From positions 1 through 50,660 of the forward strand of contig CALRGY010000005.1 in NCBI GenBank assembly GCA_943358395.1: a DNA stretch of 50,660 bases, read 5' to 3'. This DNA is from Candidatus Uhrbacteria bacterium. Lineage in GTDB: Bacteria; Patescibacteriota; Patescibacteriia; UBA9934. Position 1 is the stretch's first letter; every line of letters starts with the position of its first letter. The notes below the pieces were generated by a model. That model was not told where the DNA came from. It worked only from the letters and a program-made list of their open reading frames with translations, and made no database searches. Shown here one piece after another: positions 1-50,660 of the stretch. The translations under genes were made by a program, and so were the position numbers.

Positions 1-82
1 GGGATGAGACGAGATCGTCTTCCGTTTTTTGTTGGAGAGATTGTGTGGAGATTTAATCACCGAGATGAGTCACTCAAAAACC

Positions 83-111
83 AAGAACGAGCGCTTTGGG
101 CGCTCGTTCTT
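83..111. terminator. 11-bp perfect hairpin AAGAACGAGCG-CTTTGGG-CGCTCGTTCTT
   Basis: Direct inverted repeat before the conserved GH3 region; T-tract is weak. Confidence 0.45.
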
Positions 112-121
112 CGAGGATAAT

Positions 122-1843
122 TTGGTGGCAAGTGTTACTCATTACCCTTCTTTTAGGAATGCGGCGCTTCTCGTCAATGCGCCGTACCGCGATGCGTCAC
201 TCTCGATCGATGCGCGAGTTGATGATCTACTTGGTCGCATGACGACGAAGGAGAAGATTGGTCAGATGGCGTTGGTGGAAAAGAATAGTGTGATTGATAC
301 TTCGGATATTGCGCGCTACGGAATCGGCGCGTTGTTGAGTGGGGGTGGAGGGAATCCGGATCCGAATACTCCAGAGGCATGGCGTGAAATGGTGGAGAAT
401 TTTCAGCGTGCTGCACAGCGCAGTCGATTGGGCATTCCGTTGTTGTACGGCGTTGATGCAGTGCATGGCAATGCGAATGTTCTCGGTGCAACAATTTTCC
501 CTCATGCGTTGGGACTCGGCGCAGCGCATAATGCGGATCTTGTTCGTCGCATGAGTGAGATCACAGCACAGGAAATTGCTGCCACTGGTGTGAACTGGAG
601 TTTCTCTCCGACCGTTGATGTTGTTGACGATGTCCGTTGGGGCAGAACATACGAAACGTTCGGATCGGATTCTGCTCTCGTCAGCAATCTGAGCGTCGCG
701 TATCTGAAAGGTCTCCAATCACAATCGGTTATGGGCACCGCGAAGCATTATCTTGGAACTGGTGCAATGGCATGGGGATCCTCGACGAATCCAAGCTTCC
801 GCATCGACCAAGGCGCAACATTCATTGACGAGGCGGCGATGCGTGCAATACATCTTCCTCCGTTTGTCGCCGTTATCGACGCTGGCATCCAGAGCGTGAT
901 GGTCGGTCATGTTTCATGGAACGGTGTCGAGCTTGTTGCGAGTCACTATCTTTTGACGGACGTGTTGAAGCGCGAGCTCGGTTTCGAAGGTTTCGTTGTT
1001 TCTGACTGGAATGGCGTCGATGAGATATCGAATGATGCTTCTCTCGCTGTCGTGACCGCGATCAATGCCGGAGTCGACATGGTCATGCTTCCGTTTGATT
1101 ACAAAACCTTCACGTCAGACATGAAATACGCGATTGATTCCGGCGCGATCTCGCACAATCGGCTGAATGATGCAGCGCGACGAATCCTGCGTGCGAAGTT
1201 CTCGACCGGACTTTTTGATACGAAGCTCATCGATTCTCCAGCGATCAACACAATCGGCTCCGCGGAGCATCGCGCCGTTGCGCGTGAGGCGGTGCAGCAA
1301 TCGATGGTTATTTTGAAAGACACGAACATTCTTCCCCTCAACAAGAATCTATCGCACATTGTCGTCGCTGGATCATCAGCGAATAATCTTGGTCGTCAAT
1401 CTGGAGGCTGGACTGTTGAATGGCAGGGAATCGATGGTAATTGGATTCCTGGAACGACGATTCTTGATGGGATTAAAAATGCGATCGACGAACAGACGAC
1501 GATCGAATATAGCGATACGGGATTCTTTTCTCCACGCAACGAACGAGCCGATGTCGGAATTGTCATCGTCGGTGAATCGCCGTATGCAGAAGGAGTGGGT
1601 GATAATGAACACCCCGAGCTTTCCGCAGAAGATCTTCGAACAATCGCGAACGTGAAAGTAATCAGCAAGAAGATTGTTATCATCATCGTTTCTGGACGAC
1701 CACTCGACATTCGTCCATACGTCGACACGTGGGACGCCGTCATCGCCGCTTGGCTCCCGGGCAGCGAAGGCGCCGGCATTGCAGACGTCCTCTTTGGTGA
1801 TGTTCCGTTTAGCGGGACGCTTCCGGTGGAATGGGGGATGTAA
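122..1843 (+). CDS. Glycoside hydrolase family 3 (beta-glucosidase / beta-N-acetylhexosaminidase-like); ORF open from 29, true start probably near 122-125
   Basis: GH3 motifs: DDLLGRMTTKEKIGQM, AKHYLGTGA, GFVVSDWNGV; C-terminal GH3_C-like region. Confidence 0.88.
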   Translation: MVASVTHYPSFRNAALLVNAPYRDASLSIDARVDDLLGRMTTKEKIGQMALVEKNSVIDTSDIARYGIGALLSGGGGNPDPNTPEAWREMVENFQRAAQRSRLGIPLLYGVDAVHGNANVLGATIFPHALGLGAAHNADLVRRMSEITAQEIAATGVNWSFSPTVDVVDDVRWGRTYETFGSDSALVSNLSVAYLKGLQSQSVMGTAKHYLGTGAMAWGSSTNPSFRIDQGATFIDEAAMRAIHLPPFVAVIDAGIQSVMVGHVSWNGVELVASHYLLTDVLKRELGFEGFVVSDWNGVDEISNDASLAVVTAINAGVDMVMLPFDYKTFTSDMKYAIDSGAISHNRLNDAARRILRAKFSTGLFDTKLIDSPAINTIGSAEHRAVAREAVQQSMVILKDTNILPLNKNLSHIVVAGSSANNLGRQSGGWTVEWQGIDGNWIPGTTILDGIKNAIDEQTTIEYSDTGFFSPRNERADVGIVIVGESPYAEGVGDNEHPELSAEDLRTIANVKVISKKIVIIIVSGRPLDIRPYVDTWDAVIAAWLPGSEGAGIADVLFGDVPFSGTLPVEWGM

Positions 1844-1897
1844 ATCGACCGGTACCGGCAAACGCCTATTCACCAAAGGAACCTAAAGAGATAGCAT

Positions 1898-2419
1898 ATG
1901 CAAATGATCCAATTTCAACCTGAACGATGGCACGCTTGTCACGAAGCGGATTGGTTGTCTTGCGAAGACGGGGTGAATTGTTATTCCTATATTTTGAATC
2001 AGCCGGGGTATTTTTGGTCTGTACCGGGCGAAGGATTCGTGAAAGCGCAGACGCGGAAATACTTTCAAAGCTTCGACGAGAGGTACAAGAATATTGCTGG
2101 AGACGATTTCCGCCAACGCCTTATATCTGGCGCTATCGATGACGGACTGATTCCGACGGAGACAGCTGTTGAGCAGGATGGATATTATCTTGCAGCACTC
2201 TTTTTTGCTGATGGTGAGAAAGATTTTCATTGGTACCGAAAAGATGATAACGGCTTTTGGAGCCACAAAAATGGTCGTGAATCCGCATCGAATTGTGATG
2301 ATGCAGGAAATGTCATAAAGAATCCGCTTGAGAGTCAACATGTAACGTACCCGATATTTGGAGGATATTTTCACGTTCCGAGAGCCGGCGTACTCCTCAA
2401 GAAACAATTTCCGTTATGA
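1898..2419 (+). CDS. Uncharacterised protein with conserved-looking NCYSY / DFHWYRKDDNGFWSHK motifs
   Basis: Intact 173-aa ORF starting ATG. Confidence 0.7.
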   Translation: MQMIQFQPERWHACHEADWLSCEDGVNCYSYILNQPGYFWSVPGEGFVKAQTRKYFQSFDERYKNIAGDDFRQRLISGAIDDGLIPTETAVEQDGYYLAALFFADGEKDFHWYRKDDNGFWSHKNGRESASNCDDAGNVIKNPLESQHVTYPIFGGYFHVPRAGVLLKKQFPL

Positions 2420-2713
2420 TTTCTTTTTCTTCTCATCACTAAGAATCTTTTTCGCAACAAGGAAAATGACAAAGGTGATGATGATGAAGTTGAGGAGCTC
2501 GGCGAGGAAGGCACCGTAACCGATGCCGACGCGTCCAATGTGGAGTGTGGCCGTTTTCCATGACTCGGTGGAAAGGAGTGATGTGATCATGGGCATGAGC
2601 ACGTCTTTGACTAATGATCCAACAAGCGTGGTGGTTGCCGTACCCATCACAAACGCAATACCCAATGAAACAACGTTATATTCCTTGAGAAACGCAACGA
2701 AATCTTTAAGCAT
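2414..2713 (-). CDS. mscL: Large-conductance mechanosensitive channel MscL
   Basis: MLKDFVAFLKEYNVVSLGIAFVMGTA...SLVKDVLMPMI. Confidence 0.9.
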   Translation of the reverse strand: MLKDFVAFLKEYNVVSLGIAFVMGTATTTLVGSLVKDVLMPMITSLLSTESWKTATLHIGRVGIGYGAFLAELLNFIIITFVIFLVAKKILSDEKKKKS

Positions 2714-2826
2714 AGTGGCATGAATGATTGGGATGACGGACGCGATGCCAAGTATACCAGCGTTTCATCGTCGGATTTTCTTGGGAATTGGTGTATAGTG
2801 AGCATATCATTCCTAACATTCATTCT

Positions 2827-2928
2827 ATGGCAGGAATAAAGGATTTTTTGAAAGCATCTCTTGTTTCGTGGCTCCTTGGCGGAGGATTGGTGACGGCGAT
2901 CATTATTTACCTCATCTTTTTCCGCTAG
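2827..2928 (+). CDS. Small single-TM protein (33 aa)
   Basis: MAGIKDFLKASLVSWLLGGGLVTAIIIYLIFFR, read manually; below the ORF-track length cutoff. Confidence 0.5.
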   Translation: MAGIKDFLKASLVSWLLGGGLVTAIIIYLIFFR

Positions 2929-2929
2929 G

Positions 2930-3364
2930 ATGATGAGTATGCCAGAGCTCAAAACACAACGGACGAAGCAAAGTGCGATGGCGTTTTTGAAGACGATTGA
3001 ACCGGAGGAGAAGCAGAAAGATGGTTTGGCGTTGTTGAAAATATTTCACGAGGTGACGGGAGAGAAGCCGGTCATGTGGGGTGCGGCGATTGTAGGGTTT
3101 GGGATGTATCACTACACATCGAAACGCAGTACGCAACAAGGGGATTGGCCATTAGTGGGATTTTCGCCACGGAAGCAGAATCTTACGATTTACCTCATGG
3201 GAGGTTTTCAGGGAACTCAAGATCTCCTCAAAAAGCTTGGCAAACACAAAGTGAGCGGTGGCTCATGTTTGTACATCAAGCGTTTGACCGATATCGATGT
3301 GGTTATCTTGAAAGCGTTGATCAAGCAATCGGTGGAATACATGCGGAAGAAATACGCGGTATGA
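2930..3364 (+). CDS. DUF1801 (YdhG-like) domain protein
   Basis: MWGAAIVGFGMYHY...GFSPRKQNLTIYLM. Confidence 0.8.
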   Translation: MMSMPELKTQRTKQSAMAFLKTIEPEEKQKDGLALLKIFHEVTGEKPVMWGAAIVGFGMYHYTSKRSTQQGDWPLVGFSPRKQNLTIYLMGGFQGTQDLLKKLGKHKVSGGSCLYIKRLTDIDVVILKALIKQSVEYMRKKYAV

Positions 3365-3666
3365 TGAAAAAAATCTCGAGCGGTACGGTGCATACGGTTC
3401 CTGAAGACTTGCGAAAGGCTCTTGTTGCGGATGCCGCGGCGCGTGTTGTTTGGAATGATCTTACGCCACTCGCACGGAATGAATGGATTTGTTGGGTCAC
3501 GTTTGTGAAAAAAGACGAGACAAGAAAAGAACACGTTCAGCGAATGACGAATCAACTACAAGAAGGAAAACGCAGACCATGTTGTTGGATTGGGTGTACC
3601 CATCGCACCGATAAACCCGTAAGCCCTTCGGTGAAGGCAATTCTGAGTCGGCGAAAGAAGATATGA
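3361..3666 (+). CDS. YdeI/OmpD-associated family protein
   Basis: VPEDLRKALVADAAARVVWNDLTPLARNEWICWVTFVKKDETRKEHVQR; start overlaps the DUF1801 stop. Confidence 0.75.
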   Translation: MMKKISSGTVHTVPEDLRKALVADAAARVVWNDLTPLARNEWICWVTFVKKDETRKEHVQRMTNQLQEGKRRPCCWIGCTHRTDKPVSPSVKAILSRRKKI

Positions 3667-3828
3667 AAAGCAAGAAAAGAATCGCTGTATTTGCTGGAGG
3701 ATTTGCTCGTTCTCTTCTTTCAAGCGTCAAGTGGGCGGATTGAATTTGAATTGGTAATATGTATTTCTATGGATAGACGTCGCAGAATGGTGCTGTGTAC
3801 GCGCCTTTGTTGAAATAAGGCTAAGGAT

Positions 3829-4476
3829 ATGACCAAACATCCCACGATCAAACTTGTGTGTTTCGATCTTGATTTAACGCTTATCTCTCACAATAGTTGG
3901 TTTGATTTGAATATGGCTCTTGGGGTTTCGCCGGAGGAAGATAAGCGGTTATATACGGAATATAAGACGGGGAAGATTACATATGAGGAATGGAATGCGT
4001 TGACGTTGGAGAAATATCTTGAGCATGCCGATGCAACGCGCGATGGTGTAACAAAGGCGCTTTCGAAGTACACATATTCGGACGGTGCTCGGGAAGCAGT
4101 GCAGTATCTGCAAGGGAAGGGATATGCCATTGCATTGATTTCCGGTTCCATCGACATTATCGTGAATCGTATTGCAAAAGAGCTTGGCATTCCGTACGCA
4201 AAAGCGAACAATACATTTCTCTTTGACGAGAATGATCGCTTGAACGGCATTGCAACTGACGGCGACGATTGCATGGCGAAGGCGCGACATTTGGAAGCAT
4301 TTTGTGATCTTCTTGGCATACACATGTCCGAATGCGCGTGCATTGGTGACGGTGAGAACGATCTTGAAATGTTCCGTCGCACAGGAAAAGGAATCACATT
4401 CACCGGGTCACGTATCGAAGCCGAGGCGTGGAAAGTGATTGATTCGCTGCACGACATTCCAAAAATGTTCGCGTAG
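3829..4476 (+). CDS. HAD-superfamily hydrolase, subfamily IB (phosphoserine phosphatase-like)
   Basis: CFDLDLTLI...ISGSIDIIV...IGDGENDLEM. Confidence 0.87.
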   Translation: MTKHPTIKLVCFDLDLTLISHNSWFDLNMALGVSPEEDKRLYTEYKTGKITYEEWNALTLEKYLEHADATRDGVTKALSKYTYSDGAREAVQYLQGKGYAIALISGSIDIIVNRIAKELGIPYAKANNTFLFDENDRLNGIATDGDDCMAKARHLEAFCDLLGIHMSECACIGDGENDLEMFRRTGKGITFTGSRIEAEAWKVIDSLHDIPKMFA

Positions 4477-4532
4477 ACTTTCTTTCTATCAGCGAGCGAT
4501 GAATTAATTGCAGGAAGGAAAGCGCAGACCGT

Positions 4533-4559
4533 ATAAAAGCCGCAAAAAGCGGCTTTTAT
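4533..4559. terminator. Hairpin ATAAAAGCCGC-AAAAA-GCGGCTTTTAT
   Basis: Perfect inverted repeat with T-run downstream of the HAD gene. Confidence 0.7.
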
Positions 4560-4613
4560 GTTGCCAAATCTCTCCCTCTCTTGTACGTTGAGTTTGCTCA
4601 CGGAGGAGGGTTC

Positions 4614-4775
4614 ATGAGCAAAAAACAGCGCCGGATGAGAATCCGACTGCAGAATGCCGTCGCCAAATTGGCGGCAGCAAAGTGCTGCGTCGCTTTTAGG
4701 GCGGCGCAGCGGAAGCTCTCCGCCGCCCTTCGGGCGGCGATTGAAGAAGCGAGACGGGATCGCTGCCGGCAGTAG
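4614..4775 (+). CDS. Small Ala/Arg-rich ORF (53 aa), doubtful
   Basis: ATG preceded by GGAGGAGGG, but coding region coincides with GC hairpins. Confidence 0.3.
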   Translation: MSKKQRRMRIRLQNAVAKLAAAKCCVAFRAAQRKLSAALRAAIEEARRDRCRQ

Positions 4776-4792
4776 TGCCGGCGGCGAAAAAG

Positions 4793-4824
4793 GCCACCCC
4801 TGGTGCTTTGGTGCCAGGGGTGGC
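4793..4824. repeat. Hairpin GCCACCCCTGG-tgctttggtg-CCAGGGGTGGC
   Basis: 11-bp perfect inverted repeat. Confidence 0.8.
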
Positions 4825-4922
4825 GCCCTTCGCGCCAGCTCTTCACACACGAAAACGCGCACGAGCTATGCATGTGTGGTGAAAATGGGTTTTCACCATA
4901 TATTCGTGGCTCGTGTAGAAAA

Positions 4923-4966
4923 AAAACACCCGTGAATATCGATACGCCGATGTTCACGGGTGTTTT
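4923..4966. terminator. Strong hairpin AAAACACCCGTGAA...TTCACGGGTGTTTT
   Basis: 14-bp perfect inverted repeat with T-run on both strands. Confidence 0.8.
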
Positions 4967-5128
4967 GTTTTCCTTTGAGGAAAAAAACATCACTGTTTGA
5001 GGACTTATCCCCGGGGATATGTTCGCTTGACCGGAAGAGGGAAGAGCGTTCAGTGGCAGTTTTCCTGGCGTTTTTCTGGTGGTGTATTTGCGTGGCATTC
5101 CCCGACCCTTCATCGATGCGGGCGATCC

Positions 5129-5156
5129 TTGGAGATACTATATCTGGTGCTATAAT
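5129..5156 (+). promoter_or_regulatory. Candidate sigma70-like promoter of nrdJ: TTGGAG-16 nt-TATAAT
   Basis: TATAAT exact at 5151-5156; partial -35 at 5129-5134. Confidence 0.5.
5135..5150. promoter_or_regulatory. Candidate NrdR box 1 (ATACTATATCTGGTGC)
   Basis: 12/16 to acaCwAtATaTwGtgt by eye. Confidence 0.55.
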
Positions 5157-5166
5157 CCCACCTGCA

Positions 5167-5182
5167 CCACCATTAATAGTGT
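5167..5182. promoter_or_regulatory. Candidate NrdR box 2 (CCACCATTAATAGTGT)
   Basis: 12/16 to consensus; exactly 32 bp from box 1. Confidence 0.55.
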
Positions 5183-5199
5183 TTTAGGATTTTTTCTTT

Positions 5200-8100
5200 A
5201 TGTCTGCATTACTGGCAACGCAGGTGGCAGTGAAGGAGCGAGAGGCTGATGTTTCTGTAGCGGTCTATGACTATATGACGTCAATCAAAGCGTTGATTAA
5301 ACGCGATGGTACGCATGCGCCATTTTCTACCGAAAAGTTGGAGCGTTCTGTTGTGCGTGCGTTGACGGCTGCGGGATTCAAGGAAAAAGATCTTTCCCGA
5401 TATGTCGGAAGAATTACCGGAAATATCTTGTCCCGCATGCAGCGCAGGTTCGATGGGCACACCACGCCAACGTCGAGCATTTTGCGTGAAATGGTTGCTG
5501 TGGCATTGATTGATAATAATTTGGTACACGTTGCTCGTGTGTACTTGTCGTTCCGAAAGTCTGATGCGGTTTCTGCGCAAGAGCAGTACGGGAAGGGTAT
5601 TGGCATGACGCGATATTTCACCAAAGAAGGCGTGCACCCGTATGATTTATTGACGTGGGAAAAGCGAACAGCAAGCATTACCAACGAGAAGGGCGCAGTG
5701 GTGTTTGAACAAAAAGACATCGAAGTGCCAAGCGGGTGGAGCCAAACGTCGGTGAACATTGTGGCGCAGAAGTATTTCCGTGGGAAAGTGGGCACACCGG
5801 AGCGGGAGACGTCGATGAAGCAGCTCATGAGCCGTGTTGCGGTAACGATGTCCAATTGGGGGCGAAAAGACGGCTACTTTGCTACGGCAAAAGATGCGCA
5901 GGTTTTCGAAGATGAATTGACGTGGATTCTCGTCAACCAAATGGCAGCGTTTAATTCTCCGGTATGGTTTAACGTGGGCATTAATCCGCATCCGCAGTGC
6001 TCGGCATGTTTTATTAATAGTGTGGAGGACGACATGCGGTCGATTTTGCACCTGACTGCCACGGAAAGCATGCTGTTCAAGCAGGGGTCTGGAACGGGGT
6101 CGAACTTGTCGAATTTACGGTCGTCACAAGAATATCTGGGCGGAAGCAACGGCAAGTCATCGGGACCAGTCAGCTTCATGAAGGGACTCGATTCTTTTGC
6201 GGGTATCGTCAAATCGGGTGGAAAAACTCGTCGTGCCGCAAAGATGGTTATTTTGAACGTGGGGCACCCAGACATCATGACGTTTATTGAGTGTAAGGCA
6301 AAAGAAGAGCGCAAGGCATGGACGTTGGTAGACGCCGGCTACGACAGCGGTATGGACGGCGAGGCATACGGATCCATTTACTTCCAAAATGCCAACAATT
6401 CTGTTCGTGTCACCGACGATTTTATGCGTGCAGTGGAAACAGACGGCGAATGGGTAACGCATGAGGTCACAACGGGAAAGTCATCGTTGACGTATAAAGC
6501 GCGAGACGTGATGCGGAGTATGGCGGAGTGCGCCTGGCAGTGTGGTGACCCTGGCATTCAGTACGATACGACGTCAAACCGCTGGCACACGTCCAAAAAC
6601 ACTGGAAGGATCAATGCGAGCAACCCGTGTTCGGAGTACATGTTCTTAGACGATACGGCGTGCAATTTGTCGTCACTCAACTTGATGAAGTACCGCAAAG
6701 AAGTGAATGGCGTAATGGAATTTGATGTGCCGTCGTTTGTGCACGCAGCAAAGGTGATGATTACGGCCATGGAAATTACCGTGGGCAATTCTAGTTACCC
6801 CACGCCGTCCATTGAGCAAAATAGCCACGATTTCCGTCCACTCGGTATTGGGTTCGCAAACCTTGGCGCACTGTTGATGAGCCGTGGCGTTGCGTACGAT
6901 TCAAATGAGGGCAGGAATATTGCGGGGGGAATTATGGCGTTGCTTTCGGGCTGTACGTATGAACAAAGTGCACATATTGCAGAGAAGATTGGCGCATTTG
7001 CTGGATTTGAGCTGAATAAGAAGCCATGTATGGAAGTGATGCGCATGCATCGCGATGCCACGTATGCCATGAACCTTGAAGCATTGCCGGTAGATATTGC
7101 TGCAGAGGCAAGAGCGTCGTGGGACAGAGTGGTGACGGAAGGGGACAAGCATGGGCTGCGCAATGCACAAATTTCTGTGCTTGCGCCAACAGGAACCATC
7201 GCCTTTTTGATGGACTGCGACACCACAGGCATTGAACCAGACATCGCTATTGTGAAATATAAGTGGTTGGTGGGTGGGGGAATGCTGAAGATGGTAAATC
7301 AAACGGTTCCAGAAGCGTTGACCCGTTTGGGATACTCCGACGCTGAACGCAAAGACATTCTTGAATTCATCGACAAGCAAGATACTATTGAGGGCGCGCC
7401 GTTCGTCAAACCCGAGCATCTCTCGGTATTCGATTGTGCATTCAAAGCCAAGAACGGCGTACGTTCCATTCATTATATGGGTCACCTCCGTATGATGGCA
7501 GCTGTGCAGCCGTTTATTTCTGGTGCCATCAGCAAAACCGTGAACATGCCGCACGAGGCAACGGTGGAGGAAATTGAACGGGTGTATATGGAGGGTTGGA
7601 AGATGGGGTTGAAAGCGATCGCTATTTATCGCGACGGCAGCAAGCGTCAGCAAGCGTTGACGACGAGTAAAGAAAAGGATTCCGCAAAAATGAACGCTGA
7701 TGCTGTTGCGACGGTGAAAGTTGCGCCGGTAACAGAACACGCCAATGCTCCACGTCGTCGCCGGCTGCCAGATGAACGTCGGGCGATTAATCACAAGTTT
7801 GTGGTGGGTGGGCACAAGGGCTTTATTACTGTTGGCTTGTACGACGACGGCACGCCGGGGGAGATGTTTATTACCATGGCGAAGGAAGGATCGGTGATTA
7901 GTGGTTTGATGGATGCCTTTGCGACGTCTATTTCCATTGGCTTGCAGTACGGCGTGCCGATTCAAGTATTGGTCAATAAGTTCGTTCACATGCGCTTTGA
8001 GCCGTCTGGCTTTACGAATAACCCAAATATTCGCATTGCAAAGTCTATCGTCGACTACATTTTCCGCTGGATGAGCTTGAAGTTTTTAACGCCTCAAGAA

Positions 8101-8388
8101 CAGATTGCCGTTGGCATTAATGTGGTGCCAGCAGTTGCAGAAGCATCTTCTATTGATCACGCAATCGATCCAGCTCCTGTCGCGGAATTGCAACCAACAA
8201 TTTTTGCCACAGCATCAGAAGTGAATCCCGTTATGACTCCAGGCACTGCGCCGATCAAAAGCGGGCTAACGTCCACCTTCAACAACACCGCCGATGCCCC
8301 AGCCTGCGACACCTGCGGCAACATCATGGTTCGCAACGCCGCGTGTTACAAATGCTTGAATTGTGGGAGTACGAGTGGGTGTTCTTGA
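5200..8388 (+). CDS. nrdJ: Vitamin B12-dependent class II ribonucleoside-diphosphate reductase with N-terminal ATP-cone and C-terminal Zn motif
   Basis: ATP-cone IKRDGTHAPFSTEKLERSVVRAL; NPCSEYMFLDDTACNLSSLNL; APTGTIAFLMDCDTTGIEPD; C-terminal CDTCGN...CYKCLNCG. Confidence 0.95.
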   Translation: MSALLATQVAVKEREADVSVAVYDYMTSIKALIKRDGTHAPFSTEKLERSVVRALTAAGFKEKDLSRYVGRITGNILSRMQRRFDGHTTPTSSILREMVAVALIDNNLVHVARVYLSFRKSDAVSAQEQYGKGIGMTRYFTKEGVHPYDLLTWEKRTASITNEKGAVVFEQKDIEVPSGWSQTSVNIVAQKYFRGKVGTPERETSMKQLMSRVAVTMSNWGRKDGYFATAKDAQVFEDELTWILVNQMAAFNSPVWFNVGINPHPQCSACFINSVEDDMRSILHLTATESMLFKQGSGTGSNLSNLRSSQEYLGGSNGKSSGPVSFMKGLDSFAGIVKSGGKTRRAAKMVILNVGHPDIMTFIECKAKEERKAWTLVDAGYDSGMDGEAYGSIYFQNANNSVRVTDDFMRAVETDGEWVTHEVTTGKSSLTYKARDVMRSMAECAWQCGDPGIQYDTTSNRWHTSKNTGRINASNPCSEYMFLDDTACNLSSLNLMKYRKEVNGVMEFDVPSFVHAAKVMITAMEITVGNSSYPTPSIEQNSHDFRPLGIGFANLGALLMSRGVAYDSNEGRNIAGGIMALLSGCTYEQSAHIAEKIGAFAGFELNKKPCMEVMRMHRDATYAMNLEALPVDIAAEARASWDRVVTEGDKHGLRNAQISVLAPTGTIAFLMDCDTTGIEPDIAIVKYKWLVGGGMLKMVNQTVPEALTRLGYSDAERKDILEFIDKQDTIEGAPFVKPEHLSVFDCAFKAKNGVRSIHYMGHLRMMAAVQPFISGAISKTVNMPHEATVEEIERVYMEGWKMGLKAIAIYRDGSKRQQALTTSKEKDSAKMNADAVATVKVAPVTEHANAPRRRRLPDERRAINHKFVVGGHKGFITVGLYDDGTPGEMFITMAKEGSVISGLMDAFATSISIGLQYGVPIQVLVNKFVHMRFEPSGFTNNPNIRIAKSIVDYIFRWMSLKFLTPQEQIAVGINVVPAVAEASSIDHAIDPAPVAELQPTIFATASEVNPVMTPGTAPIKSGLTSTFNNTADAPACDTCGNIMVRNAACYKCLNCGSTSGCS

Positions 8389-8408
8389 GTCTCTCTCCGA
8401 GACCTCAC

Positions 8409-8533
8409 TCTCGGCTGCAGCCCCCTCCTAACTCCCCGCCCCCTCCGACTCCCCCATAAATGGGGGAGAGAAGCGAGGGGATGAATCTTTATCGTGAACT
8501 CCCCTCCATTTATGGAGGGGTAAGGGGGAGGAG
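8409..8533 (+). repeat. Family-1 C/G-rich palindromic repeat with two hairpins (CTCCCCCATAAATGGGGGAG and CCCCTCCATTTATGGAGGGG)
   Basis: Near-complete inverted copy at about 46546-46672. Confidence 0.85.
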
Positions 8534-8639
8534 AGGGAACGTGAAGTGAGTCTTTTGAAGTGGTCGTGAGTCCGGACGTGAACCCTCCCTCTGCCACCTG
8601 TCCCTCGAAGCTCGAAGAGCGAAGTGGGAAGGGGGAGTC

Positions 8640-8765
8640 GGAGGGGGTCGCGTATGGGAAGTGAGGTGAGTCTTTTGAATGGGTTGTGAATCGGAGGGGA
8701 CTGCGACCGGGAGGGTGTGCTTTTCCAAAGAGGCTTCTTGCTAATGCGAATCATTCGCAAGAAGA
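8640..8765 (+). repeat. Family-1 associated module (gagtcttttgaatgggttgtgaatcgg...ctgcgaccgggagggtgtg...gctaatgc)
   Basis: Similar to 23905-24010. Confidence 0.7.
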
Positions 8766-9048
8766 AATCGCTGGTCGATACTGATGATGACAAGGGAGGC
8801 ACTTGATGAGGGCGGATACCGTACAATAAACGACTTGATTCCTTCTTGAACGCTTTTCGCTGATTTCACGATCACGTCGCAGTACAATACGCTGTTGAAA
8901 AAGGTCGAAAATGGGGGGTGCTCCGTCAAAACGGCAATACCCAAGCCTACGAAAGATCCTTCGCTAACGCTCAGGATGACGGATTACGATTCTTTCCCCC
9001 ACTCCCACCACCCTCCAAAGACTCCCCTCACTTCACCACTCGTCCGCG

Positions 9049-9126
9049 CACCCCCTCCCTCCTTCGCTGGATTACCAGCTTCGGAGGGCAAGCCTACTCC
9101 CCCGGATTCCCTCTCCATCGCGTTCG
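9049..9126 (+). repeat. Family-1 variant: 78-bp repeat, twin of the segment inside the ABC-F gene at 34561-34638
   Basis: About 76/78 identical by eye, opposite orientation. Confidence 0.88.
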
Positions 9127-9199
9127 GATTCGTAATCCCCCAAACTGAAAACACATCCCCCGGGGCGTATGGGGGATGCGTTCGTGTGAGCGTGTGGTT

Positions 9200-9358
9200 T
9201 CAGCCCCAGCTCACCAAATATGGAAAGATGATGAGCGATACGAAAATCCCGATACAAATACCGGAAACTCTCGCCATTTCTGGGTTTGCACCACTCAAAG
9301 AATCGAGATACTTGGCCACAATAGCCAGTACCCCAAAGGCGGTTGCCTCGTTATACAT
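9200..9358 (-). CDS. Small membrane protein (52 aa)
   Basis: MYNEATAFGVLAIVAKYLDSLSGANPEMARVSGICIGIFVSLIIFPYLVSWG; GGAGG SD inside palindrome tcgacctccaggtcga just upstream. Confidence 0.6.
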   Translation of the reverse strand: MYNEATAFGVLAIVAKYLDSLSGANPEMARVSGICIGIFVSLIIFPYLVSWG

Positions 9359-9430
9359 TTCGACCTCCAGGTCGATGTGGGTTAAGGAACGCTTAAATAT
9401 AGCATATTTTCACGATTTTGACCATTCCCT

Positions 9431-10018
9431 ATGCCCTCATCCCCTCAACCTATCCTCGATGAACGCATCAAAGGGCGGCAGGGATATGGGCTGATTCAGC
9501 TGATTCATGGGCATGGGAAGGGGAAGACGACGGCGGCGTTGGGGCAGGCGGTGCGGTGTGCTGGGGCGGGGAAGAGGGTGATGATTGTGTATTTTGATAA
9601 AGGCGGCACGTCGCATTACTCTGAACGGAAGATCATCGATCAGATTGAGGGCATTGAGTATGTTGCTACGGGGCGAGACAGAATTGACCCGGTTACGAAC
9701 CGATTTGATTTTTCGATTACGGACGAGGATAAACGTGAGGCAGCGATGGGAATCGATATCGCAGGGGCAGCAATGGCTTCGGGGGAGTACGATCTTGTGA
9801 TCCTCGATGAGATTAATTCCACGCAAAACCTTGGCATGCTTTCCGTCAACGCCGTGCTCGATGCCCTCAATTCAAAGGCAGAAACCACCGAAATCATCCT
9901 TACGGGGCGGAATCCGGCACAAGAATTCATCGATGCTGCGCATCTCGTCACCGAAATGACCCTTATTCGCCATTATTTCTATTCCGGCGTTCAGGCTCGG
10001 GAGGGAATCGATTACTAA
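9431..10018 (+). CDS. cobO: Corrinoid (cob(I)yrinic acid a,c-diamide) adenosyltransferase, CobO/BtuR family
   Basis: GLIQLIHGHGKGKTTAALGQAVRCAGAGKRVMIVYFDKGG; LVILDEIN; EIILTGRN. Confidence 0.92.
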   Translation: MPSSPQPILDERIKGRQGYGLIQLIHGHGKGKTTAALGQAVRCAGAGKRVMIVYFDKGGTSHYSERKIIDQIEGIEYVATGRDRIDPVTNRFDFSITDEDKREAAMGIDIAGAAMASGEYDLVILDEINSTQNLGMLSVNAVLDALNSKAETTEIILTGRNPAQEFIDAAHLVTEMTLIRHYFYSGVQAREGIDY

Positions 10019-10091
10019 CGGTGTACTGTGGATATTTAGGCATTTTTCATGTATGACCGGGTATACTAACGGCGATCCTTAAACTTTTCTT

Positions 10092-10520
10092 ATGATGATT
10101 GCAGACATTCTCTCCGCCTTTGAGTCCAAAAACGACATTATCGTTCGCGATAAAACGTTTCACTCACACACCATTGAAACTGCCATTCTTGATACCGGCG
10201 AGCAGGTATTTTGGGCATATGGCGATGTTGGTGTGTGGCTTTCGGTAGATCCGGGTGGGGAAGAGATTATGCAATTTGAGGATTTGGATGAGGAAGTAGA
10301 ACCGGAGGATGATGTGGTGGTGTACGGTGGTAGCGACTTTGAATTTTCGTACGAAGGTTCTGCAAAGCTGAAGAATGACGAAACATCTGCGGTATACGCC
10401 TTCCGCGAATTCGAAAACGGGGACGGCAAGCGCATTCGCCTCACCACCAACGAAGGAACCGGCGACGTCACCGTATCGTTTGGATCGATTGTCACTGAAG
10501 AGGAGATCCAGGAGGCGTAG
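10092..10520 (+). CDS. Hypothetical acidic protein (142 aa)
   Basis: Intact ORF between cobO and a co-oriented gene. Confidence 0.65.
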   Translation: MMIADILSAFESKNDIIVRDKTFHSHTIETAILDTGEQVFWAYGDVGVWLSVDPGGEEIMQFEDLDEEVEPEDDVVVYGGSDFEFSYEGSAKLKNDETSAVYAFREFENGDGKRIRLTTNEGTGDVTVSFGSIVTEEEIQEA

Positions 10521-10523
10521 AGA

Positions 10524-11747
10524 GTGCCGTCAGAATCTCGACGAGATATGAAAAACGGCTTTGAGCAAGCTCCCGCAAGTACATCGGTGGAAAAGCCTCC
10601 AATGAGTTTTGAAGTATTTCGTCAGCGTGGCAGTAAAGCGTTTCAAGAATTCATCGAAACATTGCCTTTACGTGGAGATGATACTATTAAAAAATTTGAA
10701 CAATTGCTGGCTCGTGCGGTGAAGGGTGTTTCGTTGGAACGTGTTTCTGTTGCGGTGTCGGAAATAATGAGTATCGGTTCTTCTGCAGAGGTTACAGTTT
10801 CGTTACCAACCTCGGCGCCATCACTTCCTCGGATTGAAAGTGCAGAAGATCGTTTTGATTTGGAATGTCGCGTGGCTGTGGTTGCGGTTTTAGTGAGCGG
10901 ATGTTTTGCGCCACCGACTGCTGAAGAAAGGGAAGCTGTTGCTTTCAGAAACTCGGTAGCAAAAGTAGACTGGCAGTTACCTCTTACTCCTGGAGTTCCG
11001 GGATCCTTGGAGAGCGTATCGCGGAAGAGTTGGGTGAGCGGAGATGCTGCTTTAAGTGGCGGAAAGTATGGTGTTGCGGTTCAGCCAGAGGTTGCGCCGG
11101 ATGAATCACATCGTGCCGAGATGCCAGATAGTCCTCTTAAACCAGAACATGCACCATCGGGGTATGGAATGCATCAATGGAAAGGGTATTCCGAATATAA
11201 TCCTGTGGCAGTTGCGTGGCTTGCGATTAAAAATGTTGGCAATGAACAGTGTACCGTTGAAGTTACGCGGCTTGAGTTGAGTTATAAAATGCCAGATGGT
11301 ACTGCGGTACTTGGATCATCGTCTATCAATGCCGTGTATCGATTGGGTGATGGAACAAAGGGGACGGAATGGGGGGAGGATTTGGGAAGCTTGTATAAAG
11401 GGTCTACATTTACGTTGCCTCCTCATACTCCGGATTACGTCCACCCATTTGGTTACCCAGTACAAATTCCTGAAGATGCCGAACAAGTGACCGTTACTTT
11501 TTCTGCAAAGATTACCGAAGGATGCATTGTGATGGGGGGTATGGATACGTATTCCGATTTTGGTACTCCACGCACAACAGACGGATATACTCAAAATGGT
11601 TCTCCGACAGATTATATTAAAGAAGCGGTGAAGATTCCTCCTGTTGGAGAGACAGTTCTGCCGGAAAATCCGATATCTTACGCAATACCGCACAAACAGC
11701 GCGACGATAATAGCGAAGAAGAAGACGATAACGGTGAAGAAGAATGA
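10524..11747 (+). CDS. Hypothetical protein (407 aa) with internal lipobox-like VLVSGC and acidic C-terminus
   Basis: Long intact ORF, GTG start. Confidence 0.65.
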   Translation: MPSESRRDMKNGFEQAPASTSVEKPPMSFEVFRQRGSKAFQEFIETLPLRGDDTIKKFEQLLARAVKGVSLERVSVAVSEIMSIGSSAEVTVSLPTSAPSLPRIESAEDRFDLECRVAVVAVLVSGCFAPPTAEEREAVAFRNSVAKVDWQLPLTPGVPGSLESVSRKSWVSGDAALSGGKYGVAVQPEVAPDESHRAEMPDSPLKPEHAPSGYGMHQWKGYSEYNPVAVAWLAIKNVGNEQCTVEVTRLELSYKMPDGTAVLGSSSINAVYRLGDGTKGTEWGEDLGSLYKGSTFTLPPHTPDYVHPFGYPVQIPEDAEQVTVTFSAKITEGCIVMGGMDTYSDFGTPRTTDGYTQNGSPTDYIKEAVKIPPVGETVLPENPISYAIPHKQRDDNSEEEDDNGEEE

Positions 11748-11765
11748 GTTTGATATACTGCAGTC

Positions 11766-13703
11766 ATGGTTTCTCGTCATGCCAGAGATAATGGAACCCC
11801 AGGTAAACGCCTTCGCATTCTTCGCGGTGTTCTTTTTGCTCTGTTTGGCGTTATTTGGGTGCGGCTTTTTTTCTTGCAAGGTGTTTCTGCGCAGTTTTAT
11901 CAAGACATTGCGAATGGAAAGCATTCTTTGTACGAGGAATTAGTTCCCGAACGAGGAAAGATTATTGTGTACGATTTTGATGAACCGACGGCGTACGACG
12001 TTGCCACCAACGAGCCGCGTGCTGTGGTGACGGCAGACCCGCGGAAGATTCTTGATGCTGCTGATGCGGGAAAGCGGATTGCTCAGGCATTAGGGTGGGA
12101 AGGGGTTGATGTGTATGAGCGATATGCACTTATCGGGAGCCTTGAAGCACAAGGGAAGCGTGACGAGGCGGCATCGCTGCGCGCATTAACGGCGTGCGGC
12201 GCATTGCCGGAATCGATTCCGGAAACAATTGCCCCGATTGGCGATACGGCGACCGCACCAATTGAAGTACCGCCAGCAGAAAAAACCGAAGCATGTATAA
12301 AGGAGGAATCGGCAGTGCAAAAGATTACCGATCTGACGGTTCGTTTAGCAAAGCACGATGATCCGTATGAGCCGGTGGCACAGGACGTGGAAGCAGAAGC
12401 GCTCGACAGATTACTTGCGCTGAAGATCGATGGCATTTCATATGTGCTGAAAAATGCACGTTCGTACCCGGAGAAGGGTTTTGGCGGGCATGTGCTTGGC
12501 TTTGTAGGGCGTGATCGTGCAGCGAATGCTGTGGGACAATATGGGCTTGAAGGCTATTTTCAAGACTTTCTTGCCGGAAAGCCTGGCGAAATCGCAACGG
12601 GTTTTGGCGGGCACGCATATTCCCCAGCAATCGACGGCGGTTCGCTTGTACTCTCCATCGATCGCACGGTGCAGTACACCGCATGCAAAATGCTTCGCGA
12701 AGGAATAGAAACGTATAGTGCAGACAGTGGAATATTGGTGATTCTTGAGCCAAGTACTGGCCGTGTGCTTGCCATGTGCGGCGGCCCAGATTTTGACCCA
12801 AATACGTATTCCCACGTGGATGGCATTGCCACGTATAACAATCAAACCATTTTTACCCCCTATGAACCGGGTTCCATTTTTAAGCCGTTCACATTAGCAG
12901 CCGGAATGGATACGGGCGCCATTACGCCAAACACCATGTTTGACGACCCCGGGTTTGTGAAAGTGGACGACAGAACCATTCGGAATGCAACGGATAAAGT
13001 GCACGGAAGAATTACGATGACGCAAGGATTGGAAGAATCGGTGAATACGGCAATGGTGTATGCCATGCAACGCACAGGGCGAGATACGTTTACCCAATAT
13101 GTAAAGGATTTTGGTTTTGGAACATTGACGGGCATTCCATTGAACGTGGAAGCTCCGGGAACCATTGCATCCCTTGATGAGCCGGGCGTGGTGTACGCTG
13201 CCACAGCGAGCTTTGGCCAAGGTATTACCGTGACGCCGCTTCAGGTTGCGCTGGGGTATGCAGCAATTGCGAATGGTGGTGCGCTGATGGTGCCGCAGAT
13301 TGTGGACGAAATGCGCTACGCCGATGGCACTGTGGACACCATGCGCCCCACAAAAGTGCGGCAAGTGATTGCGGGGAAGACGGCAGTGACGTTGGCGGGC
13401 ATGTTGGTTTCTGTGGTGGAAAATGGGCACGGAACCCGGGCAAAGGTGCCAGGGTATTGGATTGCGGGGAAAACGGGAACGGCGCAAATTGCGCAGAATG
13501 GGAGTTATTCCGAAACAGCGTTTAATGGATCATTTGCTGGGTTTGGGCCGGTAGAGAACCCAAAGTTCGCCATGATTGTAAAATTGGAGAATCCAAAAGT
13601 AGCCTCTGGTGGCGTGGCGTATGCGGAGAGTACGGCTGCCCCTATTTTTGGCAGAATTGCTAAGTTTTTGCTGGAATATTATCGAATTGCCCCCACCCGA
13701 TGA
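11766..13703 (+). CDS. Penicillin-binding protein 2 / FtsI-like transpeptidase
   Basis: N-terminal TM; PGSIFKPFTLAAG (SxxK), EESVNTAMV (SxN), GKTGTAQ (KTG). Confidence 0.93.
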   Translation: MVSRHARDNGTPGKRLRILRGVLFALFGVIWVRLFFLQGVSAQFYQDIANGKHSLYEELVPERGKIIVYDFDEPTAYDVATNEPRAVVTADPRKILDAADAGKRIAQALGWEGVDVYERYALIGSLEAQGKRDEAASLRALTACGALPESIPETIAPIGDTATAPIEVPPAEKTEACIKEESAVQKITDLTVRLAKHDDPYEPVAQDVEAEALDRLLALKIDGISYVLKNARSYPEKGFGGHVLGFVGRDRAANAVGQYGLEGYFQDFLAGKPGEIATGFGGHAYSPAIDGGSLVLSIDRTVQYTACKMLREGIETYSADSGILVILEPSTGRVLAMCGGPDFDPNTYSHVDGIATYNNQTIFTPYEPGSIFKPFTLAAGMDTGAITPNTMFDDPGFVKVDDRTIRNATDKVHGRITMTQGLEESVNTAMVYAMQRTGRDTFTQYVKDFGFGTLTGIPLNVEAPGTIASLDEPGVVYAATASFGQGITVTPLQVALGYAAIANGGALMVPQIVDEMRYADGTVDTMRPTKVRQVIAGKTAVTLAGMLVSVVENGHGTRAKVPGYWIAGKTGTAQIAQNGSYSETAFNGSFAGFGPVENPKFAMIVKLENPKVASGGVAYAESTAAPIFGRIAKFLLEYYRIAPTR

Positions 13704-13717
13704 TACACTGCCTGTAT

Positions 13718-14983
13718 ATGAAAAACCTTTTCATTCGTGCCCTTCGTTTCCTTGCTCAGCGCCAAGTGGCACAGTTTCGCCCAACGATTATTGCCGTCAC
13801 TGGTTCTGTGGGGAAAACATCTACCAAGCAGGCTATCGCTATCGCGCTTTCGTCGACGTATACCGTTCGATCGTCGTATAAAAATTACAATAACGAATTT
13901 GGCGTTCCCTTTGCGATTCTTGGGGAAATGAGCCCGGGAAAGAACGCGTGGGAATGGGTAAAACTGTTTGGACGACAGTGGAATGTAAAAACGTTTCCAA
14001 CACATTTGGTGCTGGAATACGGCGCAGATCGTCCGGGTGACATTCAGGCATCATGCACAGTTGCGCAACCGAACATCGCTGTTCTCACCGCAATCTCTCC
14101 AGTACATGCAGCGAATTACGCGAACTTTGGTGCGCTGGTAGAAGAGAAGGCAACGTTAGGGGACAATGTTCCAAAAAACGGTGTTGTGGTGCTAAATGCG
14201 GACGATCAAACCCTGCACTTTATGCGGGACAGGTTCCCGGCACCTACGGAAACGTATGGTAAATCCGGTAAGCACGCAGTGATTAAAGATATATACGTGA
14301 AGATTGACGGCTTTTCGATCATGACAAAAGCAGCGATCGATATTGACGGAACAGTAGCGAATCTTCAGCTGCAGAATTGTTTGGGCGATTCCTCTGTTTA
14401 CGCCTGTGCCGCAGCGCTTTTGGTGGCAAAGCATTGCAATGTACCCGTGGACAAGGCAGCAAAAGCCCTAAGCGAATCCTTTACCGCAGCCCCGGGGCGA
14501 TTACGTCCACTGGCAGGCATTAAGGGGACGTTGATTCTGGACGACACCTATAACGCCGCACCGGCATCGGTGATTGCTGCGCTTGATGCGCTCACAGTGT
14601 TCACCGTCAATCGTTCAGGGGATCGGCGCATTGTGGCATTGGGAGCCATGGCAGAGCTGGGGCAGTATTCAGAAGCAGAGCATGCGGCGGTGGGCAGGCG
14701 CGTTGCAGAAGTGGTAGACGTGTTTGTGGCAGTTGGTAGCGACATGCATGGTGCAGCAGAAGAAGCATTGCGCATGGGTATGAAGCCTACAGCGATTGTT
14801 CGGGTAAGCACCGCAGAAGAAGCGGGTCGATGGCTTGATGCAAACATTCATCACGGCGACATTATTCTCGTCAAAGGCTCGCAAAGCACCCGCATGGAAA
14901 AGGCGGTGAAAGATATTATGGCAGAGCCGTTGCGCGCCGAAGAATTATTGGTTCGGCAGGAAGCGTATTGGTTGAAAGCATAG
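13718..14983 (+). CDS. murF: UDP-N-acetylmuramoyl-tripeptide--D-alanyl-D-alanine ligase
   Basis: VTGSVGKTSTKQ; LDDTYNAAPAS; ALGAMAELG. Confidence 0.9.
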   Translation: MKNLFIRALRFLAQRQVAQFRPTIIAVTGSVGKTSTKQAIAIALSSTYTVRSSYKNYNNEFGVPFAILGEMSPGKNAWEWVKLFGRQWNVKTFPTHLVLEYGADRPGDIQASCTVAQPNIAVLTAISPVHAANYANFGALVEEKATLGDNVPKNGVVVLNADDQTLHFMRDRFPAPTETYGKSGKHAVIKDIYVKIDGFSIMTKAAIDIDGTVANLQLQNCLGDSSVYACAAALLVAKHCNVPVDKAAKALSESFTAAPGRLRPLAGIKGTLILDDTYNAAPASVIAALDALTVFTVNRSGDRRIVALGAMAELGQYSEAEHAAVGRRVAEVVDVFVAVGSDMHGAAEEALRMGMKPTAIVRVSTAEEAGRWLDANIHHGDIILVKGSQSTRMEKAVKDIMAEPLRAEELLVRQEAYWLKA

Positions 14984-15013
14984 GTCCTATTGGACGTATT
15001 TGACCTATGCTTT
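14975..15013. repeat. 12-bp perfect inverted repeat AAAGCATAGGTC...GACCTATGCTTT
   Basis: Contains murF stop and tsaC start codons. Confidence 0.8.
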
Positions 15014-15603
15014 TCACAAAAAATATTTCACAAGCCATCACGGCTCTCCGTTCCGGCGGAGTTATCATCTATCCCACCGAAACCAGTTATGGCATCGGCT
15101 GCGATGCCACGAACGCCGCATCGGTAGCTCGGGTGTTTGCTATCAAGAAGCGAAAAGAAGGCAAAGGAGGAGGGATGTTGTTGCCTGAAGGAAAGTTCCC
15201 GAATCAGTATGGGTTGGAATTTCCAAAACCAATGAAAGAGCTCGCGGAGAAATACTGGCCAGGACCGTTGACGATGGTGTGTAAACTCACAGGAGAGACA
15301 TCTCTTTCATCGTCCTGTTTTACTGACGGTGAGCGTGCATTTCGTCGATCATCGCATCCGATCGCGAATGCACTTGTTGACGGTCTCGGAACTCCACTAC
15401 TCTCGACAAGCGCGAATATCTCCGGTGAGCCAGAACTCTACAGTGCCCAAGCAATTTTCGATCGATTTATCATTGAGGAACTACAACCCGACCTCATATT
15501 CGACGCAGGAACATTGCCCCAGCATCCACCTTCGACCCTCATTGTCTGGAACGATGAAAAAGGCATCGTCGTTTTGCGCCAGGGGGAGATTGTGGTGACG
15601 TAA
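15007..15603 (+). CDS. tsaC: L-threonylcarbamoyladenylate synthase (Sua5/YciO/YrdC family)
   Basis: IIYPTETSYGIGCDATN; WPGPLTMV; STSANISGEP. Confidence 0.9.
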   Translation: MLFTKNISQAITALRSGGVIIYPTETSYGIGCDATNAASVARVFAIKKRKEGKGGGMLLPEGKFPNQYGLEFPKPMKELAEKYWPGPLTMVCKLTGETSLSSSCFTDGERAFRRSSHPIANALVDGLGTPLLSTSANISGEPELYSAQAIFDRFIIEELQPDLIFDAGTLPQHPPSTLIVWNDEKGIVVLRQGEIVVT

Positions 15604-15604
15604 T

Positions 15605-16360
15605 ATGCGGGACGGATTTCGATATTGGATGATGATGGTTCTGGGAATTCCATGTATTCCGATTTTGGCGTTGGTTGCCTATGGGGTGCGACGACGTATT
15701 CCCAAGCTTGCTCCTCCTGGAGAAAATCGGGGCAGCAGTGGAGCGGGAAAGCGTACGATACGGATCGTCACGTTGGGGGAGTCGACGGTTGCGGGGTTAG
15801 GGATGCCGTCGCATAACGCTGCGTTTACGGGATTATTCGCAAAACATTTGAGCGAGCGGTTGGGTGCATTTGTGGAATGGGAGGCGTGTGCACAGAACGG
15901 GCTCATGATCGATAACGCAGAGGCGTTGTATTCGCGCACGGTGCAAACGAAAAATCCCGATGTCATTCTTCTTGCTTTTGGTGGCAACGAAGCCTTTCGC
16001 GGTCGATCCCCGCATCGGTTCACGCGCGATCTCCGAACGTTGCTCACGAACCTTCGTGACCGATCTCCGCTTGCATTCATCGTCCTTCTCACTCCACCTC
16101 CCGTCGAAATTCTCCCAGTATTACCATGGATACTCCAATTACCTTTAGGCATGTTCACCACGATGTATCATCGAATCCTTCTCACAATGCATAATCCCCA
16201 GCAGCGCATCATTTACGCAGGCGAACGATTCACGTTGCTCGAGGCGCAGAAACGCATTGGTCGCAACGCTCCCGTCATCGACGGCATTCATCCCACCGAA
16301 CTCTGTTCATCCCTCTGGGCAAAATCTGTCGATCAATGTCTCAGCCAGTATTACGCCTGA
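15605..16360 (+). CDS. SGNH/GDSL hydrolase family protein
   Basis: TLGESTVAGLGM; AFGGNEAF; DGIHPTE. Confidence 0.85.
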   Translation: MRDGFRYWMMMVLGIPCIPILALVAYGVRRRIPKLAPPGENRGSSGAGKRTIRIVTLGESTVAGLGMPSHNAAFTGLFAKHLSERLGAFVEWEACAQNGLMIDNAEALYSRTVQTKNPDVILLAFGGNEAFRGRSPHRFTRDLRTLLTNLRDRSPLAFIVLLTPPPVEILPVLPWILQLPLGMFTTMYHRILLTMHNPQQRIIYAGERFTLLEAQKRIGRNAPVIDGIHPTELCSSLWAKSVDQCLSQYYA

Positions 16361-16680
16361 GCCATGGGTTTCCGATGAAAGCGTAGAAGATCATGGATTG
16401 CGAAGATTTCCTCGATGCTTTTTGTAAGTTCATTAATGCGAGATTTGTAAAGAGAAAGCTGGATTTGCGCCGCTTCAATGTTTCGTTCTGGTATATTGAC
16501 GATTGTTTGCCTGAGATTTTCCGCATCCCTTTGTAAAGAAATGCATTGAAGGGAAAGATGTTCGAGTTCTTGTGTAAAGCCATCGATTTCTTCTTGGGCC
16601 TGTTCTGCCCATTGGGAACGTAGTACATCTTGAGGTGTCGGGAGGGGTGGTAATTGAGAAAATGAATCGGGAATTTTCAT
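16351..16680 (-). CDS. Hypothetical coiled-coil protein (109 aa)
   Basis: ORF with heptad-like composition. Confidence 0.55.
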   Translation of the reverse strand: MKIPDSFSQLPPLPTPQDVLRSQWAEQAQEEIDGFTQELEHLSLQCISLQRDAENLRQTIVNIPERNIEAAQIQLSLYKSRINELTKSIEEIFAIHDLLRFHRKPMAQA

Positions 16681-16800
16681 AAAGCAAGAATGAATACCTG
16701 TGCATTGTATGTAATTATTGTGTTGATATACAGCGAAACATATGCGGTACTGTTGATAACATTCCAGGGAATTGCTACACTCCTTTCACTTTTTCCTTCC

Positions 16801-16875
16801 GGCTCCATCGTCTAACGGTTAGGACAGAGGCTTCTCAAGCCTTTAATCGGAGTTCGATTCTCCGTGGAGTCACCA
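16801..16875 (+). tRNA. tRNA-Glu (CTC), CCA encoded
   Basis: GGCTCCA/TGGAGTC acceptor, anticodon loop TTCTCAA, T-loop TTCGATT. Confidence 0.92.
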
Positions 16876-16977
16876 TCCTACGCTTCGGCAACGTGTTTGT
16901 TGATGTGGCGTAGGATGCTCTCCGAAGCTTTAGCGCAGGAGGGCTGAATGTGTTCCGTTGCCGAAAGCTACGGATGG
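16873..16977. repeat. Long imperfect inverted repeat starting at the tRNA CCA: CCATCCTACGCTTCGGCAACG / CGTTGCCGAAAGCTACGGATGG, with internal hairpins
   Basis: Read directly; inner perfect CATCCTACGC/GCGTAGGATG. Confidence 0.85.
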
Positions 16978-16989
16978 CAAGCTAATGGA

Positions 16990-17014
16990 CATCGCCTCAT
17001 GGGCGATTTTTTTG
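16990..17014 (+). terminator. Rho-independent terminator ATCGCC-tcatg-GGCGAT-TTTTTT
   Basis: Hairpin plus T-run. Confidence 0.75.
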
Positions 17015-17029
17015 TATCATACGGAATGT

Positions 17030-17296
17030 ATGTTTTACGTCTACATTCTTCTCAGTCTTCTTGACGGTAGTCGTTATCGTGGTTTTACAACCTTACATCC
17101 AGAGGAAAGGCTCCTTGTACATAATCGAGGAAATGTATCATCAACACGATTGAAATGCCCTTGGAAAATTGTATGGTATGGTGCCTTTGCTTCAAAACAA
17201 AAAGCAATCGATTTTGAACGGTATCTTAAATCTGGATCAGGTCATGCCTTTGCGAATACTCGATTTCTTGATGAGAAATATAATGAACACCTATGA
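17030..17296 (+). CDS. Small GIY-YIG nuclease family protein
   Basis: MFYVYILLSLLDGSRYRGFT...HNRG...WYGAFASKQKAIDFERYLKSGSG. Confidence 0.88.
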   Translation: MFYVYILLSLLDGSRYRGFTTLHPEERLLVHNRGNVSSTRLKCPWKIVWYGAFASKQKAIDFERYLKSGSGHAFANTRFLDEKYNEHL

Positions 17297-17922
17297 AGAA
17301 AGAACAGGCGTGGCGTGATGGTGGAATTGCGTTTGGAATACTGTTCGTTGTGGTGTTTGCGAGCATTTTCTTTTCGAAAGAGACGGTGTTTTGTGTGACG
17401 GATGATATGTGTTTGCACATAGCACGTATGGGGAAGCTTGGGTATACGGTTGCGGTTTCTGGAATAATGAGTGCAACGGTATTCGTGATATTGCTCATCG
17501 CAAAAACAACATGGGTGGTGATGTGGAGCGCACTCATGAGTAAACCGTATTTGGTCTTTGCCTCTGTGAGCGCACTTACATTTCTTGGGCTTGCAGCGGC
17601 ACAAGTCGGTAAGCATGTCGCAGGCGTTCTCACGCCATTTCAGGAACGCGTTTTCTTGTACGTCACCGTGCTTGATGTGTGCATGACAGGAGCGATTATT
17701 GCATTGTGTGTGCTGCGTGAACGAAAAAAGAAACCCTTACAACACTCGGGAGCTATAGCATTTCTTATGGCATGTGTAGGAATCTTTTTCGCCAACATGC
17801 TTACACTCCCAGGCGACATTTACGGCTGGAGCGACGCATGGTTCTTCGGCGCAATCGTTGCCTGCGCATACCTTTTTCTTCTCACTATCCGTTCCGCAAA
17901 GCCATTAGCCCGTCGACGGTAA
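17293..17922 (+). CDS. Hypothetical polytopic membrane protein
   Basis: Multiple hydrophobic segments; ATGA overlap with upstream gene. Confidence 0.75.
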   Translation: MKKEQAWRDGGIAFGILFVVVFASIFFSKETVFCVTDDMCLHIARMGKLGYTVAVSGIMSATVFVILLIAKTTWVVMWSALMSKPYLVFASVSALTFLGLAAAQVGKHVAGVLTPFQERVFLYVTVLDVCMTGAIIALCVLRERKKKPLQHSGAIAFLMACVGIFFANMLTLPGDIYGWSDAWFFGAIVACAYLFLLTIRSAKPLARRR

Positions 17923-17926
17923 TACC

Positions 17927-19009
17927 TTACGTATTATTACTCACGCTACGTTCGAGCTCTGCAATTTGCTTGTGCCACGATTGTCCGTTGACGTGATCGG
18001 CGGAGGTGTGTGCGGTGATGGACTGATGCAGTGCGTCAGCATTTCGTAACTCCTCTCCATAGAGACGGGGAATAACGTTTTTTAGCCGTTTGAGGAATCT
18101 CTGTTGTTCTGTTTTCCAAACATGATCTTCCATGGGTACGGTTCCGATGTGGCGTTGTGGTCTTTCGCTGCGTATCGATGCGGGATTGTCGATTTCGTTT
18201 TGTCGTCGTTGATACGCTCGATAAAGATAAACGATGTCTTGTTGCGCTCTTGTTTCATTCCACGGATCAACGCCATCGAGCATAAGGCGGAGTCGGTTGA
18301 TATAGGTTTCGATGGCAGGATCGGAATATGATGATGGCGAAATGCTGTTTGTAATTTCAGCCTCACGAAGTGCATCGAATTGTGTGATGAGTTCTCGTGC
18401 CCGTTGCTGAGCTGCTGATGCAGTTTCGATCTTTAGCGGTGGGGTTGGTGTTTGACGAGGCGACGCTTCACGATGAATCGGTGTCGGGTTCTGGGGGAGT
18501 GTTACCGTGGAGGGTGATCGAAGTTCTTCAATGAAGTCTGGCGAAAGAAATATAGACACATTGCCATTTGTTCCGCGTGCATGCACGAGTCGTGATTGGA
18601 GAAATGCTTCGTGTTGTTGCCATGCTGTACGATCGGTAAGAACGGCGGTGGGAATTCCGTGATGCGTGAGATGGTCGGCAAGACGAGTTTTGAATGCTTC
18701 AAATTCGCATCCAGCACGAACGCTGCTGGCATAGAGTGCAAAAAATGTTTTTGGTGCTTCTGGAAGTTTGTAACGAAGAATCCCATCGATGAGTTCCCTG
18801 GGGATTCCTGCTCGAGTATTTTGGAGATATCGAAGAGCAGTATCTCGAAGTGTTTCATCGGGATTCGTGTCGTCGGCGAGTTTCCGAAGATCATTGTTTA
18901 ACGAATAGTTCGAATATTTCCCTGTTGCGTTTCGTATTTCCGCGACAGCATTGTCGACCGTTATACGATTCGATACTGCACGTTCAATCACAGACGCTTC
19001 GAATGTCAT
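17927..19009 (-). CDS. Hypothetical protein (360 aa)
   Basis: Long intact ORF. Confidence 0.7.
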   Translation of the reverse strand: MTFEASVIERAVSNRITVDNAVAEIRNATGKYSNYSLNNDLRKLADDTNPDETLRDTALRYLQNTRAGIPRELIDGILRYKLPEAPKTFFALYASSVRAGCEFEAFKTRLADHLTHHGIPTAVLTDRTAWQQHEAFLQSRLVHARGTNGNVSIFLSPDFIEELRSPSTVTLPQNPTPIHREASPRQTPTPPLKIETASAAQQRARELITQFDALREAEITNSISPSSYSDPAIETYINRLRLMLDGVDPWNETRAQQDIVYLYRAYQRRQNEIDNPASIRSERPQRHIGTVPMEDHVWKTEQQRFLKRLKNVIPRLYGEELRNADALHQSITAHTSADHVNGQSWHKQIAELERSVSNNT

Positions 19010-19040
19010 ATGTGGGAAATGGTATCATGTGTGCATTCTT

Positions 19041-20816
19041 ATGGCATTGCGTAATACACCAATTCTTTTTCTTGCACGGAAGCTGTGGAAGTATTCTGCG
19101 GGGAACCGGAAGCGGGTGGTGTTGTTCTTCGTTCTCTTTTTGTGTGCAAATGGCGTAGGTATTCTTGAGCCGTTTGTCGTGGCGTACTTGCTGGACGTGA
19201 TTCAGAAGAGCGGCGTGAATGCGGGGAATATTCGCACGATTGTTCTGTTGCTGTCATCACTCATCGGGTTGCAGGTTGCGTTCTGGGCGTTTCATGGCCC
19301 GGCACGCGTACTGGAAATAACGAATGCGTTTTTGGTGCGAGCAAATTATAAAATGTTTTTGCTCAAGGGAACGTTGAATCTTCCTTCTGCATGGCATACA
19401 GATCATCACTCAGGGAACACGATTGATAAAATCGAGAAAGGCTCTCAGGCGCTCTATCACTTTTCTACACGAACCTTTGAGGTTATTGAAAGTGTCATAA
19501 AGCTCGTAAGTTCTTTTGTTGTGCTAACGTACTTTGATTTTCATGCCGGAATTATCGTGACGGTGATGGTGGTTTTGACTCTTGTGATTATTCTGCAGTT
19601 CGATAAGCGACTTATTGCGCAGTACGAACACATTAATCGTGCAGACAACACTATTTCTGCCAAAGTATTCGACACCATTAGCAACGTCACCACGGTGATT
19701 ATTCTTCGGATCGAAACGCTGGTCGCCAAAGCGATTGAGAAAAAGATTCATCAACCGTTTGCATTATTTGTACGCAATAATAAGATGAATGAATTCAAGT
19801 GGTTTTCTGTTTCATTCACCGGGGCACTGATGGTGTTCTTTGTGCTGTGCTCATATTTCTTTGGTGCGCTTTCTGCGGGGACGGTGGTCACGATCGGTAC
19901 GGTGTATGTCTTGTATAGCTATGTGCAACGGGTGATGGACGTGTTTTTCCGGTTTGCGTATCAGTACGGCGATATTGTGCAGCAAAAGACGTCGATCTTG
20001 AACGCGGAAAGCCTAGCAAAAGATTTTCGAAGCATTACATTTATCGCCAAGAATCGCGCCGTCGAAGCATGGAAGACGATCGCTATTCAGGATGTGATGT
20101 TCTCGTATCAAATCGACGCGGGGCATCGCGCACACCTTGATCACGTTTCCATGAAGATGAAGCGCGGTGAGCGCATCGCTCTCATCGGTGAGAGTGGAAG
20201 CGGGAAGACGACGTTCTTGAAAATTCTTCGTGGATTGTATACACCAAAGAAATCTACCATCGTGCTGAATGGAAAAAAGTTGCCGCGAGGATTTGAAGCA
20301 CTGAGTTCTGAAATTGCCCTCATTCCACAAGAGCCAGAAATTTTCTCAACAACGATTCGTGAAAACATCACGATGGGCATTGATCACAAAATGTCGACGA
20401 TCAAACTGTTTACCGACATGGCGTGCTTTACGCATGTGGCAGAGCGCTTGCCGCATCAGTGGGATTCTTCGATTGTGGAGAAGGGTGTGAACTTGAGTGG
20501 CGGGGAAAAGCAGCGATTAGCACTGGCACGTGGTTTGCTGGCGTGTGCAGATAAATCCATCGTGTTACTCGACGAGCCAACCAGTAGCATGGACATGCAG
20601 AATGAAATGACCATTTACGAAAATATCTTTGCCGCATTCCCGAAGAAGACGATTATTTCCTCGGTGCATCGTTTGCACCTGCTGCCAAAATTCGACACGA
20701 TTTATGTTTTTGATCAGGGTAAGGTCATCGCATCTGGATCGTTTGATCATCTCCTGCGATCATCGGAACGTTTTCAACGCTTGTGGGAAAAGTATCGCAC
20801 GGATGTTCAAGAGTGA
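19041..20816 (+). CDS. ABC transporter, fused permease and ATPase
   Basis: TM region then GESGSGKTTFLK, LSGGEKQRLALARGLL, VLLDEPTSSMD. Confidence 0.92.
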   Translation: MALRNTPILFLARKLWKYSAGNRKRVVLFFVLFLCANGVGILEPFVVAYLLDVIQKSGVNAGNIRTIVLLLSSLIGLQVAFWAFHGPARVLEITNAFLVRANYKMFLLKGTLNLPSAWHTDHHSGNTIDKIEKGSQALYHFSTRTFEVIESVIKLVSSFVVLTYFDFHAGIIVTVMVVLTLVIILQFDKRLIAQYEHINRADNTISAKVFDTISNVTTVIILRIETLVAKAIEKKIHQPFALFVRNNKMNEFKWFSVSFTGALMVFFVLCSYFFGALSAGTVVTIGTVYVLYSYVQRVMDVFFRFAYQYGDIVQQKTSILNAESLAKDFRSITFIAKNRAVEAWKTIAIQDVMFSYQIDAGHRAHLDHVSMKMKRGERIALIGESGSGKTTFLKILRGLYTPKKSTIVLNGKKLPRGFEALSSEIALIPQEPEIFSTTIRENITMGIDHKMSTIKLFTDMACFTHVAERLPHQWDSSIVEKGVNLSGGEKQRLALARGLLACADKSIVLLDEPTSSMDMQNEMTIYENIFAAFPKKTIISSVHRLHLLPKFDTIYVFDQGKVIASGSFDHLLRSSERFQRLWEKYRTDVQE

Positions 20817-22108
20817 TCGGCGATGATGCGTTCTGCGGCACGCGATCCTGTAGCGATTGCGGTTTCGATGCTTGGCGCGCCTAGGAAGTCACCAGCGAAG
20901 TAATATCCGTTCTTTCCTTGTGCATCACGAACGGATTGAACGAAGGATTCTTGCGCAATCGGCATAGTGTTTTTCCAGCGTACGGATTCAAGAATCTCTT
21001 CAACGATGAGTGTCGGGAAGAGACGCGTAAGTTCACGATGCGCGATCGCAGAAATGCTTTCATCGGTGATTGATTCTGGTGAACGATCACGGAGAACGAT
21101 GTTGAGCACAACACAGCCAGCGAGAGCGGATCCATACAGCGAGGATGCGTTGATCACCGAAAGAATCTGTTCTGGCATGGAATCATCGGGCGCATAAAAT
21201 GCTGCGCCCCATGGCTTCGATGTTCCGAATGTTGGCGTGGCGTTCAGCGCAACGGCGACGGTAAGAAATTGGGTATATGTGCACGCAGGATCGACGTCGG
21301 GCAAATCGGGCAAAATCGTGCGATACAGATCTGGTGAAACATTCTGGGCGAAAAGAATTGTGTCGTGCGTGAAGTGATGATCGTGTGATTGGAGTGTGTG
21401 CCCATCGATCTTCGTGATCGGTGTACTGCACTGTATCGTCCCACCGAGTGCGGTGATTTCTTTCACGAGGTGATCGATGACGGTGGCACTGCCCTGGGGA
21501 AAGAATGATGTGCTTCGAATGTCGCCGTGGAATTTAACCTGGCGCACGATAGGCATCATGAATGCCGCCTTGGTTTCCGTTACCGATCCGTAGCAATAGC
21601 CTTGGCTAACGGTATCAAAAAATGTTTCGTAGATTCCGGCGTGTTCTTGGGTATCGAGTGCAGATCGAAGATATTCCGAAATGGTTTTTCCGTTGAAGCG
21701 ATCAAGGTCTGGTTCAGAAAGCGGAGACTTCTGTAAAATCTTTAATAATGATTTCGTCCAAATCTTTACGGTTTCTTTTGGGGGAAATGCCACCGCATCT
21801 TCGGTGATCGCGTGATCGTTTTCATCGAGAATATACAAAATGTCATCAAGTGGTGTTTGAACAAGACAGGTATCGATGTGAAGGTCGGTGAAAAGCTTAT
21901 GACCCTCGGTGTACCATGGATAGATGAGAAATCCACCGAAGTCGACGTGTTCGCTGCGGATGGTTCGGCTTTGAATGCGTCCTCCGCAGGTCGGCATTGA
22001 TTCGTACACGGTCACGTCGACCATGCCGCTTTGCAGCAATCGATACGCCGCAGTAAGCCCAGCAAGCCCTCCACCAACAATGCCGATATGAGGTCTTATA
22101 GCGTTCAT
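20807..22108 (-). CDS. FAD-dependent amine oxidase / protoporphyrinogen oxidase-like flavoprotein
   Basis: IGIVGGGLAGLTAAYRL; C-terminal YYFAGDFLGAPSIETAIATGSRAAE. Confidence 0.88.
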   Translation of the reverse strand: MNAIRPHIGIVGGGLAGLTAAYRLLQSGMVDVTVYESMPTCGGRIQSRTIRSEHVDFGGFLIYPWYTEGHKLFTDLHIDTCLVQTPLDDILYILDENDHAITEDAVAFPPKETVKIWTKSLLKILQKSPLSEPDLDRFNGKTISEYLRSALDTQEHAGIYETFFDTVSQGYCYGSVTETKAAFMMPIVRQVKFHGDIRSTSFFPQGSATVIDHLVKEITALGGTIQCSTPITKIDGHTLQSHDHHFTHDTILFAQNVSPDLYRTILPDLPDVDPACTYTQFLTVAVALNATPTFGTSKPWGAAFYAPDDSMPEQILSVINASSLYGSALAGCVVLNIVLRDRSPESITDESISAIAHRELTRLFPTLIVEEILESVRWKNTMPIAQESFVQSVRDAQGKNGYYFAGDFLGAPSIETAIATGSRAAERIIADHS

Positions 22109-22671
22109 AGTGCGCGTTCGATAGTTGCCCAGATTTCCTTCCTGTTTTTTCCAGAGGTAATGGAATGCTCGATTGTTGGAACTCCTGGATAGAGCGTTTC
22201 AAGAGATCGATGAAGCTTTCGTGTGTCTTCGCTGTTGAGCTTGTCCATTTTGTTTGCGATGATCACAAAAGGAAGATTCTTTTCTTGAAGCCATTGCGCC
22301 ATGGCAGCATCGAGTGATGTAGGAGGAATGCGTGCGTCGATGATAAGGAAGATGAGTGTGAGTTGGGGCGTTTGCTCAAGATAGTCGTGGATCATTGTGG
22401 AGAATGCTGCGCGTTTTTCTTTGGAGGTTTGTGCGTAACCGTAGCCGGGAAGGTCGACGAGAAAGAAGCGCGAATCGATATCGTACAGGTTGATGGTTTG
22501 TGTGCGGCCAGGATCTGCACTCACACGGGCAAGCTTTTTCTGTTGGGTCAGGTGGTTGATAAGGGAAGACTTTCCAACATTTGAACGGCCAATCATGGCA
22601 ATATGCGGCTTTTCGCTGATGGGAAGATCAGAAAGAAGGGTAGTGCTGGTAAAAAATGTGGCAGGAATCAT
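22105..22671 (-). CDS. engB: Ribosome biogenesis GTP-binding protein YihA/YsxC
   Basis: IGRSNVGKSSLIN; GRTQTINLY; DLPGYGYA; NKMDK. Confidence 0.93.
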   Translation of the reverse strand: MIPATFFTSTTLLSDLPISEKPHIAMIGRSNVGKSSLINHLTQQKKLARVSADPGRTQTINLYDIDSRFFLVDLPGYGYAQTSKEKRAAFSTMIHDYLEQTPQLTLIFLIIDARIPPTSLDAAMAQWLQEKNLPFVIIANKMDKLNSEDTRKLHRSLETLYPGVPTIEHSITSGKNRKEIWATIERAL

Positions 22672-22708
22672 AGTTGCGGAAGTATAGCGTGCTATCCTGT
22701 GGTGGTCT

Positions 22709-23305
22709 ATGTGGTTTTTTGATCAGAAGCGGATTGCATCTGCGAAGAATGGGGAGATCGTGGTGAACTCTTTTTTGGGTACCTCGGATATTTTTGTGGG
22801 CGGGTTTCATCAATCATCGGGGTATATTCAACGCATGTGGCGAAAGGCGCTGAGACATGTCCCACGAAAGATGCCGATTCAAAGGGTTTTAATGTTGGGA
22901 TTAGGGGGCGGAAGTGCTGTTGCATTGCTGCGTCGTCGATTCCCTGGTTGTGCAGTAACGGTGGTGGAATGGGATCCGGAAATGATTGCTCTGTATCGAG
23001 AGCTTCACCGTAAAGATGATGAAACGACGATTTGTGAAGGTGATGCGTTTGTGGTGATACCAGGGCTGCAAGAGACATTTGACCTGGTTATTGTGGATTT
23101 GTTTAAGGGAAATGAGACGCCTGGGCAGTTGGGGAGCCCTGAATTCATCAAAGAAATCAGAAGGGTGCTTGCTCCAAACGGGCACTGTTTGCTCAATGCT
23201 TTTGTGTCTTTAGGGCTTATATCGGCTTTTGGGGAGCATTTTTCACTCCAAGAAACGTGGAAATTTCAGTTCAATACACTGGCGCTATATCGAGAACTCT
23301 GCTAA
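22709..23305 (+). CDS. Spermidine synthase-like methyltransferase fold protein
   Basis: VLMLGLGGGSAVALL; VTVVEWDPEMIAL; LVIVDLF. Confidence 0.8.
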   Translation: MWFFDQKRIASAKNGEIVVNSFLGTSDIFVGGFHQSSGYIQRMWRKALRHVPRKMPIQRVLMLGLGGGSAVALLRRRFPGCAVTVVEWDPEMIALYRELHRKDDETTICEGDAFVVIPGLQETFDLVIVDLFKGNETPGQLGSPEFIKEIRRVLAPNGHCLLNAFVSLGLISAFGEHFSLQETWKFQFNTLALYRELC

Positions 23306-23320
23306 TATTCGCGGAATCCT

Positions 23321-23725
23321 ATGTACAACAAATACCAAAGTCAGCGTTCAGGAGGTTCGGATGACCGTAAGTTGAATACACGTGGTACGTGGAATCGTGC
23401 GGGAGCAGGTCGCCCTGCGCCTCGTGAATTGCATGATGCGGTGTGCAGCGAATGCCGAAAGCCTTGTCAGGTACCGTTTTTCCCAAGTGAAGGCCGCCCA
23501 GTAAAATGCCGCGACTGTTTCCGTACGGATGGGCCAGCATTTGGGGATCGTGACGATCGCCGCCCAGCATTTGACCGCAAGCCAGCCTACACCGACCGTT
23601 TCGATCGCCCAGCATTTGCTCCGCGCGAAGAGCGTTCTGGGGGAGGCAATAACGATGCACGTTTAGCGGCTATTGAAAGAAAGATTGATCAGATTTTGGA
23701 GCTTTTGGACGCTGACGAAGTGTAA
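23321..23725 (+). CDS. CxxC-x17-CxxC zinc-ribbon protein of the type common in Patescibacteria
   Basis: AVCSECRKPCQVPFFPSEGRPVKCRDCF. Confidence 0.85.
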   Translation: MYNKYQSQRSGGSDDRKLNTRGTWNRAGAGRPAPRELHDAVCSECRKPCQVPFFPSEGRPVKCRDCFRTDGPAFGDRDDRRPAFDRKPAYTDRFDRPAFAPREERSGGGNNDARLAAIERKIDQILELLDADEV

Positions 23726-23741
23726 AACCGAATATCTCAAG

Positions 23742-23771
23742 AAAAAACCACCTGAAATATGGTGGTTTTTT
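23742..23771. terminator. Bidirectional terminator AAAAAACCACC...GGTGGTTTTTT
   Basis: Perfect hairpin with A/T runs. Confidence 0.8.
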
Positions 23772-23773
23772 GG

Positions 23774-24420
23774 TGGAAGTGAGAGATGAGAAGGCGAAGT
23801 GAGTCTTGGAGTGGGTTGGGAGGGTAGGGACGAGAATCGGAGTAGCCAGATCCTGAGGCTTCGCCGAAGGATCTCGAAGGAGACTACAGATAAACGGTCG
23901 GAGGGCATGAGGGATGGGAGTCTTTGAATGGGTTGTGAATCGGATGGGCTGCGACCGGGAGGGTGTGTATTTTGAAAAGGGGGGTCCTGCTAATGCAACT
24001 GAGTTGCATGTAGAGGATGGGGTCATGATGGGACTTCGCTCAGAGTCGAGTATTACCATCGTCGATGAGAGAGATTTTGATTGAGGTAATCGCCTTCAGG
24101 TTTCATCGATTCTTTCGCGTACGATTGATTGAGGTGATTGGTTTTCGAGGTCGGAATCTGAGTATGGGCTTTTCAAATCACGACCCCCTCCGACTCCCGC
24201 CCCCTCCTAACTCCCCCATAAATGGGGGAGAGTTCGCGTCCGGACTCACAACCCATTCAAAGACTCACATCTCACGCTCCGAATCGTTTACCTGTTCGCC
24301 TCTTTGAGGTCCTTCGGCGGAGCCTCAGGATCTGGGCTGCTACTCCGATTCCCGTCCCCTTCACAACCCTTTCCAAAGACTCACATCACGTTCACGTCCC
24401 GTCTGGTACACTTCTCTCAA
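23774..24420. repeat. Repeat island of nested inverted copies of Family-1 modules
   Basis: 23815-23885 is inverted at 24303-24375; 23905-23945 inverted at 24238-24290; 24211-24230 is the exact CTCCCCCATAAATGGGGGAG core. Confidence 0.8.
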
Positions 24421-24436
24421 CATCTAAAACCTTTCT

Positions 24437-25369
24437 ATGAAATCTCTTCCACGTTCTACAGCAAAAGACGTGTTTTCACATCTTTTCGCAATTGTAACGC
24501 TGTATGTTTCTGTGGTGTCGTTCATTATCCTCGGCTTTCAATACATCGACGTAACATTTCCTGACGCGTTGAGCTTTTATTACACTGGTGCACTCGATGC
24601 AATTCGGAGCAGCATGGCGAGTCTGATCGTCATGTGGCCGGCGTTCGTGGGAATTTCGTGGTTTATGCAGAAAGACGTGAAGGCTGAGCCAGAGAAGCGC
24701 AACATCGGGATTCGGAAATGGCTCTTGTATCTCACCTTGTTTATTACAGCTATCACCATCATCGTCGACCTCATCACGCTCGTGAATTATTTCTTAAATG
24801 GCGAAATCACTGCACGATTCATTCTCAAAGTTTTTGTGGTACTCGCAACTGCCGCTGCAGTATTCGGGTATTATCTCTGGGATTTGCGCACCGAATCCAT
24901 TGCGAAATCCAAGATTCCAAAAAACGCAGCTATCGGAGCATCGGTGATTGTTCTTGCGACGATCGTCCTCGGATTCATTCTCGTTGGCTCCCCAGCGCAG
25001 CAGCGCAAGGTTCGATTTGATGATCAGCGCATCTCGAGCCTTTCGATGTTGCAGAATCAGATCGGAAATTATTACGCAACGCATCAGTCGCTTCCTGGCG
25101 CGCTTGCAGATCTCGCCGATCCTTTCACGGGCTTTATGGTGCCAACCGATCCACGAACGCACGATCAATTCGCCTACATCCCCAATCCTCCATTAACCTT
25201 TGAGCTCTGCGCGATGTTTGAAGCAGAGTCTGTTGCAATCGGGAAAAACGGCACACAAACCTTCCCGTATCGTGAATATTCTGGGTTCGATGAGCATTGG
25301 TCTCACGGTGTTGGACAAACATGTTTTACGCGAACCATCGATCCTGCAATGTATCCAATAGTGAAGTAA
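24437..25369 (+). CDS. DUF5671-type membrane protein
   Basis: Several TM segments, FYYTGALDAIRSSMASLIVMWPAFVGISW. Confidence 0.75.
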   Translation: MKSLPRSTAKDVFSHLFAIVTLYVSVVSFIILGFQYIDVTFPDALSFYYTGALDAIRSSMASLIVMWPAFVGISWFMQKDVKAEPEKRNIGIRKWLLYLTLFITAITIIVDLITLVNYFLNGEITARFILKVFVVLATAAAVFGYYLWDLRTESIAKSKIPKNAAIGASVIVLATIVLGFILVGSPAQQRKVRFDDQRISSLSMLQNQIGNYYATHQSLPGALADLADPFTGFMVPTDPRTHDQFAYIPNPPLTFELCAMFEAESVAIGKNGTQTFPYREYSGFDEHWSHGVGQTCFTRTIDPAMYPIVK

Positions 25370-25378
25370 GCCCCTTCC

Positions 25379-26176
25379 TTATTTCGCGATCTGAAATGTG
25401 TCCTTTTGTGTGATGTTGTAATGCTTCGCTGCGCTTGTTCCTTGAACCACAAGTTCCAAGAATCGTTTTGTGCCGTAGCCCGAGCTTCCCATGGTTAAGC
25501 CGGTTTGATAGTTGGGAACGTTGCGGAGCTGCTTGTAGCACGTCGCCTTGATTGCGAGTCCGTTTAGAATAATCTCTCGTTCAGCGCCTTCTTCGAATCC
25601 AATATCGTCTGCGAGCAATGTTGTTTTGCAATTCCCAAAGGAATCAATTCTCCATACGTCGAGTGCGGCATCAGGAATATTCGTAAACATGAGTTTCTCT
25701 GATGGAACGTCTTTTTTCTCCCAGGCAATACGCGCAAGACGGGGAAGATAATCAAAGCTACGGAACTGTGACGTTGCCGCATGATCGATGACATCCTGCG
25801 CATAGCCGCCAAAGGCAAGCACCGTACGAATATCGGTTACATTGACGTGATCCGCAAGTCCAAACTTTTTCAATAAGGAAAGCACTTCGCCGTCGATGGT
25901 GCAGACGATGAGAATGTTTCCCACCCACAAGTATCCAAACGGGGTTCCATTGGGCCATTTGCGTGCAGCACCATGGCGCGGCGCCACATTCACCGCGATG
26001 ATTCCCTCCGCATCACCTGCAGCATCCAGCACGTCGATAAGATTCCCCGCAGCTTCAATATCGCTCGAAGCTCCCGCGAAGCTTGAAGAAATTCCAGGGA
26101 AAAGTGTGCTGTACCGTGTTTGCTGACGAATTTGCGCGTTGCTGTCGTAGCAGTCGGTGATGATAGAGATGAACAT
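25379..26176 (-). CDS. SAM hydroxide adenosyltransferase (DUF62 / chlorinase-fluorinase family)
   Basis: MFISIITDCYDSNA...IIAVNVAPRHG...GTPFGYLWVGNILIVCTIDG. Confidence 0.75.
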   Translation of the reverse strand: MFISIITDCYDSNAQIRQQTRYSTLFPGISSSFAGASSDIEAAGNLIDVLDAAGDAEGIIAVNVAPRHGAARKWPNGTPFGYLWVGNILIVCTIDGEVLSLLKKFGLADHVNVTDIRTVLAFGGYAQDVIDHAATSQFRSFDYLPRLARIAWEKKDVPSEKLMFTNIPDAALDVWRIDSFGNCKTTLLADDIGFEEGAEREIILNGLAIKATCYKQLRNVPNYQTGLTMGSSGYGTKRFLELVVQGTSAAKHYNITQKDTFQIAK

Positions 26177-26253
26177 AGGAATAGGTAAAATATTGGCGAA
26201 CCTTAGCAGATTTTTTGATTTCTTTCAATAATTCCGCTACACTCCTTCCGATT

Positions 26254-27147
26254 ATGTCGTCAACAGAAATCATCATCTTCTATACATACGTCCATATTGC
26301 CGATCCTGCTTCCCTTGTGGCATGGCAGCGAAAAACGTGTGAGGAACTAGGGCTATTCGGTCGCGTTCTCATCGCTTCAGAGGGAATCAACGGCACGCTT
26401 GAAGGAGCGCCTGAGGCAGTCGCGGAGTATGAACTGCGAATGCATGCCTTGCCAGAATTTTCCGATCTTTGGTTCAAGTCGAGCATCGGAACAGGAGAAG
26501 CGTTCAAGAAACTCGTTGTGAAGCTCCGATCGGAAATTGTTGCAACGGGACTCACCTCGGATAATGACGTCGATCCTAACATCATCACCGGCACACACAT
26601 CGATGCCGCAGAGTTGAAACAATGGATCACGAACGGTGAAGACTTTGAAATCATCGACATGCGGAACGAATATGAGTACGCCGTTGGTCACTTCGAGGGG
26701 TCGCGCAATAGCACGATGGGAAATTTCCGTGACCTGCCGAAGATCGCATCGAAGTTTGAAGATTTAAAGAAGAAGAAAGTGTTGACGGTGTGTACGTACG
26801 GTGTGCGGTGTGAGAAAGCGTCTGGGTTCTTGAAGCAGCAAGGATTTGAAGATGTGTATCAGCTCAACGGTGGCATTGGCACATACATGAAGCAATTTCC
26901 TGGTGAAGACTTTTTAGGGTCGTTGTACGTGTTTGATGGGAGAATGACTGAACAATTTACAGATAAATATATGGTGATTGGTGAATGCACAGCATGTGCG
27001 TCAAAAACAGAGCGTTTTGGAAACTGTGCGTGGGATGATTGCCACAAGCAGCTTTTAATTTGTTTGAATTGTGCGCCAAACGCAAAAGGAATTTGGTGTT
27101 CGGATGATTGCATGGTTGGTGCAGCGTCGAGTGTGCCAGTTCGATAA
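26254..27147 (+). CDS. trhO: tRNA uridine(34) hydroxylase, rhodanese-related (TrhO/YceA)
   Basis: GRVLIASEGINGTLEG; IDMRNEYEYAVGHF; VCTYGVRCEKAS; C-terminal Cys motifs. Confidence 0.92.
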   Translation: MSSTEIIIFYTYVHIADPASLVAWQRKTCEELGLFGRVLIASEGINGTLEGAPEAVAEYELRMHALPEFSDLWFKSSIGTGEAFKKLVVKLRSEIVATGLTSDNDVDPNIITGTHIDAAELKQWITNGEDFEIIDMRNEYEYAVGHFEGSRNSTMGNFRDLPKIASKFEDLKKKKVLTVCTYGVRCEKASGFLKQQGFEDVYQLNGGIGTYMKQFPGEDFLGSLYVFDGRMTEQFTDKYMVIGECTACASKTERFGNCAWDDCHKQLLICLNCAPNAKGIWCSDDCMVGAASSVPVR

Positions 27148-27156
27148 ATATTTCTT

Positions 27157-28608
27157 ATGGACCACGGCAACGTCATCATCCGTTTTGAAAACGTTTCGTA
27201 TGCGTACGATGGGGATTATCCTATTCTCGACGATGCAAACTTTTCGATTCGTGAGAACAGTAAAATTACCGTGATGGGTCAGAACGGTGCCGGGAAGAGC
27301 ACAATCTTTAAAATGATTCTTGGAGAAGTTGCGCCAGATTCTGGGCAAATTCATCGTCAAAAGGGTTCGACGATCGCCATTGGACGACAAGTCATGAACC
27401 GTGAGCATCTTACAGAATCTGTGCGCGATTTTTTTGCCCATGCGTTTCCAGAAATCACCTACGATCTCGACAGGCGTATTGCTGACGTGCTCGAAGCGGT
27501 GAATCTCGTTGCGCCGCTCGAAAAAATTATCGGAGAATTCTCCGGTGGTCAGCAAGCACGATTGCTTCTTGCGTATGCATTGATTCAAAACCCGGATATT
27601 CTGCTTCTTGACGAGCCGACGAACAATCTCGACCACGACGGGATCGATCACCTCACCGGTTTCTTAATGATGTACCCCAAAACCGTGCTCGTGATTTCTC
27701 ACGACGCGGATTTTTTAAATGCGTTTACCGAAGGCGTGTTGCACTTGGATGTCTATCGTCATCAAACCGATATCTACGTGGGAAATTACTCCGATGTGAT
27801 CGAAGAGATCGCTGCGCGTGTGGAGCGTGACAGAGCGAAGAATGCTCAGCTGTTGAAGGAAATTCAAGACAGAAAAGATAAAGTGAACTTTTTTGCGAAC
27901 AAAGGAGGAAAGATGCGAAAGCTTGCCAGCAAGCTGAAGGATCAAGCAGCAGAAGCAGAAGAGAATATGGTTGAGGTTCGTCGCGATGACAGGACGATTA
28001 AGGATTTCAGCATCCCGTGCCAAGATTTTCCAGAAACCATTGTCACGATGACATCGGTGAAGGTGATTAAGAATCACGAACCGAGGGACGCAAAGGTGCA
28101 TGTCAAACTTCGTCGTCGGCAAAAACTGCTCGTATCGGGAACGAACGGCATTGGCAAGAGCACGTTGCTTCGCGCGTTGGCTGCGGGGAAGACCGACGGA
28201 CTCATCATCGATCCTGGGGTGAAGGTTGGCTATTATAAGCAAGATTTTTCTGGGCTCGATTTTGAACAGACGGCGTACGATTCGTTGGTATCGGTGATGG
28301 AACTTCCATCGAATGAAACATTGCGTGCTGTCGCTTCACAGTTTTTACTGACAAGCGCTGTGCTTCAAAATACGGTGGGTTCACTTTCCGAAGGGCAGAA
28401 AGGTTTACTGTGTTTTGCGCGATTTGTTTTACAAGCTCCAGGGCTTCTCATTCTTGACGAGCCAACAAACCATATTAACTTCCGCCATCTTCCCATTATC
28501 GCGAAAGCGATCGATGCGTATCAAGGCTGTGTGATTATGGTGAGCCATGCTCCAGAATTTGTTTCGCAGATCACATTCACGCAAGAGCTTGATCTGGGTA
28601 CGCTGTAA
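27157..28608 (+). CDS. ABC-F family ATP-binding protein
   Basis: Two ABC domains: GQNGAGKST / SGGQQARLLLAYAL and GTNGIGKST / LSEGQKGLLCFARF. Confidence 0.9.
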   Translation: MDHGNVIIRFENVSYAYDGDYPILDDANFSIRENSKITVMGQNGAGKSTIFKMILGEVAPDSGQIHRQKGSTIAIGRQVMNREHLTESVRDFFAHAFPEITYDLDRRIADVLEAVNLVAPLEKIIGEFSGGQQARLLLAYALIQNPDILLLDEPTNNLDHDGIDHLTGFLMMYPKTVLVISHDADFLNAFTEGVLHLDVYRHQTDIYVGNYSDVIEEIAARVERDRAKNAQLLKEIQDRKDKVNFFANKGGKMRKLASKLKDQAAEAEENMVEVRRDDRTIKDFSIPCQDFPETIVTMTSVKVIKNHEPRDAKVHVKLRRRQKLLVSGTNGIGKSTLLRALAAGKTDGLIIDPGVKVGYYKQDFSGLDFEQTAYDSLVSVMELPSNETLRAVASQFLLTSAVLQNTVGSLSEGQKGLLCFARFVLQAPGLLILDEPTNHINFRHLPIIAKAIDAYQGCVIMVSHAPEFVSQITFTQELDLGTL

Positions 28609-28655
28609 ATCGATTCTTCACGGTTTCTTCATTGTTTCTTGATATACTTCGTTAT

Positions 28656-29321
28656 ATGAAGATTCTGATCGTTGAAGATGAACATAAGTTAAATGCTGCA
28701 ATCGCGACGGGGCTTCGGAGTAGGGGGTATATCGTTGATTGTGCGTTCGATGGGAAAGAGGGGGAGCGAATTGCGCGAGAGCATCCGTATGACTGCATTG
28801 TGCTCGATGTGATGATGCCGGTGATGGATGGTGCAGAGATGTGCAGAAAGCTGCGCAATGCGGGTGTGCACACTCCGGTGATTTTTCTTACCGCAAAGAG
28901 CGACGTGCATGAAAAGATCGAGGGACTCACTCTTGGTGCCGATGATTATGTGACCAAGCCGTTTTCTTTCGATGAGCTTGTGGCACGCATCCGTGCGGTA
29001 ACACGTCGCTCCACGTCTGCGCAAACCGAAACATTTGCGCTGGAAGGGCTCTTGCTGGATACGCGATCACAAACGGTAACGATTCACGGAAAGGTTATCG
29101 ATTTGACGTTGCGAGAATACGGGCTGCTCGAGTATTTCTTGCGTAATCAGGGTGCGGTGATTACGCGGGAAGATATTTTGTCTCATGTGTGGGATAGATT
29201 TTTCGATTCATTGAGTAACGTTGTTGACGTGCATATCAAAAACTTGCGAAAGAAATTACCGAAACCATATGCGAAACGTCTTCAAACGGTTTGGGGCAAA
29301 GGATACCGGCTCATTTCGTGA
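28656..29321 (+). CDS. OmpR-family response regulator
   Basis: MKILIVEDEHKL, DCIVLDVMMPVMDG, winged-helix C-terminus. Confidence 0.95.
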   Translation: MKILIVEDEHKLNAAIATGLRSRGYIVDCAFDGKEGERIAREHPYDCIVLDVMMPVMDGAEMCRKLRNAGVHTPVIFLTAKSDVHEKIEGLTLGADDYVTKPFSFDELVARIRAVTRRSTSAQTETFALEGLLLDTRSQTVTIHGKVIDLTLREYGLLEYFLRNQGAVITREDILSHVWDRFFDSLSNVVDVHIKNLRKKLPKPYAKRLQTVWGKGYRLIS

Positions 29322-30303
29322 ACGATATTTCTCAACGCGATTTCGTCTCACATGTATTTACAGCTTCGTGCTCGTGACGCTCCTCATTGTGTCGAGCGGC
29401 ATTACGCGAGAACTCTTTTCTGAACGCATTGAGCGTCGGTTCGCGATTATTATCGACCGTAGAGATAGAGTGCATTCCGTAGTGTTGCCGATTGATGCCG
29501 CAAGTGTGCGTGCAGATTTATCGAGTACATTGATTTTGGTCAACGGCATTTTGGTGGGTATTTCCGTTGTCGTGAGTTATTGGCTTGCATCCCGAACGGT
29601 GAAACCGATTCAAGAGGCATATGAACGTCAACGGCAATTCTTGAGCGATGCATCGCACGAACTGCGAACGCCGTTAGCGATTCTTCAAGCGAATTTAGAG
29701 AATGAAGAGCGCAGCGGATCGGAAGAAGAAAAGGCTCGTGCCGCAAGTCATTTAGAAGAAGTGCATCGGATGAGTGCTCTGGTACGCGACGTGCTTTCCC
29801 TCGCGAAACTCGAAAATTCAGAGCAAAGCATTCATCGTGTTCCTGTTGCGATGAACGCTATTGTTCATCAGGTCGTTGATCGTTTAGCACCGATCGCCGC
29901 GACGCATGGCGTTTCTCTTATCATCGATGAGTCATCGAATCCGTTTACGATCCTTGCGCACGAGGAGTCGATGATCCGTGTACTGACGAATATCGTCGAA
30001 AATGCGATTCTCTATAATCGCCCTCATGGAAAAGTGACCATCGCGCTGCATCGGGAACAGAATCTTGGATGTATCGATGTCATCGATACTGGCGTTGGAG
30101 TTGCTGATGCAGAGATACAGAAGATTTTCGATCGCTTTTACCGTGCAGAGAAAAGTCGTTCGCGCAGAACAGGTGGTAGCGGTTTGGGGCTGGCGATTGC
30201 ACGAGAGATCACGGAATCATTCGGTGGAACCATTACCATGACGAGTGCTGTGGATGTTGGCACAACGGTTCGTCTTACTTTTCCTATCCACACCACTTCA
30301 TGA
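29269..30303 (+). CDS. Sensor histidine kinase
   Basis: SHELRTPLAILQANLE; IDTGVGV; GGSGLGLAIA. Confidence 0.93.
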   Translation: MRNVFKRFGAKDTGSFRERYFSTRFRLTCIYSFVLVTLLIVSSGITRELFSERIERRFAIIIDRRDRVHSVVLPIDAASVRADLSSTLILVNGILVGISVVVSYWLASRTVKPIQEAYERQRQFLSDASHELRTPLAILQANLENEERSGSEEEKARAASHLEEVHRMSALVRDVLSLAKLENSEQSIHRVPVAMNAIVHQVVDRLAPIAATHGVSLIIDESSNPFTILAHEESMIRVLTNIVENAILYNRPHGKVTIALHREQNLGCIDVIDTGVGVADAEIQKIFDRFYRAEKSRSRRTGGSGLGLAIAREITESFGGTITMTSAVDVGTTVRLTFPIHTTS

Positions 30304-30363
30304 TTGCTTCATTGGCGTTTATGTAGGGTAATGATGTTCCTTTTATTCTTCATTATCTTCAGT

Positions 30364-30873
30364 ATGACGAGAATACAGAAATCGATGATTACTGCTGCGA
30401 TCATTGCAACGGTTGGTGTAAGTGCGTTTGGTGCAACAACAGCATTTGCTGCATCGAAGAATACAGAGCGCGTTCATGCGCCGATGCAGAGTCTCGTGAC
30501 AGCGATTGCAGAAAAGTTTCATCTGAATGAAGCGGATGTACAAGCCGTGTTCGATGAACAGCGTCCAGTACTTCAGGATAAAGAGTCGAAGGGGATGAGT
30601 CCAAAGGAGCGCATTGCAGAAGCAGTGGAAGACGGAATGCTCACCCAGGAGCAGGCAGATGCGATTCTCGCAAAGATTCCGGAGCAGAAAGCATTTCTGA
30701 AAAGTCTTAAAGACATGGAAAAAGCAGATCGGAAAGCGGCGCTAGAGAAGAACATGACTGAGCTTGAAGCGTGGGCGGAGGAGAACGATATTCCAAAGTT
30801 TCTTTTGAAGTTCGCTCAGCCAAAAACGCACGGCCTTCGTGGAGAGATGCGATCAATGCACATGATGAAATAG
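30364..30873 (+). CDS. Secreted small helical protein, uncharacterised
   Basis: Signal peptide MTRIQKSMITAAIIATVGVSAFGATTAFA; helical C-terminal region. Confidence 0.75.
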   Translation: MTRIQKSMITAAIIATVGVSAFGATTAFAASKNTERVHAPMQSLVTAIAEKFHLNEADVQAVFDEQRPVLQDKESKGMSPKERIAEAVEDGMLTQEQADAILAKIPEQKAFLKSLKDMEKADRKAALEKNMTELEAWAEENDIPKFLLKFAQPKTHGLRGEMRSMHMMK

Positions 30874-30921
30874 GGGGAGGTGTGATAGAATATTCGCATC
30901 ATTTTTGATCAGTTTCTGAGT

Positions 30922-31515
30922 ATGAATGCTACGTTGAAACGCATCGCAATCCTTGTTGCGGCGCTTGTCCCGGTTGCGGTGATTGCGGTGCTGGTGATGC
31001 GCGATACGTCGGAATCCATTGCGCCATCGTTGAGCGCTGATGATGTTGGGAAAACAGAGCAGGTCGCGCGAGATCGAGACGATGAAAAGCCAGAACCATC
31101 ATCTCCAGCTGCAGAAACGGGAACACCTGCAGCTGCGCCAGTTGCGGGCACGCCAACATCGGTTGCCGTTTCAGTAACAGAAGCACCAAGCACGGTTCCG
31201 GTCACACCACAAACTTTCGATTATACCGACGGCACGTACAACGCCACGGGAACGTATCGTTCACCAGCGGGAATGGAGTCTGTTGCTATCGCTGTGGTAC
31301 TCAAGAGCGACATCGTTGCGGAAGTTTCGTTCACCGGAACATCACCGAACAGTACGTCACAGACAATGATGAATATGTTTAGCTCTGGGTACAAGGCGTT
31401 GGTTGTTGGAAAAAACATCGACGATGTGCAGTTGAGCAAAGTGTCTGGGTCATCACTCACGCCACAGGGATTTAACGATGCACTTAACGCGATCAAGACA
31501 CAGGCAGCGGTGTAG
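30922..31515 (+). CDS. FMN-binding domain protein with probable covalent flavinylation motif
   Basis: N-terminal TM, Pro/Ala/Thr linker, FMN_bind-like domain, VSGSSLTPQGFNDAL. Confidence 0.85.
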   Translation: MNATLKRIAILVAALVPVAVIAVLVMRDTSESIAPSLSADDVGKTEQVARDRDDEKPEPSSPAAETGTPAAAPVAGTPTSVAVSVTEAPSTVPVTPQTFDYTDGTYNATGTYRSPAGMESVAIAVVLKSDIVAEVSFTGTSPNSTSQTMMNMFSSGYKALVVGKNIDDVQLSKVSGSSLTPQGFNDALNAIKTQAAV

Positions 31516-31522
31516 TCCTAGT

Positions 31523-32401
31523 ATGAACTATCGAAAGGAATTTGATGCCATTGGAACTCACTGGTGTATTGATCTTCCGGCAAAACTCGACGCGCAACGC
31601 GTCGAGTTTGTTATGGGGATGATTCATCGGCGCATCGAGGAGTTCGATTGTGCATATTCTCGATTCCGTGAGGATTCAATGGTGACGGCGATGTCGAAAC
31701 ATTGTGGTCGATATGAATTACCAGCAGATGCTGCGCCGATGCTTGCGTTCTACAGAACATTATATAATCTGACACGTGGCGCGGTGACTCCACTCATCGG
31801 ACAGGCGCTCTCCGATGCGGGATACGATGCGGAGTATTCATTAATCACAAAATCGATGACTTCCCCGAAAGCGTGGGATGATGTGATGCACGTTGAAGGA
31901 TCGATGGTGACCCTTGCAGAACCGGTGCTGCTCGATTTTGGCGCCGCGGGAAAAGGGTATCTTATCGATATTGTTTCTGATCTCATTGAGGCGCAGGGAA
32001 TCGAGTCATACTGTGTAGACGCTGGCGGCGATATGCGACATCGGGGTGAAGCCGATGAACCCTTGCGCGTGGGGCTTGAGAATCCTGCCGATGCAACGCA
32101 GGTTATTGGCGTTGCGTCGATTGTAAACAGAAGTATCTGTGGTTCTGCGGGCAATCGGCGGGCATGGGGAACATTTACCCACATTCTTGATCCTCGATTA
32201 CTTACATCACCACGCCACATTCTTGCCGTCTGGGTTGTTGCCGATTCTACGATGATCGCCGATGGATTGACGACGGCGCTCATGTTTGCCAGTCCCGAAA
32301 CGCTCCGATCGGAATGCAATTTCGAATACGCGATCCTTCGATCCGATTTCTCCTTGGAGCGATCTGTGAATTTCCCGGGGGAGTTTTTTCTTGCTTCCTA
32401 A
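31523..32401 (+). CDS. apbE: FAD:protein FMN transferase (ApbE family)
   Basis: IEEFDCAYSRFREDSMV; LDFGAAGKGYLID; VDAGGDMRHRG; NRSICGSAGNRR. Confidence 0.88.
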   Translation: MNYRKEFDAIGTHWCIDLPAKLDAQRVEFVMGMIHRRIEEFDCAYSRFREDSMVTAMSKHCGRYELPADAAPMLAFYRTLYNLTRGAVTPLIGQALSDAGYDAEYSLITKSMTSPKAWDDVMHVEGSMVTLAEPVLLDFGAAGKGYLIDIVSDLIEAQGIESYCVDAGGDMRHRGEADEPLRVGLENPADATQVIGVASIVNRSICGSAGNRRAWGTFTHILDPRLLTSPRHILAVWVVADSTMIADGLTTALMFASPETLRSECNFEYAILRSDFSLERSVNFPGEFFLAS

Positions 32402-32408
32402 TCTCTCG

Positions 32409-32482
32409 CCTCCACCCCCTCCGACTCCCCCTTACCGTTCACTCCCCCCTCTAATCCCCCCATAAATGGGGGGAAGGTCACG
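32409..32482 (+). repeat. Family-1 palindromic repeat
   Basis: CCACCCCCTCCGACTCCCCC...CCCCCCATAAATGGGGGG. Confidence 0.8.
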
Positions 32483-32496
32483 ATCGAGATTCATCA

Positions 32497-33039
32497 TCAT
32501 CGAATCTCGATCACGACATATCTCGTCACTCTTTCCCCAACTGTCACGTCCACTATTTCACCAACCTTTGCGCCAAGAAGCGCCTTTCCAATGGGGGAGT
32601 GATGAGAGATTCTTCCCTTCATGGGATTACTTTCTTGTGAGCCGAGAATTTCGTACGTGTATTGAGGCGAACCCTCCCCCTGCAAAGGGGGAGTACGGAG
32701 GGGGTCGTGCACTTGTACCGTCACAATCGAACCAATACGCACTCTTGTCGACGTGGCATCGTGCACAATCGGGATTGCGTGATTGATTTTCTCAGTCAGG
32801 GAAAGAATTCTTCCGTTGATACGTCGAAGATTCTGCTTTGCCCATTGATAGCCAGCGTTCTCCGAGAAGTCTCCCATTTCGCCAGTACGAATCACTTCTG
32901 CTGCCGCAACGCCACGTTCAGTATCGATGAGCCGTTGCAACTCCCGTTTCATTGCCTCAATCTTTTCCGGCGTAAAATGCAAATCCGGCTCTTCCGTTTG
33001 TTGGCGCTCAAGTTCTTTTTTTCTGGTTGGAAGCCGCAT
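32497..33039 (-). CDS. greA: Transcription elongation factor GreA with in-frame repeat-encoded insertion
   Basis: TGEMGDFSENAGYQWAKQ; SPIGKALLGAKVGEIVDV; extra DPLRTPPLQGEGS. Confidence 0.92.
   Translation of the reverse strand: MRLPTRKKELERQQTEEPDLHFTPEKIEAMKRELQRLIDTERGVAAAEVIRTGEMGDFSENAGYQWAKQNLRRINGRILSLTEKINHAIPIVHDATSTRVRIGSIVTVQVHDPLRTPPLQGEGSPQYTYEILGSQESNPMKGRISHHSPIGKALLGAKVGEIVDVTVGERVTRYVVIEIR
32669..32705. repeat. Family-1 repeat inside greA
   Basis: 35/37 identical by eye to intergenic 39355-39391. Confidence 0.9.
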
Positions 33040-33080
33040 AGAGCGTGAGGAAAATCTTTCAATAGTGTACTCTTCTCGTC

Positions 33081-34892
33081 ATGTCTCGACCATTACTTGA
33101 TGTAAAAGGATTACGAAAAGCATACGGCAAACAAGTGGTTTGCGACGATATTGGATTTGTGGTGGGTGATGGGGAGCATATTGCGTTGATCGGCAGAAAC
33201 GGCGCGGGGAAGTCGACGCTCTTAAATATGCTCATGGGCATCGAGGAGCCCGATGCTGGGGCAGTTCAATTGATGCCCTGGACGCGGCTTGGCATGGTGG
33301 CGCAGCACGATATTCTTCCCGGCGATGTAACCACTGAAGAATATTGTTCATCGATGAGTGGAAAGCCAACATGGGATGTACGAAAACTCGCGGCGAAATT
33401 TGGGCTTCATGGCGAGCACGTGGAAAAGCCGCCTACCGCACTTTCTGGCGGGTACCAAATGCGTGTGAAGATTATTGCGATGTTGCTGTGTGACCCAAAT
33501 CTTCTTTTGCTCGATGAGCCGGTGAACTATCTTGATCTTCCGACGCTCTTGTTGCTCGAACGCTTCCTCGCTGAGTACGACGGCAGCTTCATCATGACGG
33601 CGCACGATCGTGAGTTTCTGCAAAACACGTGTACGTCAACATTCGAGATTGAACGCGCGGAGCTCACGCAATACCCAGGATCGGTGGAAGACTATCTTGT
33701 GTGGAAGGCAGAGCAACTCGAGTTTTTGCGAAAGAATAATAAGCGTGTGGCACGGGAAATGGCGCATCATCAAGAGTTTGTGAATCGGTTTCAGTACAAA
33801 GCAAGCCAGGCATCGCGGGCGCAAAGCAAAATCAAGCACATTGAAAAGCTTCGCAGATCAATCGTGCAGATTAAAAAAGATTTATCGACCACACGCATCG
33901 TTATCCCCACGCCGGTGATTATTCCCGGGATCGCTGTTCGTGTAGAGAAGCTTGCAATCGGTTACGGCGATACGGTTATCGGATCAAACATTTCGTTTAC
34001 GTTCAATCGAGGTGAAAAGGTCGTCATCGCTGGAGAGAACGGAAAAGGAAAGTCGACGTTGTTGAAAACCATTGCGGGGATTCTTCCGCCAATCGAGGGA
34101 TCGGCAAAATGGTGGCATCGTGCCGACATTGGGTATTACGATCAAAAGACGGATGCCACGTTGGTACCATCGGAAACCGTTGTGCAATATTTGACGAGGC
34201 TTGCGCCGCCAATGGCTTCCGGCGAACGTATTTTGATGATGGCGGGAAACTTCCTGTTCCGTGGTGACGACTTGGAAAAGACGACGAGCGTACTGTCTGG
34301 CGGTGAGCGCGCACGATTGTGCTTAGCGGGAATGTTACTTCATGAGCATAATGTTTTAATTCTCGATGAACCGACGAACCACTTAGACGTTGAAACCGCA
34401 GAATCACTAGCGTCGGCGCTGAAGGAATATGGGGGAACGGTATTGTTCGTTTCTCACGCCCGAACTTTCGTGAATGCCCTTGCAGAACGCATCTACGAAA
34501 TTCGCGGCGGCACCGTGCGTCACTACATCGGTACCTACGAAGAATACGTCGCCGACCTTGCGAACGCGATGGAGAGGGAATGTGGGGGAGTAGGCTTGCC
34601 CTCCGAAGCTGGTAATCCAGCGAAGGAGGGAGGGGGTGGAGACAGTGGAGGTGAATCCCGCGCCATCCGTCGCGCCGAGATCAAAGAAAAGCAGCGCCTT
34701 GCCGATCGCATTGCCGTACACATGGAAAAGCTCGACAAAGAAAAAAGTGGAATTCTCGCCTATTTCTTCGAGAACCCCACAGATTATTCTCCAGAAAAGA
34801 ATCGACGACTCTCCGAACTTGACGACGAGCTTCGCCGCATCGAGCATCAATGGCTGACGGTGTGTGAAGAGATTGAGAAATTAAGGGGATAA
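33081..34892 (+). CDS. ABC-F family ATP-binding protein with in-frame repeat-encoded linker
   Basis: GRNGAGKST, GENGKGKST, two LSGG motifs, C-terminal coiled coil. Confidence 0.92.
   Translation: MSRPLLDVKGLRKAYGKQVVCDDIGFVVGDGEHIALIGRNGAGKSTLLNMLMGIEEPDAGAVQLMPWTRLGMVAQHDILPGDVTTEEYCSSMSGKPTWDVRKLAAKFGLHGEHVEKPPTALSGGYQMRVKIIAMLLCDPNLLLLDEPVNYLDLPTLLLLERFLAEYDGSFIMTAHDREFLQNTCTSTFEIERAELTQYPGSVEDYLVWKAEQLEFLRKNNKRVAREMAHHQEFVNRFQYKASQASRAQSKIKHIEKLRRSIVQIKKDLSTTRIVIPTPVIIPGIAVRVEKLAIGYGDTVIGSNISFTFNRGEKVVIAGENGKGKSTLLKTIAGILPPIEGSAKWWHRADIGYYDQKTDATLVPSETVVQYLTRLAPPMASGERILMMAGNFLFRGDDLEKTTSVLSGGERARLCLAGMLLHEHNVLILDEPTNHLDVETAESLASALKEYGGTVLFVSHARTFVNALAERIYEIRGGTVRHYIGTYEEYVADLANAMERECGGVGLPSEAGNPAKEGGGGDSGGESRAIRRAEIKEKQRLADRIAVHMEKLDKEKSGILAYFFENPTDYSPEKNRRLSELDDELRRIEHQWLTVCEEIEKLRG
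34561..34638 (-). repeat. 78-bp repeat inside the ABC-F gene
   Basis: About 76/78 identical to the reverse complement of 9049-9126. Confidence 0.9.
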
Positions 34893-34913
34893 AGGCTCGC
34901 TTCGTGGCGACTC

Positions 34914-35016
34914 GGGTACATGTTTTTCTGCTGTGCTCAAGGACGCTACGCCGCGACGTCTCGCTAACGCTCGACTGCGGCTGGGCATCCGGTGAGCTCG
35001 CTGCAAAACATGTACC
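34914..35016. repeat. Long imperfect inverted repeat GGTACATGTTTT...AAAACATGTACC
   Basis: Direct reading; nested GCTCA/TGAGC. Confidence 0.7.
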
Positions 35017-35041
35017 GTCGTCCCCACTTCGCTCGCACACA

Positions 35042-35425
35042 TCAACTCGATGATGAATCGTGAGGGTGGAAATTGAGAGCGAGCGAATTCACGCAGTATC
35101 GCTTTCCTGTTGGAGTAGGACCGTCATTGAAAACGTGGCCAAGGTGGGCGCGGCAATGGGCGCAGAGAATTTCGGTGCGTGGCATGCCGAGGGTTTCGTC
35201 GATTGCTGTTGCGACATTGTCTGCATTCGTGGCATCCCAAAAGCTCGGCCAGCCAGTGCCAGAATCAAACTTCGTCGTCGATGGGAACAGCGCATGTTCG
35301 CAATTGGCGCAAACGTACATGCCCGTTTCATGATGATCGTAAAACTTCCCGCTAAACGGTGGCTCGGTGCCTTTTAAGAAGCAGACGTTGTATTGCTCGG
35401 GGGAGAGGTTTGGATGAGCACTCAT
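35042..35425 (-). CDS. msrB: Peptide-methionine (R)-S-oxide reductase
   Basis: [38 protein letters not shown]. Confidence 0.95.
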
Positions 35426-35820
35426 ACGGAAGTGGTTGGCTTTGAACGAAGGAGGAGCGCGATGGAAAGGGCAGATCCGATCCAGGAATATACCGATTGC
35501 TCCAAGCTAAACGCCGTCACAATGCCCATGATGGCAGGCACTTCGTACAGGGCAAGCAAGAGCGTAAAACGATTCTTCTCGTTCATCGGCAAGCGTGCCA
35601 GCATGCCGGCGCCGAAGATGGCGGCAATACTCGATATAGCGCTTACAATGAGGATCGGTGAGGTGAAGGGAATGCTGCTGATTTCAGGAATCGTCGTTCC
35701 ATATTGCATAGTAACAATGCCCGTATACACAATCGACGCGCCAATGAACATCGTCCAGAGCATGAGTCTTGGATCTCGGTTTGGGGCTACAGGTGAAGAA
35801 GAATCCATACGTATGATCAT
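35422..35820 (-). CDS. Hypothetical membrane protein (132 aa)
   Basis: Four hydrophobic segments. Confidence 0.7.
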
Positions 35821-35913
35821 GTAAAGAGATAAAAAGGTCAGACAAAGTATACCCCGGCTTTGGAAGATTCCCCGTTTTCCGGTACTATCGGGGGAGAAAA
35901 TAAATTGAGTTTT

Positions 35914-37167
35914 ATGCGCTATTCATCTCTTTTTTCAAAAGCAACAAAAACGGTTCCCGGCGACAGTGAATCAATCAATGCACGATTGTTGGTGCAGGCG
36001 GGGTTTGTAGATCAGGAAATGGCAGGTGTATATACCTGGTTGCCGCTCGGACTTGCGGTGCTGAGAAACATTGAACAGATTGTTCGTGAAGAAATGAATG
36101 CGTTGGGCGCGAATGAGATATTCATGCCGTCCCTTCAGCCAAAGGAATATTGGGATACTACGAATCGTTGGGAGGGTGTAGATGTTCTCTTCAAGTTGAA
36201 ATCGCAAACGGGAAAGGACTATGCGTTAGGATGCACTCATGAAGAAGTGGTGACGCCACTTGTGAAGAAATTTGTGCAATCGTATAAAGATTTGCCGTTA
36301 GCGACGTATCAGATTAATACAAAGTTTCGTGATGAGCTGCGAGCAAAGTCTGGAGTATTGCGAGGGCGCGAGTTCCGTATGAAGGATATGTATAGCTTTC
36401 ATACCACACAGGAAGATCTTTCAGCATTTTACCAGCGAACCCTTAAGGCATATGTTCAGGCGTATCATCGGTGTGGTCTTCAGGTGAAGGTTGTTCAAGC
36501 AAGTGGAGGAGTATTCACTCAAAATCTTTCCCATGAATTTCAGGCGTTGACCGATGCCGGAGAGGATGTGCTTATTGCCTGCGAGAAATGCGATTTTGGT
36601 GAGAATTCGGAGATTGCCACGCACAAGGCTGGCGAGGCGTGCCCGGTATGTTCATCGGTCCTGATCTCGACGAAAGGTATTGAAGTTGGAAACATCTTTG
36701 ATCTTGGCACAAAGTATTCAGATGCGTTTGAACTTGATTTCACGAATGAAGAAGGAAAACGTCAGCGAGTGTTGATGGGATGTTACGGTATTGGAACGAG
36801 TCGCTTAGTGGGCGCAATCGTTGAAGCTTCTCACGATGAGAAGGGCATGATCTGGCCAAAGAGTATCGCGCCGGCATTAGTACATCTTGTGCGTATTGGT
36901 GTGGATGACGAAGCGGTTACTGCGGCAGACGCGTTGTACAACGATTTGCGTCATGCTGGGTTTACGGTGTTTTACGATGATCGCGATGTATCGGCTGGTG
37001 CAAAGTTTGCAGATGCAGATTTGATGGGCATGCCGCTTCGGCTTACCGTTAGTAAGAGAACCGTTGGAGAATCGGTGGTGGAATGGAAGGAACGAACATC
37101 GGAAGAGGCAAAGAAGGTTTCGATAGTAGAAGTGATTGGTGCAATTACAGAATACGCACGAACATAG
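35914..37167 (+). CDS. proS: Prolyl-tRNA synthetase, short form with a CxxC pair in place of the INS editing domain
   Basis: Class II motifs; GREFRMKDMYSFH; CEKCDFGENSEIATHKAGEACPVC; GCYGIGTSR. Confidence 0.93.
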   Translation: MRYSSLFSKATKTVPGDSESINARLLVQAGFVDQEMAGVYTWLPLGLAVLRNIEQIVREEMNALGANEIFMPSLQPKEYWDTTNRWEGVDVLFKLKSQTGKDYALGCTHEEVVTPLVKKFVQSYKDLPLATYQINTKFRDELRAKSGVLRGREFRMKDMYSFHTTQEDLSAFYQRTLKAYVQAYHRCGLQVKVVQASGGVFTQNLSHEFQALTDAGEDVLIACEKCDFGENSEIATHKAGEACPVCSSVLISTKGIEVGNIFDLGTKYSDAFELDFTNEEGKRQRVLMGCYGIGTSRLVGAIVEASHDEKGMIWPKSIAPALVHLVRIGVDDEAVTAADALYNDLRHAGFTVFYDDRDVSAGAKFADADLMGMPLRLTVSKRTVGESVVEWKERTSEEAKKVSIVEVIGAITEYART

Positions 37168-37175
37168 GTAAAACA

Positions 37176-37205
37176 AAAAGCCCTCGGTTGATCGAGGGCT
37201 TTTTT
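37176..37205. terminator. Terminator AAAAAGCCCTCG-gttgat-CGAGGGCTTTTT
   Basis: Perfect hairpin with T-run. Confidence 0.85.
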
Positions 37206-37206
37206 C

Positions 37207-37344
37207 TTACTTCGCTACTGCTTTTGCTTCCAGCTTGCGCATGCGGATGGCCTTGGCTTTGCGGCGCTTGGCGAAACCGACTTCGCGTTTGATGGCGAAA
37301 AGGGCGTTTTGGGACTTGCGGGAAAGATGATGGCGGCTTGGCAT
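37207..37344 (-). CDS. Small basic protein (45 aa), possibly ribosome/RNA associated
   Basis: MPSRHHLSRKSQNALFAIKREVGFAKRRKAKAIRMRKLEAKAVAK; AGGAGG SD upstream; ends at a terminator. Confidence 0.7.
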   Translation of the reverse strand: MPSRHHLSRKSQNALFAIKREVGFAKRRKAKAIRMRKLEAKAVAK

Positions 37345-37363
37345 AGTAGGTAGAACTTCCTCC

Positions 37364-37468
37364 TTTGGTCTATTTTCGACTCAGATCATCGGAAACGTCT
37401 TCAACGTACCATGAAGTACGTCTCAGACGATTTCCTCGATCTTCATCGAAACTAGCCGCAAATGAGAA
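37364..37468 (-). repeat. Family-2 foldback element, copy 1
   Basis: Shared with 45033-45190 and 48802-48906. Confidence 0.88.
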
Positions 37469-37537
37469 AGTTCTATAAATGATTAATTTGATGGTGTAAA
37501 GTATGCCTTATTCTTGCTTCATCGTCAAACAAATATG

Positions 37538-37825
37538 CATGATATTAGCCAAAAAACGTACAAAGCCTTTGTGTTGGTGTGCGAAAACGTGCGTGATGAT
37601 GGCCGGCAGTCGTGTGGGGTATCGGCACCGGGGCTTCGGGCAGCACTGAAGGAAGCGATGAAGCAGGCGGGGCTACCAGTGCGTGTGCTTTCCACGTCAT
37701 GTATGGATCATTGTAAGGAAGGGCCCACCGTCGCCTTTATGCCGATGAACATTCTCTATGGGGATGTTTCGATTGACGATGTCCCAGTGCTTATTGCTAA
37801 GATGAGGGAGTACATTGGATCTTAA
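37538..37825 (+). CDS. (2Fe-2S) thioredoxin-like ferredoxin domain protein
   Basis: VCENVRDDGRQSCGVSA...STSCMDHCKEGPTVAFMP. Confidence 0.8.
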   Translation, partial: HDISQKTYKAFVLVCENVRDDGRQSCGVSAPGLRAALKEAMKQAGLPVRVLSTSCMDHCKEGPTVAFMPMNILYGDVSIDDVPVLIAKMREYIGS

Positions 37826-39341
37826 TCGGAGGATTATGACTATTATGAACATTCTTGGAGAGAAAATGGATCTGTTTGCGGCAAAGGCTGATGTGTTGGT
37901 GTTGCCGGTGTTCGGGGGAGAGGCTGGTGCGGTGGACGCGGTGATCGCGCGTTTGCCGGAGGGGATTCGGAAGAGTGCGGCGCGGTCGATCAAAGCGAAT
38001 GAGTTTGCGGGGAAGCCGGGGGAGTATGTCGCTATCGACGTGCATGATTCTCCGTATCATCACGTCATCATTATCGGCTTAGGATCGATGACGGAAGCAA
38101 CGCTTGAATCTGCTCGCGAAATGATCGGTGGCGCCATTGCGTGTACGCGCCGATTAGGAGGGCGATCGTTGGCGGTAGAAATTCCTGTGTCTGACGATGG
38201 TGATGTTGCCGATGTTGCAGAGGCGATGGTGGTTGCGGCACAGCTTGCCGATTACGCGTTTGATACGTACAAGGAAAAGAATGGGAAGAAACGCATGAAG
38301 GAAATGACGTTGGTCATTCGTGAAGGGCGCGATGTGTTGCGGGTACGGAAGGCGGTAGAACGGGGGTGTGCAATTGCCGGGGGAGTTACCGTGGCGCGCG
38401 ATTTGGTCAACATGCCGGCGCAAGTGATGACGCCATCTGCGCTTGCCGAGGCTGCGGAGCGCATTGTGAAGGAAGCCGGGAAGAATTTTTCGTTAAAGGT
38501 GTTGAATCGAGAAGAGTGTGAAGCGTTGGGTATGGGGGCATATCTTGCTGTTGGACTTGGTTCGGAAGAGCCGGTGAAGTTTCTGCACCTCACGTATACG
38601 CCTGAACGATCAAGTAAGAAACGCCTCGCCGTGATTGGTAAAGGAGTCACCTTCGATTCCGGCGGGCTTTCGCTTAAGCCGGGTGACGGCATGATGACCA
38701 TGAAGTGTGACATGGCAGGCGCCGCAGCCGTACTCGGACTTTTCACCGTTCTTGGTCAGCTTCAGCCCCGATGCGAAGTTCATGGCATTGTTGCAGCAGT
38801 CGAGAACATGCCTTCCGGCAAAGCGATTCGTCCAGGAGACATCGTGAAAGCCAGCAACGGGAAGACGATCGAGATTCTGAATACGGATGCTGAAGGGAGG
38901 TTAACGCTGGCGGATGCGCTGACGTATGCCAAAAAGCTGGAACCTACGGCGATGATTGATCTTGCAACATTAACCGGAGCATGTCTCGTTGCCCTCGGCG
39001 AAGAGATTACCGGACTGATGAGTAATAATGACGAGTTGGCGCAGTCGGTGATCGACGCCGCCGAAGACGCGGGGGAGAAGATGTGGCGCATGCCTTTGGA
39101 GAAGCGTTACAAATCCCTCATCGAATCCGATATTGCCGATCTTCGCAATATCCCAACAAATCGCTACGGCGGATCGTTAACCGCAGGACTATTCCTAGAA
39201 GAATTCGTCGATAATCTTCCCTGGGTTCACCTCGACATCGCCGGCCCAGCATTTGCCGAAAAGCCAATGGCGTCGTATCTGGGCAAAGGCGGCACCGGTC
39301 ACGGCGTCCGTACCCTCGTCGAACTCGTTGAGCGGATGTAA
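37815..39341 (+). CDS. pepA: Leucyl aminopeptidase (M17)
   Basis: GKGVTFDSGGLSLKP; NTDAEGRLTLAD; CDMAGAAAV. Confidence 0.95.
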   Translation: MDLNRRIMTIMNILGEKMDLFAAKADVLVLPVFGGEAGAVDAVIARLPEGIRKSAARSIKANEFAGKPGEYVAIDVHDSPYHHVIIIGLGSMTEATLESAREMIGGAIACTRRLGGRSLAVEIPVSDDGDVADVAEAMVVAAQLADYAFDTYKEKNGKKRMKEMTLVIREGRDVLRVRKAVERGCAIAGGVTVARDLVNMPAQVMTPSALAEAAERIVKEAGKNFSLKVLNREECEALGMGAYLAVGLGSEEPVKFLHLTYTPERSSKKRLAVIGKGVTFDSGGLSLKPGDGMMTMKCDMAGAAAVLGLFTVLGQLQPRCEVHGIVAAVENMPSGKAIRPGDIVKASNGKTIEILNTDAEGRLTLADALTYAKKLEPTAMIDLATLTGACLVALGEEITGLMSNNDELAQSVIDAAEDAGEKMWRMPLEKRYKSLIESDIADLRNIPTNRYGGSLTAGLFLEEFVDNLPWVHLDIAGPAFAEKPMASYLGKGGTGHGVRTLVELVERM

Positions 39342-39354
39342 CGTATCCGACCGT

Positions 39355-39391
39355 GAACCCTCCCCCTGCAAAGGGGGAGTTAGGAGGGGGT
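39355..39391 (+). repeat. Family-1 repeat, intergenic twin of the greA insertion
   Basis: GAACCCTCCCCCTGCAAAGGGGGAGTTAGGAGGGGGT. Confidence 0.9.
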
Positions 39392-39408
39392 TCTCGATCA
39401 CATCATTC

Positions 39409-39445
39409 ATACACACCTTGCTTCATCCGCGGGGTGTGTATTTTG
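39409..39445 (+). terminator. Terminator ATACACACC...GGTGTGTAT-TTT
   Basis: Hairpin with T-run after pepA. Confidence 0.65.
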
Positions 39446-39479
39446 TTATACTTGCATCAATATTCTTTTCTTTTGCGCT

Positions 39480-39779
39480 ATGGCAACGCCAACACTTGAG
39501 CAATTCGTTGAAAATCTTCTGGTTGAACGCGGACTTTCTACTGTGGACGATGCCGTGCTTGCAGAGCTTCGCGCAGACCTCATGACGAGAATCGGCGAGC
39601 GATTGAACGCAGAAATGGTGGCATTGCTCAAACCAGAAAGCGTAGAAGAGCTCAACGATCTTCTCGATGCCGATGCCGAACCAGAAGCCGTTCGCGAGTT
39701 TTTCGTCACCAACGTCCCCAATTATCACGATGTTCTCGCCCAAACCCTCCTCGACTTCCGCGCAGCATACGTAAGCTAA
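39480..39779 (+). CDS. DUF5663-type small protein
   Basis: Acidic helical 99-aa ORF upstream of the large ORF. Confidence 0.65.
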   Translation: MATPTLEQFVENLLVERGLSTVDDAVLAELRADLMTRIGERLNAEMVALLKPESVEELNDLLDADAEPEAVREFFVTNVPNYHDVLAQTLLDFRAAYVS

Positions 39780-39783
39780 TGCT

Positions 39784-42700
39784 ATGGCTACTCATGCTGA
39801 AAAACTGCAGGGTGTCGAGGTGCAACACGAGGGGAATCCAAAGCTTACTCTCGATCGAATGTTGAAATGGGCAAAGGGCCGATCTGAGCTACGGGTTCTT
39901 TCAAGAGAACGGGTTCAATATGCTCAAAACTATTACAAAGAAAGAGAAGGAATAAACCTCGAGATTGGTGACGAAGTGTGGAAAATTGCGGGGAGTGCAA
40001 AAGATACATCTGGCTATGTTGTCCGTTTACGAAAGGGAAGCGAAATACAAGAAGTTGATGCGGCAACACTCCTCCGTATCGAGGAAGCCGTTGATACACT
40101 GCAGCAATCGGGATTAGTGAAGACTGAAGACTCAACTGCTGCATCGACGAACGTGGTAAAAACCGGCGTAAAGCCGATGAAGGGTGTTATTGAGGAGGTT
40201 CCTGATGAAGAATCGAAGGTGGAGAAAGCGAAATCGAAACCGAAATTGACGTTGCGGTATGGTGCACCTGATATTTCGGAGAGCATGGAGAATCGGGTAC
40301 GGGATACTGCGGAGGAATCGTTGCATGTGGAGAAGAAGGATGCGGGCTTTTTCGCAAAGTTCTTGAAGCATAATGTGCTGTACGACGTGTACAGACAGAT
40401 AGCAATCTCTCGCGAACGGAGCAAGATTTTGAAGGCTAATGACGTGTATGCCGCGGATAATTTGAGCCGAGAGGCACGACAACGTGCTACAGAGGCTATT
40501 GTTGATCGTTTTACTGCGGAATACGGTGAATCACTTCACGACAATGGGAAAAACGGAGAAAGCCGCATGACGTTGGGAGAGAGTAAGGAGGAAGCAAAGG
40601 TACGAGCAGATTTAAATGCACTGCTTCGGGAATATGCTGCGAATGAAGCCATGGACGAAGGGGAGCTGAAAAATAGAGAGAACGCCATTGTTGCTTCCGC
40701 TAACACGCTTGCTGGAGATGTGGGGGGTAAGGGCGCGATGTATGTGAGTAACTTAAAGCCTCTTGCAGAGAAACTTCGGAGGGAGGCTCTTGCGGCTGGC
40801 GGATTAGATAACCTCGATGTTGATTTGCAGATTGTGATTGGGCGGGCAAAGCTTGGGGCGCGAACGGAGCGGGAGAAGAACATGGTCGATAGCGCTTTGG
40901 AGAAGCTGGAGCGATGGGGCAAGGATAAGAACGTCATCGGCGGTGTGGTTGCGGCATTCCGGAACGAAATTGCCGTCGCACTTGCTACGGCATCTGCGAT
41001 TGGTCAGTTTGGTGTACGTATGGGTTTGAGCAGCACGGTAGCAAAACTTATGACGTTTGGTGGAACGGCAGTTGTTTCGGGCGTGTACGGCTGGTGGAAG
41101 GAAAAGGGTCGGCTCAATAGTGAACGTGCACTCCATGAGCGGCAGATGGCGCTGGGCGGAGAAACGCGGAATAACGATTCGGCAGAAGAAAAGGAGAAGA
41201 ATATTTTGGCGGTTGAGCAAAAGCTTGCGGCAGTGAAATGGTGGCAGCCATTGGAGAGGACTCGGTTGAACAGGGAGTTGAGCGATCTCAAAAATAACGT
41301 CGCTCCTCAACCTCGTCGGAAAGAGATGGAAGGTTTTGAGTTACAGCGTGCCAGTGCAAAGGACATGATCGATGGCGCAAAGGGATTCATGGATCCTTCG
41401 GGGAAAGAATTACGCCCAGATGTCACTATTGCTGGCGCAACACAGGCGCTTGCAGAAATTGAGGCGCGAATTCGTATCAGTAATTTTAAAAAGATCGACC
41501 TCCTTAAATACACGAGTATTGCAGAGGTTGAGGTGGAACGAGGGGATTTAGACAAGGCTCGTATGCAGCTGAAAGCAGCATTGCGAGCGAAGTATGATGG
41601 CGATCCCGCGGTCGATAAAGCGGAATTTAAGGATTTTCAGACGTACTTTAATGCGATCTACGGTTTGGTAGAGGGTCATTTCTCCGATCAAAATAGTAAC
41701 GCCGAGGTGCAAAGGAAGAATTTTGAGAAATGGGCACAGCGCAAGGCTAGGAATCGTGGGCTGACCACGATGGTTATTGGTGCGGGAGTGGGTGTGGTTG
41801 CTCATGACCTTTGGGCATTGGGAACTGGTGGAGATACCACTATCGGGAGCATCTGGGATTCATTGAAGGCGTACTTTGGTCATGCACCAAGCATGGTTCA
41901 GGGGCCGTCGAACGTGGAAGCGATTGGTTCTGGGATGTTCAAAACACCGTCTGGCAAAGATTTGGTGCCGCAGAAAGACGGATCGTTCATTCTTGAATCC
42001 GTTGCAGATCACAAAGTGCTTGCGTCGAATTTGCATATCGATGGCGCTGGGAATTTGAGCGCAGCTTCGGAAAAAGCGCTTCGAGGCATTGGTGCAACGA
42101 TTGTAGAATCTGACCATGTCCTCAACGGATCATCGATCACCACAGCAACCCAGAAAACATGGGACTGGATTCATAGCCATGCGCCATTGGTGTCCAAAAT
42201 CCATCGTGACAGCTGGATGGGGAATGACACGCCGATGGTCGATTCAGTGAAGGTTTATGATTGGGCAAAGCAAAATGGGTCTCCTGGGTATTCGACGATT
42301 CTGTTGAAAAAGCTTTTCGGTGCAGATTTTAATGAGTTAAAGCTGGATTGGGGCGGAAGCATGGGTGTAAATCACAATGGTGATTTTGTGATGGACATGA
42401 GCAAGATGACGCCTGATGGATCGTGGCAGGGGAACGCTGCGGTCGACGCTCCAGCAGAATTAGCGCAGGGCAAAGTGCGATTGCTGCTTTCTATGAACTC
42501 CGGTTCGCAGAACCATGCTGTAGAAGTTATCGTGAACAGCAAGGGGCAAGCGATTATTCCAGCAGGATCTGACGTGGCAAAAACCTTCTTCCGTGAAGTG
42601 AACGGTAAAGCAGTGTTCATTGGAAAATACGCAGAAATCGGCGTTTCTAAAGGCTACGATGCCCACGGCGTCGATCACTTAGATATTCTTGCCACCCACG

Positions 42701-44253
42701 TCGGCAAAGGCATCACCAGCGGCGTCACTACAACAACCGTCGGCGAATCCGTCTCCCAACACGTCACCACCATCTGCCTCCCAAGCACCCCATCCCTGGA
42801 AGTTCCGCCATTCATCCCATTGCGAATGAGAACCCCGATGGAGCCGTTGAGGAAGAGGAAGGAGGAGGGGGATAGTGCGAGCTCTGTTGGATCAGAGGAA
42901 GAGTCTGATTATGTTTCTGGTTATTATGGATATGAAAGATCAACGGATAATAAGGAAGAATTTAGGAAAAAGCGCTCCGAATCCTTGAAAGATAACCCCA
43001 ACGCAGTTTTAGATGAGAGGAAAGAGATTGCTGACTATTTTGCGCGTATCCCTAAGAAGTCGGCGGAGGAAGCGAGGAAATTGGCAAAGATTTTGGGACC
43101 CATTGGAAAGGATGCACGTCTGAGTATCTGTATTCCTGTGGCGGGACATCAGGAGGAGAGCAGTATTTATGAGTCATTAAAGAACTACACAAAACAAACC
43201 GCGGATAAAAACGAATTTGAAATTGTATTGTTTGTTAACCATCCTGACACAAATCCAAAAACAGGAGAAAAGATTGTGCCAGATGGTACTTTGACTGAAA
43301 TCGCCAGATTTAGGAATGACTTTCCTGACATGCCAGTTAAGGTGATTTATGAGGTCTTACCAGCATCAGAGGCTCGGATTGGAAAAATTCGCAAAATGTT
43401 AACCGACGCTGTGTTAGTAAGACAATTGGAGAGACCTATTGGAGAGCCGGAGCTGATCTTGGTGAGTAATGATGCAGATAATAAGGGGCTATCGCCTGAA
43501 TATGTTAAGAATTACATTAGCAAATTCGAAAAGAATCCAGATGTAGACGCAATGATAGGTCAGTTGGATTGGGATATAAAATCGTATATTAGAAATCCTC
43601 TTATCCATATTGGAACGCGGTTGTTCCAATATAACGGAGCACAATCGCGGTTCAAGGGCTGGCATTTTAATTCCTCCGGAGCGAACTATGCCTTTAGGTC
43701 AAGCATTTATGCGTCAGTCGGTGGCTATGCTGACAAAATGAAATTGGGTGAAGATACAGATCTTGGTGCAAAGATTACCGCCGCTAGAGAGGGCGCTACA
43801 GAGAGAACACCGGTTATCTATGCTGGGTCCCGTGTCTCACGATTATTTACTTCATCGAGAAGGGCGGAGACGCTCATGAAAAATAATGGACTTGCTCCAG
43901 TAGAACAGTGGGACAAGGGTTTTGGTGCCTTTGACGATGAAGTCAGAAGAATCAATTGGGATGTGAGCGGCGAAACAATTGATTATAAAGACCCTGAGCA
44001 AGTTAGTAAACTTGTCGCTGCCCTAGAGACGGTGATAAATAGAACGTTAAAAAGAGAGAGCGTATGGGGTCAGTCTACCGCTAATTCGCAATTCAAGCGC
44101 TCGATGGGATGGCTGGGGATTAAATTCGAAGCTACCGATGAGCACTCAATAAAAATTATAGACGCGACGAAATTGGTTCGGGGTCTGGAACAGTATCAGA
44201 CGCGGGGATTGAAAATTCTCAATAAAAAACTGGGCACAGAAGCTTCTGTTTAG
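39784..44253 (+). CDS. 1489-aa protein: long uncharacterised N-terminal part with TM segments plus C-terminal GT2-like glycosyltransferase domain
   Basis: C-terminal LSICIPVAGHQEESSIYESLKNYTKQ...LILVSNDADNKGLSPEY...GANYAFRSSIYASVGGY. Confidence 0.82.
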   Translation: MATHAEKLQGVEVQHEGNPKLTLDRMLKWAKGRSELRVLSRERVQYAQNYYKEREGINLEIGDEVWKIAGSAKDTSGYVVRLRKGSEIQEVDAATLLRIEEAVDTLQQSGLVKTEDSTAASTNVVKTGVKPMKGVIEEVPDEESKVEKAKSKPKLTLRYGAPDISESMENRVRDTAEESLHVEKKDAGFFAKFLKHNVLYDVYRQIAISRERSKILKANDVYAADNLSREARQRATEAIVDRFTAEYGESLHDNGKNGESRMTLGESKEEAKVRADLNALLREYAANEAMDEGELKNRENAIVASANTLAGDVGGKGAMYVSNLKPLAEKLRREALAAGGLDNLDVDLQIVIGRAKLGARTEREKNMVDSALEKLERWGKDKNVIGGVVAAFRNEIAVALATASAIGQFGVRMGLSSTVAKLMTFGGTAVVSGVYGWWKEKGRLNSERALHERQMALGGETRNNDSAEEKEKNILAVEQKLAAVKWWQPLERTRLNRELSDLKNNVAPQPRRKEMEGFELQRASAKDMIDGAKGFMDPSGKELRPDVTIAGATQALAEIEARIRISNFKKIDLLKYTSIAEVEVERGDLDKARMQLKAALRAKYDGDPAVDKAEFKDFQTYFNAIYGLVEGHFSDQNSNAEVQRKNFEKWAQRKARNRGLTTMVIGAGVGVVAHDLWALGTGGDTTIGSIWDSLKAYFGHAPSMVQGPSNVEAIGSGMFKTPSGKDLVPQKDGSFILESVADHKVLASNLHIDGAGNLSAASEKALRGIGATIVESDHVLNGSSITTATQKTWDWIHSHAPLVSKIHRDSWMGNDTPMVDSVKVYDWAKQNGSPGYSTILLKKLFGADFNELKLDWGGSMGVNHNGDFVMDMSKMTPDGSWQGNAAVDAPAELAQGKVRLLLSMNSGSQNHAVEVIVNSKGQAIIPAGSDVAKTFFREVNGKAVFIGKYAEIGVSKGYDAHGVDHLDILATHVGKGITSGVTTTTVGESVSQHVTTICLPSTPSLEVPPFIPLRMRTPMEPLRKRKEEGDSASSVGSEEESDYVSGYYGYERSTDNKEEFRKKRSESLKDNPNAVLDERKEIADYFARIPKKSAEEARKLAKILGPIGKDARLSICIPVAGHQEESSIYESLKNYTKQTADKNEFEIVLFVNHPDTNPKTGEKIVPDGTLTEIARFRNDFPDMPVKVIYEVLPASEARIGKIRKMLTDAVLVRQLERPIGEPELILVSNDADNKGLSPEYVKNYISKFEKNPDVDAMIGQLDWDIKSYIRNPLIHIGTRLFQYNGAQSRFKGWHFNSSGANYAFRSSIYASVGGYADKMKLGEDTDLGAKITAAREGATERTPVIYAGSRVSRLFTSSRRAETLMKNNGLAPVEQWDKGFGAFDDEVRRINWDVSGETIDYKDPEQVSKLVAALETVINRTLKRESVWGQSTANSQFKRSMGWLGIKFEATDEHSIKIIDATKLVRGLEQYQTRGLKILNKKLGTEASV

Positions 44254-44260
44254 CTCAATA

Positions 44261-44295
44261 AAAAAATCCAGTGTTGCAAAGCGCTGGATTTTTTT
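44261..44295. terminator. Bidirectional terminator AAAAAATCCAG...CTGGATTTTTTT
   Basis: Hairpin between convergent genes. Confidence 0.85.
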
Positions 44296-44312
44296 CGATG
44301 ATGAGGAGGTGT

Positions 44313-44837
44313 TTACGCCTTTCCCAGCGTCTTTTCGCCAGGTTCCCATTCTACGGGGCAGAGTTCGCCGGATTGTAATGCGGTGAGGACGCGGAGGACT
44401 TCTTTGACGGAGCGGCCGACGGAACCGGCGGAGATGAGGGCGAATTTCACCACGCCTGTTGGGTCGATGATGAAGAGACCTCTGTCGGAGCTGCCGTCGT
44501 CGTCATTCAGCACGCCGTAGTCGCGGGAAACGCGTTGAGTGGTGTCGGCAAGAACGGGGTAGGCAACTTCGGGCAAGTCGCGTTCAAACCATGCTTTGTG
44601 ACTCCATTCGCTGTCGGTGGAGGCGCCGATGACTTTGGCGTTCAGCGCAGCAAAGTCTGCTTCGTGCTTGTGGAAGCCCTTAATTTCCGTGGGGCAAATG
44701 AAGGTGAAGTCGCGGGGGTAGAAGAACAACACGACCCATGTTCCTTGGTAGTCGTTGAGGCTTGTTTTGGTGAACTCACCTTTTGTGTACGACGTCACAT
44801 GAGAAAAACTCGGCGCTGGCTTATTGATAGAAATCAT
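44313..44837 (-). CDS. ahpC: Peroxiredoxin (AhpC/TSA, typical 2-Cys)
   Basis: FFYPRDFTFICPTEIKGFHKH; GELCPVEWEPG. Confidence 0.92.
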   Translation of the reverse strand: MISINKPAPSFSHVTSYTKGEFTKTSLNDYQGTWVVLFFYPRDFTFICPTEIKGFHKHEADFAALNAKVIGASTDSEWSHKAWFERDLPEVAYPVLADTTQRVSRDYGVLNDDDGSSDRGLFIIDPTGVVKFALISAGSVGRSVKEVLRVLTALQSGELCPVEWEPGEKTLGKA

Positions 44838-44909
44838 ACGTTTTACGACACTTGAAGAATAAAATTTTTCTCATTTCCTAAAAAAGAAACATGTAATGTG
44901 CCGGACATG

Positions 44910-44983
44910 GACCAGATGGGACTTGAACCCAAACTTCTGCGGATGATAAGCCGAGTAGGCTACCAATTACATCACTGGCCCAT
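44910..44983 (-). tRNA. tRNA or tRNA-like gene; anticodon not confidently assigned
   Basis: Acceptor GGGCCAG/CTGGTCC, T-arm TGGG-TTCAAGT-CCCA, D-loop with GG; anticodon stem pairs poorly. Confidence 0.6.
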
Positions 44984-45032
44984 ATGTTGTCCGGCGATGG
45001 GATTGTATCAAATTTTTCTTAGTGGTAGTGCA

Positions 45033-45190
45033 CTCTCATTTTCGACCAGTTTCGATGAAGATCGAGGAAATCGTTTGAGACGTACTTCATGGTACGTTGA
45101 CCCCGCTTCTCGCGAGAGGCGGGGTGAAGACGTTTCCGATGATCTGACCCCGCCGTTCGCGAACAGCGGGGTGAGTCGAAAATGGGCAAA
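45033..45190 (+). repeat. Family-2 foldback element, copy 2, carrying two extra 27-nt segments
   Basis: Extra segments at 45101-45127 and 45148-45174 relative to the other copies. Confidence 0.88.
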
Positions 45191-45344
45191 ATGGGAGCGC
45201 ACGAACAAAAAATCACGCTTTCGCGTGACTTCTTGTATCATCCGCAGATAAGGGTTTCCCTGAGGGAACGTCCTCTCGGCTGATGACTGTATACCACATT
45301 TCTTTTGTACATTCAACCCGTTTTCGGCTACACTTTAGCCATCT

Positions 45345-46529
45345 ATGACGCAACAACAAAAGCAAAACCTCAGTATTTTCCTTGGTGCGGTCGTAATCAT
45401 CGGTGGGTTAACCTGGGCGTATGAAACGTATCAATCAAAAAAGATTGCAGATGCGGCGTGGCCAACGCTCGATGGCGGGGTATATGCATCGGCAGTGACT
45501 CGTAACGGTGTATCGTCGTTGATTCCTGGTGATGAGCTGTACAAAAGTGGGGTAGTGGAGGGCGGTATTCCTTCTTTGACCAATCCAAAATACGCTTCGG
45601 TTCTTGCTTCCGACGCTGTGATTGCTGATGAATTGTTCGGAATCGATCTTGCTATTGGCGGTGACCATCGTTTTTATCCGGTTCAAGTGATGAATTGGCA
45701 TGAGGTTGTTAACGATACGATCGACGGGAAAGACGTTGCGATTACGTATTGTCCGTTGTGCGGAACGGGCGTGGTCTATAATCGTGCCGTCGATGCCATC
45801 GAGGGCGAGGAAGATCAAGAAGATACTGATGGGAAAACGCTTTTGACCTTCTCGGTAACCGGAAAAGTCTATAACAACAACACGGTGCTGAAGGACGATC
45901 AAACGGGTTCACTGTGGCTGCAAGCGACGGGGGAATCGATTCAGGGATCGATGATTGGGAAAACGCTCGAGGTGATTCCTTCGCGAATGATGGCGTGGAA
46001 AGATTGGAAGGCTATGTATCCATCGGGATTCGTACTCTCGACGAACACCGGCATTACTCGCGACTACACCCGTCATCCATACGGTAATTACGATACGTCA
46101 AAAGGCGTCTATTTCCCCTTGAACCACATGGATCCGAATTTCGGTTCAAAATGGGTGGTGTATGGCGTTTCGGAGGGCGAAAATGGTCTTGGATTCTCCG
46201 AGATTGCCCTCAAAGGTACCGGTATGATGCACGCAAAGCTTGGTGAAAAGGATGTGATTGCAGTGTATGACTTTGCAACAGACACGGCGCATGTATTCGA
46301 AACGAAATCGCAGAATGGCGATGTGCATACGTTTACATATGATTACGCCAAGAAGTTACTCCTCGATGAACAGAAAGGAATCTGGAACGGTGTCACTGGC
46401 GTTGACATGTTATCGAGCAGCATGAATAGCCTCATCGAAGTCCCCGTAATCCGCGGATTCTGGTTCTGTCTTGCGGCGATGCACCCAACGTGGAAGGCGG
46501 TACTGACGAATGAGCCGGTGACTCCCTAA
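45345..46529 (+). CDS. DUF3179 domain-containing protein, membrane anchored
   Basis: HRFYPVQVMNWHEVVNDTIDGKDVAITYCPLCGTGVVYNR. Confidence 0.92.
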   Translation: MTQQQKQNLSIFLGAVVIIGGLTWAYETYQSKKIADAAWPTLDGGVYASAVTRNGVSSLIPGDELYKSGVVEGGIPSLTNPKYASVLASDAVIADELFGIDLAIGGDHRFYPVQVMNWHEVVNDTIDGKDVAITYCPLCGTGVVYNRAVDAIEGEEDQEDTDGKTLLTFSVTGKVYNNNTVLKDDQTGSLWLQATGESIQGSMIGKTLEVIPSRMMAWKDWKAMYPSGFVLSTNTGITRDYTRHPYGNYDTSKGVYFPLNHMDPNFGSKWVVYGVSEGENGLGFSEIALKGTGMMHAKLGEKDVIAVYDFATDTAHVFETKSQNGDVHTFTYDYAKKLLLDEQKGIWNGVTGVDMLSSSMNSLIEVPVIRGFWFCLAAMHPTWKAVLTNEPVTP

Positions 46530-46545
46530 TCGCGAGCCCCCTCGA

Positions 46546-46672
46546 TCTCCCGCCTCCCCCAACCCCTCCATAAATGGAGGGGAGAAACACGGTGATTCAT
46601 CTCCTCGCTACTCTCCCCCATTTATGGGGGAGTCGGAGGGGGCGAGAGTAAAGGGGGGGCTGAAGCCGAGAG
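46546..46672 (-). repeat. Family-1 palindromic repeat, inverted relative to 8409-8533
   Basis: Both hairpins and the intervening gcgagg-gatgaatc segment are conserved. Confidence 0.85.
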
Positions 46673-46695
46673 GGGAACAGACCGAAACAAATTTT

Positions 46696-47346
46696 ATGCT
46701 CTACATCGTTGCAACACCCATTGGAAACCTCGGTGATATTACCAATCGTGCTCGGCAGGTGTTTAGCGATGCTGATATTGTGCTGTGCGAGGATACACGG
46801 GTAACGTCGAAATTGATGGCGCATCTGCAAGTACGCCCAACGCTGATGGCGTTTCATGAGCATACAGATGCCTTGGCACGAAAAAAGATCGTTGATCAAT
46901 TAGTGAGTGGCATGAATATGGCATTGGTCACCGATGCTGGTACGCCTGGCATTTCCGATCCCGGCGGCTTCCTCGTCGCCGATGCAGTTGCTGCTGGCGT
47001 GAAAGTCTCACCGATTCCTGGAGCAAGTGCTGCTATTGCAGCGCTTTCGATCGCGGGGATTGCGCTTGATCGATTCACCTTTGTCGGCTTTCCGCCGAAT
47101 AAGAAGGGGCGTGAAAAGTTCTTCCGTGAAATCGGCGAAATTGATCATGCTGTAGTGATGTACGAATCAACGCATCGGATTGTGAAAACGTTGGAAGCGA
47201 TGAAGAGCCTCCACCGAAAGCTCATCGTCTGCCGCGAGCTCACCAAAATCCATGAGACAATATACCGTGGCACAGCAGAATCGATTCTGATCGATCTTGA
47301 GAAAACAAGTATTCGAGGGGAATTCGTGATCGTTGTTGATCGATGA
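46696..47346 (+). CDS. rsmI: 16S rRNA (cytidine(1402)-2'-O)-methyltransferase
   Basis: MLYIVATPIGNLGDITNRA; CEDTRVTSKL; VTDAGTPGISDPG. Confidence 0.95.
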   Translation: MLYIVATPIGNLGDITNRARQVFSDADIVLCEDTRVTSKLMAHLQVRPTLMAFHEHTDALARKKIVDQLVSGMNMALVTDAGTPGISDPGGFLVADAVAAGVKVSPIPGASAAIAALSIAGIALDRFTFVGFPPNKKGREKFFREIGEIDHAVVMYESTHRIVKTLEAMKSLHRKLIVCRELTKIHETIYRGTAESILIDLEKTSIRGEFVIVVDR

Positions 47347-48797
47347 CACCTATGAAAACCTATTCCATCACCACAACCCTTCCATACGTCAACGCTGATC
47401 CGCATATCGGGTTTGCTCTCGAAATTGTGCAGGCAGATATGCTGGCGCGGTATCACCGATCACGGGGATATGATGTGGTTTTTAATACTGGCACCGACGA
47501 GCACGGGCAAAAGATTTATCAAAAGGCGATCGAAGCAGGAGTGGATCCAAAAATGTATTGCGACGAATACGCAGCAAAGTTCGACGGGCTCAAGGCGGCG
47601 CTCAACCTTTCGTACACTCACTTCATCCGTACTACCGATGAACATCACATCATCGCCGCACAAGAATTTTGGAACAGGTGCAATGCAAACGGTGATATTT
47701 ATAAAAAGCAGTACTCGGTAAAATATTGCGTTGGCTGTGAGCTGGAAAAGACCGATTCTGAATTGGTCGATGGGAAATGCCCAGATCATCCGAATCGTGA
47801 ACTTGATGCTATTGAGGAAGAGAATTATTTCTTCGCGTTTTCGAAGTATCAGCAAAAGCTGCTCGATCTGTACCGTGATCGCCCAGATTTCGTGATGCCT
47901 TCAGCACGGATGAATGAGATTCGGACGTTTGTGGAAGGCGGGTTGAACGATTTTAGTATTTCTCGCTTGAAATCGAAAATGCCCTGGGGCGTGCCGGTTC
48001 CGAATGATTCAGAACAGGTGATGTATGTGTGGTTCGATGCATTGGTGAACTATATTTCTACTCTCGGCTGGCCTCAGAGTGGATCGACCTTCGATTCTGC
48101 GTGGCCAAGCGTGCAGGTTGCCGGAAAAGACAATCTTCGTCAGCAAACGGCAATGTGGCAAGCGATGCTCATGTCTGCAAATATTGAATCATCGAAGCAA
48201 GTGTTCATTCATGGATACATTACGGCGGAAGGGCAGAAGATGAGTAAATCCGTTGGAAACGTGATTAATCCGTACGATCTCGTTGCTGAATACGGCACCG
48301 ATGCTACTCGCCTGTATCTTTTGGGCGGCATGCCTTCATGGCAAGACGGCGATTATTCCAAGGAACAATTCGAAATTCTTTTTGCCACAAAATTAGCCAA
48401 CGGGCTTGGAAATTTGGTGAGTCGTGTAGCAGCAATGGCAGCGAAGAGTTTTCCGGAGGGATTGGATACGTCCGATGAGTCCTATTCGACCTATAACGAA
48501 AGGCTCAACACAGAGATTCGTGCCTACGATTTTCGCGCCTACGTGGATACGGTGTGGTCTATGGTAGACGTAGCGAATGAGAAGATTGCAAAAGAGGAGC
48601 CGTTCAAGTTGGTAAAGATCGATCGTGATGCGGCGAAGAAATCGCTGTCAGAGCTTGCGGCGATGATTCGATGGATTGGTCATGCGTTGGTTCCGGTGAT
48701 TCCTGTAACAGCTGCCGAAATCCTCCGCCGTTACGAAAGTGATATTCTTGTAGCAGGGGAGCCGTTGTTCCCCAGACGAGATCGACGAGTAGAATAG
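47343..48797 (+). CDS. metG: Methionyl-tRNA synthetase (start may be 47352)
   Basis: TTLPYVNADPHIGFALE; GTDEHGQKI; KMSKSVGNVI. Confidence 0.96.
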   Translation: MTPMKTYSITTTLPYVNADPHIGFALEIVQADMLARYHRSRGYDVVFNTGTDEHGQKIYQKAIEAGVDPKMYCDEYAAKFDGLKAALNLSYTHFIRTTDEHHIIAAQEFWNRCNANGDIYKKQYSVKYCVGCELEKTDSELVDGKCPDHPNRELDAIEEENYFFAFSKYQQKLLDLYRDRPDFVMPSARMNEIRTFVEGGLNDFSISRLKSKMPWGVPVPNDSEQVMYVWFDALVNYISTLGWPQSGSTFDSAWPSVQVAGKDNLRQQTAMWQAMLMSANIESSKQVFIHGYITAEGQKMSKSVGNVINPYDLVAEYGTDATRLYLLGGMPSWQDGDYSKEQFEILFATKLANGLGNLVSRVAAMAAKSFPEGLDTSDESYSTYNERLNTEIRAYDFRAYVDTVWSMVDVANEKIAKEEPFKLVKIDRDAAKKSLSELAAMIRWIGHALVPVIPVTAAEILRRYESDILVAGEPLFPRRDRRVE

Positions 48798-48801
48798 GAC
48801 T

Positions 48802-48906
48802 TTCTCATTTGAGGCTAGTTTCGATGAAGATCAAGGAAATCTTCCGAAACGTACTTCATGGTACGATGAGGAAGTTTCCGATGATCTGAGTCGAAAATAG
48901 ACCAAA
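48802..48906 (+). repeat. Family-2 foldback element, copy 3
   Basis: Terminal CTCATTTG/CAAATGAG; ends about 15 nt before the cvpA start. Confidence 0.88.
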
Positions 48907-48921
48907 TGAGCAAGGACTACT

Positions 48922-49395
48922 ATGACAATAGTCGACGGAATACTTATCGCGTTTGCAATCATCATGGCTCTAGCAGGCTGGCGAAGTGGGTTTGTGCGTT
49001 CGGCGGGGAGCTTGGTTGCGCTTATTGCGAGTATCGCTGTGGCGTTTTACGGGATGAATTGGCTGCGTGAAACATACGGGTTAAGCCTCGTCGATCATCC
49101 GTGGCTCACCGTTATCGGATTCCTTTTGCTCACGCTCATCGTTAGCCGCATTGCCCAATATCTCGTCAACGCCTTAGACCTTGTGCGCAAGATTGTCGCG
49201 ATTCTTCCTTTCGTGAATCTTTTAAACAGCTTTTTAGGGGCAGCATTCGGTGTTGCTCAAGCTGCCGTAGCGATTGCCATTTTCGCCTATGCAACCGTAA
49301 CGTTTGTGCCGGCTGGTGACTTACGAACTACGCTTTTGCTCTCGCAGATTATGAATCGTGCAATCGACATCGAGAGCACCGCCGGAGTGTTATGA
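48922..49395 (+). CDS. cvpA: CvpA family membrane protein
   Basis: VDGILIAFAIIMALAGWRSGFVRSAGSLVALIASI. Confidence 0.85.
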   Translation: MTIVDGILIAFAIIMALAGWRSGFVRSAGSLVALIASIAVAFYGMNWLRETYGLSLVDHPWLTVIGFLLLTLIVSRIAQYLVNALDLVRKIVAILPFVNLLNSFLGAAFGVAQAAVAIAIFAYATVTFVPAGDLRTTLLLSQIMNRAIDIESTAGVL

Positions 49396-50252
49396 AGCTC
49401 ATCGATTCACATGCCCACCTTCACTTTCCCGCTTTTGATATCGATGGATTAGCGGTGCTCCAACGAGCTCGGGAGAACGGCATTTCTTTAATTACTGTTG
49501 GCACCAAGTTTTCGACGAGTGTTTCCGGAATCGCTTTTGCCGAGCAGAACGATGGTGTTTGGTGCACGATTGGTCTTCATCCCGGGCACGTCCATGATCA
49601 TAACTTTGTCGATGAACACGAGGAATCGGTGAGCGAACCGACGCCGGAGCGTGAATTCGATGCAGCGCGATACGAAACGCTCGTGAATCATCCAAAAGTC
49701 GTTGCCATCGGCGAATTTGGTTTAGATTATTCGCGAGTTCCGGATGGAATGAATGTTGAGGTATTCAAAGAAGATCAACGGAATGTTGCCCGTCAACAGC
49801 TCCAATTCGCCACAAAATACAATAAACCCGTCGTCATTCACTGTCGCGGAGGCGCAACCGCCGATGTAACAGGCGCTCACGATGATATGCGAATGCTCAT
49901 CGCTGAGGAGATTCATCGTGGCGGCTTGGAGCGCAAGGGGGTCATCCATTGCTTTACCGGCACCGCTAACGACGCTGCGCAGTACGCTGATCTTGGTTTT
50001 CTGATCTCGATCACCGGCATCGTCACCTTCGGCAAATCCGTTGCCGAGGCAGTGAAGATGATTCCGTTAGAGCAGATGATGATTGAAACAGATTGCCCCT
50101 ATCTTTCCCCGGTTCCGTTACGTGGAAAACGGAACGAACCAGCGAATGTTGCCCTTGTTGCGCAGGCCATCGCGGATCTCAAGGGCGTGGCGTTCGATGA
50201 GGTCGCGAGAGTCACCACGGCGAACGCAATACGGCTCTTTGGCTTACATTAG
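49392..50252 (+). CDS. tatD: TatD family hydrolase
   Basis: LIDSHAHLHF; IGEFGLDY; VIHCFTG; IETDCPYLSPVP. Confidence 0.95.
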   Translation: MKLIDSHAHLHFPAFDIDGLAVLQRARENGISLITVGTKFSTSVSGIAFAEQNDGVWCTIGLHPGHVHDHNFVDEHEESVSEPTPEREFDAARYETLVNHPKVVAIGEFGLDYSRVPDGMNVEVFKEDQRNVARQQLQFATKYNKPVVIHCRGGATADVTGAHDDMRMLIAEEIHRGGLERKGVIHCFTGTANDAAQYADLGFLISITGIVTFGKSVAEAVKMIPLEQMMIETDCPYLSPVPLRGKRNEPANVALVAQAIADLKGVAFDEVARVTTANAIRLFGLH

Positions 50253-50322
50253 CCATTTATCCGGATTTCCCCAGGAATCATCTTCCAGGACTTCGGAGTT
50301 TACGGTATACTCACGCCGCTTT

Positions 50323-50562
50323 ATGGATGATTTCCGTTCTTCGATGATATTCGCGTTACGGGTTATGGCGGATATTTTTGGAACCATTCTTATTCCAGCA
50401 TTCGTTGCCGCGGTTCTTGGGCAACTCCTTGATACTCAATTCGGGACTGGTCGATGGATATTTGCAGGGCTCATGATAGTCGCTTTTGGGGGAACTACAG
50501 TTATTCTCGTCAAAAAAGTTCGGCATTATGCAAAAGAGTATCAAAAACTCATTACCCCTTAA
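50323..50562 (+). CDS. AtpZ/AtpI-like small membrane protein
   Basis: Two TM segments, directly upstream of atpB start. Confidence 0.65.
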   Translation: MDDFRSSMIFALRVMADIFGTILIPAFVAAVLGQLLDTQFGTGRWIFAGLMIVAFGGTTVILVKKVRHYAKEYQKLITP

Positions 50563-50660
50563 CCTTGCCATTATTCCTTTGGCTGCAGAGCCAATTGCGC
50601 ATATCGGCGCGTTTCCGGTAACGAATACCATGGTGAATGCCTGGCTTGTTACTCTCTTTT
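50528..50660 (+). CDS. atpB: F0F1 ATP synthase subunit a, 5' portion (truncated by window end)
   Basis: PLAAEPIAHIGAFPVTNTMVNAWLVTLF. Confidence 0.85.
   Translation, partial: MQKSIKNSLPLNLAIIPLAAEPIAHIGAFPVTNTMVNAWLVTLF

Follow-up and report, generated by a model that had tools for sequence, protein, structure and literature searches.

A short hairpin repeat has multiplied in the genome of a Candidatus Uhrbacteria species (Patescibacteria), where it lies in frame within at least 16 protein-coding genes. Its copy number, its hairpin-forming sequence, its occupancy of both species-specific and inherited sites, and its recurrent use of the same loops are established. We consider it likely (probability about 0.85) that the repeats are a lineage-specific, non-autonomous, REP/MITE-like hairpin family that proliferated in this species and is tolerated in surface loops. 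The genome is a 912-kb metagenome-assembled genome (MAG), 97.6% complete, of an uncultured freshwater bacterium; the window is the 50,660-nt stretch of it analysed here (contig CALRGY010000005.1, positions 1 to 50,660), and plain coordinates refer to that window.

The greA gene (32497..33039, minus strand) encodes a 180-aa protein, recognised by its GreA_GreB N and C domains and by orthologue alignment, that carries the in-frame hairpin insert DPLRTPPLQGEGS. The responsible repeat, a type A copy at 32669..32705 (minus strand), reads ACCCCCTCCGTACTCCCCCTTTGCAGGGGGAGGGTTC on the coding strand and is predicted to yield the insert peptides VHDPLR and TPPLQGEGSPQYTYEILGSQE. GreA aligns without the insert in four genomes of the same genus (~82-85% identical, all from Candidatus Uhrbacteria MAGs) and in ~20 members of the family and order; among the genomes compared, the insert is unique to this species. 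DNA alignment gives a net gain of 10 codons relative to three congeners and 12 relative to the fourth, from which we infer that a short native loop was replaced or overlaid by the hairpin. In the AlphaFold2 model, the insert is predicted to form the turn that links two strands (105-111 and 126-132) in the C-terminal domain, with low confidence for the loop; the model matches GreA/GreB structures with high Foldseek probability and low TM-scores (~0.4). The preliminary description of this locus, made from sequence alone, had proposed a palindromic repeat in frame within greA, which holds, the extent being larger than it reported (18 in-frame copies in 16 genes). Its extra residues in GreA also hold, with their number, 13, slightly overstated against the net +10/+12. 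The label of an "essential-type" gene is uncertain for the insert-bearing greA, because a second Gre-family gene is present (32% identity; G000:C1:17465-17884 in our genome coordinates).

The greA 37-mer has a counterpart in the window at 39355..39391 (minus strand), an intergenic type A repeat found by sequence match and lying 14 nt past the end of an ORF (39341). The two copies differ at two positions, confirming the 35/37 match first reported, and no such pair is expected in shuffled sequence. Genome-wide, the 34-nt core has 16 copies (at most 3 mismatches, most exact), with none in the reversed control. The wider hairpin CTCCCC-N8-GGGGAG occurs in 44 exact copies, again with none in the reversed control; allowing one mismatch raises these counts to 48 and 3. 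When aligned with their flanks, 45 copies share one architecture, which can be written as CCCCCTCC, a variable joint of 2-3 nt (GA, TTA, TAA or AA), CTCCCCC-loop-GGGGGAG, and nGTTC. The core measures ~33-37 nt, and composites reach ~70 nt. Type A has the loop TTTGCA or TTGGCA, and type B has ATAAAT; type B frequently belongs to longer composites between genes that include another hairpin around CCATTTATGG. Within the window, type B hairpins were found by hairpin search and flank alignment in composite intergenic repeat blocks at 8449..8468 (CTCCCCCATAAATGGGGGAG) and 24211..24230; another (46613..46632) lies directly upstream of an rsmI-like ORF, named by sequence inspection. A related intergenic palindrome block of family D1, CCCCCCATAAATGGGGGG, lies downstream of greA (32428..32482); no strand was assigned to it or to the type B hairpins. 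Folded as RNA, the intergenic copy at 39355 (z -2.5) and type B (z -3.0) beat shuffles; the greA copy alone does no better than shuffles (z -0.7), and we therefore argue for no RNA function there.

Eighteen of the 45 copies read in context are in frame, distributed over 16 genes, 15 of which have a Pfam match. Two genes are occupied at two sites each, namely rsmA and a Peptidase_G2-like 767-aa ORF. Single copies are found in greA, mutY, rpe, an O-antigen ligase gene, miaA, smc, a lysS/epmA-like gene, uvrC, dnaX, truB, a family-2 glycosyltransferase gene, radA, a DUF559 gene, and a 206-aa ORF that lacks a Pfam match. Type A is stop-free in five of its six frames with the TTA joint and in all six with the GA joint, and is read in several of them (TPPLQGEG, LPLQRGS, LPLCRGR, PPPAKGES and DSPLAGGE); the encoded insert peptides are rich in Pro, Gly and Ser. 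Gene calls are our own, based on open frames, Pfam matches and orthologues. Genic status required an open frame across the copy, such that a gene with its frame broken would be scored as intergenic. The preliminary description had proposed two checks, that relatives lack the GreA residues (the four congeners and ~20 family and order genomes above) and that other genes carry the repeat. Both were run and both were met; the repeat is found elsewhere in the genome, and the outcomes that would have refuted the proposal were not seen.

Comparison with congener orthologues reveals species-specific, inherited and independently re-inserted copies: (i) Congener orthologues of greA, mutY, rsmA (both sites), uvrC, miaA, the lysS-like gene, and the ABC-F gene treated below either lack the insert or differ at its site. 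(ii) Inserts are common to this genome and one congener in truB (G003), smc (G004) and the DUF559 gene (G002), and look inherited because the congeners share them. (iii) G003 has another hairpin insert in its radA loop, and G002 has an independent one in its lysS-like loop; thus the same permissive loops have been hit repeatedly. In the lysS-like gene of this genome, a 23-codon insert, predicted to contribute ELSPIYGGVR to the product, lies flush against the empty site of the other three congeners. Single-hairpin cases show net insert lengths of +7 to +12 codons, and this variation means that an insertion does not always just add sequence; in several loops divergence is too great for the insert ends to be fixed. 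Inspection of translated sequences located further in-frame hairpins of the congeners in PheT, a glycosyltransferase, a cysteine desulfurase, UvrC (at another site) and ValRS.

These sites bear on two rival explanations. Hypervariable low-complexity loops might converge on C/G-rich hairpins through slippage, without any movement of a repeat; in support, loops such as those of mutY and radA vary and look repetitive in several congeners. The idea is already contradicted by the 16 near-identical 34-nt cores across unrelated genes and spacers, and by the lysS-like insert sitting flush in a conserved site, and we regard it as very unlikely. There is similarly little to recommend an assembly or binning artefact in which the repeat was wrongly joined into genes. 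Every genome compared is indeed a fragmented metagenome assembly, but the unit (33-37 nt, composites to ~70 nt) is below typical read length, frames are preserved, and separate congener MAGs share the truB, smc and DUF559 inserts.

CTCCCC-N8-GGGGAG occurs 44 times in this genome; each congener has 4-10 copies, and the other family members have 0-24. The 34-nt core was found in 3 of 78 relatives (16 copies in this genome, three in G001, one in G033), and among 380 genomes across the phylum it was limited to this genome. This distribution speaks against the hairpins being selected functional sites (for protein binding, DNA uptake or mRNA stability), with the genic copies a by-product of having many sites in a compact genome. 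Such a role would be in keeping with the strongly conserved arms, the intergenic copies in composite blocks, and the strong RNA hairpin of type B. It is unlikely in view of the excess of copies over congeners, the lack of the 34-mer in nearly all relatives, and the hits to unrelated genes at species-specific positions.

The family member with 24 copies, G019, belongs to a sister genus, and 22-23 of these copies are inside open frames. At least 15 are in Pfam-identified genes, the hosts being TatD, SOD, Ndh-like, M50 peptidase, CapA-like, copper ATPase, ABC-F, PolA, PPIase, HolA, ScpA, FtsK, UvrD/PD-DEXK nuclease, redoxin and LysRS. The inserts in sod, ndh, abcF, holA and a recB-like gene are missing in its own congeners; for rseP, polA and one scpA, the congeners have either the same insert or a variant in its place. 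Two of the four open frames account for 21 of the 23 genic copies (binomial p ~7e-5); the counts were read from translations, with an equal chance assumed for each open frame and copies shared by descent kept. Selection for more hydrophilic peptides is one possible account of this bias. Two further observations may be recorded. The same loop of the O-antigen ligase has hairpins in different frames in this genome and in G019, apparently through independent insertions, and one short G019 ORF appears to contain the same insert twice, once fresh (APSNSPIAGGE) and once decayed (APSNSQLARGNGTDAIAGGE).

Elements in G019 often begin with GTAA, and some copies have recurring GTAA-like flanks on either side. 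We considered these flanks as a target duplication, and the case is not firm; the 3' flank of the ABC-F copy aligns with native sequence. Translational bypassing is known from mitochondrial byp elements, and ribosomes might likewise skip the hairpins, or the RNA might be processed, to give a protein of normal length. The presence of hairpins in housekeeping genes and the GTAA starts could be cited in favour. All counted genic copies are stop-free and in frame, which skipping would not need; the argument is partly circular, as open frames defined the genic copies, and there are no protein data. We nonetheless hold bypassing or processing to be very improbable.

A second palindrome family, CCTCCGAAGCTGGTAATCCAGCGAAGGAGG, is unrelated to the CTCCCCC hairpin and has seven copies in this genome and one in a congener. 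It is in frame in an O-antigen ligase gene, a glycosyltransferase gene, and the ABC-F ATPase gene adjoining greA (33081..34892, plus strand), where it lies at 34600..34629 (plus strand) and is read as GLPSEAGNPAKEGGG; congeners have this gene without the insert. The other window copy is at 9058..9087 (minus strand), and the segments 34561-34638 and 9049-9126 are inverted copies of the family with 97% identity. Two other kinds of intergenic repeat were noted in the window: a family of 76-127 nt at ~90% identity, unrelated to the hairpins (37350-37476, 45034-45147 and 48794-48920), and long mosaics of CAACCCATTCAAAGACTC, type B and related hairpins, and CTTCGCCGAAG-like palindromes (8420-8730 and 23840-24400).

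The preliminary description called the repeat "mobile or proliferating". Proliferation is supported by copy number; mobility is an inference from copy number together with presence and absence at orthologous sites, no mobilising enzyme having been found. Searches for a Y1/RAYT transposase (PF01797) found none in this assembly, with a small chance, given its completeness, that a gene was missed; all four congeners have Y1 genes. Mobilisation by a RAYT was rejected, since no Y1 gene was found in this assembly despite the highest copy number and the congener Y1 genes are not flanked by these hairpins. Some congener Y1 transposases are flanked by inverted repeats resembling GGGTCAGGTC...GACCTGACCCC. 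The 34-nt core had no exact match in viral contigs, and none in plasmid collections. The lysS-like gene, which offers the only clean empty site, shows no visible target duplication, and the other loops are too diverged to tell.

The favoured reading, a proliferating non-autonomous hairpin family, can be put as a sequence of steps, for which there are no expression or proteomic data. The hairpin would be mobile, or would be copied by a mechanism not identified; an HUH-type enzyme that was later lost may have moved it, a kind of movement without target duplication, or it may have been copied in replication or repair. Copies landing in surface loops would survive, the unit being nearly stop-free, ~11-12 codons long, and encoding flexible Pro/Gly/Ser-rich peptides, and copies that break a frame or a fold would be purged. 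The surviving insert would be translated and roughly neutral for the host protein; translation and near-neutrality, like mobility, are inferred. A bolder reading is that the whole family harbours coding-adapted selfish hairpins. The stop-poor unit of ~12 codons would spread mainly within genes, with no RAYT resident in the genome that has most copies; it would repeatedly re-colonise permissive loops and so keep supplying reduced genomes with new protein segments. On balance we lean slightly against this extension.

The high density of repeats in a member of the Patescibacteria, with close relatives offering filled and empty sites, makes the tolerance of proteins for repeated in-frame insertion testable, and likewise the questions of which agent copies such small hairpins when no RAYT is present and whether streamlined genomes acquire new protein segments in this way. 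Annotators should be aware that unusual Pro/Gly-rich inserts in this lineage derive from repeats. We found no description of such repeats in Patescibacteria or candidate phyla in the open-licence PMC literature searched, and to that extent the suggestion that they are undescribed in the lineage stands.

Protein-coding palindromes were once called unique to Rickettsia (title of Ogata 2002), a notion later extended to some REPs. The Rickettsia palindromic elements (RPEs) are ~150 bp long and in frame, with nearly half of them genic in R. conorii (PMC10969869, summarising Ogata et al. 2000, 2002). The analogy with RPEs drawn in the preliminary description holds for behaviour: in both systems palindromes are dispersed in frame in unrelated protein genes and in spacers, the genic share is large, the proteins tolerate the inserts, and orthologues in relatives lack them (here greA, mutY, rsmA, uvrC, miaA, the lysS-like gene and ABC-F). 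It fails for length and frame use, as the Uhrbacteria hairpin has 33-37 nt and is read in several frames and peptides (mostly two frames in G019), whereas each RPE family has a conserved peptide; the hosts also differ, being Patescibacteria rather than Rickettsia. With REPs the hairpins share a size of 20-40 bp, species-restricted expansion, and in-frame insertion into the genes for repair proteins, TruB and tRNA synthetases, targets that intragenic CGTC- and GTAG-tagged REPs favour (Di Nocera et al. 2013, PMC3733652). This match of host-gene classes (nucleotide excision repair, TruB, tRNA synthetases) with REPs of unrelated bacteria (PMC3733652) is a convergence worth explaining. CGTC REPs have no known transposase (PMC3733652), and the Uhrbacteria hairpin is also without a dedicated transposase nearby. 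The CGTC REP consensus comprises an unpaired CGTC/TGTC/CCTC tag, an 8-9 bp stem starting from A/T pairs, a loop of 4-5 nt, and a CCA tail (PMC3733652). The Uhrbacteria copies do not meet it, having CCCCCTCCnnA and then a CTCCCCC stem with no A/T start, a loop of 6 (or 4) nt, and GGTTC or AGTTC in place of CCA. They differ from GTAG REPs and REPINs in having no GTAG tag beside the stem, and no RAYT was found in the genome. Like MITEs and REPINs they are short, non-autonomous, hairpin-forming, and proliferating in one lineage; they show no recognised terminal inverted repeats of a resident IS, and a target duplication is not visible where the empty site is clean, the other loops being too diverged to judge. 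Neither the RPE criteria (length, a single frame) nor those of the REP superfamilies (tag, stem, tail) are fulfilled, and we therefore place the Uhrbacteria hairpins in none of these groups and treat them as a new form of protein-coding palindrome.
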